A stretch of 64,000 nucleotides of DNA from Fervidobacterium thailandense (lineage in GTDB: Bacteria; Thermotogota; Thermotogae; Thermotogales; Fervidobacteriaceae): the NCBI RefSeq assembly GCF_001719065.1, contig NZ_LWAF01000002.1, forward strand, positions 62,001 through 126,000, read 5' to 3'. The notes under the pieces were generated by a model that did no database searches, was not told the origin of the DNA, and was given only the letters and a program-made list of their open reading frames with translations. Position numbers and translations under genes: made by a program. Below, in pieces: positions 1 to 64,000 of the stretch (position 1 is its first letter; each line of letters begins with the position of its first letter).

Positions 1-153
1 ACGTTACTTGCACTTGGACTGAAAGGAATATACATAGGACCTGTGTTACCTGCCTGGATTAACGCGGATATCCTCAACGTACTCGTTAGAAATTATAACC
101 TTAAGTTGATTAGTAGCCCTGATGAGGATATCAAGCATATTCTGAAAATATAG
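1..153 (+). CDS. hcp: Hybrid-cluster protein (hydroxylamine reductase), C-terminal fragment
   Basis: The first 50 codons are open from base 1 and end at TAG 151-153. The peptide contains LGLKGIYIGPVLPAWI and a SSPDEDIKHIL tail. This matches the C-terminus of the Hcp family, where an LGPxLPAFL element and a TTPEED tail are typical. Hcp is a cytoplasmic Fe-S-O cluster enzyme linked to NO and hydroxylamine detoxification in anaerobes. The 5' part lies outside the window, so cluster ligands cannot be checked. A strong hairpin terminator follows at 211-238, so this is the last gene of its transcript. The family call is from a short tail and is good but not certain. Confidence 0.75.
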   Translation, partial: TLLALGLKGIYIGPVLPAWINADILNVLVRNYNLKLISSPDEDIKHILKI

Positions 154-210
154 TATACGCGTAACTCAATCGATAGTGAAAAATGAGCCAAGTAATTGAT
201 TAATCAAAGA

Positions 211-238
211 AAACGACGGGGGAGTCCCCGTCGTTTTT
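211..238 (+). terminator. Rho-independent terminator of hcp
   Basis: An 11-bp perfect stem (211-221 with 226-236), a 4-nt loop and a following T-run form a classical intrinsic terminator 58 nt after the hcp stop. Confidence 0.9.
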
Positions 239-416
239 GTGCGGAAATTCTTGTCAAAGGTTAAACCAACAGTTGTGACTGAACATTGACTCATGGCAAT
301 CACTTTACTTGGTAGGAATTTTGGCCACCATAGGTACTTTCAAACGGTGCACCAGGAATATGGGCTATTTGTCAAAAACTTCTCTTTTTTCCAACGTACA
401 TCTTGTCAATTCTAAG

Positions 417-444
417 TTGATAATGCTTTCGGATGTGTTATAAT
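417..444 (+). promoter_or_regulatory. Promoter for lpd
   Basis: TTGATA (417-422) and TATAAT (439-444) are separated by 16 bp. It is the best promoter-like match upstream of lpd and predicts a start of transcription near 451, leaving a 5' leader of about 140 nt. Confidence 0.65.
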
Positions 445-450
445 GCTTTC
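420..450 (+). repeat. 11-bp direct repeat overlapping the lpd promoter
   Basis: ATAATGCTTTC occurs at 420-430 and again at 440-450, a 20-bp period (about two helical turns). The copies straddle the promoter spacer and the -10 box, which makes an operator possible. No regulator is identified. Confidence 0.5.
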
Positions 451-594
451 AGAAACCTTACAGTGGTCAACACCTGTCTTCAGCTCGCTTTCTAAAACGT
501 TAAATTGAGGCTCGAAACCTGTACAAATCACGTACTTATCTTGTTAGGGTCTACAGTAATGTGAGCTCTTCAGTTCAGTGGAGGTGTACGTTGG

Positions 595-1959
595 ATGTAC
601 AACGCTATCGTGATAGGAGGAGGCCCTGGTGGTTACGTCTGTGCCATTAAGTTGGCACATTACGGAAAGAAGGTTGCTTTGATTGAAAAAGATCAGCTGG
701 GAGGAACGTGTACAAATTGGGGATGTATCCCAACAAAGGCACTCTTAACAGCAACGCATCTGCTCAGTGAAGCAAAAGAAAAAGCAGATAAGCTTGGGCT
801 GAACCTGAAGGTCGAGGGTTATGATCTTCAAAAGATCATGGCGCATGCGCAAAAGAGTGTGATGATGTCCAGAAAGGGAATAGAGTATCTACTCAAGAAG
901 AACGGTGTTGAATTTGTTAGGGGAACCGCGGAAATTCTTGAAAAGGGTAAGGTACGAGTAAAAGAGACCGGGCAGATAATCGAAGCTGAAAACATAGTTC
1001 TTGCACACGGTTCGGTTCCGGTTATCTTCCCACCCTTCAACGAAGTTGAAGGAATTTGGACGAGTAACGATGTTTTCACGATGCAAAAGTTACCAGAGAG
1101 CTTGCTCATCATCGGCGGTGGGGTCATTGGCGTTGAGTTTGCAACGTTCTTCAGCGCACTCGGAACAAAGGTCACAATAATCGAGTTGGCCGACCATATA
1201 TTACCTTACGAAGATGCTGATGTTGCAGAGGAGCTCAAGAAATCTTTCATTCGAAAAGGAGTTACAATTTACGAAAATAGCAAAGTTACGTCAATCAAGA
1301 AAACGGGGGAAAGTTACACCATAACTTTTGCCGACGAAAAGGGCGTGGAAAATACTCTAAACGCGGAAAAAGTACTCTTGGCTGTGGGACGAAAGCCAAA
1401 CATACCGGATGATGTGCGAGCGCTCGGAGTGGAAATCGATAGGGGAGTCAAGACGGATACAAGGATGAGAACAAACATCGAAGGTGTGTATGCAATCGGC
1501 GATATCAGAGGACAGATTATGCTCGCACACGTTGCTTCCTACGAAGGTGTGGTCGCTGCAAAGAACATCGCTGGCATCGAGGCATACATGGATTATTCGG
1601 CGGTCCCTTCGATCGTTTTCACAAACCCAGAAGTAGCTGCCGTTGGTTTACGGGAGAAAGACGCAGATCCAGGAAAGGTCAAAGTGTTCAAATTCCCGCT
1701 GTCGGCAAACGGAAGGGCCAGAACGATGCTTGAGAACCTCGGATTTGTGAAGGTAATTGCCGATAAGGAATGTGATGTGGTGCTCGGGGTTACGATCGTC
1801 TCTCCTTACGCAACCGAGCTAATCATGGAAGGTGTCATTGCGGTGAAAAATAAGTTGACAGCTCATCAACTTGAAGAGTCGATACATCCGCATCCAACTC
1901 TCAGTGAGACGATGCTCGGAGCTCTCGAAGGTATAGTTGACAGGCCGATACACCTGTAA
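595..1959 (+). CDS. lpd: Dihydrolipoamide dehydrogenase family flavoprotein
   Basis: This 454-residue pyridine nucleotide-disulfide oxidoreductase would reoxidise dihydrolipoamide with NAD+. The FAD-binding GGGPGG is at residues 8-13. The redox-active disulfide is C39-x4-C44 in GGTCTNWGCIPTK. A second nucleotide-binding motif (GGGVIGVE) lies near residue 180. The C-terminal HPHPTLSE carries the His-Glu pair that completes the active site of the dimer. The length is normal for E3. A GGAGG 10 nt upstream supports the ATG. No E1, E2 or glycine-cleavage genes are adjacent, so the partner complex is unknown; the glycine cleavage system is the usual user in this phylum (inference). It is a monocistronic gene ended by a terminator at 1979-2008. 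Confidence 0.88.
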   Translation: MYNAIVIGGGPGGYVCAIKLAHYGKKVALIEKDQLGGTCTNWGCIPTKALLTATHLLSEAKEKADKLGLNLKVEGYDLQKIMAHAQKSVMMSRKGIEYLLKKNGVEFVRGTAEILEKGKVRVKETGQIIEAENIVLAHGSVPVIFPPFNEVEGIWTSNDVFTMQKLPESLLIIGGGVIGVEFATFFSALGTKVTIIELADHILPYEDADVAEELKKSFIRKGVTIYENSKVTSIKKTGESYTITFADEKGVENTLNAEKVLLAVGRKPNIPDDVRALGVEIDRGVKTDTRMRTNIEGVYAIGDIRGQIMLAHVASYEGVVAAKNIAGIEAYMDYSAVPSIVFTNPEVAAVGLREKDADPGKVKVFKFPLSANGRARTMLENLGFVKVIADKECDVVLGVTIVSPYATELIMEGVIAVKNKLTAHQLEESIHPHPTLSETMLGALEGIVDRPIHL

Positions 1960-1978
1960 ATAGACCATACAAAATTAC

Positions 1979-2008
1979 AGCCACAACCGCGTTGGTTGTG
2001 GCTTTTTT
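1979..2008 (+). terminator. Rho-independent terminator of lpd
   Basis: A 10-bp stem (1979-1988 with 1994-2003), a 5-nt loop and a T-rich tail follow lpd by 19 nt. It sits between convergent genes and may also help stop the opposite transcript. Confidence 0.88.
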
Positions 2009-2014
2009 CTTCTT

Positions 2015-3274
2015 TTATTCAACGATCAATATAACGACATCGTTCACATTTGTTCCGGTGGGTCCGGTTACCAAGAGGTCATCAGCGAGTTTAAGTGCCG
2101 TGTAAGAATCGTTATCGTCGAGTAGTCGTTGCGGTGAGTATCCAGCTTTTCTTATCTTCTCACACGTGTTTCCATCGACGATACCACCAGCAGCATCCGT
2201 TGGTCCGTCCGTCCCGTCGGTCCCAAAAGAGCAAAGAGCCAAGTTGTCCATACCGTCCACTTCTACGGCGAACGCAAGGGCAAGTTCCTGATTCCTTCCA
2301 CCCTTACCGCTACTGGTCACACGTACCACGGTTTCGCCTCCAACGATGACAGCTGCGGGCTTTTTAACGGGACGGTCATGATTACGAATCTCCTTAGCAA
2401 TTGCTGCAAGAAATCTTCCTGCCTCCCGCGCTTCGCACGAAAGCTGCGTTGTTAAGACGATTACGTTTAATCCAAGCCTTTCAAGAAAATCCCGTGCTAC
2501 TTTACAGGCCTTTTGCACGTTTCCAACGATGTAGGTTTCAACGTTCGGCAATTCCTTTGGTGTTTCTTGAAGGAGCAGATTCATGAGTTCCTTCGAAATT
2601 TTTAAATTGTACCTCTTGATGATTTCCAATACCTGTTCAGTCGTTGTACTATCTGGATACGCGGGGCCGGAAGCAATCGTATCGAGGCGATCTCCAAGAA
2701 CATCCGAAAGAACGAGCGACACTATCCTCGCAGGGTAAACATGCTGGGCGAATCTTCCACCTTTGACTTTTGAGAGTCGTTTCCTTACGGTGTTAATTTC
2801 AACAATACTTGCACCGCTTTTTAGCAACTGAGTCGTTAATTTTTGGATATCTTCTATGCAAATCCCATCCTGAGGTAGTTCAAAAAGCGAAGAACCACCA
2901 CCTGAAACTAAGAAAAGTACCAAATCCTTCTCCGAAAGGTTGCTTGTGACCTCGAGAATTCTTTTCGTGGCAATCAATGAGTTTTCATCGGGGATTGGAT
3001 GACCGGCTTCGTATATCTGTAACCCCTCTATGTCACCTTCTGAGTGTCCATACTTGGTGACAACTATCCCCGTTTTAATACGTTCCTTCAAACTATCCTT
3101 CGCCGCTTTTGCCATCCTCCAAGCTGCTTTCCCGATAGCAACAAGAATGATTTGATCCCCATTTTTCAGAACAGGTATTTTCTCGACGTACTCACGAACG
3201 CAGGTGTAAGGATCGGATTCCTTTATGATTTCATCGACAATCGCTCTGAGAATCGTCTTTAGATCAGCTCTCAT
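2015..3274 (-). CDS. Glycerate 2-kinase (DUF4147/MOFRL family)
   Basis: This 419-residue protein belongs to the GckA/TtuD-type glycerate kinases, which phosphorylate D-glycerate with ATP to 2-phosphoglycerate. Recognisable elements are VAIGKAAWRMAKAA near residue 47, the glycine-rich LVSGGGSSL near residue 123, and the C-terminal MOFRL-type block with GGRNQELALAFA and SFGTDGTDGPTDAAGG. The C-terminal TGPTGTNVNDVVIL is also typical. 2-Phosphoglycerate feeds directly into enolase, which is encoded at 31891-33186. The ATG has a GGGTGG element upstream. The gene is convergent with lpd and lies 92 nt downstream of hydA on the same strand, with a terminator between them. Confidence 0.88.
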   Translation of the reverse strand: MRADLKTILRAIVDEIIKESDPYTCVREYVEKIPVLKNGDQIILVAIGKAAWRMAKAAKDSLKERIKTGIVVTKYGHSEGDIEGLQIYEAGHPIPDENSLIATKRILEVTSNLSEKDLVLFLVSGGGSSLFELPQDGICIEDIQKLTTQLLKSGASIVEINTVRKRLSKVKGGRFAQHVYPARIVSLVLSDVLGDRLDTIASGPAYPDSTTTEQVLEIIKRYNLKISKELMNLLLQETPKELPNVETYIVGNVQKACKVARDFLERLGLNVIVLTTQLSCEAREAGRFLAAIAKEIRNHDRPVKKPAAVIVGGETVVRVTSSGKGGRNQELALAFAVEVDGMDNLALCSFGTDGTDGPTDAAGGIVDGNTCEKIRKAGYSPQRLLDDNDSYTALKLADDLLVTGPTGTNVNDVVILIVE

Positions 3275-3311
3275 AATACCACCCTATTTCTGAAACTTGG
3301 TGGAATCAAAC

Positions 3312-3336
3312 TAAAAATCCCCCCTGACAGGGGGGA
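3312..3336 (-). terminator. Rho-independent terminator of the hydrogenase gene
   Basis: On the minus strand a C6/G6 hairpin (3319-3324 with 3330-3335, 5-nt loop) is followed by ATTTTTAG. It lies between hydA and the glycerate kinase gene and separates their transcripts. Confidence 0.8.
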
Positions 3337-3366
3337 AATCGTTCTTTTACATCGTTTCGAGTAAGA

Positions 3367-5118
3367 TTAACTTACGGTTTTTTGTGCTTTGCGCACCGCT
3401 TTTGACCTATCGGTGTAATGAGTGTGCAACAGATGGTGTGCAATGTGGCTGTTTGGTTTTTCGAGGAACTCCTCGTAGAGTTTTATGATATCCGGGTTCT
3501 CGTGCGACCTTCTGAGTACACTCATCTCGTCGATACTGTAAATCGCCGCTGCGCGTTTTTTGAGGATATCCGGATCGAGGTTCTTCGGTTGTCCACCGCC
3601 ACCGATACAACCACCCATACAGGCCATGATTTCCACGAAGTCGTAGTACCTCTTGCCTTCTTTCATTTCTTTGAGTAGTTTCTTGACATTGGCCATACCG
3701 TGTGCGATGGCAACCTTCAATTTTCTTCCGTTGATGTCAATCTCCGCTTCCCTGATTCCATCAAGACCACGCACCGGTTCGAAGACGAGTTTTGCCAGTC
3801 TCTGGCCAGTCAACACCTCGTACGCGGTCCTCAGTGCGGCTTCCATAACACCACCGGTAACACCGAAGAGTGCGGCAGCACCGGTCGATGTACCAAGTGG
3901 GCTGTCGTATTCCTCTTCCGGGAGGTTCACAAACGGTATGCCTTTGAGCTTGATGAGTTTTCCAAGTTCTCTCGTTGTGATGACGTAGTCGGTTACCTTG
4001 ATACCGTCGACTAGTTGTTGCGGTCTGGTAATCTCATCTTTCTTAGCCGTACACGGCATCACCGAGACCATAACTATATCTTCTGGCTTTACACCAATTT
4101 TCTGTGCAAAGTAGGTTTTGACAACGCTACTCATCATCTGCTGCGGTGATTTGGCCGTTGAGAGGTGCTCTCTGAGCTCCGGCCATTCTTTTTCCATCTC
4201 GTTAACCCAACCCGGACAACAGGAGGTGAACATCGGGAATTTGCCGCCTTCCTGGAGCCTGTGGATGAGCTCGTAACCTTCTTCCATGATGGTCAGGTCA
4301 GCTGCGAAGTTCGTATCGAAGACGTAATCAAAACCAAGTCTTCTCAGAGCGGCAACCATCTTACCGGTGCTCACCGTACCGGGCTCCATACCAAATTCCT
4401 CACCGATGGCCACCCTAACGGACGGTGCAGTTTGCGCTACATAGACCTTGCCAGGTTCCTTGTTGTTGAGCATCTTCCAAACCTTTTTCCAGTCCGGTGT
4501 TTCGTAGATGGCACCGACCGGACACAGGTACGCGCACTGGCCACAGCTGATGCAGTTGGTTTCATAAACCGGGATACCGAATTCGGTCTCCGGAAGTGTC
4601 TCATAACCGCGTTCAACCATCGAGTATATGTTCATTCCCTGGATTTCACTACACACACGGACACATCTCTGGCACTTGATACACTTTGAAAGATCTCGGT
4701 TGATCGACGGGCTACTTACATCTATCTCCTTTTCCTTTGCAACGTTGACACCGAATATGGGTTGGATGTCGTACATGTGAACAAGCTTCTGGAGTTCGCA
4801 CCTTCCATCGGCCTCACAGTACATACATTCGTGTGGGTGATTGGCCATAATGAGGGAGAGGTTGAACTTTACGGCACTTTCAACACGTTCGGTGTTCGTC
4901 CTTATCTTCATCCCGTCGGCAACTTTTGTCGTACAAGCCGGTTGCAACGTCCTCGCACCTTCGATCTCCACAACACAAATCCTGCAAGCACCGATTGGTT
5001 CGAGCTCGGGGTGATGACAGAGCGTAGGAATCTTGTAGCCCAGCTCCCATGCGACTTCAAGAACTGTTTTACCTTCCTGTACCTGGTACGGTTTGTCGTT
5101 GATGTAGATAGTCACCAT
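3367..5118 (-). CDS. hydA: [FeFe]-hydrogenase, stand-alone catalytic subunit (group A)
   Basis: This 583-residue enzyme reversibly reduces protons to H2. Domains in order are: a [2Fe-2S] domain (C34, C45, C48, C62); a His-Cys3 cluster site in HPHECMYCEADGRCELQ; two [4Fe-4S] motifs (CIKCQRCVRVC and CISCGQCAYLCP); and the H-cluster domain with L1 TSCCPGW (about residue 300), L2 MPCTAKKDE (about 355) and L3 MACMGGCIGGGGQP (C500, C504). A small-subunit-like tail ends in HHLLHTHYTDRS. The architecture equals clostridial CpI. It lacks the extra C-terminal [2Fe-2S] extension of the Thermotoga trimeric HydA, and no hydB/hydC genes are adjacent. The ATG at 5118 was chosen because GGAGGTG lies 8 nt upstream. 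An open frame reaches further 5' but has no ribosome site. Confidence 0.9.
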   Translation of the reverse strand: MVTIYINDKPYQVQEGKTVLEVAWELGYKIPTLCHHPELEPIGACRICVVEIEGARTLQPACTTKVADGMKIRTNTERVESAVKFNLSLIMANHPHECMYCEADGRCELQKLVHMYDIQPIFGVNVAKEKEIDVSSPSINRDLSKCIKCQRCVRVCSEIQGMNIYSMVERGYETLPETEFGIPVYETNCISCGQCAYLCPVGAIYETPDWKKVWKMLNNKEPGKVYVAQTAPSVRVAIGEEFGMEPGTVSTGKMVAALRRLGFDYVFDTNFAADLTIMEEGYELIHRLQEGGKFPMFTSCCPGWVNEMEKEWPELREHLSTAKSPQQMMSSVVKTYFAQKIGVKPEDIVMVSVMPCTAKKDEITRPQQLVDGIKVTDYVITTRELGKLIKLKGIPFVNLPEEEYDSPLGTSTGAAALFGVTGGVMEAALRTAYEVLTGQRLAKLVFEPVRGLDGIREAEIDINGRKLKVAIAHGMANVKKLLKEMKEGKRYYDFVEIMACMGGCIGGGGQPKNLDPDILKKRAAAIYSIDEMSVLRRSHENPDIIKLYEEFLEKPNSHIAHHLLHTHYTDRSKAVRKAQKTVS

Positions 5119-5185
5119 CGGCCCCACACCTCCGAAGTAAAATTGAAATCGAAACAATTCATCAGTTACACGTCTTCCCGGGTTT

Positions 5186-5214
5186 ATTGTACCACAAGGA
5201 TAAAAATTTCACAA
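5186..5214 (-). promoter_or_regulatory. Promoter for hydA
   Basis: On the minus strand TTGTGA (5214-5209) and TACAAT (5191-5186) are separated by exactly 17 bp. The predicted transcript start is about 60 nt upstream of the hydA ATG. Confidence 0.7.
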
Positions 5215-5365
5215 GAACCGATTATACGTCGAATAAAACTTCAGTCGTCGATTTCTGCGTTAAATCGTTCTTAGTTCAATTTATTTCTCCCATTTGTGAA
5301 TCCCAATCCAATTCCAACCAAGTTCAACGACTTAATTTGAAACGGTTGTGATATAATTCTCATTG

Positions 5366-5395
5366 TAGACGAAGTACAGGATTTTATTGTATAAT
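5366..5395 (+). promoter_or_regulatory. Probable promoter for the iorA-iorB-korA-korB-prx operon
   Basis: A perfect TATAAT (5390-5395) is preceded at 18 bp by TAGACG (5366-5371, four of six consensus bases). It lies about 70 nt upstream of iorA. Confidence 0.5.
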
Positions 5396-5465
5396 AACTT
5401 TGTAAGAGACTAAGGTATGACTAAGTTTAAGATGGTTTTTGCGCTGATGCAAAGGGGGGAAAAGT

Positions 5466-7319
5466 GTGAAGCACTTGGGCGAATTACTAATTGAAAAGGG
5501 ACCGTTTTCGGAAATTCTCATCGGCAACCACGCGTTGGTGCGTGCGATGATCGAAAGTGGTGTGCAAGTGGTAACTTCATATCCAGGTTCACCAACACCC
5601 GAGATTGCCGAGGCTATTTTGAGCATACCTCCCGATAAGAATCCTCTCTATTTTGAGTTTTCCACAAACGAGAAGGTTGCACTTGAGGTAGCATTTGGGG
5701 CAGCAATTAACGGTAGAACGGCTTGTGTATTTTTTAAGAGCGTTGGGATGAATGTTGTTGCTGATTCGTTTGTTCAGTTGAGCATGATGGAGATTCCAGG
5801 TGGTATGGTTATCGTGATAGGTGATGACCCGGGTGCGAACAGTTCACAAAACGAGCAGGATAACCGGCACTATGCACGTTTAGCGTACACACCGATCTTC
5901 GAACCGAAAGATGCACAGGAAGTTTACGACATGTTCAAGGTAGCCGTTGAATACTCAAGGGAGCTTCGGGCCCCTGTAATACTCCGGCTCACAACCCACA
6001 CGGCTCACTACAAGCAGAAGGTAAATTTCGGAACGTACACTCCAAGGCAACTTCCTCCCACACTTTTCGATCCGAAATCCTTTGGACCTTACATCCCAAT
6101 AGCGGACAACGTGCCTATTATGAAACGTAGAGCCCTTGAAAAATTACAGAAGTGGGCCGAAATTTCGGAACGATTCGTGTACGTAACTGGTTCAAAACAT
6201 AAACGCGGTATTATCACCGCTGGTCTGCCGTTTTCATCCCTCTTGGATGTGCTCGGGGAGAAGGTTGGAGAGGTCGATATCCTCAGGCTTGGAATGGTCT
6301 ACCCGCTCCCACGAAAGGCGATCGTTGAGTTCCTAAGAACGCACGAAGAGGTGAAGGTGCTGGAGGAACTGGATGATTTTGTTGAGCAAGCCGTGAAGGC
6401 GATAGCTTTTGAGGAAAGCCTCGACGTTAAGATTTTTGGAAAGACGGACATAGACGACTGGATCGGAGAGTACACCCCGGAAAAGGTGGCAACCGTGCTC
6501 TCAAAGACGTGGCCCGATTTGGCACAACTTCCAAAACGCATCGAGTCTGTCAGAATCGTCAAGCGTCCACCTCAGCTGTGTCCAGGTTGCGGACACAGAC
6601 CTGTATTTTACGTCCTCTCCAAAATACTTAAAGATAGCGACATCTCCGTTGCCGATATTGGATGCCATACGCTCGGTTTCCTACCCCCGTACAACGTAGG
6701 CCAAGTTCTCCTCTCGATGGGGCATTCCGTGAGCACAGGTGCAGGATTGAGCTTGATGAACGATTCAAGGCGTGTCATCGCGTTTCTTGGAGACTCCACG
6801 TTTTTCCACGCGGGCATTCCTGGAATAATAAACGCGATTTTCAACAATCACAAACTGACGCTGGTTATCATGGAAAACGGCACGACAGCGATGACCGGTC
6901 ATCAGGATCATCCGGGAAAGAGGATAAAGATAAGAAATCTTTTGGAAGCTATCGGTGTCAAATACATCTGGGAAGTTGATACCTACCAGCAGGATAAACT
7001 CGAAGAGTACCTGAGAGCGGCTCTTGAAGCACCGGAATTCAGTGTTGTGATTGCAAAGCATCCGTGTATGTTGAAATTCACAAGAGAGCGCAGGAGGAAA
7101 GGTATCGTTAAAGTACCTCAGATGAGGATAACGGACAGATGCACGTTGGCACGCGTGTGTATTTCGAAATTCGCATGTCCTTCTTTCCAAGTTGGTGTAG
7201 ATGGCCGCATATTCGTTCACAAAGACCTGTGCATTGGTGATGCCTCATGCACGGTAGTTTGTCCATCCGGTGCCCTTGAGCTTGAGAATGTGTCTGCAAG
7301 TGGTGGTGATGGAAGATGA
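5466..7319 (+). CDS. iorA: Indolepyruvate:ferredoxin oxidoreductase, alpha subunit
   Basis: This 617-residue TPP enzyme subunit oxidatively decarboxylates aryl pyruvates to aryl-acetyl-CoA and passes electrons to ferredoxin. The N-terminal pyrimidine-binding domain starts with NHALVRAM and SYPGSPTPEI. The TPP domain has LCPGCGHRPVFY near residue 373 and GDSTFFHAGI. The C-terminal domain should bind two [4Fe-4S] clusters. Here both motifs lack their second cysteine: C559-TLA-R-V-C565 has A562, and C589-IGD-A-S-C595 has D592. Six rather than eight ligand cysteines remain (559, 565, 571, 589, 595, 599). The reading frame is intact and the codons were checked directly. The GTG start has a GGGGGG run 7 nt upstream. 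The gene overlaps iorB by ATGA. It is the first gene of a five-gene operon. Confidence 0.9.
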   Translation: MKHLGELLIEKGPFSEILIGNHALVRAMIESGVQVVTSYPGSPTPEIAEAILSIPPDKNPLYFEFSTNEKVALEVAFGAAINGRTACVFFKSVGMNVVADSFVQLSMMEIPGGMVIVIGDDPGANSSQNEQDNRHYARLAYTPIFEPKDAQEVYDMFKVAVEYSRELRAPVILRLTTHTAHYKQKVNFGTYTPRQLPPTLFDPKSFGPYIPIADNVPIMKRRALEKLQKWAEISERFVYVTGSKHKRGIITAGLPFSSLLDVLGEKVGEVDILRLGMVYPLPRKAIVEFLRTHEEVKVLEELDDFVEQAVKAIAFEESLDVKIFGKTDIDDWIGEYTPEKVATVLSKTWPDLAQLPKRIESVRIVKRPPQLCPGCGHRPVFYVLSKILKDSDISVADIGCHTLGFLPPYNVGQVLLSMGHSVSTGAGLSLMNDSRRVIAFLGDSTFFHAGIPGIINAIFNNHKLTLVIMENGTTAMTGHQDHPGKRIKIRNLLEAIGVKYIWEVDTYQQDKLEEYLRAALEAPEFSVVIAKHPCMLKFTRERRRKGIVKVPQMRITDRCTLARVCISKFACPSFQVGVDGRIFVHKDLCIGDASCTVVCPSGALELENVSASGGDGR

Positions 7320-7888
7320 GAAGTTTTTCGATATTCTTGATAGGTGTTGGTGGCCAAGGAATCGGGCTGTTGAGCGAGATTATCGCAAGGGCGATAGATT
7401 ACAGTGGCCAGAAAGTTCTCGGTGTCGATACCCACGGTCTTGCACAACGTGGCGGAGTCGTTTCTTCGCACATCAAGATAGGGGAAGTACATTCTCCTCT
7501 CGTAATTCCGGGCGATGTCGATTTGGTAATCGCACTTGAACGGCACGAAGCGTTGCGAGGATTGTCGTACTTGAAATCCGGAGGGACTCTGGTTTACTAC
7601 GACACTTCCTGGCAACCCCTTCCAGTTCGGCTTGGACAAGAAAAGGAAGTGAAACCAGAGGAAATCGAAAGTGTATGTAGGAACAACAAGGTGCGACTGT
7701 TCAGGGTTTGGATGGACCTACCCGATGCGCGAATGCAAAATATCGCACTCCTTGGTGTGGTGGCGAAATATTCGCTCATCCCAAACGTGTTGAAAGAGCA
7801 TTACTTAAAGGCGATGGCGGATATGATGAGTGAAAAAGTTTACGAAGCTAACCTAAGCGTTTTCGAACGTTCCATGGAGGTGTTTTGA
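7316..7888 (+). CDS. iorB: Indolepyruvate:ferredoxin oxidoreductase, beta subunit
   Basis: This 190-residue subunit has the pyruvate/ketoisovalerate oxidoreductase gamma-type fold. The N-terminal IGVGGQGIGLLSEIIARA motif and THGLAQRGGVV near residue 40 are diagnostic. Its length is normal for IorB. It pairs with IorA to form the aryl-2-oxoacid oxidoreductase used in aromatic amino acid fermentation. Translation is probably coupled, because the ATG overlaps the iorA stop by 4 nt. korA follows after a single base. Confidence 0.9.
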   Translation: MRSFSIFLIGVGGQGIGLLSEIIARAIDYSGQKVLGVDTHGLAQRGGVVSSHIKIGEVHSPLVIPGDVDLVIALERHEALRGLSYLKSGGTLVYYDTSWQPLPVRLGQEKEVKPEEIESVCRNNKVRLFRVWMDLPDARMQNIALLGVVAKYSLIPNVLKEHYLKAMADMMSEKVYEANLSVFERSMEVF

Positions 7889-7889
7889 G

Positions 7890-9611
7890 ATGAATCTTCG
7901 GAGAAAACAAAACGGAGAAGTGTGCATAGTGCTCAGCGGTGCAGCTGGGCAGGGTATACAGACCGTTGAACACGTGTTCACTCGTATCGCGAAAGACTCC
8001 GGCTTCCACGTTTTCGCAACTAAGGAGTACATGTCCAGGGTTCGCGGTGGGAACAACTCCACGTCCATTAGGATTTCCGAACGACCGGTGAAAGCCTACG
8101 TTGACAGAATAGACATCCTCGTTCCGCTCAACGATAACGCGCTTGAAAGACTTAGGAGCAGGATAACCAGCGAAACGATCATCCTCGGGAACGAAAAATA
8201 CGTTCGCGGTGAAAAGAACGCTTTGGTGGTGAACTTCGAGGAGATCGCGGAGAGCTTTGGAAACAAGATTTACGAGAACTCCGTGGCGATCGGTGTTCTT
8301 TCCGGAATCATCGGCGCACAAGAGGAAGCCCTTGTGAAACATATCGCTGCGTATTTTTCCAAGAAATCCGAAGACGTTGTTAAGGCAAACGTCAACGCAG
8401 CCTTGAAGGGGTTGGAGATCGGCCGAACTCTGGGGTTAAAGTTCGAGCTAACTCCGTCAGAGGAGGTCAAATCGCACTATTTAATGGCCGGTTACGAAGC
8501 GGTGGCGCGAGGTGCGATAGCTGGAGGTTGTAATTTTATCTCTTCCTATCCGATGTCACCGGCAACAACAGTTTTTACAGAGCTATCCAGGTTGTCAAAA
8601 GAGTACGGAATTCTCGTAGATCAGGCAGAAGATGAAATTGCAGCTGCGAACATGGCAATCGCAGCTTGGTACGCTGGTGCACGTGCGATGGTCTCCACCT
8701 CCGGTGGTGGATTTGCGCTGATGACGGAAGCAATAAGCCTTGCTGGGATGATAGAAACACCTATCGTGGTACATCTCGGGCAGCGGCCAGGACCTGCAAC
8801 AGGACTTCCAACACGAACCGAACAAGGGGATCTGAATCTGGTTCTCTACGCAGGACATGGTGAGTTCCCGCGCGTAATTTACGCACCGGGAAACCTGTGC
8901 GAAGCTTACGAGCTCACGGCAAAAGCTTTTAACATCGCAGACAAGTATCAGATTCCCGTTTTCGTGTTAACAGACCAGTACTTTCTTGATTCATTTTACA
9001 ACGTGGAGACTATGCCGGACGTTAAGATTGAGCGCTCCATAGTAAAGACCGATGAAAACTACCGTCGCTACGAAATCACCGAAAGCGGAATTTCACCACG
9101 CGGAATTCCCGGTTACGGAACCGGATTGGTGAGGGTTGACAGCGATGAGCACGATGAATACGGCCATATAACTGAAAGTGCTGAGGTACGCAAAAAGATG
9201 GTTGAGAAGAGGCTGAGAAAACTGAATTTGATATTGGAAGATACTGTTCCTCCAAAACTTTTTGGACCAGAAAACTACGATTATTTATTGGTTGCTTGGG
9301 GTTCCACACAGTTAGTGCTAAAAGAGGCCGTTGAGTTACTGAACGACGAGTTCGGATTGAATATCGCCCTGTTGCACTTCTCCCAGGTTTATCCTGTGCA
9401 TCCTTCAATTACTGGTTTTATTGAGAAGGCAAAGAAAACGATTTTCGTCGAAGGCAACGCGACAGGTCAGTTTGCAAACCTCGTGAAATTAGTTTTTGGA
9501 GTCAATACCGACGAACGTATTCTCAAGTATGATGGTTTCCCGTTCTCCGTGGAGGAAATTGTTGAAAGGGTGCTCGGAGTGCTTGGAGAACTTCGAAAGG
9601 GGGACGAGTAA
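7890..9611 (+). CDS. korA: 2-Oxoacid:acceptor oxidoreductase, fused gamma-alpha subunit
   Basis: This 573-residue subunit joins a gamma domain (about residues 1-185; [20 protein letters not shown]) to an alpha domain (about 195-560; [34 protein letters not shown]). Together with KorB it oxidises a 2-oxoacid such as 2-oxoglutarate or a branched-chain oxoacid to the acyl-CoA and reduces ferredoxin. The substrate cannot be fixed from sequence. No delta-type ferredoxin gene is present, as is normal for this two-subunit form. GGAGGTG lies 7 nt upstream of the ATG. korB begins 1 nt after the stop codon. Confidence 0.9.
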
Positions 9612-9612
9612 T

Positions 9613-10443
9613 ATGTTCGATCCAAAGATTTACGATATTCCAGGAGCTGATATTGCTTGGTGTCCGGGTTGCGGGAACTTTGGAATAATCAACGAGCTGA
9701 AGACTGCACTTGCACAACTCGAATTACCTCCGCATCGTGTGGTTATCGTTTCGGGAATCGGCCAAGCGGCAAAGATGCCACAGTACGTCAGGGCTCACAT
9801 GTTCAACGGCCTGCACGGACGTTCCCTACCGGCAGCTGTGGCGATAAAGATGGTCAATCCTGAACTCGTGGTTATCGCGGAGAGTGGCGATGGCTGTACT
9901 TACGGCGAGGGAGGTAACCACTTTATTCATACGATAAGGAAGAATCCGGACATAACGAACATCGTCCACGATAACCAGATATATGGGCTGACTAAAGGTC
10001 AAGCTTCACCGACAACTGCACGTGGGCAAGTCACGACCTTACAATTTGACGGAGTTCCGGTGGATCCGTTCAACCCAATAGCCGTTGCGGTGGCACTAGA
10101 TGCTTCGTTCGTTGCTCGTAGCTTCTCTGGGAATTTCAACCTAACGGTTGAGTTGATCAAGATGGCCATCAAACACAAAGGGTACGCACTTGTCGATATA
10201 CTCCAGCCATGCGTCACGTTCAACAAGGTGAACACGTACCAGTGGTACAGGGAGAACACGTACCTCCTACCCGATAACTACGATCCGAGGGATAGGGAAT
10301 GGGCCTTCAAAGTTGCAACTGATACGTCAAAACTCGCACTCGGTGTTATCTACATGAACCCGGATAAGCCGGTGTACGAAGAGCAACTTGCACCTTACAA
10401 GACGGATAAAACACCCGTTGCTTTAAGGGGGCTGGAAGTATGA
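9613..10443 (+). CDS. korB: 2-Oxoacid:acceptor oxidoreductase, beta (TPP-binding) subunit
   Basis: This 276-residue beta subunit carries the TPP-binding [10 protein letters not shown] near residue 17, [11 protein letters not shown], the [13 protein letters not shown] block, [14 protein letters not shown], and [15 protein letters not shown]. These are hallmarks of the KorB/PorB TPP domain, and the length is typical. The reading frame is open further upstream inside korA, but the ATG at 9613, directly after the korA stop and an AAGGGGG stretch, gives the family-standard N-terminus. It ends in ATGA, overlapping the next gene by 4 nt. Confidence 0.92.
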
Positions 10444-11402
10444 GACTCATTCCGGAGTTTGTACTAAAAGATGAGGAAGGTAAGGAGTTCAGTTGGACGA
10501 GTTTGCTCGGGAAATACTCAGTGGTTTATTTCTACCCAAAAGCGAACACACCAGGGTGTACGATGGAGGGTTTGGATTTTTCGAGCCTCATAGATGAGTT
10601 TGGAGGAAATGTCGTTGGCATCTCACCTGATACGTGCAACGCGATCGCAAATTTTAAATCAAAGAAAGGCCTGAAAGTTAAACTACTTGCCGATCCCGAA
10701 AAAGAAGTTGCCGAAAAATTCGGTGTTGTGAAGGATGGAAAACTTATCCGCTCAACATTCATCGTTGATCCATGGGGGCGAATAAGACGAGAATGGATAA
10801 AAGTTAACGTCGTTGGTCACGCACGGGAAGTTTTAGAAGAGTACAAGAGAATCATCGCAGAAGATTACAAGCTAAACGAAAGTGTCGTTTTAAGACGTGC
10901 GTACCGAGGCATCTCCGACAAACCTATTCCGAAAGAAATTCTCCAAAAACTCGTAGAAGCAGCTCACCTGGCTCCTTCGTGTATGAACAAGCAACCATGG
11001 AGGTTTATCGTTGCCAATAGTAAAGAGTCACTTGAAAAGCTCCACGAAACACTCTCAGGTGGAAATTACTGGATGAAGAATGCACCGGCTATCATCGTGG
11101 TCTACACGAAAGATGAACTCGACTGCCAGCTCTCAGACAACAGGAATTACGCTTTGTTTGATACCGGTATGGCCGTTGGGCTTTTGCTTGTCCAAGCGAC
11201 TCAAATGGGATTGATTGCCCATCCCGTTGCCGGTTATGATCCAGTTAAGGTTAAGGAACTGTTCAATATCGATGGCACGGTAATTACCTTAATCGCGGTA
11301 GGATACTGGGGGAACTTCGATCAACTGAACGAAAAGCATCTTCAAGCGGAGTTCTCACAGCGAAACAGGGTTCCAATCGATGAAGTCGTGAAATTCCTAT
11401 AG
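10440..11402 (+). CDS. Peroxiredoxin (Bcp/PrxQ)-nitroreductase fusion protein
   Basis: This 320-residue protein fuses two enzymes. Residues 1-150 are a Bcp-type peroxiredoxin with [11 protein letters not shown] (peroxidatic C40) and a second cysteine at C66; the usual PrxQ resolving cysteine five residues after the first is absent. Residues about 155-320 are an FMN nitroreductase domain with [36 protein letters not shown] and AVGYWG. A Bcp-nitroreductase hybrid has been described in Thermotoga maritima as a peroxidase carrying its own flavin reductase. Its place as the last gene of an operon of oxygen-sensitive ferredoxin oxidoreductases suggests it protects them from peroxide (inference). 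Start overlaps korB by ATGA. Confidence 0.9.
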
Positions 11403-11410
11403 TGTGTAGC

Positions 11411-11439
11411 TTGATATTTCTTTGGACTTTGTGTAGAAT
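11411..11439 (+). promoter_or_regulatory. Promoter of the TPP riboswitch-thiB transcript
   Basis: TTGATA (11411-11416) and TAGAAT (11434-11439) are separated by 17 bp. Transcription would start near 11446, about 20 nt before the riboswitch. Confidence 0.65.
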
Positions 11440-11464
11440 AATTTTAGAAAGTGAATAGTCCCGA

Positions 11465-11564
11465 TTCCCGGAGGGGAGCTCCTGTAATGCGGGGCTGAGA
11501 GGAGGGAGTCAATCCCTCGACCCTTCGAACCTGATCCGGGTAATACCGGCGGAGGGACCGGGAA
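11465..11564 (+). ncRNA. TPP riboswitch (THI element)
   Basis: All conserved THI-box blocks are present: GGGGAGC near 11473, the GGGGCTGAGA block at 11491-11500, ACCCTTCGAACCTGATC at 11520-11536, and the GGGTAATACCGGCGGAGGGA stretch up to 11557. Helix P1 pairs TTCCCGG (11465-11471) with CCGGGAA (11558-11564). The downstream gene encodes a thiamine-binding protein, which fits thiamine pyrophosphate control of uptake. Confidence 0.95.
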
Positions 11565-11584
11565 AATAGAAAAAGATTCGAATC

Positions 11585-11613
11585 ACCCCCTCCGCTACAT
11601 GGAGGGGTTTTTC
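11585..11613 (+). terminator. Riboswitch-controlled intrinsic terminator
   Basis: A 7-bp stem (11587-11593 with 11601-11607), a 7-nt loop and T5 form a terminator in front of thiB. Its left arm (11588-11596) can instead pair with 11548-11556 of the riboswitch: nine pairs including one G-U. TPP binding, which sequesters that riboswitch segment, should free the terminator. The sequence therefore shows a transcription-attenuation OFF switch. Confidence 0.88.
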
Positions 11614-11656
11614 TTTAAGCAATAAATCCCTATCGTCGTGCAGGAGGTGGTCTTAG

Positions 11657-12634
11657 ATGAAACGTGCGGTACTGTTGCTTGTACTCATTAGTACGTTTGT
11701 TGTTTACGCGGCACAACTGGTTATCTACACATCCGACAGCTTTGCCGGTGGGATCGCAAAGGTTGTCATCCCGAAGTTCGAGCAGATGTACAAGTGCAAA
11801 GTCAAAGTTGTGAGCTTTGGCTCAATGGGTGATGTACTCGCCAGGCTCATCGCCGAGAAAAACTCTCCGAAAGCCGATGTCGTAGTAGGATTGAATCAAC
11901 AACAACTTATGAAAGCAGTAGCGGAGGGAATTTTGGAAAAATTTAGACCAGTAAACGCGAAGAACATCGTTTATCGTGGACTTGTGACGGACTATGGAAC
12001 GGTTTACGATTACGGAGCGCTGGCAATGATATACAACGTCGAGAAGATAAAGAATCCCCCAAAGTCGTTCTGGGATTTAACCAAACCGGAATACAAAGGA
12101 AAATTCGTGCTCATTGATCCAAGAACATCAAGTACAGGACTCGCCTTCTTTATGTGGACGATCGCAGCACTGGGAGAAGAAAGTGCTTTTGAGTTTTGGA
12201 GCAAGGTGAAGAATAACGTACTCACCTTCACCAGTGGTTGGAGCGCGGCGTTCAAGATGTTGGAAACTGGTGAAGCGGACATGATTGTAAGTTACGCAAC
12301 GGACGGTGCGTACAGCATGCACAGGTATGGAACGATAAAGTACATGCCTGTTATTTTCGAAGAGGGTGCGTACGTTCTTGAAGAGTACGCCTCCGTGGTT
12401 AAGGGAGCTAAGAACAGTGCACTCGCACGTGCATTCATAGAGTTTTTGCTTACCCCCGATTTCCAGAAAGAAGTCCCGTTGAACCAGTGGATGTATCCGG
12501 TTATCAATGTTGAGCTTCCAGATGTGTTCAAGAAATACGCTCCACAACCAAGAAAAATTCTTAGAGTACCGTCGGATATTAACAACAGGCTCGATGAACT
12601 TCTAAAGAAGTGGGAGAAAACTGTTATCGGGTGA
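11657..12634 (+). CDS. thiB: Thiamine ABC transporter substrate-binding protein
   Basis: This 325-residue exported protein has a signal peptide (MKRAVLLLVLISTFVVYA, no lipobox cysteine) and the TbpA/ThiB fold. Family features include LVIYTSDSFAGG at the mature N-terminus, GLNQQQL, VYDYGALAMIYN, DPRTSSTGLAF and the GWSAAFKMLETGEADMIVSY segment. It would bind thiamine or its phosphates in the periplasm. The upstream TPP riboswitch independently supports this. The ThiP permease and ThiQ ATPase genes that normally follow are absent, so this is an orphan binding protein that must use a transporter encoded elsewhere. GGAGGTGG lies 8 nt before the ATG. No terminator is visible after the gene. Confidence 0.9.
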   Translation: MKRAVLLLVLISTFVVYAAQLVIYTSDSFAGGIAKVVIPKFEQMYKCKVKVVSFGSMGDVLARLIAEKNSPKADVVVGLNQQQLMKAVAEGILEKFRPVNAKNIVYRGLVTDYGTVYDYGALAMIYNVEKIKNPPKSFWDLTKPEYKGKFVLIDPRTSSTGLAFFMWTIAALGEESAFEFWSKVKNNVLTFTSGWSAAFKMLETGEADMIVSYATDGAYSMHRYGTIKYMPVIFEEGAYVLEEYASVVKGAKNSALARAFIEFLLTPDFQKEVPLNQWMYPVINVELPDVFKKYAPQPRKILRVPSDINNRLDELLKKWEKTVIG

Positions 12635-12806
12635 CCTTTTGCCGCACTGAAAAGATTTTGGAACTTATGTGCCTAATAGCCGAAATTCATCGAACGCTCC
12701 CACCGGAAAATTGGTCTAAAGAAATGTAGGACGCTTTCAAAAGTACAACAGAACAGTCATTCTCTGGGAGGAGCTTTTTACAAAAATCGTAACGGACGGT
12801 GGGAGC

Positions 12807-13544
12807 ATGGTGTGTTTGAAAAATATTGCCTCATGGATAATTATTTTGGTAGTGTTTTTAATCCTTGTTCATCCTGTTAACGCCAACTCATCGGAGATAG
12901 TGATAAAAGTTGGTTTTCTTCTTGGAAGTCCGTACGCATTTTGGAGTGCTTCAAGCTTAACCGGCATAGACGTCGAGATTTGTAGGTTGCTCTCAAAGGA
13001 AATGAAGTGTCAGTTCGAGTACTACGTGTTGCCTTTCAGCGCATTGGATACGAATGTCTTAAACATATTGGGTCTGGATCTTGTGGCAGGTGGAATCCAT
13101 ATCACAGAAAAGCGGAAAAAACTCTTCACTTTCTCCGTACCTTACTTACGATCCGGCTTAGCAATAGTACTCAGAAAAGGACTCAACTGGGATGGAAACG
13201 TCGAACGTATTACATTCGCAGTTAAAAATGGGGCAACTGGGGAGACATTGGTTCGAGAGTGGGTTAAGTCCGGGAAAAAGGTCAAATACGAAGTACTCGT
13301 TTCAAACCAGGAAATTCTCGCAAAGCTTGTACTTGGGCAAGTTGATGCGGGATTTTTCGATTACATCAACGCCTTATACTTAAACAAAAATTACGGTCTT
13401 CAGGTTTGGCCAAGGCTAATTTATGAGGTCGAAATTGGAATGGTTATCCTAAACAGTAGATTGGCAAGTAGAATCAACGATACCATGTTGAAGAACAAAC
13501 AACAAATAAAGAACATCGTGATGCAATACGTGGGGAGCTTCTAA
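12807..13544 (+). CDS. Family 3 (amino-acid type) extracellular solute-binding protein
   Basis: This 245-residue protein has an N-terminal hydrophobic export signal (residues 6-26, ending near VNANS) followed by a SBP_bac_3 domain. It starts with IKVGFLLGSPYAFWS, continues with LTGIDVEICRLLSKEM and VAGGIHITEKRKKLFTFSVPY, and has GQVDAGFFDYINA near residue 190. Such proteins deliver polar amino acids to ABC transporters or act as sensory domains. No permease or ATPase gene is adjacent, so its partner and ligand are unknown. It lies 172 nt after thiB on the same strand and ends just before a bidirectional terminator. Confidence 0.78.
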   Translation: MVCLKNIASWIIILVVFLILVHPVNANSSEIVIKVGFLLGSPYAFWSASSLTGIDVEICRLLSKEMKCQFEYYVLPFSALDTNVLNILGLDLVAGGIHITEKRKKLFTFSVPYLRSGLAIVLRKGLNWDGNVERITFAVKNGATGETLVREWVKSGKKVKYEVLVSNQEILAKLVLGQVDAGFFDYINALYLNKNYGLQVWPRLIYEVEIGMVILNSRLASRINDTMLKNKQQIKNIVMQYVGSF

Positions 13545-13569
13545 AAAAGCCGGGCTTCGCCCGGCTTTT
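13545..13569. terminator. Bidirectional terminator between the SBP and SDR genes
   Basis: An 11-bp GC-rich stem (13545-13555 with 13559-13569, loop TTC) has A-runs on its left and T-runs on its right. It can end the plus-strand SBP transcript and the minus-strand reductase transcript. Confidence 0.9.
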
Positions 13570-13598
13570 CAGCACATTTACTGCCTCTTTGGAAAATT

Positions 13599-14318
13599 TT
13601 ACAACACCAAACCACCGTCAACACCGATAACTTGGCCTGTTATGAACGAAGACTCGTCGCTTGCTAGGAAGAGGTAAACGTACGCCACTTCGATTGGTTC
13701 ACCCATGCGTTTCAAGGCAGTCTTTTCGATAACCGCGTTAATGACTTTCTCAGGTACCTTCTCCGTCATTGGTGTTTTGATGAAACCAGGTGCAACGGCA
13801 TTGACTCTGATCTGCGCACCTTTTCTGGCGAACTCTTTCGCCCAAGTCTTAGTCATGCCGATAACACCAGCCTTGGTGGCTGCGTAGTTCGTCTGACCAA
13901 TGTTTCCGTAGACCCCCACAACTGACGAGGTGTTTATGATGCTACCCTTACCAGCCTCAAGCATGTACGGTACTACCGCTTGCGTCATGTTGAAGACGCC
14001 CTTGAGGTTGACGTTGATGACCTTGTCCCAATCCTCTTCTGTCATGTTCTGGATGAGGGCATCCCTCGTTATTCCCGCGTTGTTGACGAGAACGTCGATC
14101 TTGCCGAATTTTTCAACAACATCTTTTACGACTTCGGCAATTCGAGCTCTATCGGTTACGTCCAACTTGTAAAAGTGGATGTTCGGATGATCGTACGTGG
14201 TTTCAGAAATGTCACAAGCGATAACGATAGCACCTTCCTGAGCGAAGAGTTCCGCGGCAGCCTTGCCTATACCACTACCAGCACCAGTTATGATACAAAC
14301 CTTGTCCTTTAACCTCAT
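13599..14318 (-). CDS. fabG: Short-chain dehydrogenase, 3-oxoacyl-(ACP/CoA) reductase type
   Basis: This 239-residue SDR enzyme has the NAD(P)-binding TGAGSGIG (about residues 12-19), NNAGITRD, and the catalytic Ser with the Y-x-x-x-K pair in NYAATKAGV. The C-terminal FITGQVIGVDGG is typical of FabG/PhaB reductases. The ATG at 14318 was chosen because GGGGGAG lies 8 nt upstream; a GTG three codons earlier overlaps that site. It lies 27 nt downstream of a thiolase gene on the same transcript, so it may act as a 3-hydroxyacyl-CoA (acetoacetyl-CoA) reductase rather than in fatty acid synthesis (inference). No acyl carrier protein gene is nearby. Confidence 0.85.
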   Translation of the reverse strand: MRLKDKVCIITGAGSGIGKAAAELFAQEGAIVIACDISETTYDHPNIHFYKLDVTDRARIAEVVKDVVEKFGKIDVLVNNAGITRDALIQNMTEEDWDKVINVNLKGVFNMTQAVVPYMLEAGKGSIINTSSVVGVYGNIGQTNYAATKAGVIGMTKTWAKEFARKGAQIRVNAVAPGFIKTPMTEKVPEKVINAVIEKTALKRMGEPIEVAYVYLFLASDESSFITGQVIGVDGGLVL

Positions 14319-14345
14319 GCCGTTCACTCCCCCGTTACCAGTCTT

Positions 14346-15548
14346 TTAGTCGAGATTCTCGATGATAATCGCGGTGCCCATTCCACCACCGATGCAGAGT
14401 GTTGCGAGTCCCAACTTCGCTCCCCGTTTCTTCATTTCGTAGAGTAACGTGACGATTATCCTGTTACCACTCGCACCAATCGGATGGCCGAGTGCGATGG
14501 CTCCACCGTTGACGTTCGTTCTCTGGAGGATCCAGTCTTTCGTAACCCCGAATGCCTTTTCCCAGCCCTTGATAACGGCCAGGCTCTGTGCGGCGAATGC
14601 TTCGTTAAGTTCTATGAGTTCTATCTCTTGGAAGGAAAGTCCTGCTTTCTTGAGCACTTTTTCCGTGGCCGGTACCGGTCCAAAGCCCATGCGCATGGGC
14701 TCGACACCGGCTTGAGCCCAGGCAACGATACGAGCAAGGGGTTTCAGGCCCTTCTTTTCCACGTATCGCTCGCTCGCAATGACAATGGCGCTTCCTCCAT
14801 CGTTTATTCCACTCGCGTTACCGGCCGTGATCGTACCGTTGGGCTTGAATGCCGGTTTGAGCTTTGCGAGCGACTCGAGTGTGGTGTCGAACCGTGGATG
14901 TTCGTCGGTGTCGAATATCTTCACACCTTTCTTATCGGGAACCTCGACCGGTACGATTTCGTCTTTGAATTTTCCAGCTTCTATCGCTGCTTTCGCTTTC
15001 ATCTGGCTGTTGTAGGCAAACTCGTCCTGTTCTTCCCTGGAGATGCCGAACTCCTCGGCGAGAGCCTCGGCCGTCAAACCCATGTGGACCTTGTTAAAAA
15101 CGTCCGTGAGACCGTCGAGGATCATGTGGTCCTGGAGTTCCTGAGCACCGAATCGCAGTCCGTAACGTGCTTTGTAGCTCAAGAGGAACGGTGCCTGAGA
15201 CATGTTCTCGATTCCACCAGCCAAGACCAGGTCGGCCTCTCCAAGTTCGATGTCCGTTGCTCCTATCATCACAGCTTTCATACCGCTACCACAGAGCATG
15301 TTCACCGTGTAGCCTGGTTTTTCCGCTGGAATTCCGGCGTATATACCAACTTGTCTTCCAGGTCCCATACCTTGACCCGCTTGGAGTATGCATCCGATGA
15401 TAGTCTCGTCGAAATCTTCAACAGGAACACCCGCTTGCTCAATCGCCGCTTTTGCCGCGATTGCGCCAAGCTGAGGAGCTGGGATGTCTTTGAGCGAGCC
15501 ACCGAAAGTCCCTATAGCCGTTCTCTTAGCACCCAAGATGTACACCAT
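14346..15548 (-). CDS. Acetyl-CoA acetyltransferase (thiolase)
   Basis: This 400-residue enzyme condenses two acetyl-CoA to acetoacetyl-CoA, or runs the reverse cleavage. The acylated cysteine is C86 in NMLCGSGMKA. The C-terminal active site has NEAFAAQSLAV, GGAIALGHPIGASG and CIGGGMGTA. These are complete thiolase signatures and the length is that of biosynthetic thiolases. The gene is first in a two-gene minus-strand transcript with the SDR reductase, and a strong promoter lies about 90 nt upstream. Together they could interconvert acetyl-CoA and 3-hydroxybutyryl-CoA. The remaining genes of a butyrate or polyhydroxybutyrate route are not in this window. Confidence 0.92.
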   Translation of the reverse strand: MVYILGAKRTAIGTFGGSLKDIPAPQLGAIAAKAAIEQAGVPVEDFDETIIGCILQAGQGMGPGRQVGIYAGIPAEKPGYTVNMLCGSGMKAVMIGATDIELGEADLVLAGGIENMSQAPFLLSYKARYGLRFGAQELQDHMILDGLTDVFNKVHMGLTAEALAEEFGISREEQDEFAYNSQMKAKAAIEAGKFKDEIVPVEVPDKKGVKIFDTDEHPRFDTTLESLAKLKPAFKPNGTITAGNASGINDGGSAIVIASERYVEKKGLKPLARIVAWAQAGVEPMRMGFGPVPATEKVLKKAGLSFQEIELIELNEAFAAQSLAVIKGWEKAFGVTKDWILQRTNVNGGAIALGHPIGASGNRIIVTLLYEMKKRGAKLGLATLCIGGGMGTAIIIENLD

Positions 15549-15638
15549 CTTCCCACCCCCGTAGAGTTCTAAAAACTTTCCTAAAGAGAATACCGTAGCA
15601 TTACGAATACTGAATCACCTTTCACATTATCCACTTAT

Positions 15639-15668
15639 ATTAGACCATTTTTTCTCACCAATTGTCAA
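15639..15668 (-). promoter_or_regulatory. Promoter of the thiolase-fabG transcript
   Basis: On the minus strand a perfect TTGACA (15668-15663) and TCTAAT (15644-15639) are separated by 18 bp, about 90 nt upstream of the thiolase ATG. Confidence 0.65.
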
Positions 15669-15776
15669 CGCTGGTACGGTGTAGTATACCAGAACACGAG
15701 TGAGCTCGTGAGAGATTTTCACTGTTTTTGACTTCTTTGCCACAAAAATTTGACGAGGCTGAAAATGAGTGTCAAA

Positions 15777-15805
15777 CTGACAAAGCACAGTTTACTGGTT
15801 ATAAT
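15777..15805 (+). promoter_or_regulatory. Promoter of glyA
   Basis: CTGACA (15777-15782) and a perfect TATAAT (15800-15805) are separated by 17 bp. The predicted transcript start near 15812 lies 43 nt before the chosen glyA ATG and downstream of an earlier in-frame start. Confidence 0.75.
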
Positions 15806-15854
15806 TGATGCGGAGGACTGCAACGTCAATGTTCTTTGGAAGGAGGCTACAAGT

Positions 15855-17129
15855 ATGTGGGAGCACGTGAAGGTTGTCGATCCGGAAATATACGAGGTTC
15901 TAATCAAGGAATGGGAGCGGCAGGAGTACGGTCTTGAGCTGATCGCCTCGGAAAATTTTGTTTCCCTCGCGGTTATGGAGGCGATGGGGAGTGTTTTGAC
16001 TAACAAGTACGCGGAGGGATATCCGAAGAAACGTTACTACGGTGGTTGCGAGTGGGTCGATGTTGCCGAAACACTCGCACGTGAACGCGCCAAACAGCTT
16101 TTCAACGCAAAGTACGCAAACGTGCAACCGCACTCAGGTTCGCAAGCGAACATGGGAACGTATTTCGCACTCGCCGAACCGGGTTCGGTCCTGATGGGCA
16201 TGTCGCTCAGTCACGGAGGACACTTGACGCACGGTGCACCGGTCAACTTCTCGGGACAGATTTACAAGGTTGTGCAGTACGGTGTGAACCTTGAAACGGA
16301 ATTAATAGACTACGATGAGGTAAGAAGATTGGCGCACGAGCACAAACCGAAGATAATCGTTGCGGGTGGAAGCGCGTACTCCAGAATCATCGATTTCAAA
16401 AAGTTCAGGGAGATCGCCGACGAAGTCGGTGCTTATCTGGTTGTTGACATGGCGCACTTTGCCGGACTTGTGGCAGCCGGGTTGTACCCAAATCCTCTTG
16501 AGTACGCACACGTTGTAACCAGCACGACACACAAGACATTGAGAGGACCGCGTGGAGGTTTGATACTCACTAACGATGAAGAGCTTTACAAAGCGATAAA
16601 CAAAGCGATATTCCCCGGCATACAGGGTGGACCACTCATGCACGTCATCGCGGCGAAGGCTGTCTGTTTCAAAGAGGCCCTCAGCGAGGACTTCAGAAAG
16701 TACCAAGAACAAGTTGTCAAAAACGCAAAAGCGCTCGCAAGGGCACTCGAGGATAGGGGATTGCGGATCGTTTCCGGTGGGACGGACACGCACCTGATGC
16801 TTGTTGACCTGACACCGCTGAACGTGACCGGAAAGGCCGCGGAAACGGCACTCGGGTACTGTCACATCACTGTGAACAAGAACACGATACCGAACGAGAA
16901 ACGCTCGCCGTTCGTTGCCAGTGGTATAAGGCTCGGAACTCCCGCGTTAACCACACGTGGGATGAAGGAAGAACAGATGGAAGAAATCGCGGAGCTTATA
17001 GTCATGGTCTTGAAACACATAAAGGACGAGGAAGGAAACGTTGATGAAGCCATAGCAAAAGAAGTTAGTGATAAAGTGATAAAACTCTGCAAAGAGTTCC
17101 CGCTTTACGAGGGTAAGATCAAACTATAA
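15855..17129 (+). CDS. glyA: Serine hydroxymethyltransferase
   Basis: This 424-residue PLP enzyme interconverts serine and glycine with tetrahydrofolate and supplies one-carbon units. Seen are [10 protein letters not shown] near the N-terminus, [18 protein letters not shown], the [10 protein letters not shown] block, [12 protein letters not shown], and the PLP-lysine motif [14 protein letters not shown]. The length is standard. The ATG at 15855 has GGAGG 9 nt upstream and follows a strong promoter at 15777-15805. The longer open frame would start upstream of that promoter. A DUF1015 gene follows after 24 nt and is probably co-transcribed. Confidence 0.95.
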
Positions 17130-17153
17130 TCGTTGTTGTGGGAGGGATAATCG

Positions 17154-18389
17154 GTGATCGTTCGACCGTTTAGGGCTTTGAGGCCGACAAGAGAAATGGT
17201 CAGCAAAATAGCGGCAAAGCCGTACGACGTGGTTACTGAAGAACAGGCACGCGAAGTTGCAAAAGTCAACCCTTACACCTGGTACAAAGTCACAAGACCG
17301 GAGATACACTTCGATCACCCAGTTGATACACTTGATCCTCAAGTACACGTCAAAGGCAAGGAACACATGGAATGGCTTATCAAAAACGGTTATATGTTCG
17401 TTGAAGATAAACCTGCGATTTACATATACCAGCAACACTGGAGAGACCACGTACAAACTGGTTTCTTCGCCACATTCTCAGTCGATGAGTACATAGAAAA
17501 TAAGATAAAGAAGCATGAACTCACAAGGAAAGACAAAGAGGATGAACGAGTCATCCACTTCAAGGTTGTTGGTGCACAAACCGGTCCCGTGTTCTTGATG
17601 TACAAATCAAGGCCAGAGATCGATGAACTTATCATGAAACATGCAAGTGGTGAGCCCGAGTACGATTTCGTGGATGAATCCGGTGTGAGGCACATTGTAT
17701 GGGTACTGAAAGATGATAACGAAATACAGAAAATCGTTGATGCTTTTAAAGATGTTGACGCCTTCTACATTGCCGACGGTCACCACAGGGCCGCTGCTTC
17801 TGTGAGAACTGCGCTGGATTTGAGGCAGGAGAACCCGAACTACACCGGTGAAGAGGAATTCAACTATTTCCTCGCCGCGATATTCCCACACACTCAACTT
17901 CGGATTTTGGATTACAACCGAGTTGTTAAGGACCTGAACGGTCTGTCGGAAGAGGAATTTATGAAGAAAGTGAGCGAGAAGTTCACAATCACACCTTGGG
18001 ATGGGATTTACAAACCGGAACGTAAGCACACCATCGGCATGTATCTATCGGGAAAGTGGTACAAACTCGAGCCAAAACCGGGCACGTACGATGAGAACGA
18101 CGCTATCGATTCATTGGATGTCTCAATCCTCCAAAAGAATCTGCTCGCCCCTATACTCGGAATAGAAAATCCAAGAACCGATAAACGTATTGATTTCGTT
18201 GGCGGGATACTTGGCATAGAGGAGCTACAAAGGCTCGTGGATGAAGGTAAGTTCAAAGTAGCTTTTGCGATGTATCCAACGTCAATAGAGGACCTAATTA
18301 AGGTGTCGGATGAAGGTAAGATCATGCCGCCAAAATCTACATGGTTCGAACCAAAACTGAAAAGTGGTATTGTAGTTCACCTGATTTGA
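17154..18389 (+). CDS. DUF1015 family protein
   Basis: This 411-residue soluble protein belongs to the DUF1015 family, recognised from the N-terminal IVRPFRALRPT, the KPYDVV element, the conserved DGHHR motif at residues 208-212, and a C-terminal region with IDFVGG and KSTWFEPKLKSG. The DGHHR motif looks like a nucleotide- or metal-binding element, but I cannot assign a reaction. The family often lies near serine metabolism genes, and here it follows glyA by 24 nt in one transcript. A role in serine or glycine metabolism, possibly phosphorylation, is therefore an inference only. The GTG start has GGGAGGG upstream. A terminator follows. Confidence 0.8.
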   Translation: MIVRPFRALRPTREMVSKIAAKPYDVVTEEQAREVAKVNPYTWYKVTRPEIHFDHPVDTLDPQVHVKGKEHMEWLIKNGYMFVEDKPAIYIYQQHWRDHVQTGFFATFSVDEYIENKIKKHELTRKDKEDERVIHFKVVGAQTGPVFLMYKSRPEIDELIMKHASGEPEYDFVDESGVRHIVWVLKDDNEIQKIVDAFKDVDAFYIADGHHRAAASVRTALDLRQENPNYTGEEEFNYFLAAIFPHTQLRILDYNRVVKDLNGLSEEEFMKKVSEKFTITPWDGIYKPERKHTIGMYLSGKWYKLEPKPGTYDENDAIDSLDVSILQKNLLAPILGIENPRTDKRIDFVGGILGIEELQRLVDEGKFKVAFAMYPTSIEDLIKVSDEGKIMPPKSTWFEPKLKSGIVVHLI

Positions 18390-18404
18390 TGAAAATAGAC
18401 TATC

Positions 18405-18437
18405 AAAAGGCGGGGATCGTTATCCCCGCCTTCTTTT
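18405..18437. terminator. Terminator shared by the DUF1015 gene and disA
   Basis: A 10-bp stem (18407-18416 with 18423-18432) with a T-rich tail on the plus strand and an A-run on its left can serve both convergent genes. The disA stop codon lies in the loop. Confidence 0.88.
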
Positions 18438-19484
18438 TATCGACCTGATCGTCTTGAGTATTGCCCTCGCTCGCTTTTTCCCAATACCATCTATCTCCTG
18501 GAGGTGGTCCACGTCAGTCTTGATGAGGTTCCCGAGGTTTCTATAAGAATCGATAACTTTTTGAGATACGTTCATCGGGATATGGATGGCAGTACGCAAA
18601 AGCCTGTAACCCCGCGGCACAACAAATGTTTCACTTGCCTTGTGGGTACTGGACACGTCGTAACCAAGAAATTTCGCAAATGTAAGGTGCTTGTATTCCA
18701 GGTCCCACATTTCTTCCATGAGTTTTCTGGCATCTTCCTCCGTTACGTCCTTCTTATGGTAGTCCATTATGAGCAAAAGCGTGAGTTCATCCAAGTCTCT
18801 AAGAACTTCCCTGAGTCTCAACGATGCAAGTTTCCCTTCGATACCGAGTTCAATAATCTGGAGTTGAATCTCAGAGGCAATGTTGTGAATCTCTGCGCTT
18901 CTTAACAATAACCCACAGATAAAATCGAGTGTAACATTTCCTTCGATCTCCTTGTAATTGAGCAGTTCCAAATCCCTGTCGAATATTTCTCGAAACCGTT
19001 CCAGCGTGTTCAATGTCTGCGAGACTTTCGTAAGGACGAATTTCATGTCCTCGAACACGTGCTTGAAGTCCTTATAATAAAGTGTCACCACATTTCTCCT
19101 CTTTGAAATAGCGATAACCATCTTTTTAAGTTGTTTGGCTATTCGCTCAGCCGTTCTATGTCGCGTTCCGGTTTCGCTCGTGGGAATGGACGGGTCTGGT
19201 ACCAGATGGACGTTGGCAGCAAGTATTCTGCTTACGTGTTCATCAACAACTATTGCTCCATCCATCTTGGAGAGTTCGTAAAGTCTCTCAGGGGTAAAGG
19301 GGGCGTCGATTTTAAAGCCGGCTTGAAATACTTGAGGATAAGCCTTCAATTCGTCTTCGTTGATGAAAACGATTAACGCTCCCAATTGCGCTTCTATCAC
19401 TTGATCAAGCGCCTTCCTCAATTTTGTACCTGGAGAGACTTGTTTTATTTTTTCAATAACTTCCTGTGGAATTTGCGTAGCCAA
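18420..19484 (-). CDS. disA: DNA integrity scanning diadenylate cyclase DisA
   Basis: This 354-residue protein makes cyclic di-AMP from two ATP and scans DNA for branched structures. The N-terminal DAC domain has D75-G-A (MDGAIVVD) and the R108-H-R triad in GTRHRTAER, the same positions as in the structurally studied Thermotoga maritima DisA. A helical linker follows, and a C-terminal helix-hairpin-helix module (LQEIDGIGKKRARAILKTI) binds DNA. The length is normal. The start is TTG at 19484 with GTGAGGTGAG just upstream. It is convergent with the DUF1015 gene and divergent from the glucokinase gene. Confidence 0.95.
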   Translation of the reverse strand: MATQIPQEVIEKIKQVSPGTKLRKALDQVIEAQLGALIVFINEDELKAYPQVFQAGFKIDAPFTPERLYELSKMDGAIVVDEHVSRILAANVHLVPDPSIPTSETGTRHRTAERIAKQLKKMVIAISKRRNVVTLYYKDFKHVFEDMKFVLTKVSQTLNTLERFREIFDRDLELLNYKEIEGNVTLDFICGLLLRSAEIHNIASEIQLQIIELGIEGKLASLRLREVLRDLDELTLLLIMDYHKKDVTEEDARKLMEEMWDLEYKHLTFAKFLGYDVSSTHKASETFVVPRGYRLLRTAIHIPMNVSQKVIDSYRNLGNLIKTDVDHLQEIDGIGKKRARAILKTIRSIKRRRG

Positions 19485-19572
19485 ACGTACTCACCTCACA
19501 AAACTCGAAAGTTTTGATTAAAATTTAAACTTCGCGTTCGAGATAATTATACAACAAAATGTTTTCGTATGA

Positions 19573-19578
19573 TATAAT
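19573..19578 (+). promoter_or_regulatory. Possible -10 box for the glucokinase-led operon
   Basis: A perfect TATAAT lies 65 nt upstream of the glucokinase GTG. The expected -35 position (TACAAC at 17 bp) matches poorly, so this is tentative. Confidence 0.4.
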
Positions 19579-19643
19579 AAGAAACGTAAAGTTTGGCAAC
19601 AGACTTTTTCTCTTCACTCATGTGTTTTGGAGGAGGATAAGGC

Positions 19644-20579
19644 GTGTACATCGTGGGTGTAGACCTCGGAGGTACATTTTTCAAGGTAGGGCTTGTGGAG
19701 GCAGAAAGTGGTAGAATTCTCAGAAAAGTTGAGCGAGAAACACTCGTTGCCGAAGGTGGCGAACGAGTTGTCAGTAGGATGGCCGAAGCAATCCTTGAAA
19801 TAGCTCAGGGATACGATGTTCAGGGTGTTGGAGTTGGTTCACCTGGTTCGATAGACCATGATTCTGGTATTGTGCGCTTTTCACCTAATTTCCCTGATTG
19901 GAACGACTTTCCACTCGGACCTATGCTCGGCAAGTTCACTGGTCTAAAGGTTTACGTGGAGAACGATGCAAATGCGTTCGTTCTTGGAGAAAAATGGTTT
20001 GGTGCTGGAAAGGGATATGAGCATATCGTGGCACTGACGTTGGGAACTGGTGTTGGAGGCGGGGTAATTTCCCACGGCGTGCTCATTACCGGAAAGAATG
20101 GCATAGGTGCGGAACTGGGGCATGTGATAATAGAGCCCAACGGACCGTTGTGTGGTTGCGGTAACTACGGTTGTCTTGAGGCGTTGGCCTCGGCAACGGC
20201 GATCAAACGAATGGCCCTGGAGGGGCAAAAGAAATTTCCAGAATCGCTGATATTCAAAAAATCGAGTGTTGATGCCAAAGCGGTCTTCGATTCGGCAAGG
20301 GAAGGCGACGCGTTGGCATTGAACATCGTTGAAAGGGTGGTTAACGCGCTTGCGGTAGGTGTATCGAATTTTATCCACGTTTTCAACCCGGAGATCGTCG
20401 TAATCGGTGGCGGTGTCTCGAGAGCTGGTGATATCCTGTTCAAGCCTCTAAGGGAAAAAGTTGAACATTTGGTAATGCCCTCGTTCAAGGGCACTTACCA
20501 AATCGTTCAAAGCCCGTTGGTGGAGGAAGCTGGTATTCTGGGTGCAGCTTCCGTTGCGTTGCAATTTGGTAAAATATAA
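19644..20579 (+). CDS. glcK: ROK-family glucokinase
   Basis: This 311-residue sugar kinase phosphorylates glucose with ATP. The ATP-binding GVDLGGTFFKVG lies at the N-terminus. ENDANAFVLGE contains the catalytic Asp, TLGTGVGGGVI follows, and the ROK zinc motif is C-G-C-G-N-Y-G-C-L-E. The C-terminal FNPEIVVIGGGVS block completes the fold. No helix-turn-helix precedes the kinase domain, so it is an enzyme rather than a ROK repressor. The start is GTG with GGAGGA upstream. It heads a long run of same-strand genes and would feed glucose released by the cellulolytic locus into glycolysis (inference). Confidence 0.88.
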   Translation: MYIVGVDLGGTFFKVGLVEAESGRILRKVERETLVAEGGERVVSRMAEAILEIAQGYDVQGVGVGSPGSIDHDSGIVRFSPNFPDWNDFPLGPMLGKFTGLKVYVENDANAFVLGEKWFGAGKGYEHIVALTLGTGVGGGVISHGVLITGKNGIGAELGHVIIEPNGPLCGCGNYGCLEALASATAIKRMALEGQKKFPESLIFKKSSVDAKAVFDSAREGDALALNIVERVVNALAVGVSNFIHVFNPEIVVIGGGVSRAGDILFKPLREKVEHLVMPSFKGTYQIVQSPLVEEAGILGAASVALQFGKI

Positions 20580-20610
20580 CCCCTATCTCAAAGAAGGAGA
20601 GGTGTTCGTC

Positions 20611-21045
20611 GTGAAGAGGTACTTTTTCCCAGTTATTTTGGTGATTCTCACGATTTTTGCAGTCGTCGTTGGTACAGCGCAGGATTCGAAAAGCGGTCCA
20701 AAACTTGGGTATATCGATCCAAACAGGGTCCTTCAAAACTACGATAAGTGGATCAACTTCCAAAAACAGATACAGGACGAGATAAACAAATACCAGGCGG
20801 AACTTGATAAGATCAAAGACCAGAACCTCAAGCAGCAGAAATACCTCGAGTACCAGCAAATAATCAACCAAAAGATAGCCCAAACGCAGCAGCAAATCGA
20901 AGCGGAGATACTTCAAAAGGTCAAAGAATTCGCCGAGGTCATGGGATACGACTTCATTTTCAACAGTACCACGATGGCGTACGGTAGCCAGGCTTACAAC
21001 ATAACGGATGCGTTTCTCAGGTACCTGAGAACGGCGAAGAAATGA
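20611..21045 (+). CDS. OmpH/Skp-family periplasmic chaperone-like protein
   Basis: This 144-residue exported protein has a hydrophobic signal segment (about residues 4-22, ending near VGTAQ) and then the Skp pattern: GYIDPNRVLQNYDKW, a long charged Q/K-rich helix predicted as a coiled coil (about residues 50-105), and a C-terminal FIFNSTTMAYG segment. Skp-like proteins hold outer-membrane proteins in the periplasm, which fits the Thermotogota sheath (toga). The start is taken as GTG at 20611, with AAGGAGA upstream and the signal peptide directly after; the open frame continues 5' into glcK. It precedes lptB by 26 nt. Confidence 0.8.
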   Translation: MKRYFFPVILVILTIFAVVVGTAQDSKSGPKLGYIDPNRVLQNYDKWINFQKQIQDEINKYQAELDKIKDQNLKQQKYLEYQQIINQKIAQTQQQIEAEILQKVKEFAEVMGYDFIFNSTTMAYGSQAYNITDAFLRYLRTAKK

Positions 21046-21071
21046 CAGGCAGAGGGAAATAAGAAGCGGAT

Positions 21072-21782
21072 ATGAGCCGAATTGTTTGTCAAAACATCTC
21101 GAAGAGATTCGGTCGAAAGCTCGTGTTAAACGATGTTTCCATCGAGGCTAATACCGGAGAAGTAGTGGGATTGCTCGGACCGAACGGTTCGGGCAAGACC
21201 ACTTTATTCAACATCATCCTTGGGGTTGTCGTGCCAAACAAGGGAAAGATATTTTTTGACGACATTAACATCACCAACCTTCCGATACACAAACGCGCAA
21301 GGTTGGGGATAACTTATCTACAACAGGAAACGTCCGTCTTCCGTGAACTGACCGTTGAGGACAACATTAAGGCGATTATAGAATACCAGAAAATGAGTAA
21401 GGCCGAGAGAAGAGAGTTAATCGATTTCACCTTGGAGGAGTTCGGTATACTCGATCTGAAGAAACAGTATGCTTATTCTCTCTCCGGTGGTGAAAAGCGA
21501 AGGCTCGAGCTTGCACGGATGATGGTACTCCGGCCAAAGTTTGTTTTACTCGACGAGCCGTTCATAGGTATTGACCCGAAGACGGTAAAGGAAATACAGC
21601 GTATAGTAGTCGATCTCAAGCAACGTGGGATAGGCGTGATTATCACCGACCACTCAGTTGATGCACTCAGACCGATCGTCGATAGGCTGTACGTGATACA
21701 TAAGGGCCAGGTCCTTGCTTCGGGAGCACCCGAGGAGGTCTTTGAGAACGAGATCGTCAAAAGTGTATACTTGGGAGAGTAA
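21072..21782 (+). CDS. lptB: LptB-type ABC transporter ATPase
   Basis: This 236-residue ATPase has Walker A GPNGSGKTT (about residues 36-44), a YLQQE Q-loop, the signature LSGGEKRRLELAR, Walker B FVLLDEP and the switch His in ITDHSVD. The GIGVIITDHSVDALRPIVDRLYV region and the overall spacing resemble LptB, which powers lipopolysaccharide export with LptFG. Thermotogota have an unusual outer sheath and are not known for classical LPS, so the cargo may be another envelope lipid (inference). The neighbouring Skp-like gene supports an envelope role. The membrane partners are not in the window. Confidence 0.82.
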   Translation: MSRIVCQNISKRFGRKLVLNDVSIEANTGEVVGLLGPNGSGKTTLFNIILGVVVPNKGKIFFDDINITNLPIHKRARLGITYLQQETSVFRELTVEDNIKAIIEYQKMSKAERRELIDFTLEEFGILDLKKQYAYSLSGGEKRRLELARMMVLRPKFVLLDEPFIGIDPKTVKEIQRIVVDLKQRGIGVIITDHSVDALRPIVDRLYVIHKGQVLASGAPEEVFENEIVKSVYLGE

Positions 21783-21787
21783 TTACG

Positions 21788-22447
21788 ATGCAGATAGTAC
21801 TACAGTTCAAAAAAACTGGTTTCCTGAGGTTTCTCTCGGGCATCGAGACTTCCAATGCCATAGTTAAACTTTTGAGACGTGCCAATCTACCGATGGAGTA
21901 CTCTCAGGGGTTCAACCCACAACCGAAGGTTTCATTCCTCGACTCAGCACCAACGGGAGTAATTGATCTGGCACTCTTTGTCGGTGTGAAGTTACGAGAA
22001 CCAGTCCCACAGGAGTTTGCAGAGTTCGATACGGAAACCATTAAAAGGCGTATAAATGATGTATCGTTGAAAAATCTTTCGCTTGAAAGAGTGTTCGTTT
22101 CGGATATCGACTTGAACAAGGCTGCAACCCATTTTGAGTACACGTTGATTTGTCGCGAGAAACCGAACCTGGCCGAGCGGCTTAGAAAACACTCCGGAAA
22201 AGAGTTCGTCCCAATGGAAGTGGTCGAGGACTTGCAGATCATTTTGAAAGGAAAGTTGTATGTGGTAAAATATAAGGTTGGACGGTCGAACCTTTTCAAT
22301 CCTTACTTGGTACACGGAGTCTTTCTGGCTATACGAAGGAGAGCTTTTGCAGGCGGTAAAGACCTCGTCGAAGTGTTGGGGGAATCGGCCAATCAATTAC
22401 GTTCCGATGCGGTTGGTAGTCACAACATTCGGAGGGATAAGGCATGA
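21788..22447 (+). CDS. DUF2344 (TIGR03936) radical-SAM-associated protein
   Basis: This 219-residue protein matches the DUF2344 family: [15 protein letters not shown] (usual: G-x-x-R-x-L-S-H), [23 protein letters not shown], and [16 protein letters not shown]. The family is usually fused to, or next to, a B12-binding radical SAM protein. No such gene is adjacent here. Its function is not established; the QGFNPxPK motif is typical of the family. It begins 6 nt after lptB and overlaps the receiver gene by 4 nt (ATGA), so it is translationally coupled. Confidence 0.8.
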
Positions 22448-22809
22448 AAGTACTTGTTGTAGACGATTCTGATGTTCTCAGGAAGATAACGGTCTTCAAT
22501 TTGAAGAAGCTGGGAATGGAGGTTGAGGAGGCTGTCGATGGTATCGATGGTCTTGAAAAGATGAGGCAATGGCAGCCGGATATTGTGATATTGGATATAA
22601 TGATGCCCAGAATGGATGGATTCACCGTGCTGAAGGAAATGAAGAAAGATGAAAGGATAAAGGACATTCCTGTTATCGTACTCACGGCAAAGGGTGGCCA
22701 GAACGACGAGGAGATCGCGCTGTCACTCGGTGCGAAAAAGGTTATGACCAAACCTTTCAGCCCCACCCAGCTTGTCGAGGAGGTCAAAAGTATTGTCGGG
22801 AAAAAGTGA
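22444..22809 (+). CDS. Single-domain response regulator (CheY-like receiver)
   Basis: This 121-residue protein is a bare receiver domain. The acidic pocket is D7-D8, the phosphoacceptor is D51 in [11 protein letters not shown], and the conserved T/K are in VLTAKGG and MTKPFSP. It has no output domain. Its last 17 nt overlap the following PP2C phosphatase gene. The phosphatase is therefore the natural output partner, and the cognate kinase is elsewhere (inference). Confidence 0.9.
22777..22784 (+). promoter_or_regulatory. Ribosome binding site deciding the TTG start of the PP2C gene
   Basis: GAGGAGGT inside the 3' end of the receiver gene lies 8 nt upstream of TTG 22793. It marks the start of the overlapping phosphatase gene better than the earlier TTG at 22772, which has no such element. 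Confidence 0.65.
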
Positions 22810-24181
22810 AGACTTCTGCAGAGAGTGCGTTGGGATCTTCCTCTCCAAGCTCGAAGGTTTTGCAAAATTTTTCGACTTCGAGTTTGCTAAGTGTGAAAGT
22901 GTGGATGAGCTCTTGGGCGAGTTGGAGAGGTTTAAATCTCACGTTGAGAAATGGATGAACGATCTTCAGGTGAACAATTTGGCCCTTCAACAACTTATAG
23001 ATGCGCAACTGGAAGAACTATCGGCTGCGTATGAAGGGCTTTCAGCACTGTTTGAAATAAACAAGATAATCTCATCCGTAAACGAACCGTGGCTCATCCT
23101 GGGAAGTGTGCTCAGAGTGCTCAAGAACGCCGTTAACTACTCGTCCGCGATCGTCTGGATAAGGTTGAACGAAGACGTTTACTACGAACATCAAGGTGAT
23201 ACGGCGATAATCGAGAAACTACAAGCTGTTGCAAGGTCGACAAACGAAACATTGTTCGCCGATTCGGATCCCGAACTGGGTGGTTACATCATCGTTCCGC
23301 TGGCTTCGGAGCTCGGCTCGTATGGATTCATCGCGCTCGCTTCCGGTACTAAGAAGATGCTCACAGCGGGTGACAAGAAGATAACGGAAGCGGTTGCCCA
23401 GCTACTACTTTCCGCAATCGATAGGTACATAATGCTCCAGAGGGAGATAGAGAAGAAGAGGCTCGAAGAACAACTTGCGATCGCGCGTAACATCCAGCAA
23501 GGGCTCTTGCCGAGTAAATTCCCGAGGACCGCGCGATTCGAGGTGTACGGAAAGAGTGTTCCGGCCGTTCAAGTTGGTGGTGATTACTACGACGTTCTGG
23601 AGATGGACGATGGCTCGATAATGTGCTGTTTGGCGGACGTTTCGGGAAAAGGATTACCTGCCGCGTTGATCATGTCCTCTTTCAGAACGATGTTCAGGCT
23701 CTCAACAGCGATAACACGCGATCTTGTGAATCTGGCGGGACAGTTCGATAGGATGATAAGCGGTGACTTTGAGGTTGGTAGGTTCATCACGGCCGTCATT
23801 TTCAAAATTTCCCCGGATGGTTTGATGGAAGTTGTGAACGCAGGGCACGATCCAATTTACGTACTGAGAGGCGGTAATTTGATAAAGATAGAGTCCACGG
23901 GCACACCTTTTGGGATACTGGGTGAAGGCTTCTACGAGATCGAGAGATTACAACTCTCTTCGGGGGATCTGATCGTCACGTACACCGACGGAATTGTCGA
24001 GGCGCGGAACGTGAAGGAAGAGGAGTATGGGTTCCAGCGCTTCGAGGAGTTTATCCTGAGAAATAGATACCTGAAGGTCGAAGACTTTGTGGAAAAGTTG
24101 TTCGGCTCAGTTATGGAGTTCTCGCAGGGAATGCCACAGCACGATGATACAACGGCTTTAGTTGTTCGATACGTTGGATAA
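22793..24181 (+). CDS. PP2C-type (RsbU/SpoIIE) serine phosphatase with GAF-like sensor region
   Basis: This protein of about 462 residues has an N-terminal helical region, a middle GAF-like segment (about residues 75-205), a short coiled-coil linker ([24 protein letters not shown]) and a C-terminal SpoIIE/PP2C phosphatase. The linker is typical of RsbU-like proteins. Metal-binding motifs are [27 protein letters not shown] and HDDTTALVV. Such enzymes dephosphorylate anti-sigma-factor antagonists in partner-switching pathways. No STAS antagonist or anti-sigma kinase is adjacent. The TTG start overlaps the receiver gene by 17 nt, pointing to coupled synthesis with a receiver that may control it. 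Confidence 0.87.
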
Positions 24182-24225
24182 TGTTGGTTAATTTTTAAAT
24201 CGCGTGAGATTCGGAGGTGTGTGTC

Positions 24226-24783
24226 ATGATCGAAGTCGGAGATCTTGAGAAAGGGATGTACATCAAGTACGAGGGAGAGATTTACAGGGTCATAGATGTG
24301 AACAAACATTTCAGGGCCAGAGGTTCCGGGCTCATTCGAACAAAACTCAAGAACCTCATGACCGGTCTTATCAGGGACGTGAACTTTGCAAGCGGTGAAA
24401 AGGTTGAAGAAGCCGAGTTGGCATTCAGGAAAGCGGAGTACCTCTACAACGACGGAGAAAACTTTTATTTTATGGACCTCCAGACTTACGAGCAGTACTC
24501 CATTCCCGCAGAGGAACTTGAGGAAGAAAAGTACTACCTGATTGAGAACACACCGGTGGACATCATCATGCACGATGAAAAACCGATAGGAATCCAGTTA
24601 CCCACAACGGTCGTGCTTGAGGTTGTTGAGACAGAACCGAACTTCAAGGGCGACACCGTCTCCGGCGGTGGCAAACCAGCCGTTCTTCAAACGGGGCTGA
24701 GGATAACCGTGCCGTTCTTCATCAACGTCGGCGATAAGATCAAAGTGGATACCAGGACCGGTGAGTATATCGAACGCGCTTGA
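24226..24783 (+). CDS. efp: Translation elongation factor P
   Basis: This 185-residue protein relieves ribosome stalling at proline stretches. The three-domain EF-P pattern is complete, with [12 protein letters not shown] at the N-terminus and the C-terminal [20 protein letters not shown]. The domain I tip reads KHFRARGSG. Arg32 sits where E. coli carries the modified Lys of the KPGK tip, and no poxA/epmA-type modification gene is nearby. This tip is, as far as I recall, shared with Thermotoga EF-P. The ATG at 24226 has GGAGGTG upstream; a GTG three codons earlier overlaps that site. Confidence 0.95.
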
Positions 24784-24826
24784 GCATGCATCGGAGGTCC
24801 ATGGTGACCCACAGGGAGGTAGGAGA

Positions 24827-25135
24827 ATGGGAAACATCTCCATATCGGATTCGGTGATATCGGAAATAACGTACAGGACTTTGTGCCAGATTTATGGGGT
24901 CGAGCCGGAAAACAAAGAATTCAAGAAAAACAAGAAGAACATCCAAATTGACCGTACTCCGGAAGACCACGTGGTGATAACAATAAAACTCGAGGTACCC
25001 TACGGTGAAAACATCGTTGAGTTTTCGAAGAACATTATGAAAAACGTCGCGGAAAACGTCTCGCAGATGACGGACAAAGTAGTCGATGCTGTCAACGTGT
25101 CGGTTGTGAGTGTGTACGAAGAAAAGGTCGAATAA
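24827..25135 (+). CDS. Asp23/Gls24 family envelope stress-type protein
   Basis: This small protein of 102 residues starts GNISISDSVISEITYRT and has the family's ITIKLEVPYGENIVEFSKNIMKNVAENVS-like helix-strand pattern (described in parts: a strand near residues 50-58 and a helix near 62-78). Asp23 proteins lie under the membrane or bind envelope proteins in Gram-positives. An Asp23 gene next to efp and nusB is a common arrangement in Firmicutes and Thermotogota. The ATG at 24827 has GGAGGT and AGGAG directly upstream; the open frame extends into efp without a better site. Confidence 0.85.
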   Translation: MGNISISDSVISEITYRTLCQIYGVEPENKEFKKNKKNIQIDRTPEDHVVITIKLEVPYGENIVEFSKNIMKNVAENVSQMTDKVVDAVNVSVVSVYEEKVE

Positions 25136-25194
25136 GCTCGCACATGTTTCAAATGCTCATACCGAACTGAAAACCCGATGGGAGTGAATATTGG

Positions 25195-25620
25195 TTGGTT
25201 CCGAAGAGAAGACTTCTAAGGGAAGCGGTAATGCGTGTCTTGTTTCAGTACGATTTTAACCCGGAGGGCTATAGGGATTTCGTTGAGGAAGAGCTGAAGA
25301 AAATTACGGATACCAGTCTGAGAAACGATTTCCAGAGGTACGTTCAAACGATCTTCGAAAACTTGAGTCGCATTGACGAGACTATCTCAAAGTACCTCAT
25401 AAATTGGTCGTTCGAGAGGATATCCCACCTCGAAAGAAGTCTACTCAGACTGGGAACGTACGAATTAATCTTTGAGCCGAACATTCCCATAGAAGTGACT
25501 CTGGACGAGATGATTGAAATCGCAAAAAAATACGGCACGGAAGAGAGTGGGAAGTTCATAAACGGGGTGTTGGACAAGATCGCAAAAACTGAAGCTCCGA
25601 GTGAAAAATTCAACCTTTAA
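25195..25620 (+). CDS. nusB: Transcription antitermination protein NusB
   Basis: This 141-residue all-helical protein joins the antitermination complex on rRNA boxA. Family landmarks are the N-terminal RRLLREAVMRVLFQYDF, the central SFERISHLERSLLRLGTYEL and the C-terminal YGTEESGKFINGVLDKIA. The start is TTG at 25195 with GGGAG about 10 nt upstream. Order efp-asp23-nusB is conserved in many bacteria. Confidence 0.93.
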   Translation: MVPKRRLLREAVMRVLFQYDFNPEGYRDFVEEELKKITDTSLRNDFQRYVQTIFENLSRIDETISKYLINWSFERISHLERSLLRLGTYELIFEPNIPIEVTLDEMIEIAKKYGTEESGKFINGVLDKIAKTEAPSEKFNL

Positions 25621-25671
25621 GCTTTATTTTCCTATCTTATCCAAACAGTATCTCAAGGGGGACTCGGGGGG

Positions 25672-26202
25672 ATTTTTCTGAACTACATAGAAGTTCTCAT
25701 CTGCATGCTTGTAGCCGTTCTCGTTGTCTCGACCGCTATGACTTGTTACAACTCCGTGCTTATCCACACGGCAAACCTGGTTAAAGCAAACCAAAGGAGT
25801 TTGCTGGAATTTCATATCCTCAACTATATAAGATTCGATCTCACCCGCCACGCGGTAGGTAGTAGCTCCGTGAAAGCAGGAAAAACAGGTGGCAGTAGCT
25901 ACGTAAACTTCGTCGAGTCCATCGATGGTGTCAAGAAGTATGTTGAGTACCGCATAAGTGATGAAGTCAACGGAAAATGGACGCTAACGAGGATAACCCG
26001 AGATTACTATTACGGAACAACCCTCAATAAGCGCTACTTTACCGTCATTTCCTCGCTGAAATTCTACGAAAGTCCGGATCAAAAGTTCATCATCCTGGAT
26101 TCAAACACTTATGGCGAGGTCATCATCCCAAAGTTACTTCCCGATGTGCAAGTCATCAGTATATCGGTTCGGAAGGTAAACAACTTGGAACCCCAGAGGT
26201 GA
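25672..26202 (+). CDS. Pilin-like (type IV pseudopilin) protein with non-canonical start
   Basis: I do not recognise a precise family. The N-terminus reads NYIEVLICMLVAVLVVSTAM, a single hydrophobic helix with the I-E-V-L-I pattern of type IV pseudopilins, followed by a roughly 140-residue soluble domain (GVKKYVEYRIS, LTRITRDYYYG). The frame has no ATG, GTG or TTG ahead of the helix. The first ATG (25705) would delete the N-terminal part including the Glu. The likely start is ATT 25672 or CTG 25678; purine-rich AAGGGGGA (25655-25662) and GGGGGG (25666-25671) lie just upstream. It sits between nusB and folP in an operon. No prepilin peptidase or other pilin genes are adjacent. Confidence 0.6.
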   Translation: MFLNYIEVLICMLVAVLVVSTAMTCYNSVLIHTANLVKANQRSLLEFHILNYIRFDLTRHAVGSSSVKAGKTGGSSYVNFVESIDGVKKYVEYRISDEVNGKWTLTRITRDYYYGTTLNKRYFTVISSLKFYESPDQKFIILDSNTYGEVIIPKLLPDVQVISISVRKVNNLEPQR

Positions 26203-26206
26203 GGAG

Positions 26207-27028
26207 ATGTTCGATTTCGAGGTACTCAAAAGTAACCATACGTTCGTGATGGGTATAATTAATGTTACTCCGGACTCTTTTTACGCCCAGAGTAGGGTTG
26301 ACGAGAAGAGTTTGCTAAAAAGAGTAGAGGAGATGTTGAACGCGGGTGTCGAACTCATCGATATCGGTGGTGAGAGCACCAGACCCGGAGCGGAATCGGT
26401 ACCACTCGATGAAGAGGTGCGACGTGTGGTACCCGCAGTTTCGTTGATAAGGAAATACTTTGATATTCCAATATCGGTCGATACTTATAAATCCGAGGTT
26501 GCAAGACTCGCCCTCGAAAGTGGCGCGGACATCATCAACGACGTAAGTGCGTTGAGATTCGATCCGAATATGGTTAAGGTCGCTGCGCACTACGATTGTC
26601 CGGTCATACTCATGCATATGAAAGGTGAACCGCGAACGATGCAACTCAATCCTGAATACTCGGATGTTGTGTGGGAAATCAAGGAGTTTTTACGCGAACG
26701 AATCGATTACGCAAGGCGGAACGGTGTTGAAAAATTAATAATCGACCCCGGTATCGGATTTGGGAAAAAATTGGAACATAACCTCCAGATACTGGCGAGA
26801 ATCGATGAATTTAAAGAGCTCGGTGTTCCAATACTGATTGGTGCAAGTAGGAAGTCCATGATAGGTGCTATCCTCGGTAACGTGCCTCCCGAAGAACGTC
26901 TCAACGGTACGCTTGCGGTGACGGCTTACTGCGTGCTCCACGGAGTGAATATCGTGCGTGTGCACGATGTCAAAGAGAATGTCGAGGTCGTGAAGGTAAT
27001 CGAGGCGATAAAGGGTGCGAAAAGATGA
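26207..27028 (+). CDS. folP: Dihydropteroate synthase
   Basis: This 273-residue TIM-barrel enzyme joins 4-aminobenzoate to the pterin pyrophosphate in folate synthesis. The motifs are GIINVTPDSFY, IDIGGESTRPGAE, DIINDVSALRFD, LMHMKGEPRTMQ, IDPGIGFGKK and GASRKS, all standard for FolP. One change from the common form is DSFY in place of DSFS. The gene begins 4 nt after the pilin-like gene and overlaps the pseudouridine synthase gene by 4 nt. Folate made here is the cofactor for glyA. Confidence 0.95.
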   Translation: MFDFEVLKSNHTFVMGIINVTPDSFYAQSRVDEKSLLKRVEEMLNAGVELIDIGGESTRPGAESVPLDEEVRRVVPAVSLIRKYFDIPISVDTYKSEVARLALESGADIINDVSALRFDPNMVKVAAHYDCPVILMHMKGEPRTMQLNPEYSDVVWEIKEFLRERIDYARRNGVEKLIIDPGIGFGKKLEHNLQILARIDEFKELGVPILIGASRKSMIGAILGNVPPEERLNGTLAVTAYCVLHGVNIVRVHDVKENVEVVKVIEAIKGAKR

Positions 27029-27738
27029 AAATGGTCCCCGAAAGGCAAAGGCTGGACAGGTTCCTTGCAAACGCACACGTTGGAACAAGAAATGAAGTGA
27101 AGCGCTTGATTAGATCTGGATTGGTGAGGGTCAATTCCAAAGTTGTCACGGACCCCTCGTTCAAAGTCTCGAAACAGGACACGGTAGAAGTCGATGGCAA
27201 GATCATAGAAGCTCACAGGAAAGTGTACATCATGTTGAACAAACCAGCCGGATACGTGTCAACGACCTCCGAGCGCGAGCGTTCCGTACTGGCTTTGGTG
27301 AACCATCCCTACACAGGTGAGTTACACATCGCCGGAAGGCTCGACAAGGATGTGGAGGGACTTTTACTGCTCACCAACGACGGTGAATTTACGCACCGCA
27401 TCATATCTCCGAAGAAACACGTAGAGAAGGAATACTTTATCGAAACTGAAGAACCGGTGCAAGTTGACGAAAAAATGCGCAAGAAACTCGCCGAAGGTTT
27501 GAGATTGAAAGACGGTACAAAACTTCTACCGGCGAGGATAGAACAGATAAACGAGTCCACCATCTCGATAACGATTCACGAGGGCAAGTACCACCAGATC
27601 AAACGGATGTGTGAAGCGTTGGGAATTCGTTGGAAGAAGATACGGCGTGTTCGAATCGGGGGGCTTACGCTTGGAGATTTGAAGCTCGGTGAGTGGCGTG
27701 AGTTGTCGGACGAGGATTTGAAAAAATTATTGGAGTGA
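27025..27738 (+). CDS. rsuA: RsuA/RluB-family pseudouridine synthase
   Basis: This 237-residue enzyme isomerises uridine in rRNA. It has an N-terminal S4 RNA-binding domain (RLDRFLANAHVGTRNEVKR) and the catalytic domain with LNKPAGYVS, the catalytic Asp in GRLDKDVEGLLLLTNDG, EKEYFIE and the EGKYHQIKRM motif. This pattern belongs to the RsuA family. The exact rRNA target (16S U516 or a 23S site) cannot be decided. The start overlaps the folP stop. Confidence 0.9.
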   Translation: MKMVPERQRLDRFLANAHVGTRNEVKRLIRSGLVRVNSKVVTDPSFKVSKQDTVEVDGKIIEAHRKVYIMLNKPAGYVSTTSERERSVLALVNHPYTGELHIAGRLDKDVEGLLLLTNDGEFTHRIISPKKHVEKEYFIETEEPVQVDEKMRKKLAEGLRLKDGTKLLPARIEQINESTISITIHEGKYHQIKRMCEALGIRWKKIRRVRIGGLTLGDLKLGEWRELSDEDLKKLLE

Positions 27739-27743
27739 ACAAG

Positions 27744-30278
27744 GTGAGAATCTTTTGCTTTTCGTCAGCCTTCTCGTTCGACGGTTCGATTATTACTCCT
27801 GAAAAGGTTTTTACTTGGGCTGCGAAGAACGATATTGACGTACTCCTGCTTTCCGATACCACACTCTGCGGTATCGGAAATTTTATTCTTCAGTCAAAAC
27901 TCTTTCCGAGTTTGAAATTGATCGTCGGTATCAGACTGCCGGACCAACCACACAAGACTTACTTTGCCCTCACCAACAATCATCTGGAGGGGCTCGTAAA
28001 AGCATACAACCTTGGAGATTTATCAGGAATAAAGGAGTTACCATCCCTCGAGTTCCCACCAGCTCAGTATTTACCTGGCGAGGAAGAGCTTTGGAACGCC
28101 TTTCAAGATATCTTGTACAAGTTAAAAGGTCAAAAAATACCCGTGCCAGACGAACCCACCCAGCCGCGGGTAATCGACACGAGGACTTTTGAACTTCCCA
28201 AAGACCTGACAACTTTATTCCACACCTTCGGTGGCTATAACTTTAATCCCAATCAACGGCTTCCGAAGGCACCGGATGGTTTTATTGAAACGTTCGTATC
28301 ACTGACACACAAAGGAACGCAAAGAGAACGTGCGCTCAAAGAAATCGAAGTCATCAAGAAAAAGCATTTTGAGGATTATTTTTTCACCATCTATAAGATC
28401 GTTGAGCTGGCAAGGAAACACGACATCTTACTCGGTCCCGGGCGCGGCAGTGCCGTCGGAAGTTACCTGCTGCATCTGATGGGGGTAACCTCAGTCGATC
28501 CGCTCGAATACGGACTGCTTTTTGAACGATTCCTTAACGAAGGGCGGCAGGACTACCCCGACGTGGACGTCGACGTCGAGGATGAACGTCGTCAGGAGCT
28601 TATCGAACTTCTCAGAAAAGAGTTCGGATACGTCTACCACATCAGTGCGTTCTCGACCCTCCCAGCAAAGTTTCTCGAGGGTTTACCGGAGAAGATCGTC
28701 GACGAGCTGAGAACGATACCCGTTTCACGAACCACTCACGCCGCTGGACTCATCATATCTACCGTTCCGCTAAACGCACCCATCTCTCCCGGGACGAATA
28801 CACTCGAGTGGGATATGGAAACACTCGAGAAGCTGGGATTCGTTAAGATAGACGTATTAGGGTTGAAGACCTTGTCAGTCTTCAAAGAGCTCAAGCTGAA
28901 GACCGGTTTGGAGCACATCCCTGTGAACGACCGGAACGTGTTTAGGTACTTATCGACGGGATTCACCGACAACGTCTTTCAGCTCGACAGTAAATTGGGT
29001 AAAATGGTCGTTCGCGACGTGAGACCAACCTCACTCAGCGAATTGGCGCTTGCGATTTCTCTCAACCGCCCGGGGCCCATAAAGGCTGGTATCACGGAGC
29101 GGATCAGGAAAGTTAAGAAGGAAAAGCGCAGGTTGTTTGAAATAAATATCCTCAACGAAACGTTTGGATTTCCGCTCTATCAGGAGCAGGTAATGCTCAT
29201 TGCACTGCAACTTGCCGGAATGACGCCTGCCGAAGCGGATACGATTAGGCGTGCGATTTCCAAGGGGGATATTACATCCTTTAGAGAACTTTACGAGCGA
29301 CTCGAACGTTCACTCACTACCAAGTTCGGGAGAGTGGGAAAGGAACTCTCAAGGATGATACTCGCGTTCGGGGAGTACACGTTCAACAAGTCACACGCAA
29401 TCGCCTACGCGCACCTTACTTATTACATGGCCTATTTTAAGGTCAACCACCCAAGGTTGTTCTACACAGTATACCTGAAACACGATACCTCGGTCCTCGA
29501 AGATGCCGTGTACAATCTACAAACGCTCGGATACAGGATACTTCCACCGACCGTGAGATTGGGGAAAGTAGTTGGAAAGTCCGACGAAGACGTTTTCCAC
29601 CTACCGTTCCAGATCGTACCTGGCATCTCTCCCGTGAAAGCTGAAGAACTTGAACAAAGAATCTTCGCGTCGTTTGAAGAATTCGTTGAAAGTAGCGGGT
29701 TGAGTATTTCAACCATCGAAGCACTGATAAAGGTTGGAGCGTTCGACAACGTATTCGAGAGTCGTCGAAGAGCCATCCAGAAGTTGAGGACGCTACGTAC
29801 CGGTCTCAATCCCGAGGCGCAACGACTTGCAAGGCTTTTCGGTAAACGTACGGAGGAAAGTGACACGAAGGTTGAAGAAGTGTGGGAACGTACCCTGATG
29901 GAACACGAAACTATAGGTGTGGGGCTGACACCTCCGGTGGATTGTCAAAATTCATTGGCACCGTACTGTTTGGCGTACTCTTTGGACTTACCTTACGCGG
30001 TACACATCCGCATTAAGGCGGGGTTTGCAACTGACGGTGTCAGTGTTTTCAAGTTGAACGCTCCGGACGGTGCCTACACACTCGTGTATCCTTCAAAACT
30101 GTACGAGGGGTTCAAACGGGTTATCTACCTCGTCGAGGAAATTAGTCCGGCTGAGGTGTCCAAACTTAAGGCAACTGGCGGGTACGAGAAGATCATCGCG
30201 GATAACGGTAAGTCCACGACGGTTCTGGAAAACGCCAGGCCACTTCTCAACAGGTTCGAAACGCAAATCCTCGACTGA
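27744..30278 (+). CDS. dnaE: DNA polymerase III alpha subunit, short Thermotoga-type DnaE
   Basis: This C-family replicative polymerase has about 844 residues, against about 1160 in E. coli. The palm has LGPGRGSAVGSYLLH and YPDVDVDVE with the metal-binding Asp pair near residues 273-278. The fingers follow (SLNRPGPI, YQEQVMLIA), then helix-hairpin-helix elements (GISPVKAEELEQR). The N-terminal PHP domain is eroded: the LHVHS-like metal motif reads FCFSSAFS and the TDHG-like motif reads LSDTTLCG, so proofreading by PHP is unlikely. The C-terminal OB region is short. Thermotoga also has PolC; none is seen here. GTG 27744 has GGAG 8 nt upstream; a GTG at 27735 overlaps the rsuA stop but has no ribosome site. 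Confidence 0.9.
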   Translation: MRIFCFSSAFSFDGSIITPEKVFTWAAKNDIDVLLLSDTTLCGIGNFILQSKLFPSLKLIVGIRLPDQPHKTYFALTNNHLEGLVKAYNLGDLSGIKELPSLEFPPAQYLPGEEELWNAFQDILYKLKGQKIPVPDEPTQPRVIDTRTFELPKDLTTLFHTFGGYNFNPNQRLPKAPDGFIETFVSLTHKGTQRERALKEIEVIKKKHFEDYFFTIYKIVELARKHDILLGPGRGSAVGSYLLHLMGVTSVDPLEYGLLFERFLNEGRQDYPDVDVDVEDERRQELIELLRKEFGYVYHISAFSTLPAKFLEGLPEKIVDELRTIPVSRTTHAAGLIISTVPLNAPISPGTNTLEWDMETLEKLGFVKIDVLGLKTLSVFKELKLKTGLEHIPVNDRNVFRYLSTGFTDNVFQLDSKLGKMVVRDVRPTSLSELALAISLNRPGPIKAGITERIRKVKKEKRRLFEINILNETFGFPLYQEQVMLIALQLAGMTPAEADTIRRAISKGDITSFRELYERLERSLTTKFGRVGKELSRMILAFGEYTFNKSHAIAYAHLTYYMAYFKVNHPRLFYTVYLKHDTSVLEDAVYNLQTLGYRILPPTVRLGKVVGKSDEDVFHLPFQIVPGISPVKAEELEQRIFASFEEFVESSGLSISTIEALIKVGAFDNVFESRRRAIQKLRTLRTGLNPEAQRLARLFGKRTEESDTKVEEVWERTLMEHETIGVGLTPPVDCQNSLAPYCLAYSLDLPYAVHIRIKAGFATDGVSVFKLNAPDGAYTLVYPSKLYEGFKRVIYLVEEISPAEVSKLKATGGYEKIIADNGKSTTVLENARPLLNRFETQILD

Positions 30279-30290
30279 ATGGGGGATGTT

Positions 30291-31832
30291 ATGAAAGTCC
30301 TGAGTATTGATTGTGGGACGCAGAGTCTTAGGGCCTTAATATTTTCGGACAAGGGTGAGGTACTTGCCAGGGTGAAGATCGACTACGACCCGCCTTACAT
30401 TTCACAAGGTGTCGACAACGCCGAACAAGACCCGGAATTCTACTGGCGAGCGCTATGCCAGGCAACGAGAAAATTGCGTCAGGAAGCGTCAAATCACTTC
30501 TCGGAGATCGAAGGTCTCTCCGTCACTACGCAACGGTCAACGGTTGTGGTACTCGACAAGTTCGGTAAACCTGTGAGAAACGCCGTGCTTTGGCTCGATC
30601 AAAGACTTGCACCGGGAAAGCCGAACTTCACATTTTGGGAAAACGTCGGGTTTTCGATTATCGGCATGAAAGACGCAGCTCACAAGGCTTGGCGCAGGAG
30701 CTTGGCGAATTACATGCGAAACGTTGAACCGGAGCTGTGGAACAGGGTGGACAAATACCTGCTCCTGTCCGGGTACTTGAATTACAAACTCACCGGGCTC
30801 TTCGTAGACTCAACCGCATCACAAGTAGGTTATATTCCCTTCGACTACAAGCATTTCAAGTGGTACGAAAATCCTCGCTATTATAAATGGCGAATGTTTG
30901 GGATAGAGCGACATATGTTACCTAAATTGGTGAATCCAACATCTATCGTTGGTTACGTAACGGAAGAAGCATCGAGGGAAACTGGGCTTCCGGAGGGTTT
31001 ACCCGTAATCGCGTCCGGTGCTGACAAGATGTGCGAAACACTTGCGGTTGGATGCTTAGGACCCGAAGTTGCGAGCATCAGCTTGGGAACGACCGCCACG
31101 ATAGAGACTACAACGGATAAGTACGTCGAAGTCTTACCGTTCATGCCACCATATCCTTCATTGGTTCCTGGTAAGTACAACCCCGAGGTCGGAATCTTCC
31201 GTGGGTACTGGCTTCTGTCTTGGTTCAAACGCGAGTTTGCCGCACACGAAGTACGCGAGGCCGAGCAACTTGGGATTTCCGCGGAAGAATTACTCAACCA
31301 GCGTTTGAAGTCCATCCCACCAGGTTCCGAGGGATTGATCGTCCATCCCACTTGGACACCCGGTTTGGACAAAGCGTTTTCCCGAGGCGCGATCGTCGGT
31401 TTCTCCGATAAGCACACGCGAATCCACGTTTACAGGGCGCTTATCGAGGGAATAAATTTTGGACTCATGGAAGGGCTCGAGCTCATCCAACGGAAGACGA
31501 AAACGGTGGTCAAGAGGATCGGTTTATCCGGCGGAGGGGCGTTGAGCGAGGAGATTTGTCAAATAACAGCGGATATGTTTGGTGTGACGACCTACAAAGT
31601 CCAAACACACGACACGTCGGCTCTTGGTGCGGCGATTGCTTGCTTTGTCGGGTTGAAACGCTTTGAAACGTTCGAAGAAGCTGTGCGCAACATGGTACAC
31701 GTTAGTAGTGAGTTTATTCCAAACCAGGAACACCACCACAAGTACGAGAAAATCTACAATCGAATTTACAGAAAACTCTGGAGATCGATGAACGGTCTGT
31801 ACGGAGAACTGAGGAAACTGGAGACCAATTAA
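30291..31832 (+). CDS. FGGY-family carbohydrate kinase
   Basis: This 513-residue sugar kinase has the N-terminal phosphate motif SIDCGTQSLRALIF, TTQRSTVVVLD, the substrate-loop LWLDQR, SGADKMCETLAVG, the C-terminal adenosine motif GLSGGGALS and TSALGAAIACFVG. Its sugar is not clear from sequence. It resembles the xylulokinase/YgcE-type branch rather than glycerol kinases. The start is ATG 30291 preceded by GGGGGAT; an ATG four codons earlier has no ribosome site. It is the last gene of the long plus-strand run and ends at a bidirectional terminator. No isomerase or transporter gene is adjacent. Confidence 0.85.
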   Translation: MKVLSIDCGTQSLRALIFSDKGEVLARVKIDYDPPYISQGVDNAEQDPEFYWRALCQATRKLRQEASNHFSEIEGLSVTTQRSTVVVLDKFGKPVRNAVLWLDQRLAPGKPNFTFWENVGFSIIGMKDAAHKAWRRSLANYMRNVEPELWNRVDKYLLLSGYLNYKLTGLFVDSTASQVGYIPFDYKHFKWYENPRYYKWRMFGIERHMLPKLVNPTSIVGYVTEEASRETGLPEGLPVIASGADKMCETLAVGCLGPEVASISLGTTATIETTTDKYVEVLPFMPPYPSLVPGKYNPEVGIFRGYWLLSWFKREFAAHEVREAEQLGISAEELLNQRLKSIPPGSEGLIVHPTWTPGLDKAFSRGAIVGFSDKHTRIHVYRALIEGINFGLMEGLELIQRKTKTVVKRIGLSGGGALSEEICQITADMFGVTTYKVQTHDTSALGAAIACFVGLKRFETFEEAVRNMVHVSSEFIPNQEHHHKYEKIYNRIYRKLWRSMNGLYGELRKLETN

Positions 31833-31842
31833 ATTCGAAAGA

Positions 31843-31876
31843 AAGCCGGCTACCAATCGGTAGCCGGCTTCAATTT
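31843..31876. terminator. Terminator between the FGGY kinase gene and eno
   Basis: A 12-bp perfect stem (31843-31854 with 31859-31870, loop AATC) lies between convergent genes. The minus-strand side is followed by TTTCTTTC, so it is best for eno. The plus side has a weaker T-tract. Confidence 0.85.
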
Positions 31877-31890
31877 TATAGAGCTCTTCA

Positions 31891-33213
<1,323 letters not shown>

Positions 33214-33228
33214 CTAAAACTAACTGGA

Positions 33229-34593
33229 TTAGAGTACCCGTACTTCGTACGGCTTCAGCGTTATTCCCTCGAAACTTTCCGAATGACCAGCGATGTTCGC
33301 GTACACCCTGAAACCATTCTCTCCATCGGTGACCGTGTAAGCGACGACAAAGGTGTTGTGGGTGACATCCTGAACCCAGGCATTCGTTAACCAAGAGTTG
33401 GATTTTCTGAAATTCGTCCATTCGATAGCCGTTTTCAGCAAGCTATCATCTCGACTCAGCTGCTCTTCCACGGACACACCGGAAAAAGCCCTGTTGAAGC
33501 GGACAGCCTTCCAAAACGTCTGACCTTCGCCGGAAAGTGAGGCGTACCACGGCAGGGGTTCAATCACATCTTCCGTGAAGGTGGAATCGTAGACCCCGCG
33601 CATCCCGAGTTCATCACCGTAGTAGATGAACGGGATACCGGGAGTGGTCATCAACAGTCCAAAGAAGACCTTTCTTTGATCCTCGTTCTGCAGCACACTT
33701 GCCAACCTGTGCATATCGTGGTTACCGGTGAAGTTGCTCGGCCTGTAGGGTTTCTTTGTAAGCGTTCTTTGGAAGCAGTCGACTATCTTGTAGACTGCTC
33801 CATGCTGCATCGATTCCCTGATGGCCTCGGTGAAATAGAAGTTGAACGAACAACCAATCGTCGTTGCGTAGCGATCCACTATCTCCGGGTCATCCCAGAC
33901 TTCGGTAACGGCAAAAACGTCCCCACCTTTGACTTCACGTGCCCTGTCCATCACGAGTTTCCAGAAAGCGACGTTTTTATCGTGGTCGTACCTGAACTTA
34001 CCCTCTTTCGTATCGTAATCATAGATATGCTTAGCCGCATCGAATCTGAATCCATCAACTCCGAGCTGCAGCCAATAAGTTAGTATCTCGAGTGCCTTTT
34101 CAACAACTTCGGGATTATCATAATTTAGATCCGGCGAGGAGCCTCCGAAAACCCCGTAGTAGACTTTCCCGTTCCTCTCGTGCCAGAGTAGTTCTTCGTC
34201 CCAATGCCGCTTTTCCTTCAGATTGAAATGTGGTTGTGCCCAGAGAAAATAATCAACGTAAGGTTTTTCACCACGCATAGCGGCTTTGAACCAATGATGT
34301 CTATCCGAAACGTGGTTGAGTGGCAAGTCTATAACCAACTTTATGCCGTTCTCGTGGAGCACCTGGACCATCTTTTTGAAATCTTCTATCGAGCCAAAAC
34401 TTGCGTTCGTATCAAAATAGTCTATGATATCGTAGCCATGGTAGCTCGGCGACTTGAAATGCGGAGTCAACCATACGAGATCCACACCAAGGCGTTTGAG
34501 GTAATCCACCTTACTTGCTATACCGAGAAAATCACCTATCCCGTCGTCGTTTGAATCGGCAAAAGAGCGCACAAATATTTCGTAGCCTATCAC
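33229..34593 (-). CDS. GH13 alpha-glucosidase/alpha-amylase family enzyme (cytoplasmic)
   Basis: This 454-residue glycoside hydrolase has the GH13 barrel: EIFVRSFADSNDDGIGDF, DLPLNHVSD, the nucleophile D185 in GFRFDAAKH, the acid/base E231 in TEVWD and D293 in GNHDMHR. There is no signal peptide, so it acts inside the cell on imported alpha-glucans or maltodextrins. Its size is near that of the small intracellular Thermotoga amylase; the exact specificity is not decidable. A GTG start has GGGGGAAG upstream. It sits between murD and eno, an unusual combination of neighbours with short gaps (34 and 42 nt). Confidence 0.85.
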   Translation of the reverse strand: MIGYEIFVRSFADSNDDGIGDFLGIASKVDYLKRLGVDLVWLTPHFKSPSYHGYDIIDYFDTNASFGSIEDFKKMVQVLHENGIKLVIDLPLNHVSDRHHWFKAAMRGEKPYVDYFLWAQPHFNLKEKRHWDEELLWHERNGKVYYGVFGGSSPDLNYDNPEVVEKALEILTYWLQLGVDGFRFDAAKHIYDYDTKEGKFRYDHDKNVAFWKLVMDRAREVKGGDVFAVTEVWDDPEIVDRYATTIGCSFNFYFTEAIRESMQHGAVYKIVDCFQRTLTKKPYRPSNFTGNHDMHRLASVLQNEDQRKVFFGLLMTTPGIPFIYYGDELGMRGVYDSTFTEDVIEPLPWYASLSGEGQTFWKAVRFNRAFSGVSVEEQLSRDDSLLKTAIEWTNFRKSNSWLTNAWVQDVTHNTFVVAYTVTDGENGFRVYANIAGHSESFEGITLKPYEVRVL

Positions 34594-34627
34594 CGCACTT
34601 CCCCCTTCTTTCCCAACTTTTCACATT

Positions 34628-35893
34628 TTACATTTGTTCCACTAAGGTTCTTACCACGGACTTAAAGTGTTCTCCACGCTCCTCAAAGTTCCTGTACCTG
34701 TCGTAACTTGCACCTCCCGGACTCAGAAGTACCACGTCACCGGGCTGAGCAAACGAACAAATATCCGAAACGGCTCCTTCAATATTTTCGTACCTTCTGA
34801 AGGTGATTTCCCTCGCCGCTAAGTACGGCTCGACGGCATCCGCGATCGGGCCGACGAGTGCAACAAATTTACATCTCTTCTTTATCTCTTCGGCAAGGTT
34901 TGTGTAATCCTCATTTTTTCCCTTGCCAGCAAGGATTAGGATTACGTTCGTATCGAAATTCTCCAATGCTTTAATCACAGCCGCTGCGTTGGTTGCCTTT
35001 GAGTCGTTGTAGAAGTGCACACCGTTCCACGTGGTAACGTACTCCATCCTGTGCGGAAGAGGGGTGAAGTCATCGAGAAAACTCATCTGGAACGGTAAGC
35101 CCAGTACCTTCACAATCGTCTTGGCCATGGCGATGTTTTCTATATTTTGCCTTGTTCGTATGTGGAAAGGTATCTCGTCGATACTGAAATCGACGGTGGC
35201 GGGAACGCGTTTCGCCTGGACCAAGGCGAGCCTCTTGAACGTCTCCAAATCCCTCGGGTTGTAAACGAAGTAATCCTCGTTGTCCTGCCATTTTGTAATC
35301 TTCATCTTTGATTCGACGTAGTGTTCCATCGAAGGATGCCAGTCCAGATGGTTCGGGTAGATGTTCGTTATCGCGGCTATCTTAGGTTTGAAGTACTCGG
35401 CCCAGTACAGTTGAAAAGAGCTGATTTCTATAACCAAGTACTCCGGGCGCTTGTTCTCAAGTAGTATCTGTGCAATGGGGATTCCGAAATTTCCAGATAT
35501 CTGGGACGTTTTTGTCTTGGAAATCAGATGATTGGTCATGGCCACAGTTGTGCTCTTACCAACGGAGCCAGTTATGGCAATCGTGGAGGGGTCCCAATCG
35601 AGGAATCTCATAAAGTACGTTATCTCGGTTTCGACCTTGATTCCCGACTCGCGAGCTTTCATTAAAATTGGATGGTTGTACGGGACACTTGGACTGGTGA
35701 GTATTACGTCGGCTTGAAGAATGCGTTCGGAGTTCTGTCCCTCCTCGTATTCGATACCCGATTCCTCTAAGAATGCCTTGTCCTCTTGGGAAAGTTTTCC
35801 GGACTCACTGACAAAAACCTGCTCACCGATCTTTCGAAGAAACTGCGCTGCATACTTGTTGCTTAGCCCGAAACCAACGAGTGCGTACCTCAT
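34628..35893 (-). CDS. murD: UDP-N-acetylmuramoylalanine--D-glutamate ligase
   Basis: This 421-residue ligase adds D-glutamate to UDP-MurNAc-L-Ala in peptidoglycan synthesis. An N-terminal Rossmann domain starts MRYALVGFGLSNKYAAQ. The ATP site is AITGSVGKSTTVAM. Also visible are ISSFQLYWAEYF, NIYPNHLDWHPSM, RMEYVTTWNGVHFYNDSKATN and LLSPGGASYDRY. All are Mur-ligase marks of MurD. ATG 35893 was chosen with AAGGGTGG upstream; the frame is open seven codons further. Other mur genes are not in the window. Confidence 0.93.
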   Translation of the reverse strand: MRYALVGFGLSNKYAAQFLRKIGEQVFVSESGKLSQEDKAFLEESGIEYEEGQNSERILQADVILTSPSVPYNHPILMKARESGIKVETEITYFMRFLDWDPSTIAITGSVGKSTTVAMTNHLISKTKTSQISGNFGIPIAQILLENKRPEYLVIEISSFQLYWAEYFKPKIAAITNIYPNHLDWHPSMEHYVESKMKITKWQDNEDYFVYNPRDLETFKRLALVQAKRVPATVDFSIDEIPFHIRTRQNIENIAMAKTIVKVLGLPFQMSFLDDFTPLPHRMEYVTTWNGVHFYNDSKATNAAAVIKALENFDTNVILILAGKGKNEDYTNLAEEIKKRCKFVALVGPIADAVEPYLAAREITFRRYENIEGAVSDICSFAQPGDVVLLSPGGASYDRYRNFEERGEHFKSVVRTLVEQM

Positions 35894-36008
35894 TGAACCA
35901 CCCTTCGCATACAATTTTCCATGTCAATTTTATCACAATCCAAATCCTTGTGCAGGCCGTGATGGAAATTTTCAAGAAAAATTCATATAAAAAATCACAA
36001 AAAAACGT

Positions 36009-36038
36009 TTGACACCGGCGAGGAGTTTTTGATATACT
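36009..36038 (+). promoter_or_regulatory. Promoter of the Y-family polymerase gene
   Basis: A perfect TTGACA (36009-36014) and TATACT (36033-36038) are separated by 18 bp. Transcription would begin near 36045, about 60 nt before the ATG. Confidence 0.7.
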
Positions 36039-36041
36039 TAT

Positions 36042-36052
36042 GTATAGTATAC
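36042..36052. promoter_or_regulatory. Palindrome at the predicted start of the dinB transcript
   Basis: GTATA-G-TATAC is an 11-bp palindrome over the predicted transcription start, inside a longer AT-rich alternating stretch. It could be an operator for a repressor. It does not match the Gram-positive LexA consensus. Confidence 0.4.
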
Positions 36053-36105
36053 AAATATATACATGCATTCAAAATCTCAAAATCGGTTCCGCATGGGGGA
36101 TTAGC

Positions 36106-37227
36106 ATGCTTTACAGACGTGTAGCACTCCTCGATATGGACTCATACTTTGCGTCCATCGAATGCGTCAGGAATCTCGCGCTTGCAAGAAGACCGTTCGC
36201 GGTAATAGGACATGGTGAAAAGACCGTTGTGACGAGCCCAAACGCTGTAGCCAAGAAATACGGGGTAAGGACGGGGATGACGCTCAACGAGGCGAAGAGC
36301 CTATGTCCTGAGATCGTTTTTATTAAAGCGGATTTCACGTATTACGAATTCACCACGTTGAAGATCGTGCAGTTGATCGAGAAGTACTTCCCCGTGTACA
36401 AGGAGGCGAGTATCGACGAGTTTTACATAGCACTTGATCCCGTGGACAAGCCTCTCGAAAGGTTGAAGGATTTGAAAGAGACGATAAGAAACACTCTCGG
36501 TTTAAGCTGCACGATCGGCGTCGGAATGAATCCCATCGTGGCAAAAACCGCGTGTGAGCTCTCAAAGCCGAACGGTTTCTTCGTGGTGGACAATTTGAGG
36601 GAATTTTCCTACTTTGTCGATATCAAAAGTGTACCCGGCGTCGGGAAAAGTACCGCCGAAATCCTTGAGAGACTCGGTATCAGATTCCTCTCTGAACTAC
36701 TTAAAACGGACTTCCCCGATGGTAGTGAAATTTCGCGCTTGAAGTTTTTAATAACAAAAGAATACACTGAACCCGAGTTCTTCAAGCAGCAACTCCCTAA
36801 GAGTGTCGGACATTTCTACACATTTGACAAGAATTTGAGAAACTTTGATGAAGGAGCGGAGATTTTAACGTACCTGCTGTACGGACTGTACTCCAAGATT
36901 CTCAGGAGTAGAATGGGGGCAAAATCTTTGTCGGTGCTTGTAAAATTTTACGATGGAACACGGTTAGGACTATCGAGGAGTCTCGGAATTCCCGTGAGTG
37001 ATTTCACCTTACTCAAAAATGTTGTACTGGAGATGCTCAAAAAGATTTGGAAGGATAAGCCCGTTGTAAAGATGGGTGTGATGCTCAGTAACCTTAAAAA
37101 GGTCAACGGTAAACAATTAAGCTTATTCTGGAGCAACGAGGAGTTTCGGTACGAACGCCTGAGTTTTGTGGAGGATGTCCACTTCGGTGGATTTCTCACC
37201 TTCAAAGATAAAAAAGCGGTCGGCTGA
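36106..37227 (+). CDS. dinB: Y-family DNA polymerase (DinB/Pol IV type)
   Basis: This 373-residue translesion polymerase has ALLDMDSYFASIE at the N-terminus, VTSPNAVAKKYGVRTGMTL, the catalytic YKEASIDEFYIAL, CTIGVGMNPIVAKTAC and a helix-hairpin-helix (SVPGVGKSTAEILERLG). A little-finger domain follows. The C-terminus is close to NGKQLSLFWSNEE, like a degenerate clamp-binding motif (QLSLF). The ATG at 36106 has GGGGGAT upstream; the longer frame would start inside the promoter region. Its own strong promoter and a palindrome near the start suggest separate control. Confidence 0.9.
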   Translation: MLYRRVALLDMDSYFASIECVRNLALARRPFAVIGHGEKTVVTSPNAVAKKYGVRTGMTLNEAKSLCPEIVFIKADFTYYEFTTLKIVQLIEKYFPVYKEASIDEFYIALDPVDKPLERLKDLKETIRNTLGLSCTIGVGMNPIVAKTACELSKPNGFFVVDNLREFSYFVDIKSVPGVGKSTAEILERLGIRFLSELLKTDFPDGSEISRLKFLITKEYTEPEFFKQQLPKSVGHFYTFDKNLRNFDEGAEILTYLLYGLYSKILRSRMGAKSLSVLVKFYDGTRLGLSRSLGIPVSDFTLLKNVVLEMLKKIWKDKPVVKMGVMLSNLKKVNGKQLSLFWSNEEFRYERLSFVEDVHFGGFLTFKDKKAVG

Positions 37228-37243
37228 AAATTCGGCCGACCGC
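37209..37243 (-). terminator. Terminator of the FN3-propeller gene
   Basis: On the minus strand a 9-bp stem (37243-37235 with 37224-37216) is followed by a T6 run. It lies 16 nt after the stop of the 37260-40655 gene. The dinB stop codon is in the loop, so the two convergent genes end within one hairpin. Confidence 0.85.
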
Positions 37244-37259
37244 CACTATCAACAACTGA

Positions 37260-40200
37260 CTATTTTACCCTAAAGATCCAAATATCGCTTCCACCAAGGT
37301 TCCTCTTCACATCGAAGTTCTTGGAGAATGAAACACCAACGACAACTATCGAACCATCTTCGTCAACGAGAACATCGTACGCATAATCAGCCAACGCGCC
37401 ACCGTAAGTCTTAGCCCATCTGAGGTTCCCGTCTTTATCGATGTCAATTATAAGTACATCCACAGCTCCCTTCAGGCCTTCGAATTCCCTTGAAAGCGTG
37501 TAACCCACTATTACAAATCCACCATCCGGGAATTCCGCAACCGAGTATCCGACATCTTCTTCCTTACCACCTATCGTCCTTTGCCAAATGATTTCACCAG
37601 CTGCGTTGACTTTTACAGCCCAGATATCCCAGAAGCCGTTGTTCCTCTGGACATCTCCGTCGGTACTCGTCGTATAGCCCAAGATGAGGAAGTTACCATC
37701 CGAGGTCTTGATTATCCTCGTTGCCTCGTCCTGTTCGGTTCCACCGTAAGCCTTGTTGAGCATCAAAACTTTGCCGAGATCTTTACTGATCTTGAGCATC
37801 CAAATATCCGAAGAACCGTGGTTGTAAGGTACGTCGCCTTCAAGAGAGTACGTTGCCCCAACAATGATGAAGCCGTCCTCCACTTCGACAACATCCACCG
37901 CTTTGTCCCTGTCCAAACCTCCGTACACGGCTGAAGCCAAGAGCTTTCCATCGTATGAGAGTTTGGATACCCAGACATCCCAAGTACCTATGTTACGACC
38001 CACATCGCCGTTTACAGAGTTACTTGTACCAACTACGAGCAATTCTCCACCCTTGGTGTAAATCACCCTGTAAGGAATATCGTGACCGGTACCACCGTAC
38101 AACGTTGTCCAGAGCTGTTTACCGTCCTTGGCCAACTTAAAGGCTACCGCATCCCAACCACCTTTGCCGTCTTGTCCGTCGACCTTTGGAGACTGCGTGT
38201 AACCCAAGACAACGTACCCATCTGGAACCTCAACAACGTCCATTCCTTCATCCCATCCACTTCCACCGAGGAGTCTCATCCATTCGAGTTTGAAAGACTT
38301 ATCAAGCTTAAGTACGATGATGTCCGATTCACCCATGAACCCGGGCAGTTCGGAAGATTGTGTGCTACCAACGACGATGTACCCTCCATCGGTGGTCTTA
38401 ACCACACGCTTGACCGTATCCGCCATCTTCCCACCGTAGACTTCCGAATCGACGATGGTGGGTAATTTGACCCTGAAGGTGAAGATGTCACTCTCCACTT
38501 CACCGAACTTGTTCCTGGCGGTGACTTTCCATTTGTATTCGGTACCAAAGTGCAGGCGCGGTAAGGCGTATTCGGTGTCCCTCAAAGTATCAACGAACTC
38601 AGGTTCGGTCCTTCCAAAGTAGAGGTCGAATTCCTCGGCCCTTTCGGAACGCCATTTCAGTACCACGTCGGCTGGAACTTCCGTGTCTCCGTCTTTCGGA
38701 TAAATTGCCACCGGTTTTTCCGGGAGCATACCGGTTGTAAACGACCACACCGGACCTTCAGCTTCGCCAAACCTGTTCTTGGCCACGACTTTCCAGTAGT
38801 ACTTTACACCGAAGAGTAAATCGTACATTTCAACCGCACTTTCTTTTAAGTCCTCGTAGACCAACTCGAGCTTGTCGGGTACGAATCCCATGTACAAATC
38901 GTAACTTTCCGCCTTCGAACTTTCCCATCTCAGGACCAGGTTCGTGAACTGATCGGTTGCACCATCAGGTGGTTCCGGATTGAACGGTACAGTCGGTACA
39001 TTACCAACGGTGAACTTTACAACCGGTGATGGCGTCTCTCCAAACTTGTTCTTACCGACAACCTGCCAGTAGTAGGTCTTACCAAGCTCGAGATTTTCGA
39101 CGACGAGTTCGGAATCCGTAATATCGGTAGCTATCGGCTCGAGTTCGTCAACGGACGGTCCCATGTAGACATCGTACGCATCAGCGTATTCAAATCTCCA
39201 AGCCAAGGTTTGGCTCTTCCAAACATCTTCTTCTCCATCAAGTGGGCTGATGATTTCGATGAACTCCGGTTTCGTTCCCGTCTTAAACATTTCAACATCA
39301 CTTTCGCTATGACCGAAGTCGTTCTTGGCTACAACTTTCCAGAAGTAAGTTGTGCCAAGCTCGAGGTCAAATGGCAACGTGATTTCCAATTCCGTCGTTG
39401 TTGCGGCAAGTTCCATCTCATCAAAACTCGTCCCAAGGTAAAGCTCGAATTCGCTGGCGTCTTTCGATTTCCACTTGAACGCTGGCTGGATCCAAACTTT
39501 TTCACCCTTCGGTTCAATCAACACCGGCTTACTCGGAACATCACCGGTGGTGAACTTCCACACAGGTCCCTCCGTTTCACCGAACGCATTCTTTGCTACA
39601 ACTTTCCAGTAGTACGTTGTACCCAACTCAAGTTTCGGTGCTTCAAATGACGGTTCCAAAACGGTTCCAAGGTAATTCAAGTTCTCTGGAGAAGTCCCCA
39701 TGTACACGTCGAATTCCGCGGCCCTTTCCGAGCTCCAAAGTAGTATCGGTTCAACCCATACCCTCTCAGCGCCGTCGTATGGCACGGGATCCGAAGGTTG
39801 GGTGGGGGTGAATCCGGTTCGGAACGTCAGAATCGGACTTTCGGTCTCACCAAATGCGTTCCGGGCCACGATCTTCCAGTTGTAGACAGTTCCAGGTTTG
39901 AGCCCTTCGAGAGTGTACTCTTTCTCAAAATGGTTCTTCTGGATTAGATCAAGGTTACCTTCTTCACCAAAGTAAATGTCAAAACTTTTCGCACGCAACG
40001 AATCCCACTTCAAACTGACTTTTGTGGGTACGTCAACCGCACCGTCCTCTGGTTCAAAGTTCGTCAGCTCTCCTGGTACGAATTCCGAATTCTGGAAATC
40101 CAACAATGCGTTGATGAGTATCGCACCGGTTCCAACGAGAATGTTGAGAGGTACTTGAGCGAGAGATATCCTATCCCGTACTACCTCAACGTTATCCCGT

Positions 40201-40655
40201 CGACCGTAAGCTACTATGCGTTCTTCCTTGTTATCGATCTTACCGAACACCTTAACGATCACGTTGTAACGACCGGACTTTAACTTTGTAATCAACCCGG
40301 TGGCTTCTCCAGTCTCCCTGTTGTAGTTCAACTCGAACGGACCTTCCACAAACTGTTGGTTGAAGATTTCCACGGTCGCCCTCGTGATCCATATTCCCAT
40401 CTCGAGCAACGACCTGTCAAGCTCTGAGAGCCGCAGTGAGTACTCCTCGTACTCACCGGGAGGCAAAACCGGCTCTACTATCGGAGCGTACTTTTTCAAA
40501 ATATCCTGTAAAGCTTCGGCCAGATTCACTGTCGGATCTTCCAAAAGGGCCTTGAGTTCGTAGTAGAGCTTGGTCAAAGGCGTTGTCATTTGAACCTGAG
40601 CGGTCAGTATACCGAAGAAAAGTAACAAAATGGCCAAAAGAGCAAACCGCTTCAT
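37260..40655 (-). CDS. Exported protein with six FN3-like repeats and a seven-repeat beta-propeller
   Basis: I do not recognise a named family for the whole 1131-residue protein. A signal peptide (KRFALLAILLLFFGILTAQ) is followed by a helical region of about 190 residues. Then come six FN3-like repeats of about 90 residues each (recurring LGTTYYWKVVAKNAFGE and PxDG starts), and about 370 residues of seven repeats built on YGG-x-x-x-D-x-(A)-x-x-V-x-x-x-x-DG-G-(Y/F)-(I/V)-V-G-(Y/S)-T ending in D-(I/V)-W-x-x-K. Seven such repeats suit a seven-bladed propeller. No membrane anchor or catalytic motif is seen, so it is likely periplasmic or toga-associated. ATG 40655 has AAGGGGGG upstream. Confidence 0.75.
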   Translation of the reverse strand: MKRFALLAILLLFFGILTAQVQMTTPLTKLYYELKALLEDPTVNLAEALQDILKKYAPIVEPVLPPGEYEEYSLRLSELDRSLLEMGIWITRATVEIFNQQFVEGPFELNYNRETGEATGLITKLKSGRYNVIVKVFGKIDNKEERIVAYGRRDNVEVVRDRISLAQVPLNILVGTGAILINALLDFQNSEFVPGELTNFEPEDGAVDVPTKVSLKWDSLRAKSFDIYFGEEGNLDLIQKNHFEKEYTLEGLKPGTVYNWKIVARNAFGETESPILTFRTGFTPTQPSDPVPYDGAERVWVEPILLWSSERAAEFDVYMGTSPENLNYLGTVLEPSFEAPKLELGTTYYWKVVAKNAFGETEGPVWKFTTGDVPSKPVLIEPKGEKVWIQPAFKWKSKDASEFELYLGTSFDEMELAATTTELEITLPFDLELGTTYFWKVVAKNDFGHSESDVEMFKTGTKPEFIEIISPLDGEEDVWKSQTLAWRFEYADAYDVYMGPSVDELEPIATDITDSELVVENLELGKTYYWQVVGKNKFGETPSPVVKFTVGNVPTVPFNPEPPDGATDQFTNLVLRWESSKAESYDLYMGFVPDKLELVYEDLKESAVEMYDLLFGVKYYWKVVAKNRFGEAEGPVWSFTTGMLPEKPVAIYPKDGDTEVPADVVLKWRSERAEEFDLYFGRTEPEFVDTLRDTEYALPRLHFGTEYKWKVTARNKFGEVESDIFTFRVKLPTIVDSEVYGGKMADTVKRVVKTTDGGYIVVGSTQSSELPGFMGESDIIVLKLDKSFKLEWMRLLGGSGWDEGMDVVEVPDGYVVLGYTQSPKVDGQDGKGGWDAVAFKLAKDGKQLWTTLYGGTGHDIPYRVIYTKGGELLVVGTSNSVNGDVGRNIGTWDVWVSKLSYDGKLLASAVYGGLDRDKAVDVVEVEDGFIIVGATYSLEGDVPYNHGSSDIWMLKISKDLGKVLMLNKAYGGTEQDEATRIIKTSDGNFLILGYTTSTDGDVQRNNGFWDIWAVKVNAAGEIIWQRTIGGKEEDVGYSVAEFPDGGFVIVGYTLSREFEGLKGAVDVLIIDIDKDGNLRWAKTYGGALADYAYDVLVDEDGSIVVVGVSFSKNFDVKRNLGGSDIWIFRVK

Positions 40656-40749
40656 GAGAATCAATCCCCCCTTCTAACAAAGTCAATTGCAAGCGGTAGG
40701 AATTAGGCCATTTAGAACTTTAATTTAATTAAGAGCTACTCCAACGTTT

Positions 40750-40780
40750 ATTATAACACCAAAGATTATAATTTTTGCAA
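40750..40780 (-). promoter_or_regulatory. Possible promoter of the FN3-propeller gene
   Basis: On the minus strand TTGCAA (40780-40775) and TATAAT (40755-40750) are separated by 19 bp, longer than ideal. A second TATAAT (40770-40765) overlaps the spacer. Confidence 0.4.
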
Positions 40781-40894
40781 CTCATTTTTAGATTTAGAAA
40801 AGTTCACCTTCCAAAAGCATTCCAAGTACCAAAGAACACGTTTGAAAGTACTCCATGCGCTGTGCTTAAAAACGTGATTAAAAACTTCTGGCAA

Positions 40895-40912
40895 TTCTTA
40901 CTTTCGTAAGAA
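40895..40912. repeat. Inverted repeat upstream of the sugar-uptake operon
   Basis: TTCTTAC and GTAAGAA are separated by 4 nt. It could be an operator half of this control region or a small hairpin. Confidence 0.4.
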
Positions 40913-40966
40913 CTTAAAACTTCCGTTCTGAAAATCCTCGTACTGGCCAATTCGATAGATTTCTCT

Positions 40967-40980
40967 TGTAAATATTTACA
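40967..40980. promoter_or_regulatory. Candidate operator of the sugar-uptake operon
   Basis: TGTAAATATTTACA is a perfect 14-bp palindrome lying 5 nt upstream of a TATCAT -10-like box (40985-40990) and 65 nt before the binding-protein ATG. The position, between -35 and -10, suits a repressor. The LacI-family gene at 48950 encodes the obvious candidate, but LacI sites usually have a central CG, so this is uncertain. Confidence 0.45.
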
Positions 40981-41044
40981 CTGGTATCATACGATTGCCC
41001 GTTTGAAAATGGGCAAAAATACCTGGAAAAGGGAGGTAAGGTGT

Positions 41045-42724
41045 ATGAAAAAGTTTTTCATCTTTTCAGCGATGCTCCTGGTACTGTTCACATCACTAGT
41101 ACTGGCTGACGTGGTCTATCCGCGGAAGGAAACCCTTTACGCCGGTGGCGGGTTGTGGTCACCTCCATCGAACTGGAACCCGATAACCCCGTGGAATGCG
41201 GTAACTGGAACGGTGGGATTGATTTACGAAACACTCTTCGGTTACAACCCGCTGACGGATGAATTGATCCCGTGGCTGGCCGAAAGTGGAAGATGGACAT
41301 CCAAGAACACTTTCGAAATCAAGCTGAGACGTGGGGTAACGTGGCATGATGGTACGCCGTTCACCGCAAAAGACGTGAAGTTTACTTACGAACTTGCAAA
41401 GCAGATACCGGAAATTTACTACAGTCCGATCTGGACTTGGCTTGCAAAAATCGACACACCAGACGATTATACCGTGGTGTTTACGTTTAGCTCGCCGCGG
41501 TACCACGAGTGGACTTACAACATTTACCAGACAGCAATCCTTCCACAACATATCTGGTCCAAGAGGACAAAAGACGAGATCTTGAGCGGCGCAAACGAGA
41601 AAGCCATAGGAACCGGGCCTTACCTCTTCGAGACCTACAGTGACGATAGGATGGTTTATCTACGCAACGAAAACTGGTGGGGTAACAAGGTCTTCGGTCA
41701 ACCCAAGCCAAAGAGAATCGTTTATTTAAGAGTCCTGAGCAACAACGTGGCACTCGGTATGATTATGAAAGGTGAGCTCGACATTTCGAACTTCTTCCTA
41801 CCCGGAGTTCCGACACTTAAGAAGACTTACTCGGATATCCACACTTGGTTTGACAAAGAACCTTACATGCTCTCGGATAACGTAGCTTATCTTTTCATCA
41901 ACACTACAAAGAAGCCACTTAACGATCCAAATCTCAGAAGAGCGATAGCTTTCGCAATTGATCCGAGTGTCATCGCGAGAACCGTTTTTGAGGGACAGGT
42001 CCTCCCATCCAATCCCGTCGGATTCCTGCCGATCAAAGGTTGGATGAAATACTATCCAGAAAACGCGGTGAAGCAATTTGGTTTCAAGTACGATCCGAAG
42101 AAAGCCCGAGAGTTGCTTGATAAGGCAGGCTACAAGGACATCAACAGGGACGGTTTCAGGGAAGCACCCGATGGCTCGAAGTTCAAAGTGGAAATCATCG
42201 TTCCGTTCGGTTGGACCGACTGGATGGAATCGATAAAGATTATAGCCTCTCAACTTAGAGCGGTTGGTATCAACGCGGAGGCGAAGTTCCCCGATTACAG
42301 CAAATACTGGGAAGATCTGACAACTGGAAAATTTGACATGGCGATAAACAACTTCGGTAGCCAGATGACTGTATCGCCGTGGACCATGTACAACTGGGTC
42401 TTTAATTCTCAAATCGCATCGGAGATGTACAACGGTAACTTCGGAAGGTACAACAATCAGAAGCTCTTCGATCTCATCACACAGTTGAACATGACCCCGA
42501 TGGATGACATCGCAAGTTGTAAGAGGATTATCGAACAGATTGCGGAAATTCATCTGAAGGAGATGCCCGCAATACCACTGTGGTACAATGGTATGTGGTT
42601 CCAGGCAAGCACACAGGTGTGGAAGAACTGGCCAAGCGAGAAATCACCGTACGCATACCCGGTGACGTGGGGTGGAAGATGGCAAACGGGCGGTGTACTG
42701 ATGCTCATAAATCTCAAACAATAA
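41045..42724 (+). CDS. ABC transporter family 5 substrate-binding protein (oligosaccharide type)
   Basis: This 559-residue exported protein has a signal peptide (KKFFIFSAMLLVLFTSLVLA) and the SBP_bac_5 fold: WLAESGRWTSKNTFEIKLR, GVTWHDGTPFTAKDVKFTYE, the DDYTVVFTF segment and AFAIDPSVIART. In Thermotogota these Dpp/Opp-like proteins often bind beta-linked oligosaccharides rather than peptides. The downstream GH130 and GH1 genes make a manno- or gluco-oligosaccharide ligand likely (inference). ATG 41045 has GGGAGG upstream. It is the first gene of a run to 51069. Confidence 0.88.
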   Translation: MKKFFIFSAMLLVLFTSLVLADVVYPRKETLYAGGGLWSPPSNWNPITPWNAVTGTVGLIYETLFGYNPLTDELIPWLAESGRWTSKNTFEIKLRRGVTWHDGTPFTAKDVKFTYELAKQIPEIYYSPIWTWLAKIDTPDDYTVVFTFSSPRYHEWTYNIYQTAILPQHIWSKRTKDEILSGANEKAIGTGPYLFETYSDDRMVYLRNENWWGNKVFGQPKPKRIVYLRVLSNNVALGMIMKGELDISNFFLPGVPTLKKTYSDIHTWFDKEPYMLSDNVAYLFINTTKKPLNDPNLRRAIAFAIDPSVIARTVFEGQVLPSNPVGFLPIKGWMKYYPENAVKQFGFKYDPKKARELLDKAGYKDINRDGFREAPDGSKFKVEIIVPFGWTDWMESIKIIASQLRAVGINAEAKFPDYSKYWEDLTTGKFDMAINNFGSQMTVSPWTMYNWVFNSQIASEMYNGNFGRYNNQKLFDLITQLNMTPMDDIASCKRIIEQIAEIHLKEMPAIPLWYNGMWFQASTQVWKNWPSEKSPYAYPVTWGGRWQTGGVLMLINLKQ

Positions 42725-42743
42725 GCATTCTGAGGTGGAATGA

Positions 42744-43736
42744 ATGAAGAAATACTTGCGAACGAAAGTACTCGTTTACGTTCTCACGTTTATCTTCGCC
42801 GTTACTATCGATTGGTTGATTCCCAGGCTCATGCCTGGGAATCCCATTCTCGTTTTAGTATCTCGGTTCTCAGGTCTTCCAGAGTCCGCACGCGTTATGT
42901 ACAGTTACCTGACAAAAGCGTTCGGACTGGACCAGCCCCTTTGGAAGCAGTATTTTAACTTCTGGATCGCGTTTTTGAAGGGAGATCTTGGGATCAGTAT
43001 TTACCTTTATCCAAAGCCCGTGTTGGATGTATTGAAAAGCGCCCTACCGTATTCGTTGGGGATCCTCTTACCCTCGATGCTCGCGAGTTGGTTCGTGGGC
43101 AACAGCATCGGCGCGATAGCCGCCCGTAGGAGGAGGTTGGATTCGGTACTGCTACCGATTATGTATTTTATAAACGGTGCACCGTACCTTTGGCTTGGAA
43201 TCTTACTTGCTTACTACTTCGGTGTCGTGCTCAGGTGGTTTCCAATCGCCGGTGCTTACAGTTTCGGACTCAGACCCCACTTATCGTGGTTGTTTGTGGG
43301 AAACTTCCTGAGACACTGGATCCTGCCGTTCCTCTCACTCTTCATCGTACAGCTCGGTGGTTGGGCAATAGGCATGCGAAATATGGTAATCTACGAGCTC
43401 GAGAGTAATTACTCCAGGTACCTTGAAGCTCTCGGTGTTAAGGATAGGTTGATAAGAAAGTACGCGTTCAGAAATGCGATATTACCCCAAATCACGGGCC
43501 TTGCGCTTCAACTCGGGACAGTTATAGCCGGGCAGGTCACAACGGAAGTTGTTTTTTCGTATCCCGGTATTGGTTACATACTCACGCAGGCAATATTGAA
43601 CCAAGATTACTTCCTGATTCAGGGGTGTTTCATATTCATAATAATCGGTGTGTTGATTGCGAACTTTACCGTCGACCTCGTTTATGTGGTACTCGATCCA
43701 AGGATTAAGTACTCCTACGGTGGTGAGGTCTCATGA
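42744..43736 (+). CDS. ABC transporter permease (DppB type)
   Basis: This 330-residue membrane protein has an N-terminal transmembrane helix (VLVYVLTFIFAVTIDWLIP) and five further segments. The cytoplasmic EAA-like loop reads YLEALGVKDRLIRKYAFRNA, followed by the conserved VTTEVVFSYPGIGYILTQAI. It forms the first half of the transmembrane channel with the next gene, which it overlaps by 4 nt. GAGGTGG lies upstream of the ATG. Confidence 0.9.
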   Translation: MKKYLRTKVLVYVLTFIFAVTIDWLIPRLMPGNPILVLVSRFSGLPESARVMYSYLTKAFGLDQPLWKQYFNFWIAFLKGDLGISIYLYPKPVLDVLKSALPYSLGILLPSMLASWFVGNSIGAIAARRRRLDSVLLPIMYFINGAPYLWLGILLAYYFGVVLRWFPIAGAYSFGLRPHLSWLFVGNFLRHWILPFLSLFIVQLGGWAIGMRNMVIYELESNYSRYLEALGVKDRLIRKYAFRNAILPQITGLALQLGTVIAGQVTTEVVFSYPGIGYILTQAILNQDYFLIQGCFIFIIIGVLIANFTVDLVYVVLDPRIKYSYGGEVS

Positions 43737-44575
43737 ACGAAGTACTCTTCTTCGCGCTCAGAAACAAGAAACTCAGGGCGGGACTGTCCATCGTACTCTT
43801 CTTCGTGCTACTCGGTCTTTTCGGACCGCTGATCTCCAAGTACAAGGATCCCCTCGATTACGTGGGACCGGGCTACCAACCTCCCAGCGGAGAGTACTGG
43901 CTGGGCACAACGACCTTTGGACAGGATGTGTTCACACAACTTGTTTACGGCATCAGATCATCGTTTTTTGTCGGGCTAGTCGGTGGTGGTCTTGCCACGC
44001 TGATCGGACTTATCATCGGCTTTTTGGCCGGTTACCGTGGAGGTCTGCTCGACGAGATACTGATGATGCTGACAAACATTTTACTTGTCGTTCCAACCTT
44101 AGCACTCCTGATAATTATAGCGGCTTACCTTCCATACAGAGGGGTGTTGATACAGAGTATAATCATCGGGTTTACCGCTTGGCCTTGGACGGCCAGGGCG
44201 GTGCGCGCCCAAACGTTGTCGCTGAAGGCAAGGGAGTACGTCAACCTGGCAAGGATAACGGGGAGGAGCACGTGGAAGATTATAATCTACGAGATTATGC
44301 CTAACATGTTATCGTACGTATTTATGGTCTTCATCCTCCAGTTCGGTGGAGCGATACTCGCCGCCGTCGGACTCGATTTCATCGGTTTGGGACCGACAAA
44401 AGGTATCTCACTCGGATTGATGATGCAAAACGCTGTACTGTGGAACGCGATACAACTTGGCATGTGGTGGTGGGCGATTCCTCCTGGACTTGTGATTACG
44501 CTTATAGTCGGTGGACTTTACTTCATGAACGTCGGACTGGACGAAGTTTTCAACCCAAGGCTCAGGGAAATGTGA
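43733..44575 (+). CDS. ABC transporter permease (DppC type)
   Basis: This 280-residue permease has an N-terminal membrane segment (LSIVLFFVLLGLFGPLIS), the conserved EYWLGTTTFGQDVFTQLVYG and the EAA loop REYVNLARITGRSTWKII with the partner sequence IMPNMLSYVF. Its length is normal for DppC. It is translationally coupled to the DppB-type gene through an ATGA overlap. An ATPase gene follows after 28 nt. Confidence 0.9.
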   Translation: MNEVLFFALRNKKLRAGLSIVLFFVLLGLFGPLISKYKDPLDYVGPGYQPPSGEYWLGTTTFGQDVFTQLVYGIRSSFFVGLVGGGLATLIGLIIGFLAGYRGGLLDEILMMLTNILLVVPTLALLIIIAAYLPYRGVLIQSIIIGFTAWPWTARAVRAQTLSLKAREYVNLARITGRSTWKIIIYEIMPNMLSYVFMVFILQFGGAILAAVGLDFIGLGPTKGISLGLMMQNAVLWNAIQLGMWWWAIPPGLVITLIVGGLYFMNVGLDEVFNPRLREM

Positions 44576-44603
44576 CAGTAGAGATGGGGAGATGTGGTGA
44601 TCG

Positions 44604-45560
44604 ATGCTCGAAGTGAGGAACTTGAAACTGTACTACAAGACACTTCGTGGGTACGTTAAGGCCGTGGACGATGTGACATTTCACGTGAGGGACGGGGAGC
44701 TTCTCGGTCTTGCCGGGGAATCGGGGTGCGGGAAATCGACACTCGGAAACGGTTTGGTACTCCTAAAACCTCCGATGAACTTCTTCGGTGGCGAGGTTCT
44801 GCTCGACGGTGAGAAACTTCCCATAGAAGATTACGAACGTATGCGTGAGTTTAGATTCAAGAAAGTTTCGATAATTCCACAGTACGCGATGGATGCTATG
44901 AACCCCACAAGGAAGATAGGAAAGTATATCGAAGATGTTCTGGATAGTAAAGGAATCAGTTTTGAAAGTGTCAAAGAAACACTCTTGGAACGTTTGAAGT
45001 TGGTAAACCTTCCAGAGAGGGTTTTGAAGATGTACCCAATCGAACTGTCCGGCGGAATGAAGCAACGAATGGTGATGGTAATAAGTACCTTGCTCAATCC
45101 CTCGCTACTCATCGCGGACGAGGTTACATCCGCACTCGATGTATCGACACAGAAGGCGGTGTGTTTGATGATTCGTGATTTTAAAGAACTTGGAATTGTT
45201 AAATCAATAATATTCATCACGCACGATATTTCAGTGCTTTACCAGATAGCCGATCGAATAATGATTATGTACGCCGGTAGGATTGCCGAGATCGGCAAAA
45301 CGTCGCAAATTGTTCAAAACCCAGTCCATCCGTACACAAAGATGCTGTTGACTTCTCTTCCCGAAGTAGGAGTAAGGTACACCGAACGGATCTTGTCCGG
45401 TATTCCGGGACAACCACCGCAGTTACTCGAACCACCGAAAGGTTGCCGATTCAAAGAGCGTTGTCCGTTGAGGGACAAGATCTGCGACAAGGAACCCCCG
45501 TTGGTAGAGATAGAAGAGGACCACGTAGCTTATTGCTGGAAGGTGAAACCGAATGCTTGA
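44604..45560 (+). CDS. ABC transporter ATPase (DppD type)
   Basis: This 318-residue ATPase has Walker A GESGCGKSTLG, the signature LSGGMKQRMVMV, Walker B LIADEVTSALD and the switch His in FITHDISV. The C-terminal oligopeptide/oligosaccharide extension carries the cysteine-rich motif GCRFKERCPLRDKICDKE, which in this family binds a [4Fe-4S] cluster or metal. It overlaps the DppF-type gene by 8 nt. Confidence 0.92.
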   Translation: MLEVRNLKLYYKTLRGYVKAVDDVTFHVRDGELLGLAGESGCGKSTLGNGLVLLKPPMNFFGGEVLLDGEKLPIEDYERMREFRFKKVSIIPQYAMDAMNPTRKIGKYIEDVLDSKGISFESVKETLLERLKLVNLPERVLKMYPIELSGGMKQRMVMVISTLLNPSLLIADEVTSALDVSTQKAVCLMIRDFKELGIVKSIIFITHDISVLYQIADRIMIMYAGRIAEIGKTSQIVQNPVHPYTKMLLTSLPEVGVRYTERILSGIPGQPPQLLEPPKGCRFKERCPLRDKICDKEPPLVEIEEDHVAYCWKVKPNA

Positions 45561-46497
45561 GGTTGTTAATCTATCGAAGGTGTACAACATAGGACCACTT
45601 GGAAGGGAGAAGTTCTACGCAGTGGATAACGTTTCTTTCCACGTTGCAGATGGGGAGATAGTCTCGCTCATCGGGGAAAGTGGAAGTGGGAAGACTACGA
45701 TAGGGAAGATGATATTACGGCTTATCAAACCGACGAGTGGGAAGATCCTCTTCAACTCGGTCGATGTCCAATCCATCAAGAACAAGAAGGAATACTACAG
45801 GCTCGTACAAGGCGTGTTCCAGGATCCGTTCAGCTCGTACAACCCGATATTCAAAATCGATAGGGTTTTTGATATGGTCAGGGAGGAGTTCTTCCCGGAA
45901 TTTACAAGGGGTGAGTGGAGGAAAAGGGTAGAAAGGGTTATCGAGGATATCTGTCTAAATCCATCGGAAATACTGGGGAAATTCCCACATCAACTCAGTG
46001 GTGGTCAGCTCCAGAGATTACTTATAGCAAGGGCGCTCCTTATAGACGCGAAATTCTTGGTTGCGGATGAAATAATCAGCATGCTCGATGCCTCCACGCG
46101 CATTGATGTGTTAAATACCCTGATCAAACTCAAAGAAAAGGGGTTATCCGTTTTATTCATTACGCACGACCTTTCGCTCGGATACTACACGAGTGACCGA
46201 ACAATTATCCTCTACAGAGGTTCGATCATGGAGTACGGCGATACCGTAAAGATTTTCAAAAACCCGCTACATCCTTACACGAAGATGCTTCTTGAATCCG
46301 TTCCCACGACACGGAAGGTTTGGTCAAAAGGCTACATTTCACTGCACGGTAGAACCGTTCCACCAACGTTCTGCAAGTTCTACGATAGATGCCCACTTGG
46401 TGATTCCATGTGCAAGAATGTTGGCCTCGAGAGATTTGAGGAAGGTCATTTCGTCGCGTGCGTGAAGGTCAGGAGGGAGGGTGAATTAGTTGCCTAA
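45553..46497 (+). CDS. ABC transporter ATPase (DppF type)
   Basis: This 314-residue partner ATPase has Walker [12 protein letters not shown], the signature [15 protein letters not shown], a Walker B-like [11 protein letters not shown] (ending EII rather than the usual EPT), and FITHDLSLG. The C-terminal cluster motif has [17 protein letters not shown]. The DEII variant retains the catalytic Glu. It overlaps the GH130 gene by 8 nt. Confidence 0.92.
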
Positions 46498-47473
46498 AAT
46501 CAAGACTTTAGCACCATCGTTGCCAAACATTCCATGGGAGGAACAGCCATCAGGTTGCCGTGACTTGGTTTGGCGTTACTCAGAAAATCCCATAATAAAG
46601 CGAAACCAAGCCAAGAATGCGAACAGTATTTTCAACAGTGCCGTGGTTCCGTTCAACGGTCAGTTCGCTGGGGTGTTCCGGGTTGACGAGCGGACACGCG
46701 AAATGAATCTGAGAAGGGGTTTTAGCGAGGACGGTATAAGCTGGAAAATTGATGATGAACCTATCCGCTTTATCCAGCAAACTCGTGAGCCTGTCGAAAG
46801 CGAGTACAAGTACGATCCGAGGGTGGTCTTCTTCGAGGACAGGTACTGGATCACCTGGTGTAACGGTTATCACGGTCCGACGATCGGTGTTGGATACACG
46901 TACGATTTTGAGAATTTCTACCAACTCGAGAACGCCTTCCTACCTTACAACAGAAACGGCGTGCTTTTCCCAAGGAAAATAAACGGTAAGTACGCGATGC
47001 TCAGTAGACCCTCGGATACTGGTCATACGCCGTTTGGTGACATATTCTACAGCGAAAGTCCGGATATGGTCCATTGGGGTGTTCATCGTTTCGTGATGGG
47101 CCGTGGATACAGCCCCTGGCAATCACTCAAGATCGGAGCTGGGCCAGTCCCAATTGAAACAAGCGAAGGATGGCTGCTCATTTACCACGGTGTACTACTT
47201 TCATGTAACGGGTACGTCTACAGTTTCGGTGCCGCGTTACTGGATTTAGACTCTCCGTGGAAGGTTATCAAGAGGTCGCGCTCGTACCTACTATCGCCCC
47301 AAGAACTGTACGAATGCGTCGGCGACGTTCCCAACGTAGTGTTTCCTGTTGCTTGTCTTGTGGACGGTGAAACTGGTCGCATGGCGATTTACTACGGCGC
47401 GGCCGATACGGTGGTGGCGTTGGCTTTCGGATACGTCCACGAGATCGTCGAATGGTTACTATACGAAAATTAA
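46490..47473 (+). CDS. GH130 family beta-mannoside phosphorylase-type enzyme
   Basis: This 327-residue five-bladed propeller enzyme matches GH130: [20 protein letters not shown] near residue 45, the conserved YDPRV with its Asp near residue 108, [35 protein letters not shown] and [16 protein letters not shown]130 enzymes phosphorolyse or hydrolyse beta-mannosides, for example mannosyl-glucose or manno-oligosaccharides. No signal peptide is present, so it acts on imported sugars. The TTG start has GGAGGG 10 nt upstream and overlaps the ATPase gene. Thermotoga has a similar GH130 gene beside a mannoside transporter. Confidence 0.88.
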
Positions 47474-47500
47474 AGATTCTTACAAAGGGAGGATACCACC

Positions 47501-48901
47501 ATGTTCCCAAAAGACTTTATGTTCGGGGTTTCCATGTCCGGTTTTCAGTTCGAGATGGGTTGGGGTGATGAACGTGACCTCGATCCCAACACCGACTGGT
47601 TCGTCTGGGTTAGGGAACCTGGTAACCTCGTCAACGGCGTTGTGAGTGGTGACTTACCAGAATTCGGTGCGGGTTACTGGCTGAACTACGAAAAGATACA
47701 CCAACTCGCGGTTGACTTCGGAATGGATACGATCAGGATAGGTATCGAGTGGTCAAGGATTTTCCCAACTTCAACCGAATCGGTGGATGTTCGTGATCCG
47801 AACTTTCTCGACAAGCTCGACGAACTTGCGAACAAAAAGGCTGTTGAACATTACAGGAAGATCATGGAGGATATCAAATCCAAGGGTTTAAAACTCTTCG
47901 TCAATTTAAACCATTTCACACTCCCGCTCTGGCTACACGATCCTGTCGCTGTTCATTACGGTCGACCCACTGATAAGCTTGGATGGGTGTCCGAGAGGAC
48001 CGTTCACGAGTTTGCCAAGTACGTTGCGTACATGGCCTGGAAGTACGGAGATATCGTTGATCTCTGGTCAACGATGAACGAACCGCATGTAGTAAGTCAG
48101 TTGGGGTATTTCAGCGTGAGTGCTGGATTCCCACCAGCTTATTTCAATCCGGAATGGTACATACTGGCCACCAAGCACCTTGCAATGGCACATAACCTGG
48201 GATACGATATGATAAAGAGGTTTTCAGACAAACCGACGGGTGTCATATACTCGTTCACGTGGTACGACACGTTAAATCCAAACGATCGAGAGATACTCGA
48301 AGAAGCGATGTACCTGACGAATTGGTTCTTCATGGACATGGTAAAGGAGAAACTCGATTACGTGGGAGTTAATTACTACACACGCACGGTAATTGACAGG
48401 GTAGAACAACCTTTAGCCATGGGTAATTTCAACGTACGTTGGAGGATACTTAAAGGCTACGGATACGCATGTGATGAGGGTGGCGTGGCGTTGTCTGGAA
48501 GACCCGCGAGTGATTTCGGGTGGGAGATGTATCCCGAAGGCCTGTATTACGTGCTGAAAGCGGTTTCCGAACGATACTCGAAGCCTATAATCGTTACAGA
48601 AAACGGGGTAGCCGATTGGAACGATAGGTTACGAAGCACGCATTTGATCTCGCACCTTTACTATGTTGAACGTGCGCTCGAGGACGGAATCGACGTTAAA
48701 GGTTATTTGCACTGGTCGATTGTAGACAATTACGAATGGGCGAAAGGGTACTCAAAACGGTTTGGGTTGGCGTGGACCAATTTCCAGACGAAGACTTACC
48801 ATCCAAGACCGTCAATGTACATATTCAGAGACATCATCCGCGCGAGAACGACAAAGGAATTTATAGGATTCGATCCTTACAAGGTACGTACGGAGTTATA
48901 A
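47501..48901 (+). CDS. GH1 beta-glycosidase of the archaeal LacS type
   Basis: This 466-residue retaining glycosidase has acid/base E194 in STMNEPHV and nucleophile E367 in IVTENGVAD. The N-terminus (FMFGVSMSGFQFEMG, DPNTDWFVWV, GLVSGDLPE-like VVSGDLPEFGAGYW) is the form found in Sulfolobus LacS and Pyrococcus beta-mannosidases, not in ordinary bacterial BglA. It should hydrolyse beta-glucosides, beta-galactosides or beta-mannosides in the cytoplasm. Its place after GH130 supports beta-mannoside or cellodextrin use. Gene transfer from archaea is likely but not proven. GGGAGG lies upstream of the ATG. Confidence 0.9.
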   Translation: MFPKDFMFGVSMSGFQFEMGWGDERDLDPNTDWFVWVREPGNLVNGVVSGDLPEFGAGYWLNYEKIHQLAVDFGMDTIRIGIEWSRIFPTSTESVDVRDPNFLDKLDELANKKAVEHYRKIMEDIKSKGLKLFVNLNHFTLPLWLHDPVAVHYGRPTDKLGWVSERTVHEFAKYVAYMAWKYGDIVDLWSTMNEPHVVSQLGYFSVSAGFPPAYFNPEWYILATKHLAMAHNLGYDMIKRFSDKPTGVIYSFTWYDTLNPNDREILEEAMYLTNWFFMDMVKEKLDYVGVNYYTRTVIDRVEQPLAMGNFNVRWRILKGYGYACDEGGVALSGRPASDFGWEMYPEGLYYVLKAVSERYSKPIIVTENGVADWNDRLRSTHLISHLYYVERALEDGIDVKGYLHWSIVDNYEWAKGYSKRFGLAWTNFQTKTYHPRPSMYIFRDIIRARTTKEFIGFDPYKVRTEL

Positions 48902-48949
48902 GGGTTTTGGATGCGAGAATACTTCGTGGGTGATTCAAGAGGTGGGCCG

Positions 48950-50014
48950 ATGTCGGAAAGCGTGGGGAGAAACACCGAAAAGCACATCGAAAGGGGCAAT
49001 CAGAGACGTTGTACGATAAAGGACGTGGCTAATCTCGCCGGTGTTTCGATCGCCACGGTGTCACGGGTTATTAACGGCGCTAAAAACGTTAGCGAGGAAA
49101 CGAGACGGAGAGTTATCCGAGCTATTAAATCGCTGGGGTATAAACCGATGCCCGCATTGAGGAAATCCGCGGAACTACTTTACAACATCGGCGTACTCGT
49201 ACCAGATCTCAGAGGGTATCATTACAACGAGATCGTGATGGCCATCGAGGACTACGCAAGTAAGAACGATTTTGAAACGTTGATTTCCATACCGAAGATG
49301 CTTCCCGAGGAAGAACAGCATGTCTTGGATCAATTTTTCAAAAGAAAGATAGACGGTGTTATACTGGCGGAGTTGTACACTGGCGTAAAGTACCTGGAAC
49401 CGTTTCTGAAGAGCGGGGTACCGTTGGTTGCCGTTGATTACAACATCGAAGAAATCTTGTGTGATAGCGTGAACGTCGATAACGTGGGCGGAGCGGTTAT
49501 CGTGATGAACTATCTGTACTCCAAAGGTCACCGCAGGATACTGTACCTGAGAGGCCCGCAAATTTCACCCGCAGCCGTCCACCGTGAGAAGGGCATCCGT
49601 AAGTTTCTTGACCGTCACAAAGATGTGGAGGTGTACATGAGCGAGAGTGAAGGGTACAATCCGGAAGACGGTTACGACGGGGTTAGTAGACACCTGAACA
49701 AACACGGTTTGAATTTCACCGCTATCTTCTCCGTGAACGACTGGTCAGCCATTGGTGCGATTGCGGCTTTGAAAGAACACGGATTGGAGGTCCCAGATGA
49801 TGTGTCCATCGTCGGTTTTGACAACGCACCTTATTCGGCGTACCTAACCCCTCCGTTGACAACGGTCCACCAACCCCGTTGGGAAATTGGGCAGACGGCA
49901 GCCCAGCTACTCATAGAACGAATCTTGGGGCGAGGAAGTAGGATAGCGAGAAACGTTATATTGCCGACCAAGTTGATCGAGAGAAACTCCGTCAAAGACA
50001 TCGCGAAACGATAG
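48950..50014 (+). CDS. LacI-family transcriptional regulator
   Basis: This 354-residue regulator has a helix-turn-helix starting TIKDVANLAGVS about 22 residues in, followed by ATVSRVINGAKNVSEETRRRV and a periplasmic-binding-protein-like sensor domain (IGVLVPDLRGYHYNEIV, RKIDGVILAE, VDNVGGAVIVMNYL, DDVSIVGFDNAPYSAYLTPPLTTV). It presumably controls the transporter and glycosidase genes in response to an imported sugar (inference). ATG 48950 is preferred because AGAGGTGGG precedes it; an in-frame ATG 13 codons upstream (48911) has only a weak site. Confidence 0.9.
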   Translation: MSESVGRNTEKHIERGNQRRCTIKDVANLAGVSIATVSRVINGAKNVSEETRRRVIRAIKSLGYKPMPALRKSAELLYNIGVLVPDLRGYHYNEIVMAIEDYASKNDFETLISIPKMLPEEEQHVLDQFFKRKIDGVILAELYTGVKYLEPFLKSGVPLVAVDYNIEEILCDSVNVDNVGGAVIVMNYLYSKGHRRILYLRGPQISPAAVHREKGIRKFLDRHKDVEVYMSESEGYNPEDGYDGVSRHLNKHGLNFTAIFSVNDWSAIGAIAALKEHGLEVPDDVSIVGFDNAPYSAYLTPPLTTVHQPRWEIGQTAAQLLIERILGRGSRIARNVILPTKLIERNSVKDIAKR

Positions 50015-50052
50015 TTAGGTCCAAGGTTTGCCGGTGAATCGGTGGTGAAAGC

Positions 50053-51069
50053 ATGTGGCGTGTCGGAGTGTTCGCTATAGGTGTAATAACCTTGGCTTTG
50101 TTATCAGGAGTAGGCTGCGAGAGAGAGAAAGTTGAGAACAAGGCCTTTGACTTTAACAAAGCTATCGGTAAAGGTGTAAACATTGGAAACGCCCTCGAAG
50201 CCCCGTTTGAGGGCGCCTGGGGAGTAATCATAGAAGATGAATACTTCAAGATCATCAAAGAACGTGGTTTTTCGAGTGTTAGAATCCCAATTCGATGGTC
50301 CGCGCATGTTTCCAAAAATCCGCCGCACACAATCGACGAGAATTTTTTTAAGAGAGTACAGCACGTTGTTAATAAAGCCCTCGAGAACGGACTCGTTGTC
50401 ATCATCAACACGCACCACTTCGAAGAACTGTACGAGGACCCAGACAGGTACGGTGATGTACTCGTGAGTATCTGGGAACAGGTTTCAAAGAGGTTTAAAG
50501 ATTATCCTGAAAGACTTTACTTTGAGATATACAATGAACCCGCAAGAAACTTAACACCTTCGAAATGGAACGAGCTTTATCCCAGGGTTTTGAAGGTCAT
50601 CAGGAAGTATAACCCAACGCGACCCGTGATAGTAGACGCACCGAATTGGGCACACTATTCGGCCGTTGAGTATTTGAAACTTATCAACGATCCGTTCATA
50701 ATCGTCTCGTTCCACTATTATGAGCCGTTCAACTTCACGCACCAAGGTGCCGAATGGGTATCCCCATCTCCACCGTTAGGCACAAAGTGGATGGGAACGG
50801 ATGCGGAAGTTGCGGAGATGAGGAAACACTTCCAGTTCGTCCACGAATGGGCTAAGAGAAACAATGTGCCCATCTTTCTTGGAGAGTTCGGAGCTTACGG
50901 GAAAGCCGACATGGAATCGCGTGTCAGGTGGACCGCAACGGTAAGACAACTGGCCGAAGAATTCGGATTCAGTATGGCTTACTGGGAATTCTGTGCTGGA
51001 TTCGGTCTGTACGATCGGATCGAAGGCAAGTGGATAGAACCATTGACTACGGCCGCTGTGGGCAAGTGA
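50053..51069 (+). CDS. cel5A: GH5 endoglucanase, lipoprotein
   Basis: This 338-residue beta-1,4-glucanase starts with a lipoprotein signal (GVITLALLSGVGC, lipid-modified C near residue 22), so it is anchored outside the cytoplasm. The GH5 barrel shows GVNIGNALEAP, VRIPIRWSAH, NTHHFEELY, acid/base E162 in YFEIYNEPARN, the FHYYEPFNFTHQGAEW segment, and nucleophile E278 in FLGEFGAYG. Spacing between the two Glu (116) equals that I recall for Fervidobacterium nodosum Cel5A. It would cut cellulose or glucomannan to oligosaccharides for the ABC importer of the same locus. It follows the regulator by 38 nt. Confidence 0.9.
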   Translation: MWRVGVFAIGVITLALLSGVGCEREKVENKAFDFNKAIGKGVNIGNALEAPFEGAWGVIIEDEYFKIIKERGFSSVRIPIRWSAHVSKNPPHTIDENFFKRVQHVVNKALENGLVVIINTHHFEELYEDPDRYGDVLVSIWEQVSKRFKDYPERLYFEIYNEPARNLTPSKWNELYPRVLKVIRKYNPTRPVIVDAPNWAHYSAVEYLKLINDPFIIVSFHYYEPFNFTHQGAEWVSPSPPLGTKWMGTDAEVAEMRKHFQFVHEWAKRNNVPIFLGEFGAYGKADMESRVRWTATVRQLAEEFGFSMAYWEFCAGFGLYDRIEGKWIEPLTTAAVGK

Positions 51070-51093
51070 TTATGCGGACCCATCCTGGAAAAT

Positions 51094-51136
51094 AAAAACA
51101 CGGCTGGTAGAAACTCCTCCAGCCGTGTTTTCTTTT
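51094..51136. terminator. Bidirectional terminator between cel5A and the second ABC operon
   Basis: A 12-bp stem (51096-51107 with 51119-51130) has T-rich flanks on both strands: TTTTCTTTTT on plus and TTTTTATTTT on minus. It ends both convergent transcripts. Confidence 0.92.
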
Positions 51137-51154
51137 TGATTTTCCTTTTTCGGA

Positions 51155-52873
51155 TTATCCAAGTGTTCGTGGATCCATTGCGTCTCTCAAACCATCACCG
51201 ACGAAGTTGAATGCCAGCACAACGATGAAGATAAAGGCACCGGGAATTAGCAACCACGGGGAGTTTTGGAGTATATCAACATCTTGCGCTGCTGCAAGCA
51301 TGTTACCCCACGAAGCGGACGGTTCACGGATACCCAATCCGAGGAACGAAAGCCCCGCTTCACCGAGTATGTAACCTGGAATAGAAAGCGTCGAACTAAC
51401 AATTAAGTAAGTGGCAAGGTTGGGCATAATATGTCGCCACATAACTCTCCGGTCAGGGTATCCAAGAGCGATAGCCGCTTCAACGTACTCGCGTTGTCTT
51501 TCAGCCAAGATCTGTCCTCGGACAATCCTCGCCCTACCAGGCCAACCAAGGAACGCGAGGATGAAGACCAGAAGCATATAGGTCTGAGAGCTCGGTAAGT
51601 CGATCGGTAATAACGCTCTGAGGAGTAGCAAGAGATAAAACTGTGGAATTGCCATGATAATCTCACAGAGCCTCATTATAACCTCATCGACCATACCACC
51701 GTAGTAACCGGCTAAACCTCCAAAAAGGAGCGATAACAACAGTGTTATCGTCAGACCTATGAATCCTATACTGAGCGAAATGCGCGAAGCGAATATGATA
51801 CGGCTCCAGACATCCCTTCCATATCTATCCGTTCCAAAGATGTTTATACTCACAAGCTCACTGTTGTCGTAGTTGTCAACTCCGAAGAGGTGATAGTGCA
51901 ATGGGATTATCCAGAATAAATATCCAACCCGACCAGGATCCGTCTTGTTCGGTCCCCAAGATTTCACGAACCACTTTATCGGGTAGAATTTGTAGTCGTA
52001 TGAAACCAGTTTTGCATTCGTTAAATCAATTTGATGCTCGTTGTAATCTTTGTCGTAATACTTGATAGCTAAAAGTCGTTCCTCGAGTTTCACTTCGGTG
52101 AGTCTTTCGAGGGCTTCCTGTTCGCTCGTAGCAAAGAATCCCATCTTCCAACCTTCATTCTGCGCAACAACGGATCTTGCCGTTCGGGAGTTCGTAATTT
52201 TAACGTTGAAACCCTCCTTGAGTAATTCGTCCTCGAGCCCGAAAATAAGGTAGTCCTTGTCCTCCGTGTCGTCTTTGTACTGTTTCCATTCGCCATCGAT
52301 TTTCGCAAACCCGAGAGTCTGAACCACGAGTTTTATTGAAGGTGATACAACAATTTCACCATCAAGCTTTCTGCCTTTCGGTAAATACTTCGGAATTATC
52401 TTTCCATCTCTCTCCTCCACAACCGTACTACTCACGATCGTTAGTTCACGTCCATCGTTAAATCTCACTTTTATTTTGCTTGGAAATAGTGCGGATTGAG
52501 TGGTCCTCGTATATCTCAGCGGATCTATGTAACTTACCTCGGGAAGCACAAACGGTGCCATTCTCGTTTTTAAATCAACCGTTTCGTACTTGGTGTAAAT
52601 CTTCGTCGGCTTTTTAAAGAACTGATTCAAGTTCTGCTGAAAGGGGTTGTAAGGTGCTAAGAAATCAGCAAAAATCATCGCGATGTACATCACGATCAGT
52701 ACCCACATTCCAAACATTGCGAGCTTGTTCTTCTTGAATGCCCGCCACATTAACTGTCCGCGGGTTAGATAGACTTCTTCAAAATCAATACTTTCCGTCT
52801 CCTCCGTACTGTTGGTAACTACCGTCTGCGCTTGCGCCTTCTTGAATTTCTCAAGCTTTTCTTTCTTTGTCAT
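51155..52873 (-). CDS. ABC transporter permease (DppC type) with large inserted domain
   Basis: This permease has 572 residues, about twice the usual 280-300. The first transmembrane helix (LAMFGMWVLIVMYIAMIFADF) is near residues 50-70. The conserved FGTDRYGRDVWSRI, which normally follows within some 30 residues, begins only near residue 346. About 240 extra residues therefore lie between them, predicted outside the membrane. They are rich in strands and charged residues and hold no motif I know. The rest is standard: EAA loop REYVEAAIALGYPDRR, MPNLATYLIV, SFLGLGIREPSASWG. ATG 52873 has GGGAGGTG 9 nt upstream. It is the last gene of its operon. Confidence 0.87.
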   Translation of the reverse strand: MTKKEKLEKFKKAQAQTVVTNSTEETESIDFEEVYLTRGQLMWRAFKKNKLAMFGMWVLIVMYIAMIFADFLAPYNPFQQNLNQFFKKPTKIYTKYETVDLKTRMAPFVLPEVSYIDPLRYTRTTQSALFPSKIKVRFNDGRELTIVSSTVVEERDGKIIPKYLPKGRKLDGEIVVSPSIKLVVQTLGFAKIDGEWKQYKDDTEDKDYLIFGLEDELLKEGFNVKITNSRTARSVVAQNEGWKMGFFATSEQEALERLTEVKLEERLLAIKYYDKDYNEHQIDLTNAKLVSYDYKFYPIKWFVKSWGPNKTDPGRVGYLFWIIPLHYHLFGVDNYDNSELVSINIFGTDRYGRDVWSRIIFASRISLSIGFIGLTITLLLSLLFGGLAGYYGGMVDEVIMRLCEIIMAIPQFYLLLLLRALLPIDLPSSQTYMLLVFILAFLGWPGRARIVRGQILAERQREYVEAAIALGYPDRRVMWRHIMPNLATYLIVSSTLSIPGYILGEAGLSFLGLGIREPSASWGNMLAAAQDVDILQNSPWLLIPGAFIFIVVLAFNFVGDGLRDAMDPRTLG

Positions 52874-52898
52874 TTCTTCGGGCACCTCCCTTACCTGA

Positions 52899-53864
52899 TC
52901 ATTCGTACCTGATTCGTGGATCGACGGCGGCCAGGAGAATATCACCCACAAGGTTTCCAAGAACGAGCAATATCGTACCGATGACCGTACTGGCCATAAC
53001 GACGTAGTAGTCCTTTTGAAGAAGTGCTTGATAGGTCAACCTACCGAGTCCTGGCCAGGAGAAGATCGTTTCCGTGATGACTGCACCGCTTAACAGACCT
53101 GCCAAACTGTAACCGAACATGGTTACAAGTGGGTTTATCGCGTTCCTCAGTGCATGCTTGTATATGACAACCCTTTCGGGCATTCCTTTCGCTCGGGCAA
53201 ATTCAACGTAATCTTCGTTGAGGACATCAAGAAGACTACCTCTCATGTAACGCATCAAACCGGCAAAACCACCGAAAGTTAAGGTGAAAGCCGGCAGCTG
53301 TAATCTCCAGAATATATCTTTGAACGCGTTCCACACATCCATCTTTGTATTTTCAGGACTGTACATACCACCAATTGGGAACCATCCCGTCTTCGCTGCC
53401 ATGTAAAGCAGTAGCAATGCGAGGAAGAAACCCGGAACCGCCAATCCGCTGAACGCAACAACTGTCAATATCTTATCGGTTAATGTGTACTTTTTCAGGG
53501 CTGACACCACACCGAGTACAACACCAATGATCCAGGAAAGCACGAACGAATAAAGCGAGAGTACCAATGTTCCAAGTAACCTTTCGTAAATTAAACTTGC
53601 AACAGGTCTTCTGTAGTAGAATGATTGCCCAAAGTCAAACCTCACAACCTTACCAAGCCAATAGAAATATTGAACTACAGCCGGTTTGTCGAGACCGTAT
53701 TCCCGTTCCATCGCTTTGAGGGTCTCTTTTGAGACTGATGGATCCAACCTATATTGGTCCAAGAAATCACCGGGCGAAAGCTGGAGTAAAGTGAAGACGA
53801 TTATAGTGATTATCCACAGTTCTGGAATGAGGATCACGAGCCTCCTGGCGATGTACTTGAGCAA
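52899..53864 (-). CDS. ABC transporter permease (DppB type)
   Basis: This 321-residue permease starts with a transmembrane helix (RRLVILIPELWIITIIVFTLLQ), then LSPGDFLDQYRLDPS, EREYGLDKPAVVQYFYWLG and the EAA loop DYVEFARAKGMPERVVIYKHALRNA. VITETIFSWPGLGRLTYQAL is the conserved C-terminal block. The start is TTG at 53864 with AAGGGGTGA upstream. It follows a hairpin terminator after the binding-protein gene and is 25 nt ahead of the DppC-type gene. Confidence 0.9.
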   Translation of the reverse strand: MLKYIARRLVILIPELWIITIIVFTLLQLSPGDFLDQYRLDPSVSKETLKAMEREYGLDKPAVVQYFYWLGKVVRFDFGQSFYYRRPVASLIYERLLGTLVLSLYSFVLSWIIGVVLGVVSALKKYTLTDKILTVVAFSGLAVPGFFLALLLLYMAAKTGWFPIGGMYSPENTKMDVWNAFKDIFWRLQLPAFTLTFGGFAGLMRYMRGSLLDVLNEDYVEFARAKGMPERVVIYKHALRNAINPLVTMFGYSLAGLLSGAVITETIFSWPGLGRLTYQALLQKDYYVVMASTVIGTILLVLGNLVGDILLAAVDPRIRYE

Positions 53865-53919
53865 GCTTATTCACCCCTTTGCAATTTTGTGTCGTGACTT
53901 CGGATTTCCAAGTTTAAAC

Positions 53920-53950
53920 TTAAAAATTGGGCGGGGGCGAACCCCGCCCA
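53920..53950 (-). terminator. Intercistronic terminator after the binding-protein gene
   Basis: On the minus strand a GC-only 8-bp stem (53949-53942 with 53936-53929) is followed by AATTTTTAAG. It lies 20 nt after the SBP stop and before the permease genes. Partial termination here would give more binding protein than permease. Confidence 0.8.
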
Positions 53951-53969
53951 CAAGCTCACGAAAGAAACA

Positions 53970-55700
53970 TTATTCTTTGTAGAGCCAGTCGATGTTCCAG
54001 GTTGTACCGCCGTAGAGACCAATTTGAACGTTCTTAATGGTGTTCCTCCATGCAAAGAGCCTCAGTGAGTTAACCGTGTAGATCAACGGTAAGTATTCAG
54101 AAGCGAGTTTCTGGAATTTTGCCCAGTAGTCTTTCACAACGTTATCGTCAAGTATTCTGACGTTTTCCCTGAATATCTTATCGATTTCCTTTTCAAAGTC
54201 AGGCACATGGTAGTACTTCGGGTCAACCCATTTTGCAACGTCCGGTGAGAAGTTCCAGAAGTGGAGCGAGCCATCAAGTGCCCAAACGTTTCTACCACCC
54301 TGTGGTTCATCTGAACCAGTCAAACCGATGATGATGGCATCCCAGTCACCGACGTTGAGCATCCTGTTAACGAGTGTGTTGAAGTCACCGGGTACGAACG
54401 TGATATCCATACCAAGCTGTTTGAGTGCAGCGGTGATAATGTTACCCATACCTTCGCGGATCGTGTTACCGGCGTTCGTTTCGATCGTGAATTTCACAGG
54501 TCTACCCTTGCTGTCGATAAGTCTTCCGTTCTTGTCCCAGCTAAAGCCACCAAGTCTTAGTTCAGCTCTTGCTTTGTTGAGGTCGTATGGATACTTCGCA
54601 ACAACCTTCTCGTTGTAGTACGGAGAAGCCATCGAAACTGGTGACCACTGCTCCACCGCAAGACCGTTGAAGAGAGTATCGATCATCTTCTTCTTGTCCA
54701 TTGCGTAAGCAACGGCTCTTCTGAAGTTCACGTTCCTGAACCATTCTCTCTTGGCTTCGTCCTTGTTGTTCCAGTTGAAGACGATGAACTGTGTACCGTA
54801 TGCTGGACCGTAGGACATAACGGTGATGTTGAATTTCTTTTCATTCTCTTTGAAGTACGCAAATTCCGTTCCTCTTGGTGAGTAGATGTCAACTTCTCCT
54901 TTTTCGAACGCAAGTTTCTGAGCATCTTGAGACGAGATGATCTTGTAGACTACTTCGTTCAAGTACGGGAGTTGCACGCCGTTCTTGTCCCTCTTCCAGT
55001 AGTGAGGGTTAGCAACAAACCTGACGTACTGGTCAGGTACGTATTCGACAGGGATGAATGGTCCAAGTCCAACAATTTCCTTCTTGTTGATGGAATCAAC
55101 GGTCCAGAATTCAGCAAATTTGCCGGCATCAACCCATTTCTTTGCAATGTGCTTCGGGAAGATGTACATACCGCCAAGGTACCTGAACGCGAGCCTGAAT
55201 GGTTCTGGGTAGTACATCCTGACCGTGTAATCGTTTATCTTGGTGGCTTTCGGAAGATGTCCGTTCGTGCTCCTGATGACGTCTTTGAACGAGCTCGGAA
55301 TATCGGGATTGGTGTATATCTCGTTAAGCGTGAATACAACGTCGTCAGCCGTGAACGGTGTTCCATCACTCCACTTAACGCCTTTTCTGAGGTACCAGAT
55401 AACTTCCATACCGCCGTCCTTCGTTAGCCTTGGACCGTCCCATCTCTCGGCTAGAGCTGGGTAGAACTTTCCATCGACACCGTGCCTTTCAATCAGCGTT
55501 CCGCCCCAGCTCATGAACATGGCGATAACGTCTGAGGAGCTGGTTTCCTTCGAAACGGTGTCGTTGACAGTCCTTGGACCACTCAGTGTTGGAATGATGA
55601 GCGTTCCGCCTTTCTTACCGGTTGCTTGGGAGCCGATGTAGTTTGCGAATATAAAAGCGACAAGGAGCAAGGAAAGAACTACCGTGAGAACCTTCCTCAT
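53970..55700 (-). CDS. ABC transporter family 5 substrate-binding protein
   Basis: This 576-residue exported protein has a signal peptide (RKVLTVVLSLLLVAFIFA) and a SBP_bac_5 domain: GGTLIIPTLSGPRTVND, FYPALAERWDG, GVKWSDGTPFTADDVVFTLNEI, and AVAYAMDKKKMIDTLF. The ligand (peptide or oligosaccharide) cannot be decided; the lack of adjacent glycosidases of the same operon leaves both open. GGGAGGTG lies upstream of the ATG. The ATPase gene ends 2 nt before it. A hairpin follows. Confidence 0.88.
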   Translation of the reverse strand: MRKVLTVVLSLLLVAFIFANYIGSQATGKKGGTLIIPTLSGPRTVNDTVSKETSSSDVIAMFMSWGGTLIERHGVDGKFYPALAERWDGPRLTKDGGMEVIWYLRKGVKWSDGTPFTADDVVFTLNEIYTNPDIPSSFKDVIRSTNGHLPKATKINDYTVRMYYPEPFRLAFRYLGGMYIFPKHIAKKWVDAGKFAEFWTVDSINKKEIVGLGPFIPVEYVPDQYVRFVANPHYWKRDKNGVQLPYLNEVVYKIISSQDAQKLAFEKGEVDIYSPRGTEFAYFKENEKKFNITVMSYGPAYGTQFIVFNWNNKDEAKREWFRNVNFRRAVAYAMDKKKMIDTLFNGLAVEQWSPVSMASPYYNEKVVAKYPYDLNKARAELRLGGFSWDKNGRLIDSKGRPVKFTIETNAGNTIREGMGNIITAALKQLGMDITFVPGDFNTLVNRMLNVGDWDAIIIGLTGSDEPQGGRNVWALDGSLHFWNFSPDVAKWVDPKYYHVPDFEKEIDKIFRENVRILDDNVVKDYWAKFQKLASEYLPLIYTVNSLRLFAWRNTIKNVQIGLYGGTTWNIDWLYKE

Positions 55701-55702
55701 AC

Positions 55703-56743
55703 CTACACCTCCCTTTTATCTACCAGGTGACACGCTACCTGGTGGTTTGGAGAAACGAATTTCATCTGAGGATATTCCTTATCGCAAATATCCATCTTGA
55801 ACGGACACCTTGGATGAAAGAAACAACCACTCGGCCTGGCAATTGGACTTGGCACGTTTCCGGTGAGTATCAACCTGCTCCTCTTCTTTTCAATTGCTGG
55901 ATCCGGTATCGGTGAAGCCGAAAGGAGCGCCTTGGTGTACGGGTGGATCGGGTTGTCGAATACCTCGTTGACTTCTCCCATTTCCACGATCCTTCCAAGG
56001 TACATAATTGCGACGTGATGACTGATGAACCTGACAAGTGCAAGGTTGTGCGAGATGAAGATGTACGTAAGTCCCAGTTCTTCTTGGAACTTCAAAAACA
56101 GGTTCACAATCTGGGCCTGAACTGAAACGTCGAGTGCGGAGGTTGGTTCGTCGAGGAACAGTATCTCCGGATTTACGCTCAGTGCACGCGCAATCGCTAT
56201 TCTCTGCTTCTGGCCACCACTGAATTGGTGTGGATAGCGATCCATGTGGTACGGTTTCATACCGACCATCCTGAGTAGCTCGATAGCCCGTTCGTTAGCC
56301 TCCTGCTGGTCTTTGACTATCTTATGGAAAAGCATCGGTTCGGTGAGAATCTGGCCAACAGTCATCCTCGGGTTTAGTGAACCGATCGGGTTTTGGAAGA
56401 CGATCTGCATTTTCCTTCTGAACGGTAGCAGTTCTTCACGTGAGAGTCTTGAGATGTCCGTACCAAGTATCTCTATCACACCGTCTGTTGGATCGATAAG
56501 TCTGAGCATTGTCCTTGCCGTCGTCGTCTTGCCACATCCCGATTCTCCAACGAGTGCGAAGGTTTCCCCTCTGCGTACTTCGAACGAAATATCGTCAACT
56601 GCTTTAACATCACCGACGTGTTTTTTGATGAGGAAACCCTTGTAAATCGGGAAGTACTTCTTCAAATTCTTGACTCTGATAACAACGTCGTTTTGAACGT
56701 TCGTCTCTTTCGTTGCCGTTGCCGCGTTTATTTTATCGCTCAT
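55703..56743 (-). CDS. ABC transporter ATPase (OppF/DppF type)
   Basis: This 346-residue ATPase has Walker A GESGCGKTTTAR, Q-loop VFQNP, the signature FSGGQKQRIAIARAL, Walker B ILFLDEPTSALD and the switch His in ISHNLALV. The C-terminal extension has the cysteine motif SGCFFHPRCPFKMDICDKE. It overlaps the upstream DppD-type gene by 4 nt and precedes the binding-protein gene. Confidence 0.93.
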   Translation of the reverse strand: MSDKINAATATKETNVQNDVVIRVKNLKKYFPIYKGFLIKKHVGDVKAVDDISFEVRRGETFALVGESGCGKTTTARTMLRLIDPTDGVIEILGTDISRLSREELLPFRRKMQIVFQNPIGSLNPRMTVGQILTEPMLFHKIVKDQQEANERAIELLRMVGMKPYHMDRYPHQFSGGQKQRIAIARALSVNPEILFLDEPTSALDVSVQAQIVNLFLKFQEELGLTYIFISHNLALVRFISHHVAIMYLGRIVEMGEVNEVFDNPIHPYTKALLSASPIPDPAIEKKRSRLILTGNVPSPIARPSGCFFHPRCPFKMDICDKEYPQMKFVSPNHQVACHLVDKREV

Positions 56744-57732
56744 TTCTTATCCCCTCCAAGTACCGGATTAAAGCACCTCACGTAGTGGTTCGGTTCTAAC
56801 TCCTCGAACGGGGGTAATTCCTTCGAGCACTTGTCCAGCCTCCTTGGACACCTCGGTGCAAACGGACACACATCTGGAACATCGATCATCCTCGGAGGTT
56901 GTCCAGGGATCGATTCGAGTCTCTCCTGCTTGATGTCTACCCTCGGTATTGACTTGAGAAGCATGTGCGTGTACGGGTGCATCGGCTTGTGGAAGACATC
57001 CTCGGCCGGTGCCAACTCCATCTGACGTCCTCCGTACATGACCATTACCCTGTCGGCCATAGCGGAGATGACACCGAGGTCGTGCGTGATGAAGATCGTA
57101 CCGGTTTTCAATTCGCGTTGGAGTTCCTTCATCAGCTCGAGTACCTGTGCCTGTATCGTAACATCGAGTGCCGTCGTTGGCTCGTCCGCAATCAACACTT
57201 TCGGGTTACACGAGAGTGCGATAGCGATGACAACCCTCTGTTTCATACCGCCGCTGAATTCGAACGGGTAGGAGTTCATCCTCTTCTCCGGTTCCGGGAT
57301 TTGAACTTTCTTAAGCATCTCCACGGCGAGCTTCCACGCAGTTGCACGGTCAACGTCTTGATGTTGCATGATCGTTTCCATCAGCTGGTCACCAATCGTG
57401 TACAACGGGTTGAGTGAGGTCAGCGGGTCCTGGAAGATCATCGATATCTCTTTTCCTCTAATGTGAGTCATTTCATCTTCGTCGAGCTTTAGAATATCTT
57501 CCTCTTTTCCACGCCCCCTGTAGATAATCTGGCCGGAGACGATCTTACCGGGGTAGTGGATAAGTCTCATGATGCTTCGAACCGTGATACTTTTTCCGGA
57601 GCCGGTTTCACCGACGATGCCAAGTACCTCGTTTTCCGAAAGTTCGAACGATACGTCGTTAACTGCTTTTAACACACCTTCCTCAAGATAAAAATAGGTG
57701 CTTAAGTTACGAACACTGAGTAACGAAGCCAA
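56740..57732 (-). CDS. ABC transporter ATPase (OppD/DppD type)
   Basis: This ATPase of about 330 residues has Walker A GETGSGKSITVR, Q-loop IFQDPLTSLNP, the signature FSGGMKQRVVIAIAL, Walker B VLIADEPTTALD and FITHDLGV. The C-terminal cysteine motif is VCPFAPRCPRRLDKCSKE. TTG 57732 was chosen because GAGGAGGAG is 8 nt upstream; a GTG three codons earlier directly abuts that element. It is the first gene of the five-gene operon, behind a good promoter at 57798-57827. Confidence 0.92.
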   Translation of the reverse strand: MASLLSVRNLSTYFYLEEGVLKAVNDVSFELSENEVLGIVGETGSGKSITVRSIMRLIHYPGKIVSGQIIYRGRGKEEDILKLDEDEMTHIRGKEISMIFQDPLTSLNPLYTIGDQLMETIMQHQDVDRATAWKLAVEMLKKVQIPEPEKRMNSYPFEFSGGMKQRVVIAIALSCNPKVLIADEPTTALDVTIQAQVLELMKELQRELKTGTIFITHDLGVISAMADRVMVMYGGRQMELAPAEDVFHKPMHPYTHMLLKSIPRVDIKQERLESIPGQPPRMIDVPDVCPFAPRCPRRLDKCSKELPPFEELEPNHYVRCFNPVLGGDKK

Positions 57733-57797
57733 CGAAATCACTCCTCCTCAAGCGTTTGTGTGAATTTAATTCCGTGTTTATTTCAGGACTATTGCTT

Positions 57798-57827
57798 ATT
57801 ATACCATAATGTTAAACTACGTTTCAA
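57798..57827 (-). promoter_or_regulatory. Promoter of the second ABC operon
   Basis: On the minus strand TTGAAA (57827-57822) and a perfect TATAAT (57803-57798) are separated by 18 bp, about 65 nt upstream of the first ATPase gene. Confidence 0.65.
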
Positions 57828-57869
57828 CACCAAATTTCGCCGATTTTCCGGTTCCCAAAAATCCAAAGT

Positions 57870-58625
57870 TTATTCTTTTGCCCCCTTTGAACTCAGGAGT
57901 AACTTAATGATTAGGGATACTTTCGAAATCATCTCTTCCTTGAGTGTTCCAATGTTTCCGTAGCTCGAGAGTATCTCTTCTTCAAAAATGGGGACTCTGA
58001 AGCTTCCACCTTCGGTTCTCACTTCAAAAAAGTCGACCGTTGCACCCACACTCTCGGTTCCGGTGTCAAAAACGAGCCTGTCCTGCGTCAAACCGACCGA
58101 AACTATGCGCGAAATCGGGCACACGTGATAACCAACAACCTCGTAAGTTTTATTCCTGATGTGCAGTAAGTACTCCCGGACAACGAGATTTCCTCCCTCG
58201 GTATACAACACAACAAGGTACGTTGGAAAGAAATAGCGTGGAACCCCTTTTTCCGTCTTTACATAGTACTCACCGCTCATCCATGGGCGGAACGATAGAA
58301 ACGTGCCCAACACGGAGCTTCCCGTACGTTTAACTTCCGTGAGAATCTGCTCCACCACATCCTGAAGGTTCGAGTTGTAGACTTTCGATGAAGTGAACCT
58401 TATAAAGTAAAGTAGCGTTTCAAGAGTACCCAACGATAAGAACACAACCCCTATGAACGTCTTGAGCCAATCGAAGACAAAAGCGTAATCGGCCAGGAAC
58501 TTGAAGTACGAAACGTAAGTGCCGAGTGGTAAGACTAGAAAGACAATACCCACCAACACTTGAGTAACTCCGGAAAATGGAAATCCTCTGAAAAACCACC
58601 TGTCGCTGGAGCGATACACCGCCAA
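57870..58625 (-). CDS. Hypothetical membrane protein
   Basis: I do not recognise this 251-residue protein. Two hydrophobic segments lie near the N-terminus (VTQVLVGIVFLVLPLGTYV, about residues 20-38, and LKTFIGVVFLSLGTLETLLYF, about 54-74), followed by a soluble C-terminal part of about 170 residues with mixed strands (YYVKTEKGVPRYFFPTYLVV, EGGNLVVREYLLHI). It resembles small envelope proteins with a cytoplasmic PH-like domain, but that is a guess. The start is TTG at 58625 with AAGGGGGAG upstream. The gene follows xseB by 16 nt and is probably in the same transcript. Confidence 0.65.
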   Translation of the reverse strand: MAVYRSSDRWFFRGFPFSGVTQVLVGIVFLVLPLGTYVSYFKFLADYAFVFDWLKTFIGVVFLSLGTLETLLYFIRFTSSKVYNSNLQDVVEQILTEVKRTGSSVLGTFLSFRPWMSGEYYVKTEKGVPRYFFPTYLVVLYTEGGNLVVREYLLHIRNKTYEVVGYHVCPISRIVSVGLTQDRLVFDTGTESVGATVDFFEVRTEGGSFRVPIFEEEILSSYGNIGTLKEEMISKVSLIIKLLLSSKGAKE

Positions 58626-58641
58626 ACGAAAACTCCCCCTT

Positions 58642-58893
58642 TCAACCCATCCGATTTATGAATTCTTCGTACATCCTATCAATTTCCTCTTTCTGTTTCC
58701 TCACGTTGGCCAGCTTCTCACGCGCCTTCATCAGTAGCATGATGGCCTTAGAATAAAGTTCTATCTGCTCCTCGATGTCCAGTTCAGCACTCAAAAACGC
58801 CGATTTGATGGTCTCTATAGATTCCATCAGTTCTTTGAAGCTCAGTTTCTCCACTTCCTCCGACGTCAAGCTCTTTATCTTTTCAAGATCCAT
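58642..58893 (-). CDS. xseB: Exodeoxyribonuclease VII small subunit
   Basis: This 83-residue helical protein fits XseB: LSFKELMESIETIKSAF in the first helix and AELDIEEQIELYSKAIMLL in the second, the normal two-helix hairpin. XseB packs along the XseA large subunit, which degrades single-stranded DNA. No xseA gene is adjacent, so the large subunit must be elsewhere. GGGGAGGTC lies upstream of the ATG. It is 22 nt downstream of comF. Confidence 0.82.
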   Translation of the reverse strand: MDLEKIKSLTSEEVEKLSFKELMESIETIKSAFLSAELDIEEQIELYSKAIMLLMKAREKLANVRKQKEEIDRMYEEFINRMG

Positions 58894-58915
58894 CCTTTAC
58901 AGACCTCCCCGAACT

Positions 58916-59680
58916 CTAAACTTTGACTGCAACGACCATCAGAACGAATTTTGTCCTTGGGAAGTTACGCCTGAGGACTTTTAGACATTCGTTCATCGTG
59001 CTTCCTGTTGTGAGTACGTCATCTATCAGTAGGACAACTTTCGAATCTAACATCCGAGATATCCCGGAGATTTCACGCTTTTTCAAATCGTATTTTCCTC
59101 GCACCGCTTCCTTTCTGTTGGTTGCAACCAGCTGGTCCGTCTCACGAATGGTCCTGAGGAGTTCCAGGACTTGCTTTTCCACCAGCTTGGAAAGTTCTTT
59201 AGCAACAAGCCTCATGTGATCGAATCCGCGTTTCTTCTTCGACGTCTTGGTTGACGGAACGTAGGTAACGAAATCAAACTCGATTCCGTGGCCCCGAACC
59301 GTTTCAAATAGGAGCTTCGCAAGCACCTTCGAAAGTCCTGGGTGCAGCCGGAACTTATATGCCAGGATGAGCTCCCTGAGTTTCTCTTCGTAGGTACCGT
59401 AAAAGAAAACTTCCGTATCGTTCAACTTGTAAGGTACCTCGGAACGGAGGCGGAATATTTCTTCCAAGCAATTTTCACAAACCCTGAGTTCTCCGTTCAG
59501 TTCTTCTTCAATCGGTCGACCACAGATAAGACATTCGCACGTTACAAACAGAGTCAGCAGCGTGTTCAAAAATGTTTTGGTAACACCAACTGCGCGGCCC
59601 ATGGGTTTGATAAAGCTCAAACACCTTCGTACGATTCCACCATCAAAAAACGGTGTTCGAATTCTCCTGAATACTTCCAT
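58916..59680 (-). CDS. comF: ComF-family phosphoribosyltransferase-like protein
   Basis: This 254-residue protein has the ComF layout. A cysteine-rich zinc site (CECLICGRPI then CENCLEE) lies near residues 50-80, and the phosphoribosyltransferase PRPP motif VLLIDDVLTTGSTMNE lies near residue 220. FDFVTYVPSTKTSKKKRGFDHMRLVAKEL is the family's middle block (here cited only by its RGFDH core). ComF links to DNA uptake in competent bacteria. ATG 59680 overlaps the stop of the upstream gene as TGATG. Confidence 0.87.
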   Translation of the reverse strand: MEVFRRIRTPFFDGGIVRRCLSFIKPMGRAVGVTKTFLNTLLTLFVTCECLICGRPIEEELNGELRVCENCLEEIFRLRSEVPYKLNDTEVFFYGTYEEKLRELILAYKFRLHPGLSKVLAKLLFETVRGHGIEFDFVTYVPSTKTSKKKRGFDHMRLVAKELSKLVEKQVLELLRTIRETDQLVATNRKEAVRGKYDLKKREISGISRMLDSKVVLLIDDVLTTGSTMNECLKVLRRNFPRTKFVLMVVAVKV

Positions 59681-60750
59681 CAAATACTTCCATCATCCTT
59701 TCCAGCACCCAGTTGGTTGCCAACTTGTTCGTCCAGAGATCCGGAGAACTTCCTGCCTATCCTCGTGAACCTCCAAATGAAGATCGTCCCCAGGAAGACT
59801 ACGAGGTAGTAAGTTACGAGTCTGAAGACCAGTATACCGCTCATAGCTGCTTTAGAACCGTAAAGTTTTGAAAACACAAGCTGGTAAAAACCTTCGATGC
59901 CGCCACTCGAACCCGGTGTCGGGACGTAGTAAACCACACTGTTTAGCATCGTGACGATACCCCAGAAAGTGAAGAGTGGAACTTGTGCATGTGATACACT
60001 CTCCAGTGCGTATTTCAGTTGGTAAGCCACGATCGCGGAACCAACCAAGCCAATCAAAAAATCCAAGATAACGGCCCAAAACGCCTTGGAAAAGAGGTAC
60101 TTCGTAGAACTGGACATCTTGCCGATCCACTCCAATATTGCACGCTCACGATCTCGGAGCTTTTGCGATTTTGTCACCTTCTGAACGAATCGGAGAACAC
60201 CGTACAACCACGTCTTGTTCAAAAAGACGAGTAAACCGAGTAGTGTGATGAGCACCGATATACCAAAACCGACAAGAACGACCGTCAAACCAACCGTTCC
60301 TTTCAGTATCGAAAGGACACGCTTTATGAACAGGATATCCACGAAGAAAACTATGGACACACCGATGAACATTCGGCTGATTGATACATTCGTTGCATCG
60401 TAGGCCTTCACACCTAACCGCGTCAGGTGGTATATCTGGAACGGTTGACCACCTATCGACATGGGAGTGACAAAGGAAAAGTAGACCGTGTAGAACACGT
60501 TTTCAAGGCAATCGAGGAACCGTACCCTGTATCCAAGTCCAATGAGAATAAAGTGGAGTCTCAAGGCATGAAGTAGGTAATCGATAACCAACAACACCAG
60601 CAGGTTGAGGATCGCGTACTTTGGAAACAACTTGAGCGCGGAAATCAAATCTTGCTTTGCACTTATTATACCGATAATGGTCACTATCGAAAACCCGATC
60701 AGTACCGATATCAGAATGTTTAAGAGTATCTTCTTGAGGTTCAAACACAT
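59680..60750 (-). CDS. UPF0104/LPG-synthase-type integral membrane protein
   Basis: This 356-residue protein has about eight hydrophobic segments and the pattern of the lysylphosphatidylglycerol synthase transmembrane family (TIGR00374): YFSFVTPMSIGGQPFQIYHL near residue 90 and the VVYYVPTPGSSGGIEGFYQLVF block near residue 272. Stand-alone members lack the aminoacyl transferase domain and are thought to flip lipids, but the substrate is unknown. AAAGGAGT lies upstream of the ATG. It overlaps comF by 1 nt at TGATG. Confidence 0.85.
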   Translation of the reverse strand: MCLNLKKILLNILISVLIGFSIVTIIGIISAKQDLISALKLFPKYAILNLLVLLVIDYLLHALRLHFILIGLGYRVRFLDCLENVFYTVYFSFVTPMSIGGQPFQIYHLTRLGVKAYDATNVSISRMFIGVSIVFFVDILFIKRVLSILKGTVGLTVVLVGFGISVLITLLGLLVFLNKTWLYGVLRFVQKVTKSQKLRDRERAILEWIGKMSSSTKYLFSKAFWAVILDFLIGLVGSAIVAYQLKYALESVSHAQVPLFTFWGIVTMLNSVVYYVPTPGSSGGIEGFYQLVFSKLYGSKAAMSGILVFRLVTYYLVVFLGTIFIWRFTRIGRKFSGSLDEQVGNQLGAGKDDGSI

Positions 60751-60789
60751 CCACTCCTTTTAATTCTTCGGATTAGGTTCTCAGGCGCT

Positions 60790-63529
<2,740 letters not shown>

Positions 63530-63566
63530 TCACCTCTTACGCCAACCCCGCCGTTCTCTTAATTCT

Positions 63567-64000
63567 TCACTTCTTTGAGCGCTTTCGCTTCTTCTTACCC
63601 TTCTTATCCCCACCTTCGACTTTGCGTTCACTTGAGCGCCTTTCGGAAACGTTTTCCAGTTCCTCCGGAGTGGTATTGATCAGTCCCAACCCTCTTTCCT
63701 TGAGCTCGTCTTCACCGGCTATTTCGAAATCGATCTCCATACGTATCTTATCGGCGCGCGTAACTTTGGCGTACAAAAGATCACCGATTTTGAAAACCTT
63801 TCCCGTCCTGGAGCCGATTAGCCTTGCACCGACTTCGTCGTAATAGTAATAATCATCGAGTGTGGAGACGTGGATGAGTCCGGAAATGTATTTCTCGGGT
63901 ATCTCCACGAACATACCGAACTTCGTTACTGATGTGACAACCACTCTGAAAACTTCACCGATGTGCCTGGATATGTAATCTATCTTCTTCAGTGCTTCGT
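63567..64000 (-). CDS. rnr: Ribonuclease R, C-terminal fragment
   Basis: The frame is open to the window edge, so the 5' part (cold-shock and RNB nuclease domains) lies outside. The visible 144 codons contain an S1 RNA-binding domain: EALKKIDYISRHIGEVF, VTKFGMFVEIPEKYISGLIHV, STLDDYYYYDE and KVTRADKIRMEIDFEI. This arrangement is typical of RNase R, including the DDYY motif. The C-terminal tail ends in a lysine/arginine-rich cluster (KKGKKKRKRSKK), also common in RNase R. A GTG inside the S1 domain is not the real start. It lies 43 nt ahead of ligA and is likely co-transcribed. Confidence 0.88.
   Translation of the reverse strand, partial: EALKKIDYISRHIGEVFRVVVTSVTKFGMFVEIPEKYISGLIHVSTLDDYYYYDEVGARLIGSRTGKVFKIGDLLYAKVTRADKIRMEIDFEIAGEDELKERGLGLINTTPEELENVSERRSSERKVEGGDKKGKKKRKRSKK

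What the first reader, a model, noticed from the sequence alone, without database searches (positions are those of the whole stretch)
37260..40655. Large exported FN3 plus seven-blade propeller protein
Six FN3-like repeats lead into seven YGG...DGG...VGYT...DIW repeats, with a signal peptide and no anchor or catalytic motif. The order suggests a stalk with a binding head at the cell surface or toga. It is divergent from the polysaccharide-uptake operon with a shared control region, so it may help bind plant polymers. I know no described family of this architecture, though I cannot search.
Basis: partly seen in the sequence, partly recalled or inferred. Interest (0 to 1): 0.55.

Follow-up and report, generated by a model that had tools for sequence, protein, structure and literature searches.

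The report
Stalked seven-blade propeller envelope protein
A heat-loving bacterium exports a long rod-shaped protein ending in a seven-bladed propeller, probably a binding head held at the cell envelope beside its mannan-uptake genes; its parts are of known kinds, though its front domain is new to the databases searched.

Summary
Window 37260-40655 (-) encodes 1131 aa: signal peptide, a 176-aa N-terminal domain, six FN3 repeats and seven YGG repeats. The repeats fold as a propeller: the AlphaFold model of residues 731-1131 has pLDDT 86, pTM 0.89 and 28 strands, 7 x 4. Its nearest solved relative is the CylK propeller (sequence E 7.5e-19; Z 49 against 31.5 for the next entry).

'No described family' is too strong. 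The propeller is CylK-type and widespread, and FN3-plus-propeller proteins recur across Thermotogota on lipoprotein or membrane anchors. Special here: an N-terminal domain seen in 9 of 103 phylum genomes, always in this protein; a conserved hydrophobic segment that may be an anchor; three invariant tryptophans at the top-face position of CylK's catalytic Tyr473.

The gene is divergent from the mannan-type ABC operon in 6 of 8 other full-length loci but has its own conserved promoter; the operator-like palindrome lies at the operon side. One genome keeps the gene without the transporter. Likely an envelope-displayed binding head; ligand unproven.

The parts
37260..40655 (-). Whole gene, 1131 aa, ATG at 40655
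   Evidence: orthologues
40599..40655 (-). Signal peptide, residues 1-19, no lipobox Cys
   Evidence: read; same layout in 9 of 9 full-length sequences
40071..40598 (-). N-terminal domain, residues 20-195, found only in this orthologue group
   Evidence: 76% identity between the two genera, the most conserved part; no Pfam match at E 10; profile hits only this protein in 9 of 103 phylum genomes
40104..40169 (-). Conserved hydrophobic segment, residues 163-184, candidate membrane anchor
   Evidence: hydropathy in 9 of 9 sequences; low-confidence helix 171-187 in the full-length model
38466..40070 (-). Six FN3 repeats, residues 196-730
37263..38465 (-). Seven-bladed CylK-type propeller, residues 731-1131
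38154..38156 (-). W834, aligned with CylK catalytic Tyr473, invariant in 9 of 9 sequences
37980..37982 (-). W892, same position in blade 3, invariant in 9 of 9
37629..37631 (-). W1009, same position in blade 5, invariant in 9 of 9
40750..40780 (-). Promoter of the gene: TTGCAA and extended -10 TGnTATAAT
   Evidence: extended -10 upstream of 9 of 9 orthologues; the consensus scan found no promoter here (the spacer is 19, outside its 16-18)
40967..40980 (.). Palindrome TGTAAATATTTACA at the operon side, LacI-like operator candidate
   Evidence: at most 1 mismatch in 8 of 9 loci; one exact site in the genome
41045..51066 (+). Divergent operon: family-5 binding protein, two permeases, two ATPases, GH130, GH1, LacI regulator, GH5
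   Evidence: Pfam for the binding protein, both ATPases, GH130, GH1, LacI and GH5; permeases read from the ORFs, not scanned

Best explanation
It is an exported, envelope-held binding protein. Shown: a signal-peptide-like N-terminus, six FN3 repeats and a closed seven-bladed CylK-type propeller. Inferred: the group-specific N-terminal domain, with the hydrophobic stretch 163-184, holds the protein to the cell envelope, doing the job that a lipidated Cys or a membrane helix does in its Thermotogota cousins; the FN3 repeats are a spacer that carries the propeller away from that anchor point; and the propeller's top face, with invariant Trp834, Trp892 and Trp1009 (perhaps Trp801), binds a ligand, most plausibly a saccharide given the mannan-type uptake locus beside it. 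Acidic residues at the seven blade junctions probably bind Ca2+ as in CylK and stiffen the head for growth in heat. It is not a CylK-like alkylating enzyme.
For: Propeller fold: model pLDDT 86.1, pTM 0.89, exactly 28 strands; CylK rows at Z 48-49 over 377-387 residues, next entry Z 31.5. FN3 and blade counts by independent profiles. Anchored cousins: of the seven non-orthologous FN3-plus-propeller ORFs with a readable N-terminus, three show a lipobox (G039, G044, G023) and four an N-terminal hydrophobic segment without Cys (G003, G004, G005, G007), read by eye, so anchor-spacer-head is the common plan. Top-face Trp: invariant in 9 of 9 sequences, while W stands before the blade Asp in only 2 of 116 blades of 21 divergent ORFs; the CylK residue there, Tyr473, is at the top face by mutagenesis and crystal structure (PMC8916777, passages, section 5). 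Top-face loops d-a and b-c are 62% and 49% invariant against 52% and 31% for the bottom loops. Blade-junction Asp in 7 of 7 blades (alignment) and an acid in the 6 CylK junctions visible. Linkage to the uptake locus in 6 of 8 loci. The same kind of propeller follows a tail-like module in a viral contig, where receptor binding would be natural.
Against: No ligand and no location data. The propeller is less conserved between genera (62%) than the N-terminal domain (76%). G017 keeps the gene without a close binding-protein orthologue, and G015 has the two unlinked. The a-b bottom loops are as conserved as the b-c top loops. FN3-propeller cousins elsewhere in Thermotogota have other neighbours. 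The full-length model is poor (mean pLDDT 51.9, N-terminal domain mostly under 50), so the anchor and the relative domain positions are not modelled.
Confidence: 0.5

Rival explanations
1. A structural or scaffolding envelope protein: the propeller binds another envelope protein (toga, peptidoglycan-linked or assembly factor) and does not contact nutrients.
For: Propellers commonly serve protein-protein contacts in eukaryotes (PMC8916777 section 5); the N-terminal domain is the most conserved part; gene retained without the neighbouring transporter in G017; a BAM-complex propeller chain is a weak Foldseek row (E 9.5e-7).
Against: The gene stays beside a sugar-uptake locus in most loci; I saw no conserved linkage to envelope-assembly genes there.
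Confidence: 0.28
2. An exported enzyme using the propeller as catalytic head, in the manner of CylK or propeller lyases.
For: Nearest solved relative is an enzyme.
Against: CylK Tyr473 corresponds to W834 and D440 to E803 (alignment); the CylK domain that supplies Arg105 is absent, and the part before the propeller is FN3. No catalytic Pfam domain passes its cut-off over the propeller.
Confidence: 0.08
3. A mannan/glucomannan capture protein dedicated to the divergent ABC operon and co-regulated with it by the LacI-family regulator (a narrower form of the best explanation).
For: Divergent in 6 of 8 other loci; palindrome with at most 1 mismatch in 8 of 9 upstream regions; GH130, GH1, GH5 and LacI in the operon.
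Against: The gene has its own promoter in 9 of 9, about 210 nt from the palindrome; gene without transporter in G017, transporter without gene in G011.
Confidence: 0.15

Closest known systems
CylK (PDB 7RON, 7ROO, 7FH6-7FH8), C-terminal seven-bladed propeller
   Same: Sequence E 7.5e-19 for the propeller, Z 49; long b-c loops; acid at blade junctions
   Different: CylK has a Ca2+-binding roll domain before the propeller and catalytic Arg105/Tyr473; here FN3 repeats stand there and Tyr473 is Trp
SBBP-repeat beta-propeller lipoprotein, LipL53 family (NCBIfam NF047494)
   Same: Weak match E 3.9e-9, 35.7 bits; a propeller lipoprotein by its name
   Different: Far under the curated cut-off of 400 bits; no lipobox here; has an FN3 stalk
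FN3-plus-propeller lipoproteins and membrane-anchored proteins of other Thermotogota (e.g. G039, G044, G023, G004, G005)
   Same: FN3 repeats followed by a propeller of the same repeat type, 27-37% identity overall
   Different: Lipobox or N-terminal membrane segment instead of the N-terminal domain; different gene neighbourhood
Omp-alpha (OmpA1) toga anchor of Thermotoga
   Same: Spacer protein of the same kind of envelope with a hydrophobic stretch that may sit in the toga (PMC3387000, passages)
   Different: Coiled coil and SLH domain, no FN3 or propeller; a works-like comparison only

Membership tests
CylK-type seven-bladed propeller domain | Seven four-stranded blades with closest similarity to the CylK propeller | tested here: met
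CylK-type seven-bladed propeller domain | Ca2+ ions bridging the blades | not testable with these tools
   Asp at the junction in 7 of 7 blades (alignment); no metal can be shown
CylK alkylating enzymes | Catalytic Tyr473 | tested here: not met
   aligned residue is W834
CylK alkylating enzymes | N-terminal Ca2+-binding roll domain with Arg105 | tested here: not met
   FN3 repeats precede the propeller; CylK matched only in its propeller part
LipL53 family (NF047494) | Score above the curated cut-off | tested here: not met
   35.7 bits against 400
FN3 repeat proteins (PF00041) | Score above the gathering cut-off | tested here: met
   66 bits against 25
Bacterial lipoprotein | Lipobox Cys at the signal peptide end | tested here: not met
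   no Cys in the whole window protein; none at the site in the 9 sequences
S-layer or toga anchor with SLH domain | SLH domain | tested here: not met
   no SLH family among the Pfam hits at E 1

The most novel reading that the evidence does not exclude
A toga-crossing receptor: the N-terminal domain sits under the outer sheath, the conserved hydrophobic segment 163-184 passes through it, and the FN3 stalk presents outside a propeller whose three top-face tryptophans grip mannan or glucomannan for the adjacent uptake locus, a surface glycan receptor of a kind I found no description of for Thermotogota.
Probability: 0.12. Interest if true: 0.6.

Novelty: new variant of a known kind. Interest (0 to 1): 0.33.

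Why it matters
The toga is the defining envelope of Thermotogales; a 2012 paper names only two purified and characterised toga structural proteins in T. maritima (PMC3387000 abstract). A stalked head with a group-specific front domain is a concrete candidate for how these cells touch their surroundings, with three residues named for testing. It also places the CylK propeller, known as part of an enzyme, in a wide set of exported proteins and next to a viral tail module.

Tried and rejected
The only hit of the N-terminal domain outside the orthologues (G029, E 3.5e-4) lies in what looks by eye like an HD-domain protein and vanished with the profile; rejected as chance. PDB hits of the N-terminal profile start at E 0.68, noise. 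The full-length model was too weak for placing domains; its PDB search gave CylK first, then FN3 and propeller receptors such as ROS1 and Sevenless at very low TM-scores, taken as composite matches.

Literature: searches of the held library for Fervidobacterium/fibronectin type III/propeller, Thermotoga/toga/surface protein/propeller, SBBP/propeller, Fervidobacterium/toga/proteome and seven-bladed/propeller/lectin/FN3 listed nothing that I could tie to this protein; I saw listings only, apart from the papers named below, and most subscription papers are not held. In PMC12042847, PMC3387000 and PMC13157175 'fibronectin' and 'propeller' do not occur in the main text (passages only). PMC3750489 (passages) gives ManR as ROK family and CelR as LacI family in T. 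maritima, so the LacI regulator here cannot be named. The genome-collection scan returned one locus only, the same locus as L037, so the second genus has no name from any call; I suppose it is Fervidobacterium (recall).

Full report
What is there. The minus strand 37260-40655 encodes 1131 aa. Residues 1-19 look like a signal peptide without lipobox. Residues 20-195 form a separate domain. Six FN3 repeats follow (F-strand motifs at 258, 348, 437, 528, 619 and 707) and seven YGG-type repeats (740, 796, 853, 911, 970, 1028, 1084). Profiles built from seven orthologues of the other genus find all six and all seven in the window protein at 102-117 and 59-84 bits, against at most 4.8 and 6.4 bits in 500 shuffled proteins. 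The protein has no Cys.

The head. The last repeat ends after its third strand, and the strand before the first YGG supplies the missing one, the usual closure of a propeller (read). The full-length model from two sequences was poor (mean pLDDT 51.9), yet already showed 28 strands from residue 734. The propeller alone, with one orthologue and three viral relatives, gave pLDDT 86.1, pTM 0.89 and exactly 28 strands. CylK is the first match by sequence (E 7.5e-19), by Foldseek (E 2.7e-23) and by VIA-align (Z 49.2, rmsd 2.3, 387 aligned; next entry Z 31.5). So it is specifically CylK-like, not just any propeller. CylK has a Ca2+ site at each blade junction and its active site at the top face (PMC8916777: passages, section 5). 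In the window protein the junction motif GGxxxD has its Asp in 7 of 7 blades (alignment). The CylK catalytic Tyr473 is W834 here and D440 is E803 (alignment), and the domain that carries Arg105 is absent, so membership among CylK enzymes fails. W834, W892 and W1009, all directly before the blade Asp, are invariant in 9 of 9 sequences; at that column 2 of 116 blades from 21 divergent ORFs have W, 15 have Y and 5 have F. Top loops (d-a, b-c) are 62% and 49% invariant, bottom loops (a-b, c-d) 52% and 31%: a moderate tilt to the top face.

The front. The N-terminal domain is the best-kept part, 76% between the two genera against 60-74% for single FN3 repeats and 62% for the propeller. It has no Pfam match at E 10, no PDB match better than E 0.68, and its profile hits 9 of 103 genomes of the phylum, each time in this protein. 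It ends in a stretch, residues 163-184, with best 19-residue hydropathy of 1.65-1.83 in 9 of 9. Whether this is a membrane anchor or a buried helix I cannot tell; a toga anchor of about 20 hydrophobic residues has been proposed for Omp-alpha (PMC3387000, passages).

Family. Of 61 genomes searched (own included), full-length orthologues are in 9 (own, G001, G002, G006, G009, G012, G015, G016, G017) and one cut by a contig end is in G018; G019, 60% complete, has none. Among the ORFs of the 57 loci held and examined, ten non-orthologous ORFs (duplicate loci dropped; three of the ten cut by a contig end) join FN3 repeats to four or more blades: G003, G004, G005, G007 (two), G010, G023, G039 and G044 (two). 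The seven with a readable start carry a lipobox (G023, G039, one of G044) or an N-terminal hydrophobic segment (G003, G004, G005, one of G007), read by eye. I examined only loci that the searches returned, so this is a lower bound. In plasmid records 28 of 72,556 hold a relative of the propeller, in Halorussus, Hymenobacter, Methanomethylovorans, Deinococcus and others, some annotated SBBP-repeat, T9SS or PGF-CTERM protein.

Surroundings. To the right, divergent, stands an operon: family-5 binding protein, two permeases, two ATPases, GH130, GH1, LacI regulator, GH5. In 8 other full-length loci (L057, the same locus as L037, dropped) the binding-protein gene is the divergent neighbour in 6; the left neighbour, a Y-family polymerase gene, is kept in 2 of 7 readable loci. 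G015 has the gene beside the second ABC system, with the first binding protein on another contig; G017 has the GH genes nearby but no close binding protein (best 34%); G011 has the binding protein (78%) and lacks this orthologue. Around seven of the FN3-propeller cousins the neighbours differ: in three an ORF 73-74% identical to the window's 15750-17126 ORF, in four an ORF with a 27-32% match to the window's 21072-21779 ORF, neither scanned for families. So linkage is real but not strict, and it spans only two genera.

Control. An extended -10 (TGnTATAAT) stands upstream of 9 of 9 orthologues, G015 and G017 included, preceded by a TTGCA element. The palindrome TGTAAATATTTACA, with at most 1 mismatch in 8 of 9 loci and missing in G015 where the operon is not next door, lies about 210 nt further upstream in the window, about 65 nt before the binding-protein ATG. 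It occurs once exactly in the genome, plus one 1-mismatch site; in the window, 24 of 100 shuffles hold a match at the 2-mismatch limit. It reads as the operon's operator. G017 retains it although the transporter is gone, which may be a relic or may mean that it serves this gene.

Verdict. The claim of an unknown family shrinks to a new combination: a known propeller type on a known spacer with a group-specific front domain. Function as an envelope-displayed binding head is inferred; mannan as ligand is a guess with some genomic support.

Noticed in passing
L081:52-4347 (also L083): A viral contig encodes a 453-aa protein with seven YGG repeats and a C-terminal TVTDTNC-type repeat right after a tape-measure-like ORF and a tail-like ORF (named by eye): a propeller in the place of a tail receptor binder.
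   Followed up: partly
L080:2869-4245: A 458-aa protein of nearly identical YGG blades on an IMG/VR contig; recent blade amplification is likely.
   Followed up: no
L039:4788-6704 (G017): Between the GH genes and the orthologue the transporter genes are gone and a 385-aa ORF stands in their place, yet the operator-like palindrome remains.
   Followed up: partly
L005:1099-2439 (G000:C1): The window's genome has a second propeller-like protein, 446 aa with an N-terminal hydrophobic segment and at least three recognisable blades, next to a dnaJ-like ORF.
   Followed up: no
G001:C105:9190-9682: The GH130 gene matches in two pieces with one TGA inside in the sister genome, a possible broken gene or assembly error.
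   Followed up: no
L046:2781-7150, L050:4515-9515, L054:5015-8947: In three loci of two other genera an FN3-propeller lipoprotein gene neighbours an ORF 73-74% identical to the window's 15750-17126 ORF and then a 209-215-aa ORF, a different conserved neighbourhood.
   Followed up: no
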